The notes under the pieces were generated by a model, which saw nothing but the letters and a program-made list of their open reading frames with translations, did no database searches and was not told the origin of the DNA. From Globomyces pollinis-pini (Eukaryota; Chytridiomycota; Chytridiomycetes; Rhizophydiales; Globomycetaceae), in the NCBI GenBank assembly GCA_025399215.1, contig MU621461.1:1068-15610 (forward strand): 14,543 nt of DNA, in the 5' to 3' direction. The translations under genes were made by a program, and so were the position numbers. Positions within the stretch are counted from its first letter, which is position 1. Each line of letters begins with the position of its first letter. Positions 1 through 14,543 of this stretch are shown here, one piece after another.

Positions 1-24
1 AGAGAGTGTGGTTAGATGTTACAA

Positions 25-30
25 TTTATT
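25..30 (-). terminator. poly(A) signal of the cysteine-rich secreted protein gene
   Basis: AATAAA on the minus strand, 19 nt after the stop codon at 50-52. Its position suits a 3' end close to the window edge. Confidence 0.5.
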
Positions 31-49
31 GAGTTCAAAACGAAAATCA

Positions 50-604
50 TTAAGCCTTTCCAATTTTAGCTTCAAAGTTGTTGGCAGCTGCTGCGAACCC
101 TTGAGCTCTCGCGGCATTAGCATTAGGTGTTGCATTTCCAAATCCACAACCACCGTCACGATCTAGCGCAACCACCGCTCCGGCACACTTTCCAGTTCGA
201 AATGCGCAACATCCAGATTGACAGCCATCATCAGATTGGCAAACATCTGTAATGAACGTCTTCTTACCAGCTGCTGCATTGGCATTTTGAGGTGGTGGAA
301 CTGCTGGTGCTACAACTGCCTTTGATGGGGCAGCATTGCCACCTCCAATTTTAGCTTCAAATTCTTGGGCCGCATTTACCGCACCAGCAGCTCTGGCAGC
401 TCTTGCATTTGGAGTAGGGTCTCCAAAACCACAACCTCCATCGCGTTGTAATGCGACCACACCACCAGCACATTTACCGGTAGTAAAGGCACAACAGTCA
501 GATGCGCAATCTGCATCAGATTTACATACATCTGTAATGAATGTTTTCTTTTGAGGGAAGGCAATGGCAGTGAAGGCAAGGGATAGTATAACAGTTAATT
601 TCAT
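50..604 (-). CDS. Secreted cysteine-rich protein with two tandem domains (BAS2-like)
   Basis: Single-exon gene, 184 aa. Residues 1 to about 16 form a hydrophobic signal peptide (MKLTVILSLAFTAIA), so the product should be secreted. It contains two copies of one domain, residues 19-87 and 114-182, joined by a 26-residue Ala/Pro-rich linker. By my count the copies match at 52 of 69 positions. Each has six cysteines spaced C-x5-C-x3-CC-x6-C-x12-C, followed by the strings RDGGCGFG and TPNA, and ends in FEAKIG. This resembles the small fungal secreted proteins annotated as biotrophy-associated secreted protein 2-like, which normally carry one such domain of about 100 aa. The cysteines probably form three disulfides per domain. 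The molecular function is unknown; the name does not prove a role in infection. A TATA-like box lies 37-44 nt upstream of the ATG. It is transcribed in the same direction as the fungalysin gene behind it. Confidence 0.88.
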   Translation of the reverse strand: MKLTVILSLAFTAIAFPQKKTFITDVCKSDADCASDCCAFTTGKCAGGVVALQRDGGCGFGDPTPNARAARAAGAVNAAQEFEAKIGGGNAAPSKAVVAPAVPPPQNANAAAGKKTFITDVCQSDDGCQSGCCAFRTGKCAGAVVALDRDGGCGFGNATPNANAARAQGFAAAANNFEAKIGKA

Positions 605-640
605 TTTGATTTTGATGATTCTGACTTGTAATTGTATCCC

Positions 641-648
641 TATTTATA
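641..648 (-). promoter_or_regulatory. TATA-like box of the cysteine-rich protein gene
   Basis: TATAAATA on the minus strand, 37-44 nt upstream of the ATG at 604. With a usual 25-30 nt spacing to the transcription start, the 5' leader would be only about 10 nt. No functional evidence. Confidence 0.5.
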
Positions 649-1190
649 TCCGTATCTCATCTCGCAGGCTTGAACGTGTGAACTAAACTGGGAAGGTTTC
701 TGTGGCGTTTACTGACATCATCGACTTCAAGTGTTCAACCCCTATAACGTCATCAAAGTAAGCCTGTATTACTCATCGTCGCCCAAATTGTCACGCTTAG
801 AAGATTCATGATTTTGGTCGATGGCTAAATGAGACTGTGCATACGTTGGTATGGAAGGTCACCTTACAGATCCGATCACTTCTGTATTTTCTATTTCTTG
901 GTACCATCTTGGTCGAGTGAACCACCATCAAGGAAAAGTCACATCATGGTACTTTACCGACAATAAAATGTTTGGTTACTAAATACCAATGACATCATAT
1001 CTGTAACACCCAACACAGTGGGGTTTGTGAAATCATTGACTGAAACGAACACATAAATGAGATTTTCAACCTAATACCATGAAAGAATGATTCGTGTATT
1101 CGAAATAATGTTGAATTTTAAACATGATTCTCCAGTAACATGAATAACAGCTTGAAAATGTTCGTGTATTGCAAGGCAGAATACAATTGG
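649..1190. other. Intergenic region between the secreted protein gene and the fungalysin 3' end
   Basis: About 540 nt with no ORF resembling a protein and no RNA gene that I recognise. It must hold the upstream control region of the cysteine-rich protein gene and the 3' end of the fungalysin transcript. No clear repeat was seen. Confidence 0.5.
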
Positions 1191-1196
1191 TTTATT
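1191..1196 (-). terminator. poly(A) signal of the fungalysin gene
   Basis: AATAAA on the minus strand, 22 nt downstream of the fungalysin stop codon at 1219-1221. Confidence 0.55.
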
Positions 1197-1218
1197 AAAA
1201 ACACTATGTCTATAAGAT

Positions 1219-3078
1219 CTAACATCCAGTTGGAAGCGCAAATCCATTTTTATAACCAGATTGAACAGCGTCAACTCCCAAACCACGTTTAGCAAAGGCT
1301 TTCCAGAGTTCACATTTATTGGCTCCAGCATAGTAAGTTTCATCAGCTTTAATGATAGCATCACGAGCATTGATTAATGTTGGATTACATGGTTGTAATT
1401 TTAATCCACCAATGACAAGTTGTAAGGCAATAATGTTGCCTTTAAGTTGAGTTGCATCATACCAGTTGGATGAAAACCCTGACTTGTCGACTAAATTCCA
1501 GTAAACTTCATTCAAGATAGTAGCCCAAACTTCTCCAATGTCATGAACTTCATTTCGAGTATTTAGGATGTTATCTAGCAAAGATGAATGAATTAGACAA
1601 CTTACATTGCAATGGATTGGTAGTCATGTTAGTGGAGTAAGGAACAGTTCGGATCCCTTTTGGATTGTTGATGACATAACTACCGGTGGTATAGTCAGTG
1701 GCTCTAGTGTCAGTTGCCTTACGTTCCAAAAACATAGCAACAGTATCACTCCATCCTTCACCCATACCACCCGATTCGGTAGTTTGAAGGCAGTTTCCTT
1801 GACGAGATCCACCAGTAAGACGGTTAGAAATACCATGAGTGTATTCATGAATAGGAATTCCATTATCAAGTGATCCATCTCGTTTAGGGGTTGTCAAAGT
1901 AAATGGATACATGTTCATCACACCGCTTTGACCATCAGGTGGGGTTGCAAAGTTTGCATTGTTGGTTCCAGATGCTTGGGTATTGAGTAGAACTTGGTCT
2001 CCACCATTACCACCCTTTCCATAATTGTCATTCTGGAAGTTACCAGCAGCTTCAGTGAATCCATATTGGTAAGTAATATCGTGAATAACATTGGCAACTA
2101 GATATAATTAGTCTACAATAACTTACGGTAGAATCCATTAACAATAGCAGCACGTTTGTTGGCTTCAGTAGTTGGATCAGCAGTAGCATCGAACTTGGTA
2201 TCAAAGTTCAATGAAGCACCTCCATCGATTCGCGTTTTAAACCAAAGGAATCCATTGATTCGGGAATCCACATTATTACCTTGAGTGGTGGTGTAAGTGG
2301 ATTTAGCATCCTTATGCCATCCAAATGGAGAAGCTTTCTTGTCTGCTGGATCAGTAACTGTTTCAAATCCGTCTCGTGGATCATTCTTTGGAAGTTTAAT
2401 CACATTGTATGAAGCTTTGTTGATGTAGTCAACAACTTGAACCAACTGACCAGTTGCTGTATCAACAGTGACTTGATAAAATTTGGAGAAATCTTCAGTC
2501 TTTAATTGGAATTGATATGCATAAACAAGTTTTCCACTTGGTACTTGAACATAGACAAGTTTTTCAGCGATTGAGTCGCGTGGAGCTCCCAATTCTTTAC
2601 TAGCACGCTTTACGGCTTCTTCAAGAGTGATTACCTTGGTGGCTGGGAGAACGTTTTCTGATCGTTTTTGAAGGCTTCCAGAAAATGAAGAAGAAAGTTG
2701 GACAACTTTTCCATTCTTTAAATGAATAGCACCATTGTTGTTGTCAACTGGGATACCATTGATCGAACGCACAACATACACGTGAGTAAGACCAGAGACC
2801 ACATCTTGATGGGATTGAGTGACTTTGATATCTTCGGCAGATAAATTGTATTCTTTTACAAATGCATCTACAGCAATTTTTGTGAGTTGTTCAGGAGTTT
2901 GAACATCTCGGGTAGATACATGATTAACAGGGAAAGATTTAGTAGAGACTTGTGGGTAGTAGAAAGCAGATGAGACACCATTACGTTTAACATATTGTAA
3001 TTCATGAGTTTCAACAGTTGTTGGAGCTGCATGGGCTGCAAGTACCAATGCCAAGGTAGTGATTTGTTTGTAATGCAT
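1219..3078 (-). CDS. Fungalysin, secreted zinc metalloprotease (peptidase family M36)
   Basis: Three exons: 3078-2127, 2097-1606 and 1574-1219, totalling 1800 nt and 599 aa, a normal length for fungalysins. The introns are 29 nt (2098-2126) and 31 nt (1575-1605); both have GTAAGT donors, a CTAAT branch motif and a CTAG acceptor. Splicing restores NGFYLANVIHD and [18 protein letters not shown], which suit the family. Residues 1-18 are a signal peptide ending HAA. The prodomain, including the FTP-type region, runs to about residue 225, and the mature enzyme probably begins near [12 protein letters not shown]. The zinc site is HEYTH (H401, E402, H405), with E431 in GEGWSD as the third ligand, so all key residues are intact. 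The enzyme should be an extracellular endopeptidase, self-processed from its prodomain. A TATA-like box lies 41-47 nt upstream of the ATG. Fungalysins feed saprobes and are expanded in some pathogens; which applies here cannot be told. Confidence 0.95.
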
Positions 3079-3118
3079 TTGTATTTCTTTAATGGTAAAC
3101 TCATTTTAAATGTTGGCA

Positions 3119-3125
3119 TTTTATA
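3119..3125 (-). promoter_or_regulatory. TATA-like box of the fungalysin gene
   Basis: TATAAAA on the minus strand, 41-47 nt upstream of the ATG at 3078. The spacing is close to that of the cysteine-rich gene (37-44 nt), again implying a very short 5' leader. Confidence 0.5.
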
Positions 3126-4242
3126 TTCATCAGAGATTTCACTGAGTTGTTCTGATGCATGGCAAACCATGTGTGACACCATGCACAGTAGTTGCACAAT
3201 TGATAATTCCGTTTGTCATGGCAAACTGAAGTTGGCAATGCTCTGAATATATCTTTGCTTCATTTTTGACCATGTACTTATTTTGTTATGTAATGGAGGT
3301 CATCTAGAGCTTAGAGTCAATTATTCATTGTTTTTTTCAAGTTCGCTGTTTTATCGGTCCGTCACGCCAGTCTCTGAGCAAAAACACCATGTGTAGATCT
3401 GCCATAACATTGAACAAAAGGAAAACCAGTTAGCAACAAAGCGTCATTCCGTCAAAAAATGTTATCATACTAATTGCAAGATAGTGCTCACTTACTGAAA
3501 ACTACAATGAATATTCTGAACATGGTTAGATAACCGGACAGCCAAGGACCCGTGTAACCAGGACATTGACAATTGTGCATGAGTTTGGAAATAAATGAGA
3601 ATGCCATTGAAGTCCCAGCTCACCAAAACGTTTTATTACCAGTAAACCCATAAAGCCGTAAGCAAAACACCACAGTACATCATTATATTACATTCAAACT
3701 TGAAAAATATCGATAGAGGTTGTCCGTAGAGAGTACTTTCGGAGAGCGGATTATTTTTTGGTGCTATTGAGATAACTATAGAAATTGGGACCCGTGGTTG
3801 AAGCACATTATAATCATACATGAGGGTATAGTTGATCATTTTGTCGAAGCAGTAGTTAGTTAGGGTACTTGATGATTTAAAAAGGAATCATGTCCAGAGA
3901 ATGATGATATTTGGAGAAGCAAAGACACCATGAAATGAAGTGCTCCAAGTAGATACCTTATTATACCGTACCTATTCCAAATAGGATTGATGTATTTTAA
4001 ACGCCGATTCTTTCATTTGGTTGCAACGCGAAAAAGAGAAACTTCATTTCGGGAATTATAAACCATGATCCTGGTGTCCCAATTCAATTTGGATAACACA
4101 TCATACCTCTTTATAAGGGTTGATTAATTTTTTCCTCACACGGGTGGACGGTATAGGCATGTAATAACTATATTCACAGCATATCCTTGCATACTTTATA
4201 TTTGCTGTACCTGATTAAGTTTTATGTTCATGAATTTCTTTC
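3126..4242. other. Long gene-poor intergenic region
   Basis: About 1.1 kb without a convincing gene on either strand. One 67-codon minus-strand ORF (3636-3839) has no family features, no signal peptide and no nearby splice structure. The region must contain the fungalysin promoter on its left and the start region of the next plus-strand gene on its right. I saw no terminal repeats or transposase remnants. A lineage-specific or non-coding transcript cannot be excluded. Confidence 0.5.
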
Positions 4243-5108
4243 ATGTTTAATCCACCACCATTCCAGATGAAATGTTTTTTATTTGCAGTTTTTGCTATAC
4301 ATTATATACTATCTTCAAATACAACTGTACATCCAATAACTGCAAACTTTGATATCGCTTGTTTTCTCCTGTTGGTTTCCGGTTCCTACTCTCTATTGTC
4401 TTTCTTTCTTACACCTTGCCAAATCACCAGTTGGTTGGATGAGGACATATTCGCCATTCCAGTAAAAGGGTTGAAAACTTATAGTCAGTATGACCCATTT
4501 CCAGCTTGGCAACCTGATCGTTTCAAAGTAACCATTAGTAACTCATGAGACTACTAATCTTACTAGGGACTAGAATTCAAGTAGCTAACTTTCTTCAATT
4601 AAAAGGACTCTCTATGGATATATCAGATTTAATATTAGACTATGCTGAATGCTGGAATATGTACTATCATTTTAATTCCCTTAAAGTGGTCGATGAAGGG
4701 AGATACTTCAGATATATTGTTACTAATCCAATACCCGATTTACGTAAATGTATAAAGATAATTGTGGAAATATCGTCCCGTGAAAAATTAGTTTGGAATT
4801 ATAGATTAAGAATGATAGGCTTAGGTGGTCTTACAGGAGCATACTTTTCTATTCTGAATAATATAGATGGCAATGAAGAACGTTGGGAAGCATATAAACA
4901 TGATTCATATGCAGGACAAGATTATAGATATAGAGAGCAAACAGATTGTACTGTTCGAGTGTTTGATATAACACGAGTACCAGATACAAAGTTCGGAGAT
5001 ATTGGACAGTTTAGGAAGAGTGATTCATTTATGATATTGATAGGTACCGAAGCGATACAGTTAATTAATTACGTTGAATATTGTAAAGTGTGGATATATT
5101 ATAAATAA
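4243..5108 (+). CDS. Diverged member of a fungal AEYW/HDQGW-type protein family (tentative two-exon model)
   Basis: The exon at 4567-5108 is the firmer part. It shares a layout with the gene at 10607-11137: a leucine-rich N-terminal helix (ISDLILDYAECW here, IETIFDIAEYW there), then NPIPDLRKCIKIIVE against QPIGHFEVMKVIVE, and a final strand ending KVWIYYK against KVYCR. The central HDQGW and late YPGW motifs of the relative are missing, so this copy has diverged. An upstream ORF (4243 onward) can be joined in frame through a 29-nt candidate intron at 4538-4566 (GTAACT donor, CTAAT, CTAG acceptor), giving 278 aa. The added N-terminus is hydrophobic and unlike anything I know. Alternatives are a start at 4545 without splicing (187 aa) or at ATG 4614, just before the conserved core. 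AATAAA overlaps the stop codon. Function unknown; this may be a decaying paralogue. Confidence 0.45.
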
Positions 5109-5109
5109 A
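5104..5109 (+). terminator. poly(A) signal overlapping the stop codon of the 4243-5108 gene
   Basis: AATAAA on the plus strand spans the TAA stop codon at 5106-5108, which would give an extremely short 3' UTR. Its position supports a real transcript end here, but AATAAA is common in AT-rich DNA. Confidence 0.4.
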
Positions 5110-5288
5110 AGGCTTCCAGTAGTAGTTTCATTTAGCATGTGGTTTGTGGGGCTTTTGAAACAATCAAGTAGAACTTTATAATTTACAGGAACATTCTTGA
5201 TTGGATTAAAGAAAGTTGCTAATTTTGAATACCAATAATCAACTATTTGGATTCTAATGAGAATTAGAACCGGATCATTGAATTCCAT

Positions 5289-5343
5289 TTTTTTTTTTTT
5301 TACTTTAAGCCATACAAGTCTCACTATTTTTTACTTTTTTTTT
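5289..5343. promoter_or_regulatory. Poly(T) tracts upstream of the LARP1 gene
   Basis: A run of 13 T (5289-5301) and a run of 9 T (5335-5343) lie 50-110 nt before the ATG at 5396. No TATA box is evident. Poly(dA:dT) tracts disfavour nucleosomes and are common in fungal housekeeping promoters, so this is a plausible TATA-less promoter. Role inferred only. Confidence 0.4.
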
Positions 5344-5395
5344 AAGAAAGTGTTGAATGTTAACCAGCACTGACGGTATGCTAAAATAACTCTTA

Positions 5396-8080
5396 ATGAT
5401 TACAGAACAAACAATGCCATCGGTCGAATCAAAAGAATCAAAACCCACTGTGAATATTTGGGATGTCAGGATGAACGCAAAGTCTACTACTAATAATAAT
5501 AATCTAAAATCAACTAAAACAATTAATAATATCTCAAAAAAAAATGTTAATGATGTCCCTTCAACTGCTGAACCAATTCAAAAAGTCTCCGTCCCATTGA
5601 AAGCAAAGGTATTGTCTCTCCTTATTTAACTCCTAAAGTTGGTCGAAGTAGCTGCTCGTAGCGAGAAAAAGTTAAAGGACACTGAACCAGAAAAACCTGT
5701 TGTGTTTGAAAGTTGGCCTTCTTTACATGATGCCCCAGACCCCGTTTCATCAGAAGATTCACTTCCAACTGGTGTCATCGACAAATTGAAAAATAAGGAA
5801 TGGAAGAAAGTTAATATTCAAATTCGTCATCCACCTGCTAATGTCGCCGGCAGCACCACCAGTGGCCCAGGGAAATACCGTAAAGGAAAAGCAAAGAAGG
5901 GCTCGGATGAAGAAAGGTATAGTAAACCTATATGTATCACTTTTTTATCATTCAACGAGGAGCTTTTGAATTGTACATTGGCTCTTAATCAACTTGTTCA
6001 ATTTTTTTTTCGTCACTTTTTTTCCATTTGAAAGTCTAATGCTAATGTTTTAGTACCTCCAACTCAAATAATGGGCACCGAAATCGCAGAAAGAATCGAC
6101 CAAATCGAGGAAAGAAAAATGACGTAAAAGGACCAGCACCAACCCCAGAAGAAGAGCTGAATATTATTTATCAATGGATCCTTTACCAACTGTAAAATAT
6201 TATTTTTAACTAATTGCATATAGTGAATACTATTTCTCGGCTGAAAACTTATGTCGTGACTTATATTTCCGCTCGTTAATGAATGTTGAAACAGGTTTTG
6301 TCCCATTGGAGAAAATCTTCAATTTTAATCGCATGAAGCAATTATTGCTTGGTGCTCAAATTAGACTTTTGCCAACTGAAAAGCAAGTTGACAAAAACGA
6401 AAGTGGTGACAAAACTGCTTCGACTACTACCCCGCCTTTGCCTGAATTAGATATTGCTTGGGCTATAGAACTTGTTTATTCTTGTATGGTTTCCCATGAT
6501 ATTTTGGAAATTAGTGAAGACCACTCCTCAATTCGATTGAGAGAAAATTGGAAAATTTGGATCACTCCAATAAATAAGGACACTGTCACAACTCCAGAGG
6601 CTAAACCAGCTCAAAACTCCACTCCATCTTTGGAAATGCCTACTCCTCCACTTTCGCCTTTCGTTCAAGGGGAACAGCAAGCAGAAGTAAACAATAATGA
6701 TGATGATGATGGTTGGGAAACTGCAGTCTCTAAACGCCGAAATAAGTCAACAACCAAACCTATTGTAAAAACTCAAACTCCTTCTCCTGTGGTTACTGTC
6801 ACTGAAACTAACGAAGAAGATGAGGAGGATGTCTTTCAATTTGATGAATCTGAAACTTGGGCAAAACCAGTTGGCTCCCTTGCCGAAGATTTAGAAGAGG
6901 CTGACCAATTTTTTGAATTGGAATCCGACTTTGAAGATGATGACTTGGATTCTATTCTTATTGTCACCCAACGTCACCATGAACAACATACCGCACTGCC
7001 AACTCCTCAACATCAAAACTTGCCACCTCGAAAGCATGCTACCCAACCATTTATCCGTTCTAAAGCAAACACAGACATTGCTGATATGATCAATGAAGGT
7101 TTATACCTTTATGAAAAGACAATTGGTACCCCTAAACCATTACGATCTGATAAGAAACTAAATGTGGTTGAACGTCCAGTTGACCAAACTCCAACAAAGC
7201 CGCAATCCAGATCTTTGTTGCCTGAATCTTCCACAGCTCCCATCACCATGAGTCCAAAGCGTTTTGTGACTGGTGGATTAACCGCTGCTTCACCACCTGT
7301 TGGTTGGTTAGTTAATAGTGCCGCACAGCAATCAAAATCCTTTGGTGATCGTCTTGGTACATCTTATGATAATAAGCATGGCACTTCTTTTGGTGGAAGT
7401 AGTTATGGCCGCTCACTAGGAAATTCTTTCGGTGGGCGTTCAATGAGAAGCAATGATGGACATCATGTGGGATCTTACAAGGAATTTACTCCTTTCCAGC
7501 ACCCTAGTTATGAACTATTGAAGGAAAATGGATTTATTCAACACAAATACTCCAAGTATCATGCCAAGGCAATCCGAGGTATAGAAATTTATTTTACTTA
7601 TATCTAGAACGCAAAATCAAAGGAATTGGCCAATCTCAAGAAATGAACACATTATTCAGATTCTGGTCACACTTCTTACGTGATAAGTTTAATTTGACAA
7701 TGTATCAAGAATTCAAAAAATTGGCACTTGAAGATGCTGCAGCAGGCTATCGTTATGGTTTAGAATGTATTTTCCGATTCTACTCTTATGGTCTTGAAAA
7801 CAAGTTTAAGATTAACTTATTCAATGATTTCCAAAATTTAACTTATCAAGACTACAAGGCAAACAACTTGACTTATGGTCTTGAAAAGTTATGGGCTTAC
7901 TTACATTATCGTAAGGATAAGAAAACAAGACCAGTCGAATCTATGGGATTATTGACTGAATTGAAGTCTCTTTTTGAAACTAAATTCACAAGCATGGATG
8001 ATTTCCGTGCTACTCGTCCACCTGCTCCGTATCGTCATTCCGGTCGTAAACCATCTGTGGACGTGTCTGCTCAATCTTAA
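5396..8080 (+). CDS. LARP1: LARP1-type La-related RNA-binding protein with DM15 region
   Basis: Five exons: 5396-5608, 5639-5916, 6054-6191, 6224-7578 and 7608-8080, totalling 2457 nt and 818 aa. Introns are 30, 137, 32 and 29 nt. Splicing restores [19 protein letters not shown] across exons 3-4 and [15 protein letters not shown] across exons 4-5, both diagnostic. The La motif covers about residues 200-325 and contains an extra stretch of about 35 residues (252-286) between RMKQLL and the last helix/wing ([14 protein letters not shown]). A long acidic and Ser/Thr/Pro-rich linker follows, including a DDDD run. The C-terminal DM15 region (about 636-770) has three helical repeats, with [17 protein letters not shown] and [14 protein letters not shown] in the second and third. 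In animals DM15 binds the mRNA cap and the adjacent 5'-TOP sequence, linking translation of ribosomal-protein mRNAs to TOR. A cytoplasmic role in mRNA stability or translation is likely here. An alternative in-frame start is ATG 5414. Confidence 0.93.
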
Positions 8081-8162
8081 ACCTTCATAAAATGCATACT
8101 CAATTTTTTTTTACTTTGAAAAAGGTTTTTTTTACAAAATATATTTGATTTTAACATTAATC

Positions 8163-10418
8163 TCAATGGACCCTCTTTTGAGCTTTAAATTCATATTTTA
8201 AACTTTTAGATTGTTCTGGTCGATAATGATCATTCCAAGTACCAGGAATTGATTTTTTAAGTTTTTCAATATGTCTTGATTGATTCAGTTTTGTTTCTTG
8301 AACAATTTTACGTAACTCCTAAAAGAAAATCAACATAAATACTAAGATACATCTGTTTGAGCCATTTGTAAATACAATTCTTCGCGTTCCGTTTCCGCAA
8401 TTTGTTCTTTCAAAAGTTGTATCTGTTGATTGATTCTAATCTCTTGTTTTTCTCTTTCCAATTTTCTTTTCAATTCCATATCATTCTGTATTTTTTTCAA
8501 TTCACGTCGTTCTTCCAATAACGTTTTTCGTTGTTTCTTTATATATTCATCCATCAATCCTTTTGTTAACTTTAACGAGATTTTTTAAAAAATGTTGTTT
8601 GTTACCTGTTGTTCAAAAAACTTTTGTTTTCGTATTTTACGTTGTGTTAAATCATTGATCGTTTCCATTTTATGAGTCATATGTTTGATACTTCGGAATC
8701 GATCATGTAATTTTCGTTGAACATTTTGTAATTCATTTTGATGTTGTCTTATTTCATTCTAGAATGATCAATATTTGTTATTGAATGATTGATTGTTTTG
8801 ATTGATATGGTGAATGATGTGGACTTACCAGTCGTTTGGAATCTCGAAGTTCTTTGATGAGTTGATCTAATGGTGTGGTATCACCCAATTCTTGTAAGTA
8901 TTTTTGCTATATTCATGTTAATCAAAATAAACATATACCATATTCACTTTTTGTGTCCATAATCGATCATCCAATGATTTCTTTGTTAATTTCAATTGAT
9001 TTTTCCAAACTTTTTCTTTTTCAAATTTTGGTATGGTATCTGTTAAAGGTATTGTAGTTTCAGCCATTTCAAAAAACTTTAAAAGATTCTTTTCAGGTAT
9101 TGATATATCATCCTGATAATGTGAAATATCAATTGGTTGTTTCACTTCTCCAGCTTTCATATATGATTCAATTAAATCAAGTTCACGTTGATCTAATTGT
9201 AACTTTGAATCATCCATTGTATCAGGTAATTTATGTAATTGTTGGTTGATAAATAAATCAAGCTCGTTCAAGTCTATATTCTTGGTGTGTTTAGATATAC
9301 GATGATTATCCAAAATTACTTTTTCAGTTTCATTTGGAAATTTCTTTTGATGTTGAACATGTTTCAACTTTTTTAATTTAATTGACTTTTGATCTTGTAA
9401 TGAGAGTTTTAGGGATTTCAAATAAGGTGATTGATGAACCTTTAAATTTATCTTTTCGTCCTAACCAATTAAAAACATCAACAACTTACTTTTAAATCAA
9501 ATTGAATTTGGCGTTTCTTTCTCATCGGATTTGTTGTAAATGATTCATCAAGATCAAGATCATCGTCTTTTACATTTCGAAGCCATTGTAAGATGTTTCC
9601 ATTTTTTGAATCTTTTTGACTTTGCCTACTTTGTCTCAATAACGGATGAACTTTCTTTGTAAGGTTTGAAACAAAAGGTTGATCGTTATCAGTACTTTTT
9701 TGTTTGGTTTTCTTCAAGATAGAATTTAATGGTATTTCAACTTTGTTTTGATTTTCACTCGTATAACTTGATGTCAAATTTGGAATATGATATTCAGAAA
9801 ATTGTTCAATAAATGATTGTGAATCAATTTCACTGTTCAACTTTGGTGATATATCGACACTTGAGTTTTCTTCAATACTACTGATAGATAAAACATGATT
9901 CTCCTTGATTGATTGATATGATGGTTTATCAACTCCATTATCTTCATGTCCAACATTCATTGAATCATTATCTTTCATGGAGTTCAATGATTTTGTCTTT
10001 TCATCTATAGATTAATGTAAAATACACGATCTTTGATACGTTTTAATGCTGCAATGAATACTTCCCAAAACAGATCCACTAAACCAGCAATAACATTTGG
10101 TTGTCTATCCATTATTTGTTGAATATCATAGAAATCTAAATTGACATCCCCCATTTCTTCCATCTTATTAATCAAGATTGTTAAATTATGCTCAACATCT
10201 CTTAAACTTCTATCTAATCCCTTTAACTTTGAGTTTGTAATTTTTTCGAATAGAGATGGCTATGGATATTATTGTATTGAAATTGAATACCCATAAAGTT
10301 GGAACACAGTGTGAAATCTGCTCTACTTGAAGGTTAATATGATAGTGATTCAATATAACATTGATCTTTCCAACTACAATTAGCTTAGAAAGTACTTACC
10401 AGAATTCTTTGTTTTCAT
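8163..10418 (-). CDS. CEP95-like centrosomal protein: N-terminal CH-like domain and C-terminal coiled coil
   Basis: Nine exons: 10418-10400, 10373-10291, 10259-10040, 10004-9490, 9460-8939, 8906-8829, 8758-8606, 8569-8351 and 8318-8163. They total 1965 nt and 654 aa. Introns are 26, 31, 35, 29, 32, 70, 36 and 32 nt, and every junction preserves frame. Residues 1-107 resemble the calponin-homology-like N-terminal domain of CEP95/CCDC45 (DUF5745 type): KINVILNHYHINLQVEQI, then a conserved Cys and Pro, SLFEKI, HNLTILINKME, and an acidic helix before GLVDLFWEVF. Residues 109-450 are polar and low-complexity, probably disordered. Residues 454-650 are Lys/Glu/Gln-rich and strongly coiled-coil (for example KKQRKTLLEERRELKKI). 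CEP95 in animals is a centrosome and spindle-pole protein; in a fungus a spindle-pole-body or cilium-derived role is inference. It shares a 188-nt divergent promoter with the gene at 10607 and converges on LARP1 with an 82-nt gap. The 35-nt intron could alternatively be 23 nt with the same frame. Confidence 0.82.
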
Positions 10419-10606
10419 TGTTGTTTTTACGTGGTTTTTTGTTTGATTTTCAAGTGAGATTTTGATAAGGCCAAACGTATAGTTTTACTAAATATAAAGC
10501 AATTGATTGGACTCTGATCAAGTCGTTGATTGGATTTATGGTATTCAAAGACACTTTGACTTGGTGGTCAGTTTGCTTTTTGCTTTGATTATTTTTAACG
10601 AATCAA
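10419..10606. promoter_or_regulatory. Short divergent promoter region
   Basis: 188 nt separate the ATG of the CEP95-like gene (minus) from the proposed ATG of the AEYW/HDQGW family gene (plus). Both promoters must lie here or reach into the neighbouring gene. An AT-rich AAATATAAA sits about 105-115 nt before the plus-strand ATG. No other element was recognised. Confidence 0.4.
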
Positions 10607-11137
10607 ATGTCAATTACCCGAGGTATTCAATCAGTTAGTTAATAGAAAGATGATCAAATAAGAGTTCGAAAATTGCTGCAAACAAAGGTAGGATTCTTGC
10701 CATTGGAATTAATCGAAACCATATTCGATATTGCGGAATATTGGGTTCTGGAATTCACTTCTAATGAAAAAGAAGTCAGTGAATGTAATATAAATTTATT
10801 ATATCTTTGTTCTCAACCTATTGGACATTTCGAGGTTATGAAGGTTATAGTGGAAACTTGCAGTCATGACCAAGGTTGGGCATCTGGAGTAGGAAGTTAT
10901 ACATGGTCGGAAATCGGGATAATGACAAGAAATGATGATGAAAAATTACGGATTCCTTTGTATTATAACAATCGAGCAGATGCCTCTGATCAAGAAAGAA
11001 CTTTTGAATTTCAAAAACATGATCAGTTGATTAAAGGATTGGATCATGGTGATCGTATCGCTATTTGGGTAAGGGCAATGTATCCTGGATGGTGTCACAC
11101 AATCTCTTATGCAAGGATCAAAGTATATTGTAGATAA
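10607..11137 (+). CDS. Fungal AEYW/HDQGW-family protein of unknown function
   Basis: The conserved body (10688-11137) begins VGFLPLELIETIFDIAEYW, a helix resembling an F-box-like start. It continues with VMKVIVETCSHDQGW, then GSYTWSEIGIM, a charged loop, GDRIAIWVRAMYPGW and a last strand ARIKVYCR. The pattern suggests an N-terminal helix plus a beta-sandwich. I recall similar uncharacterised proteins with HDQGW and YPGW motifs in other fungi but know of no assigned function. There is no ATG in the body's frame after the last stop at 10643. The best rescue starts at ATG 10607 (MSITR), with an intron at 10623-10649 (27 nt, GTATTC donor, TTAAT branch, AAAG acceptor), giving about 167 aa. An alternative acceptor at 10663-10664 gives a 42-nt intron with the same frame. 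The gene at 4243-5108 is a diverged relative. AATAAA follows the stop by 3 nt. Confidence 0.72.
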
Positions 11138-11139
11138 TG

Positions 11140-11145
11140 AATAAA
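11140..11145 (+). terminator. poly(A) signal of the AEYW/HDQGW-family gene
   Basis: AATAAA on the plus strand starting 3 nt after the stop codon. Cleavage 10-30 nt downstream would fall inside the end of the opposing DOMON/b561 gene. Confidence 0.55.
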
Positions 11146-11162
11146 TCAATCAATCGAAATAG

Positions 11163-11168
11163 TTTATT
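11163..11168 (-). terminator. poly(A) signal of the DOMON/b561 gene
   Basis: AATAAA on the minus strand, 4 nt beyond the stop codon at 11172-11174. It faces the opposing plus-strand signal 17 nt away, so the two transcripts probably overlap at their 3' ends. Confidence 0.55.
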
Positions 11169-11171
11169 CAA

Positions 11172-12381
11172 TTACAAGTTTTTTGAATTAGCTGCTCCAT
11201 CATGTACTTTTCCATCATGAACTTTTTCAATTTTATACTCTGCTACACCAAACGCTGCGATACCGATAGCAAACATGACCCAAAAACCGTTGTTGAATGA
11301 ACTATATTCATCGTATCCAAGATTGTTGATCAGCTCCTTGCCAAGGTAAACATTTACAACACCCAAGACCATTAAACTTCTACCCCACCACCAATGAAGA
11401 ACATCCCACCTAATATTAAATATAGACTAATTACCAAGGGATTGACGTTCGTTCCATTGAAAACAATCTATCGCAAATAATTCCCAAAATGACTTGAGCA
11501 AAAGTTCCAACAATCAATATCCACCCAATAATCGCATGTGATTTATTATCGTCGCTTATAGTAAAATACAGATTGACTGTAATAAATCCTGCAAGAGTAC
11601 ACCCAAATACAATTGGCCCCATAAAAAGAATATGTAGCTTGAACCAATGATGACCAAGAATTCCCTTCAAATATCGAGCAATAAATATACCAATGAATGG
11701 AGCTACAGCCCAAGCAATAAACATCAAGACGGCGTGTGCTAAAATCACGGTTTTCATTGAACTTCCAGATGAGGAATCAGATGTGGTGGAATCTGTAGGA
11801 TTCAATGGCTGTGAATTTGTTTGGTCGTCAGTTGGCAGACCAGAAGTATTTGTTCCATTAGTAGTTTGGTTTGCGATGACAATTGTAAAATCAAATTTAA
11901 AATTACCAGCACTACTATGCTTACTGAAACTGGCCGAGATTGAATCTACATTCGTTGTCGGGTTTGTTTTTGCACTGGCATAGGAAAACACTTGTAATGG
12001 AGTTATGGACTTGCCGTTTGTACTAATGATAACCGATCGACAGAACGAAAATGACAATTTAGACCAATCAGGCTGCGATTCAATTAATGGTACTAAAATC
12101 CCATTTTGTTGTGAATTAACTGGTGGTAAAAAGTACCCACCGCCTGCTCTATTGGATAATGTGATTCCACCTGTAGAATTTTTCCAACCCATATACATAT
12201 CCGAGTTAGTCATTGTTTTTGAACCCACTCCCATAGCTGCCCATCCTGTATTTGCGCTATGTACTGTAAAACATAATTGAGTATCAGACGCGCCTGTGCT
12301 ACTACTAATACAAAATTGATTTGATAAAGGACAAAACGACTTTGCTTCGGAAACCGCGAGTAAGAATAGGAAAACTAGCAT
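11172..12381 (-). CDS. DOMON domain and cytochrome b561 transmembrane protein
   Basis: Two exons, 12381-11435 and 11409-11172, totalling 1185 nt and 394 aa. The 25-nt intron (11410-11434) has a GTAATT donor, a TTTAAT branch and a TTAG acceptor, and its removal gives IPWWDVLHWWWGR, the typical junction before the last b561 helices. Residues 1-13 are a signal peptide. The DOMON domain spans about 15-175; M57 (in KTMTNSDMYMGW) and H155 (in SKHSSAGNFKFDF) are candidate haem ligands by analogy with cytochrome domains. A Ser/Thr/Asn-rich linker (176-208) follows, probably glycosylated. The b561 core has five or six membrane helices from about 210, with the four expected haem histidines H216 (AHAVLM), H250 (KLHILFM), H282 (SHAIIG) and H321 (VLHWWWGR). 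It should move electrons across the plasma membrane or a secretory membrane, perhaps for ferric reduction; donor and acceptor are unknown. Confidence 0.92.
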
Positions 12382-12456
12382 CGTTTAAATAAAAGCTTCA
12401 CAAAATGTAATGTTTAATAACGTACAATGAAAAAAAACAATGGGTGCTCGTTCGTG

Positions 12457-12466
12457 TTTATATATA
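12457..12466 (-). promoter_or_regulatory. TATA-like box of the DOMON/b561 gene
   Basis: TATATATAAA on the minus strand, 76-85 nt upstream of the ATG at 12381. This would give a 5' leader of about 45-55 nt, longer than for the two secreted genes at the left end. Confidence 0.45.
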
Positions 12467-12765
12467 GATTCAATCTCAATTTACTTCGGGATCAGCTTCA
12501 TCACACTAGTTGGTAGTGAGATGAGTTATTTATATGGTAATTACAATTTTAACCAATATTAAATTTGAAAAAACAAATGAGATTGATGGATATAACAATG
12601 AAGCCAAATATTTGGTATTCAAACAATACCATTATTGCTTTATTATAGTTGAACTTGTAACATAATAAATCTATTGACTCGTAAAAATATATTATTTTAG
12701 GTGCTTTGTTTACATCAACACCAAAGAACCAGGAAATAATGAGAGGAAAAAACGAGAAAATGGGG
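12467..12765. other. Intergenic region between the DOMON/b561 promoter and the tRNA
   Basis: About 300 nt of AT-rich sequence with no ORF or RNA structure that I could recognise. Confidence 0.45.
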
Positions 12766-12770
12766 AAAAA
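12766..12770 (-). terminator. RNA polymerase III terminator of tRNA-Glu
   Basis: A run of five T on the minus strand, starting 6 nt after the mature 3' end of the tRNA, as expected for Pol III termination. Confidence 0.7.
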
Positions 12771-12775
12771 GAAAC

Positions 12776-12848
12776 CTCCGAATCCGGGGTTCGAACCCGG
12801 GCAACCTGCGTGAGAGGCAGGGATCCTAAACCACTAGACTAATTCGGA
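12776..12848 (-). tRNA. tRNA-Glu: tRNA-Glu, anticodon CUC
   Basis: A 73-nt cloverleaf on the minus strand without an intron. The acceptor arms are TCCGAAT and ATTCGGA, with G as discriminator base. The D arm is GTCT-AGTGGTTT-AGGA. The anticodon stem CCTGC/GCAGG encloses the loop CTCTCAC, whose middle triplet CTC reads GAG codons. The T arm is CCGGG-TTCGAAC-CCCGG. All stems pair fully by eye. The internal B box GGTTCGAACC matches the Pol III consensus. CCA is not encoded, as usual in eukaryotes. Confidence 0.96.
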
Positions 12849-13408
12849 TCTGAAAATTTTCTCATAATTTCGTATCTAATGAGTTCAATATTGATTGTAT
12901 TACAGTCATGCTATTGCTTATTTTCAACCTATTTGAACCATCCAAAATATTAAAATGATAGAATATATTTAATTATAAATTACTCTAGAAATTTTGTAAG
13001 GGGTTTGGACAGCAATGAATAATAACCAACTAACTGTGTCTGTAGAATGTTAACTGTTACAAAATCTATAAAGAAGAAATTAGTATATTTAGATCCAGAG
13101 GTTCACAATTCACAGTTGAATTTGGTTAAGATGGGATAAACCACAAGCGCTCTTTTATTATAACTAGTTGAACTCTTATTTAATTCCCATGCAAATGATA
13201 CTATGTATTCATTACAAGCATATATACTTTGAGGTTAGTTAAAAACACATCCTTCAATTTGATTTTAAATAGAATAAAATAGGTAATGACAATCGCGTCC
13301 TTGACACAATTACTTACACCACTGATTAAAAGAATGAATTCAACAAATTCTCTTCCTTTGTAACTTTTATGTCTTTATCCGTTTCGTAGTCGCTTAAATG
13401 ACCTCAAA
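12849..13408. other. AT-rich intergenic region between tRNA-Glu and the cyclin gene
   Basis: About 560 nt with no ORF or RNA gene that I could support. It should contain the promoter of the cyclin gene. No clear TATA box was seen near 13409. Confidence 0.45.
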
Positions 13409-14151
13409 ATGGTATTTTTTTTATGTTCTTTCAAAAACAGAAGGATGAAATGATACCCAAAAAGCCTACAAATACATCAAAACCTAACAAAAAAATCATA
13501 GTACCCAGAAATTATCACGACTGCTCACCAGAAATACTAGTCAAATTAGTCATTGACTTGTTCAATAATTTATTGATTCATAATGATACTTTAAATCATA
13601 TCACTACCTTGTCAAACGTCACCAGATTTCATTCTAGGTCCATTCCTAATATATCTATTCATGACTATTTAACAAGAATATTCAAATATGTTGTTGTGGA
13701 AAATTCAGTTTTGATTATATTGTTGATTTATGTGGATCGAATCTGTGAAGCATTACCGAATTTCACTATCAGTTCTTATACAGCTCATAGGTATAATATA
13801 TTACCAAACAATACTAAATATTCAAGATTCATCATTGCAGCTGTTACTGCTGCTAGCAAATCTATATCAGATGTTTACTCAACAAATGCTTATTTTGCAA
13901 AAGTTGGTAATGAATTTATCTAATCAATCTTAGGTGGGATATCATTAACAGAAATCAATTTAATAGAATTAGAATTTTGCAAATCTCTAAACTGGAGATT
14001 ATGCTGTTCAGAAGCTACTGTTCAACAATACTATTTGAATTTAGCTAATTCCAATAGTGATATTAGTCTTCCGGATACTGTTCAATTTGTTCCTTACAAT
14101 ACACTGGATCAATATCTAGACTATATAAAACAAGATGGAAAGAAAGAATGA
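13409..14151 (+). CDS. Pho80/PCL-type cyclin
   Basis: The safe coding parts are 13441-13906 and 13934-14151. The 27-nt intron between them (13907-13933: GTAATG donor, CTAAT, TTAG acceptor) is required to form AYFAKVGGISLTEINLIELEF, the hallmark of this cyclin family. The cyclin box starts around SPEILVKLVIDLFNNLL, continues with RFHSRSIPNISIHDYLTRI and YVDRICEALPNFTISSYTAHR, then the FIIAAVTAASKSISDVY helix and the segment above. Cyclins of this type bind Pho85-like CDKs and act in phosphate sensing, polarity or the cell cycle; the partner cannot be told from sequence. Start options: ATG 13423 (MFFQKQKDEM, 233 aa); ATG 13450; or ATG 13409 followed at once by a 29-nt candidate intron (13412-13440), so that exon 1 is only the start codon (MKDEM). 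There is a possible AATAAA at 14260-14265. Confidence 0.9.
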
Positions 14152-14543
14152 CACCAATCCACGAATCGTTTTATTTAATCAATATCATATATGGACTGGC
14201 TTCAGCTTTATCTTGTATTTAATATAATCAGTCGTTAATTGAATTTATCTTGTGTTTAAAATAAACTATGCGATTGAATCTAATGAAATCCGACTCAAGA
14301 GAATACTACACAGCATTAGATCTAGTTATCTATTTGCCATTAAACTCTGAATTGATTTCAGAGTCGCAAGAATCTAAAAACCATACCCATCAAATATCTT
14401 TCAACTCGCATTGGCAGCATGGAAGAAACCCAAATGATAGAACAATATGGCCTTCAAAGCAGTTTATATTCATTCTGCACACGTAACAATCAACACTGGC
14501 TATATCATTTGTTGACCAACTGATACAATTGATACATTGTAAA
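14152..14543. other. 3' flank of the cyclin gene, no gene seen
   Basis: The region holds a possible poly(A) signal (AATAAA at 14260-14265) and a small inverted repeat at 14344-14364. A 72-codon plus-strand ORF at 14268-14486 has no recognisable features and is left out. Confidence 0.45.
14344..14364. repeat. Short inverted repeat (hairpin)
   Basis: Perfect 8-bp arms ACTCTGAA and TTCAGAGT flank the 5-nt loop TTGAT. It lies about 190 nt beyond the cyclin stop codon. No known function; it could be chance in AT-rich DNA. Confidence 0.5.

What the first reader, a model, noticed from the sequence alone, without database searches (positions are those of the whole stretch)
1575..13933. Genome with miniature spliceosomal introns (mostly 25-36 nt)
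Restoring family reading frames forces 16 introns: fungalysin 29 and 31; LARP1 30, 137, 32 and 29; CEP95-like 26, 31, 35, 29, 32, 70, 36 and 32; DOMON/b561 25; cyclin 27. Fourteen of 16 are 25-36 nt and the median is 31. Many carry GTAAGT or GTATNN donors, a CTAAT-like branch motif and a TAG acceptor, so these signals are packed with almost no spacer. Established knowledge: typical fungal introns have a lower limit near 45-50 nt, and introns near 20-35 nt are known mainly from ciliates and nucleomorphs. The junctions fall inside conserved motifs of four independent families, so mis-calling is unlikely.
Basis: partly seen in the sequence, partly recalled or inferred. Interest (0 to 1): 0.88.

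Follow-up and report, generated by a model that had tools for sequence, protein, structure and literature searches.

The report
Chytrid fungus with ~29-nucleotide introns
Genes of this chytrid fungus are cut up by many introns of only about 29 letters, far shorter than the gap that human splicing machinery is thought to need, so it is a natural test of how small an intron a normal-looking spliceosome can remove.

Summary
Fifteen of 17 are 25-36 nt, median 31.

A gene model without length preference, run on the window plus 20 x 10 kb of other contigs, peaks sharply: 202 of 283 introns are 20-45 nt, and these have median 29. At 24-35 nt it of 284, six control dinucleotide pairs 10-34 of 246-288. 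Trained without the window it finds 14 of 17 window introns exactly. Independently, 25 of 25 exon gaps in M36 genes imply 22-37 nt.

They are GT-AG introns with a YTRAY branch motif, the A at about nt 21 and 8 nt before the end, below the ~50-nt donor-branch distance of human spliceosomes (PMC6692369). U2, SF1 and U2AF65 are present; U1 and U6 were not found. Introns this short are known in ciliates, nucleomorphs, Trichomonas and microsporidia. No transcript evidence was available.

The parts
2098..2126 (-). Fungalysin (M36) intron 1, 29 nt
   Evidence: Needed for deposited P0001, no other GT..AG within 30 nt gives it; M36 profile 509 bits spliced vs 62/265/153 per exon frame; recovered with the window left out of training
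1575..1605 (-). Fungalysin intron 2, 31 nt
   Evidence: As intron 1
5376..5405 (+).
   Evidence: Needed for the N-terminus of deposited P0122; not recovered by the gene model
5609..5638 (+). LARP1 intron 2, 30 nt
   Evidence: P0122; in-frame stop if retained
5917..6053 (+). LARP1 intron 3, 137 nt
   Evidence: P0122; missed by the gene model, which merged it with the next one into 307 nt; best branch A 8 nt before the 3' end
6192..6223 (+). LARP1 intron 4, 32 nt
   Evidence: P0122; La domain profile 1-46 spliced vs 6-46 in the exon frame; missed by the gene model
7579..7607 (+). LARP1 intron 5, 29 nt
   Evidence: P0122; LARP1_HEAT 212.7 bits spliced vs 25.2 for the exon frame
10374..10399 (-). 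CEP95-like gene intron 1, 26 nt
   Evidence: Gene model only; upstream of the deposited start
10260..10290 (-). CEP95-like intron 2, 31 nt
   Evidence: Gene model only; weak branch motif
10005..10039 (-). CEP95-like intron 3, 35 nt
   Evidence: Gene model only
9461..9489 (-). CEP95-like intron 4, 29 nt
   Evidence: Deposited P0121
8907..8938 (-). CEP95-like intron 5, 32 nt
   Evidence: P0121
8759..8828 (-). CEP95-like intron 6, 70 nt
   Evidence: P0121; best branch A 9 nt before the 3' end
8570..8605 (-). CEP95-like intron 7, 36 nt
   Evidence: P0121
8319..8350 (-). CEP95-like intron 8, 32 nt
   Evidence: P0121
11410..11434 (-). DOMON/b561-type gene intron, 25 nt
   Evidence: Frame closure and gene model; no family match across the junction
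13907..13933 (+). Cyclin (PF08613) gene intron, 27 nt
   Evidence: Cyclin profile 106.6 bits spliced vs 74.6 in exon 1

Best explanation
These are ordinary major-class (U2-type, GT-AG) spliceosomal introns of the chytrid Globomyces pollinis-pini, whose usual length is about 29 nt. Shown by sequence: a donor (G)GTA(A/T)N(T), a branch motif YTRAY whose A lies at about intron nt 21, and a (T)AG 8 nt after that A, with no distinct polypyrimidine tract. The stretch from branch A to AG stays short also in the two longer window introns, and length varies mainly between donor and branch. Inferred: recognition is by intron definition, by a largely conventional spliceosome (U2 with its branch-pairing stretch, SF1 and U2AF65 are present). 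With only about 20 nt between donor and branch, U1 at the donor and U2 at the branch probably cannot sit on one intron in the spacing of the human complexes. More likely the donor is handed to U6/tri-snRNP as U2 docks, or U1 leaves early, and U2AF65 acts through protein contacts with SF1 rather than by gripping a pyrimidine tract. That these are real, widespread introns is nearly certain; the handover model is an inference that I put at about 0.4.
For: Deposited proteins P0001, P0121 and P0122 require 12 of the 17 window introns exactly. Gene model with a flat length prior on 214,543 bp: without splice-signal training 29 of 59 GT..AG introns (cap 120 nt) are 25-34 nt, vs 3-9 of 43-54 for ten control dinucleotide pairs; with training 180 of 284 are 24-35 nt vs 10-34 of 246-288 for six controls; 202 of 283 clean introns at 20-45 nt, median of these 29; the peak stays for four intron penalties and an 800-nt cap. 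Trained without the window it makes 35 intron calls in the window: 14 of the 17 listed, and all 13 of its calls of 20-45 nt are on the list. M36 family over the whole genome: 25 of 25 within-gene exon gaps imply 22-37 nt, median 29, on 15 contigs. Predicted isocitrate lyase with seven introns called 25-29 nt and glucose-6-phosphate isomerase with seven called 22-32 nt align nearly end to end with solved structures. Branch motif log-likelihood 90.1 vs at most 16.2 in 20 shuffles, the shuffles given fewer starts and rounds; geometry. U2 snRNA 135 bits with GTGTAGTA; U2AF65 325 bits, over the TIGR01642 cut-off, SF1-HH 117 bits, both gene models with tiny introns of their own.
Against: No RNA evidence was available: the deposited proteins are gene models. 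U6 and U1 were not found, though these searches had no positive control. The summed gene score of the GT..AG model (7622) is below three of the six controls (7778-8145), and the controls start from a coding table trained with GT..AG introns; only the length peak and the splice-site information set GT..AG apart. Of the 35 window calls, 21 are not on the list; all 21 lie outside 20-45 nt and are probably spurious, as are many calls above 60 nt elsewhere. Three of 17 window introns are missed by the model; two of them were merged into one call of 307 nt. A naive scan for GTA(A/T)GT plus CTAAY found only 5 pairs at 26-33 nt vs about 1.4 expected, and 0 vs 0.85 at 34-37 nt. Single junctions can be off by a few nt: an isocitrate lyase intron called 25 nt is 28 nt by homology, and the isomerase intron called 22 nt has two extra residues at its junction, so probably is 28 nt.
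Confidence: 0.96

Rival explanations
1. The inserts are not spliced but skipped by the ribosome, like the bypassing elements of some yeast mitochondria (recalled).
For: Short inserts inside coding frames; 153 of 195 are not multiples of three.
Against: They begin GTA, end (T)AG and carry a branch motif far above shuffles; the genome has U2 snRNA, SF1 and U2AF65; the deposited models remove 12 of the 17 window ones.
Confidence: 0.01
2. The true introns are longer and the short boundaries are mis-called, or the frame breaks are assembly errors.
For: Draft assembly of 459 contigs; some introns are longer (70 and 137 nt in the window); two sampled junctions are off by 3 and probably 6 nt.
Against: Profile coordinates run on across the gaps in 25 of 25 M36 junctions; 12 of 14 isocitrate lyase and isomerase junctions show no alignment gap at the junction; errors would not give GTA...TAG at a nearly constant 29 nt.
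Confidence: 0.02
3. The tiny introns are a local oddity of this window or of a few genes.
For: None beyond the first view being one window.
Against: Sample from 20 other contigs, leave-window-out and M36 genes on 15 contigs.
Confidence: 0.01
4. The tiny introns are removed by a minor (U12-type) or strongly altered spliceosome rather than by the major one.
For: Donor-branch spacing of about 20 nt lies far below the human estimate (PMC6692369); +5 G is weak; U6 and U1 were not found.
Against: Donor and branch motifs look U2-type; U2, SF1 and U2AF65 are conserved. U12 was not searched.
Confidence: 0.03

Closest known systems
Paramecium / Nyctotherus introns (about 25 nt; PMC5014332, passages)
   Same: Short introns as the main class, near the size seen here.
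   Different: Ciliates; 3n introns there are under pressure and rich in stops. Here 42 of 195 are 3n and 38 of 42 hold an in-frame stop, but the gene model cannot see stop-free 3n introns, so no conclusion.
Stentor coeruleus introns (15-16 nt; PMC9505925, abstract and sections 3, 5, 10)
   Same: Branch A at a short distance from the 3' end; AU-rich; steric question for lariat formation.
   Different: Shorter and uniform; 18% of genes have introns. Here about 29 nt with a variable donor-branch part.
Encephalitozoon cuniculi (microsporidia) introns (22-76 nt; PMC3629993, abstract start, passages and section 10)
   Same: Fungal kin, GT-AG, overlapping size range.
   Different: 34-37 introns in the genome, relatively strict motifs, over fifty core spliceosomal components lost. 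Here of the order of 10^4 introns by scaling, loose donors, U2AF65 and SF1 kept.
Chlorarachniophyte nucleomorph introns (18-23 nt; PMC6461891, passages)
   Same: 800-1,000 tiny introns in a small genome.
   Different: Relict nucleus; Bigelowiella natans has shortened U1 and U5. Here the 18.5-Mb genome of a fungus.
Trichomonas vaginalis type B introns (about 25 nt, shortest 23; PMC12316389, passages)
   Same: CTAA-type branch motif near position -11 from the 3' end, 23-25 nt.
   Different: 24 such introns in the genome, in an intron-poor parasite.

Membership tests
U2-type GT-AG spliceosomal introns | GT donor and AG acceptor at coding-frame breaks | tested here: met
   17 of 17 window introns; GT..AG exceeds ten control pairs at 25-34 nt
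U2-type GT-AG spliceosomal introns | Branch motif near YTNAY upstream of the AG | tested here: met
   Log-likelihood 90.1 vs at most 16.2 in 20 shuffles; 149 of 195 score above 2
U2-type GT-AG spliceosomal introns | U2 snRNA with branch-pairing stretch | tested here: met
   C213:1166-1358, 135 bits; GTGTAGTA read
U2-type GT-AG spliceosomal introns | U1 and U6 snRNAs | tested here: inconclusive
   Not found (U1; U6); no positive control in those searches
U2-type GT-AG spliceosomal introns | SF1 and U2AF65 | tested here: met
   SF1-HH 117.3 bits; U2AF65 325 bits over the cut-off 310.3, on gene models whose ends I set by hand
U2-type GT-AG spliceosomal introns | Removed from mRNA as a lariat | not testable with these tools
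   No RNA data
Ultra-short intron genomes (Paramecium, Stentor, nucleomorph kind) | Main length class below about 36 nt | tested here: met
   187 of 283 clean introns at 24-37 nt; 25 of 25 M36 gaps imply 22-37 nt
Ultra-short intron genomes (Paramecium, Stentor, nucleomorph kind) | Selection against stop-free 3n introns | tested here: inconclusive
   38 of 42 3n introns hold a stop, but detection is biased
U12-type introns | Extended ATATCC/GTATCC donor and TCCTTAAC branch (consensus recalled); U12 snRNA | tested here: inconclusive
   The donor and branch tables do not show these as the main form; single introns were not classified and U12 was not searched

The most novel reading that the evidence does not exclude
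An intron-rich fungus that keeps U2AF65 and SF1 routinely splices introns with only about 20 nt between donor and branch and no distinct pyrimidine tract. Its pre-catalytic complexes must therefore differ in geometry or order of assembly from the human ones, making it a possible fungal model for minimal-intron splicing.
Probability: 0.5. Interest if true: 0.8.

Novelty: new member of a known kind. Interest (0 to 1): 0.58.

Why it matters
The human B complex is estimated to need about 52 nt between donor and branch (PMC6692369, passages). Tiny introns elsewhere sit in ciliates, relict nuclei or parasites with reduced or intron-poor genomes. A chytrid with tiny introns in many genes, U2AF65 and SF1 kept, would let the question 'how short can a spliceosomal intron be, and which step sets the limit' be tested in a fungus (that it can be cultured is recalled). 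It also suggests that gene callers with a minimum intron length of 40-50 nt would break many genes of this fungus.

Tried and rejected
Naive motif-pair scan (GTA(A/T)GT, CTAAY, YAG): too strict, little power. The first round of the gene model saw few introns (20). 3n depletion: confounded by detection, dropped. Pyrimidine tract: runs of 5 or more in 12 of 149 introns after the branch, where there is little room, and 27 of 149 before it; T content on both sides is near the intron background. RED_N (partner of Smu1) not found, but nothing rang in the controls either and exons are short. CEP95 identity: no Pfam or NCBIfam hit. SSU rRNA for taxonomy: not answered; deposited proteins gave the species instead. 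Intron lengths in relatives: not looked at; no DNA of relatives was fetched. Literature: ten searches; in the listings, and in the passages I opened of twelve papers, I saw no intron lengths for Globomyces and no tiny introns reported for a chytrid. The genome paper (Amses et al. 2022) was not read, only seen cited in passages of PMC11797018 and PMC13391722; MycoCosm pages may state a mean intron length (recalled).
Full report
What was claimed. The window is G000:C371:1068-15610 of an 18,547,825-base draft genome in 459 contigs.

Organism. The spliced fungalysin equals P0001, deposited as Globomyces pollinis-pini, over all 599 residues. The LARP1 model equals P0122 once a fifth intron is added. 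The CEP95-like model contains P0121 entirely, from residue 117 of the model. The species is a chytrid of the order Rhizophydiales.

Window introns. Twelve of 17 introns are required by deposited proteins: fungalysin 2, LARP1 5, CEP95-like 5. At each of the 12, no other GT..AG choice within 30 nt of either end gives the same protein. The LARP1 intron at 5376-5405 is new to the finding. The three 5' introns of the CEP95-like gene and those of the b561 and cyclin genes were not compared with deposited proteins. Spliced scores rise over single exon frames for M36 (509 vs 265, 153 and 62 bits), LARP1_HEAT (212.7 vs 25.2) and cyclin (106.6 vs 74.6). Fifteen of 17 are 25-36 nt, median 31. The deposited proteins are gene models; I do not know which junctions had transcript support.

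Genome sample. Twenty 10-kb stretches, bases 20,001-30,000 of contigs C1-C20 (109-272 kb long, so large contigs, not a random draw), plus the window make 214,543 bp. Only 33 open frames of 250 codons or more occur there. A gene model with a flat length prior of 15-400 nt and no splice-signal model, started from those frames and retrained, gave 19 of 64 introns at 25-34 nt (last round). With a cap of 120 nt it gave 29 of 59 at 25-34 nt, against 3-9 of 43-54 for ten other dinucleotide pairs. With self-trained splice sites the counts at 24-35 nt were 180 of 284 for GT..AG and 10, 22, 34, 25, 19, 20 of 250, 288, 250, 252, 253, 246 for six controls. All controls start from the coding table, which was trained with GT..AG introns. 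The summed gene score does not favour GT..AG over three of those controls, so the coding model is weak and calls above 60 nt should not be trusted. After removing strand conflicts and weakly flanked introns, 283 remain: 202 at 20-45 nt, the median of these 29, most often 28 (37) and 29 (33) nt. The peak stays for four intron penalties with an 800-nt cap. Trained without the window, the model makes 35 calls there: 14 of the 17 listed introns to the base, with all 13 calls of 20-45 nt on the list; the other 21 are shorter or longer and not on it. It misses three LARP1 introns that the deposited model needs.

Independent check by a protein family. In the whole genome 49 M36 matches were found. 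All 25 within-gene gaps between consecutive matches imply introns of 22-37 nt, median 29, on 15 contigs. The estimate is good to a few nt: for the window's own 29- and 31-nt introns it gives 29 and 28. Four copies run through the profile with no stop and no gap (C198 three times, C77). This check uses no model of mine.

Conserved enzymes. A predicted isocitrate lyase with introns called 29, 27, 25, 28, 28, 28 and 29 nt matches PF00463 at 789.5 bits over its whole length and aligns with 1dqu; one extra valine at the third junction shows that the 25-nt intron is 28 nt, by a tandem AG. A predicted glucose-6-phosphate isomerase with introns called 22-32 nt reaches 789.7 bits and aligns with 3nbu; its third junction (22 nt) has two extra residues, so that intron is probably 28 nt. 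The other 12 of these 14 junctions have no alignment gap at the junction. Over 60 selected exon runs there are 263 introns up to 60 nt in 72,388 bases of coding sequence, 3.6 per kb, 86% of them 24-36 nt; runs of three or more exons joined by introns up to 60 nt were chosen, so both figures are biased upward. Scaling 202 per 214,543 bases gives about 17,500 for the genome, an order of magnitude only.

Anatomy. Among 202 introns of 20-45 nt: +3 A 93%, +4 A 41% or T 41%, +5 G 26%, +6 T 49%, exon -1 G 60%, acceptor -3 T 78%. Among 195 of 22-40 nt the best 6-mer is (A/T/G)(T/C)T(A/G)A(T/C), log-likelihood 90.1 against at most 16.2 in 20 shuffles; the shuffles had 3 starts of 30 rounds, the real set 15 starts of 60. 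In 149 of 195 introns with a good motif, sought only 3-15 nt before the end, the A is at nt 21 (median) and 8 nt before the 3' end; length correlates with donor-branch spacing (0.73) more than with branch-acceptor spacing (0.36), partly because of that limit. The 70- and 137-nt window introns also have a best branch A 8-9 nt from the end. Three window introns have their best-scoring motif 17-18 nt from the end (1575-1605, 10260-10290, 9461-9489), so the spacing is not fixed or the true branch differs there.

Machinery. U2 snRNA: one match, 135 bits, with GTGTAGTA. U2AF65: 325 bits against a cut-off of 310.3; SF1-HH 117.3 bits; both gene models have tiny introns. U1 was not found by Rfam; U6 neither by Rfam, nor by two strings, nor by BLAST with a recalled human sequence. 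These searches had no positive control, so absence is not shown.

Mechanism. In human cells a donor-branch distance of about 50 nt is given as the minimum for efficient assembly, and 52 nt is the estimate from the B complex; Smu1 and RED help short introns (PMC6692369, passages). Here the median is about 20 nt. So either U1 and U2 do not occupy one intron together in the human spacing, or the complexes are built differently. For Stentor, differences in Cwc25 and Isy1 were proposed to matter (PMC9505925, section 10); these were not examined here. Without a distinct pyrimidine tract, U2AF65 probably works through SF1 and the AG-binding partner (recalled biology). This step is inference.

Comparison. 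Tiny introns are a known kind: Paramecium and Nyctotherus about 25 nt (PMC5014332, passages), Stentor 15-16 (PMC9505925, sections 3, 5, 10), chlorarachniophyte nucleomorphs 18-23 (PMC6461891, passages), Encephalitozoon 22-76 (PMC3629993, section 10), Trichomonas 23 and up (PMC12316389, passages). A fungal survey calls a mean of 63 bp in Cryptococcus relatively short (PMC8476143, passages). What I did not see reported, within ten searches of the library, is an intron-rich chytrid in which about 29 nt is the rule. It is implied by deposited proteins and may be stated in pages I could not see.

Noticed in passing
195 tiny introns in window and L009-L028: Two donor types: with +4 T (80 introns) exon -1 is G in 71%, with +4 A (81) in 43%; +5 G is 26%, weaker than in most fungi (recalled). 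It looks like the known trade-off between U5 and U6 pairing (recalled).
   Followed up: partly
G000 whole genome: U6 snRNA, usually highly conserved, was not found by four searches; it may be missing from the draft, interrupted by introns or lost by search filters.
   Followed up: partly
G000: C198, C77 and C371, C65, C308 and others: The M36 protease family holds uninterrupted copies beside copies cut by tiny introns at shared positions near profile 101 and 266, a ready set for intron gain and loss.
   Followed up: partly
window 4542-5108 (+) and 10646-11137 (+): Two unknown proteins on either side of the LARP1 and CEP95-like genes are distant relatives of each other (25% identity over 119 residues, E 3.6e-6), without Pfam match.
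   Followed up: no
window 50-643 (-): Small secreted-looking protein made of two cysteine-rich repeats, no Pfam match.
   Followed up: no
window 12776-12848 (-): tRNA-Glu (CTC).
   Followed up: no
L018 minus strand, isocitrate lyase intron 3: Tandem acceptor AATAGTAG: homology favours the downstream AG, and use of the upstream one would add a valine.
   Followed up: no
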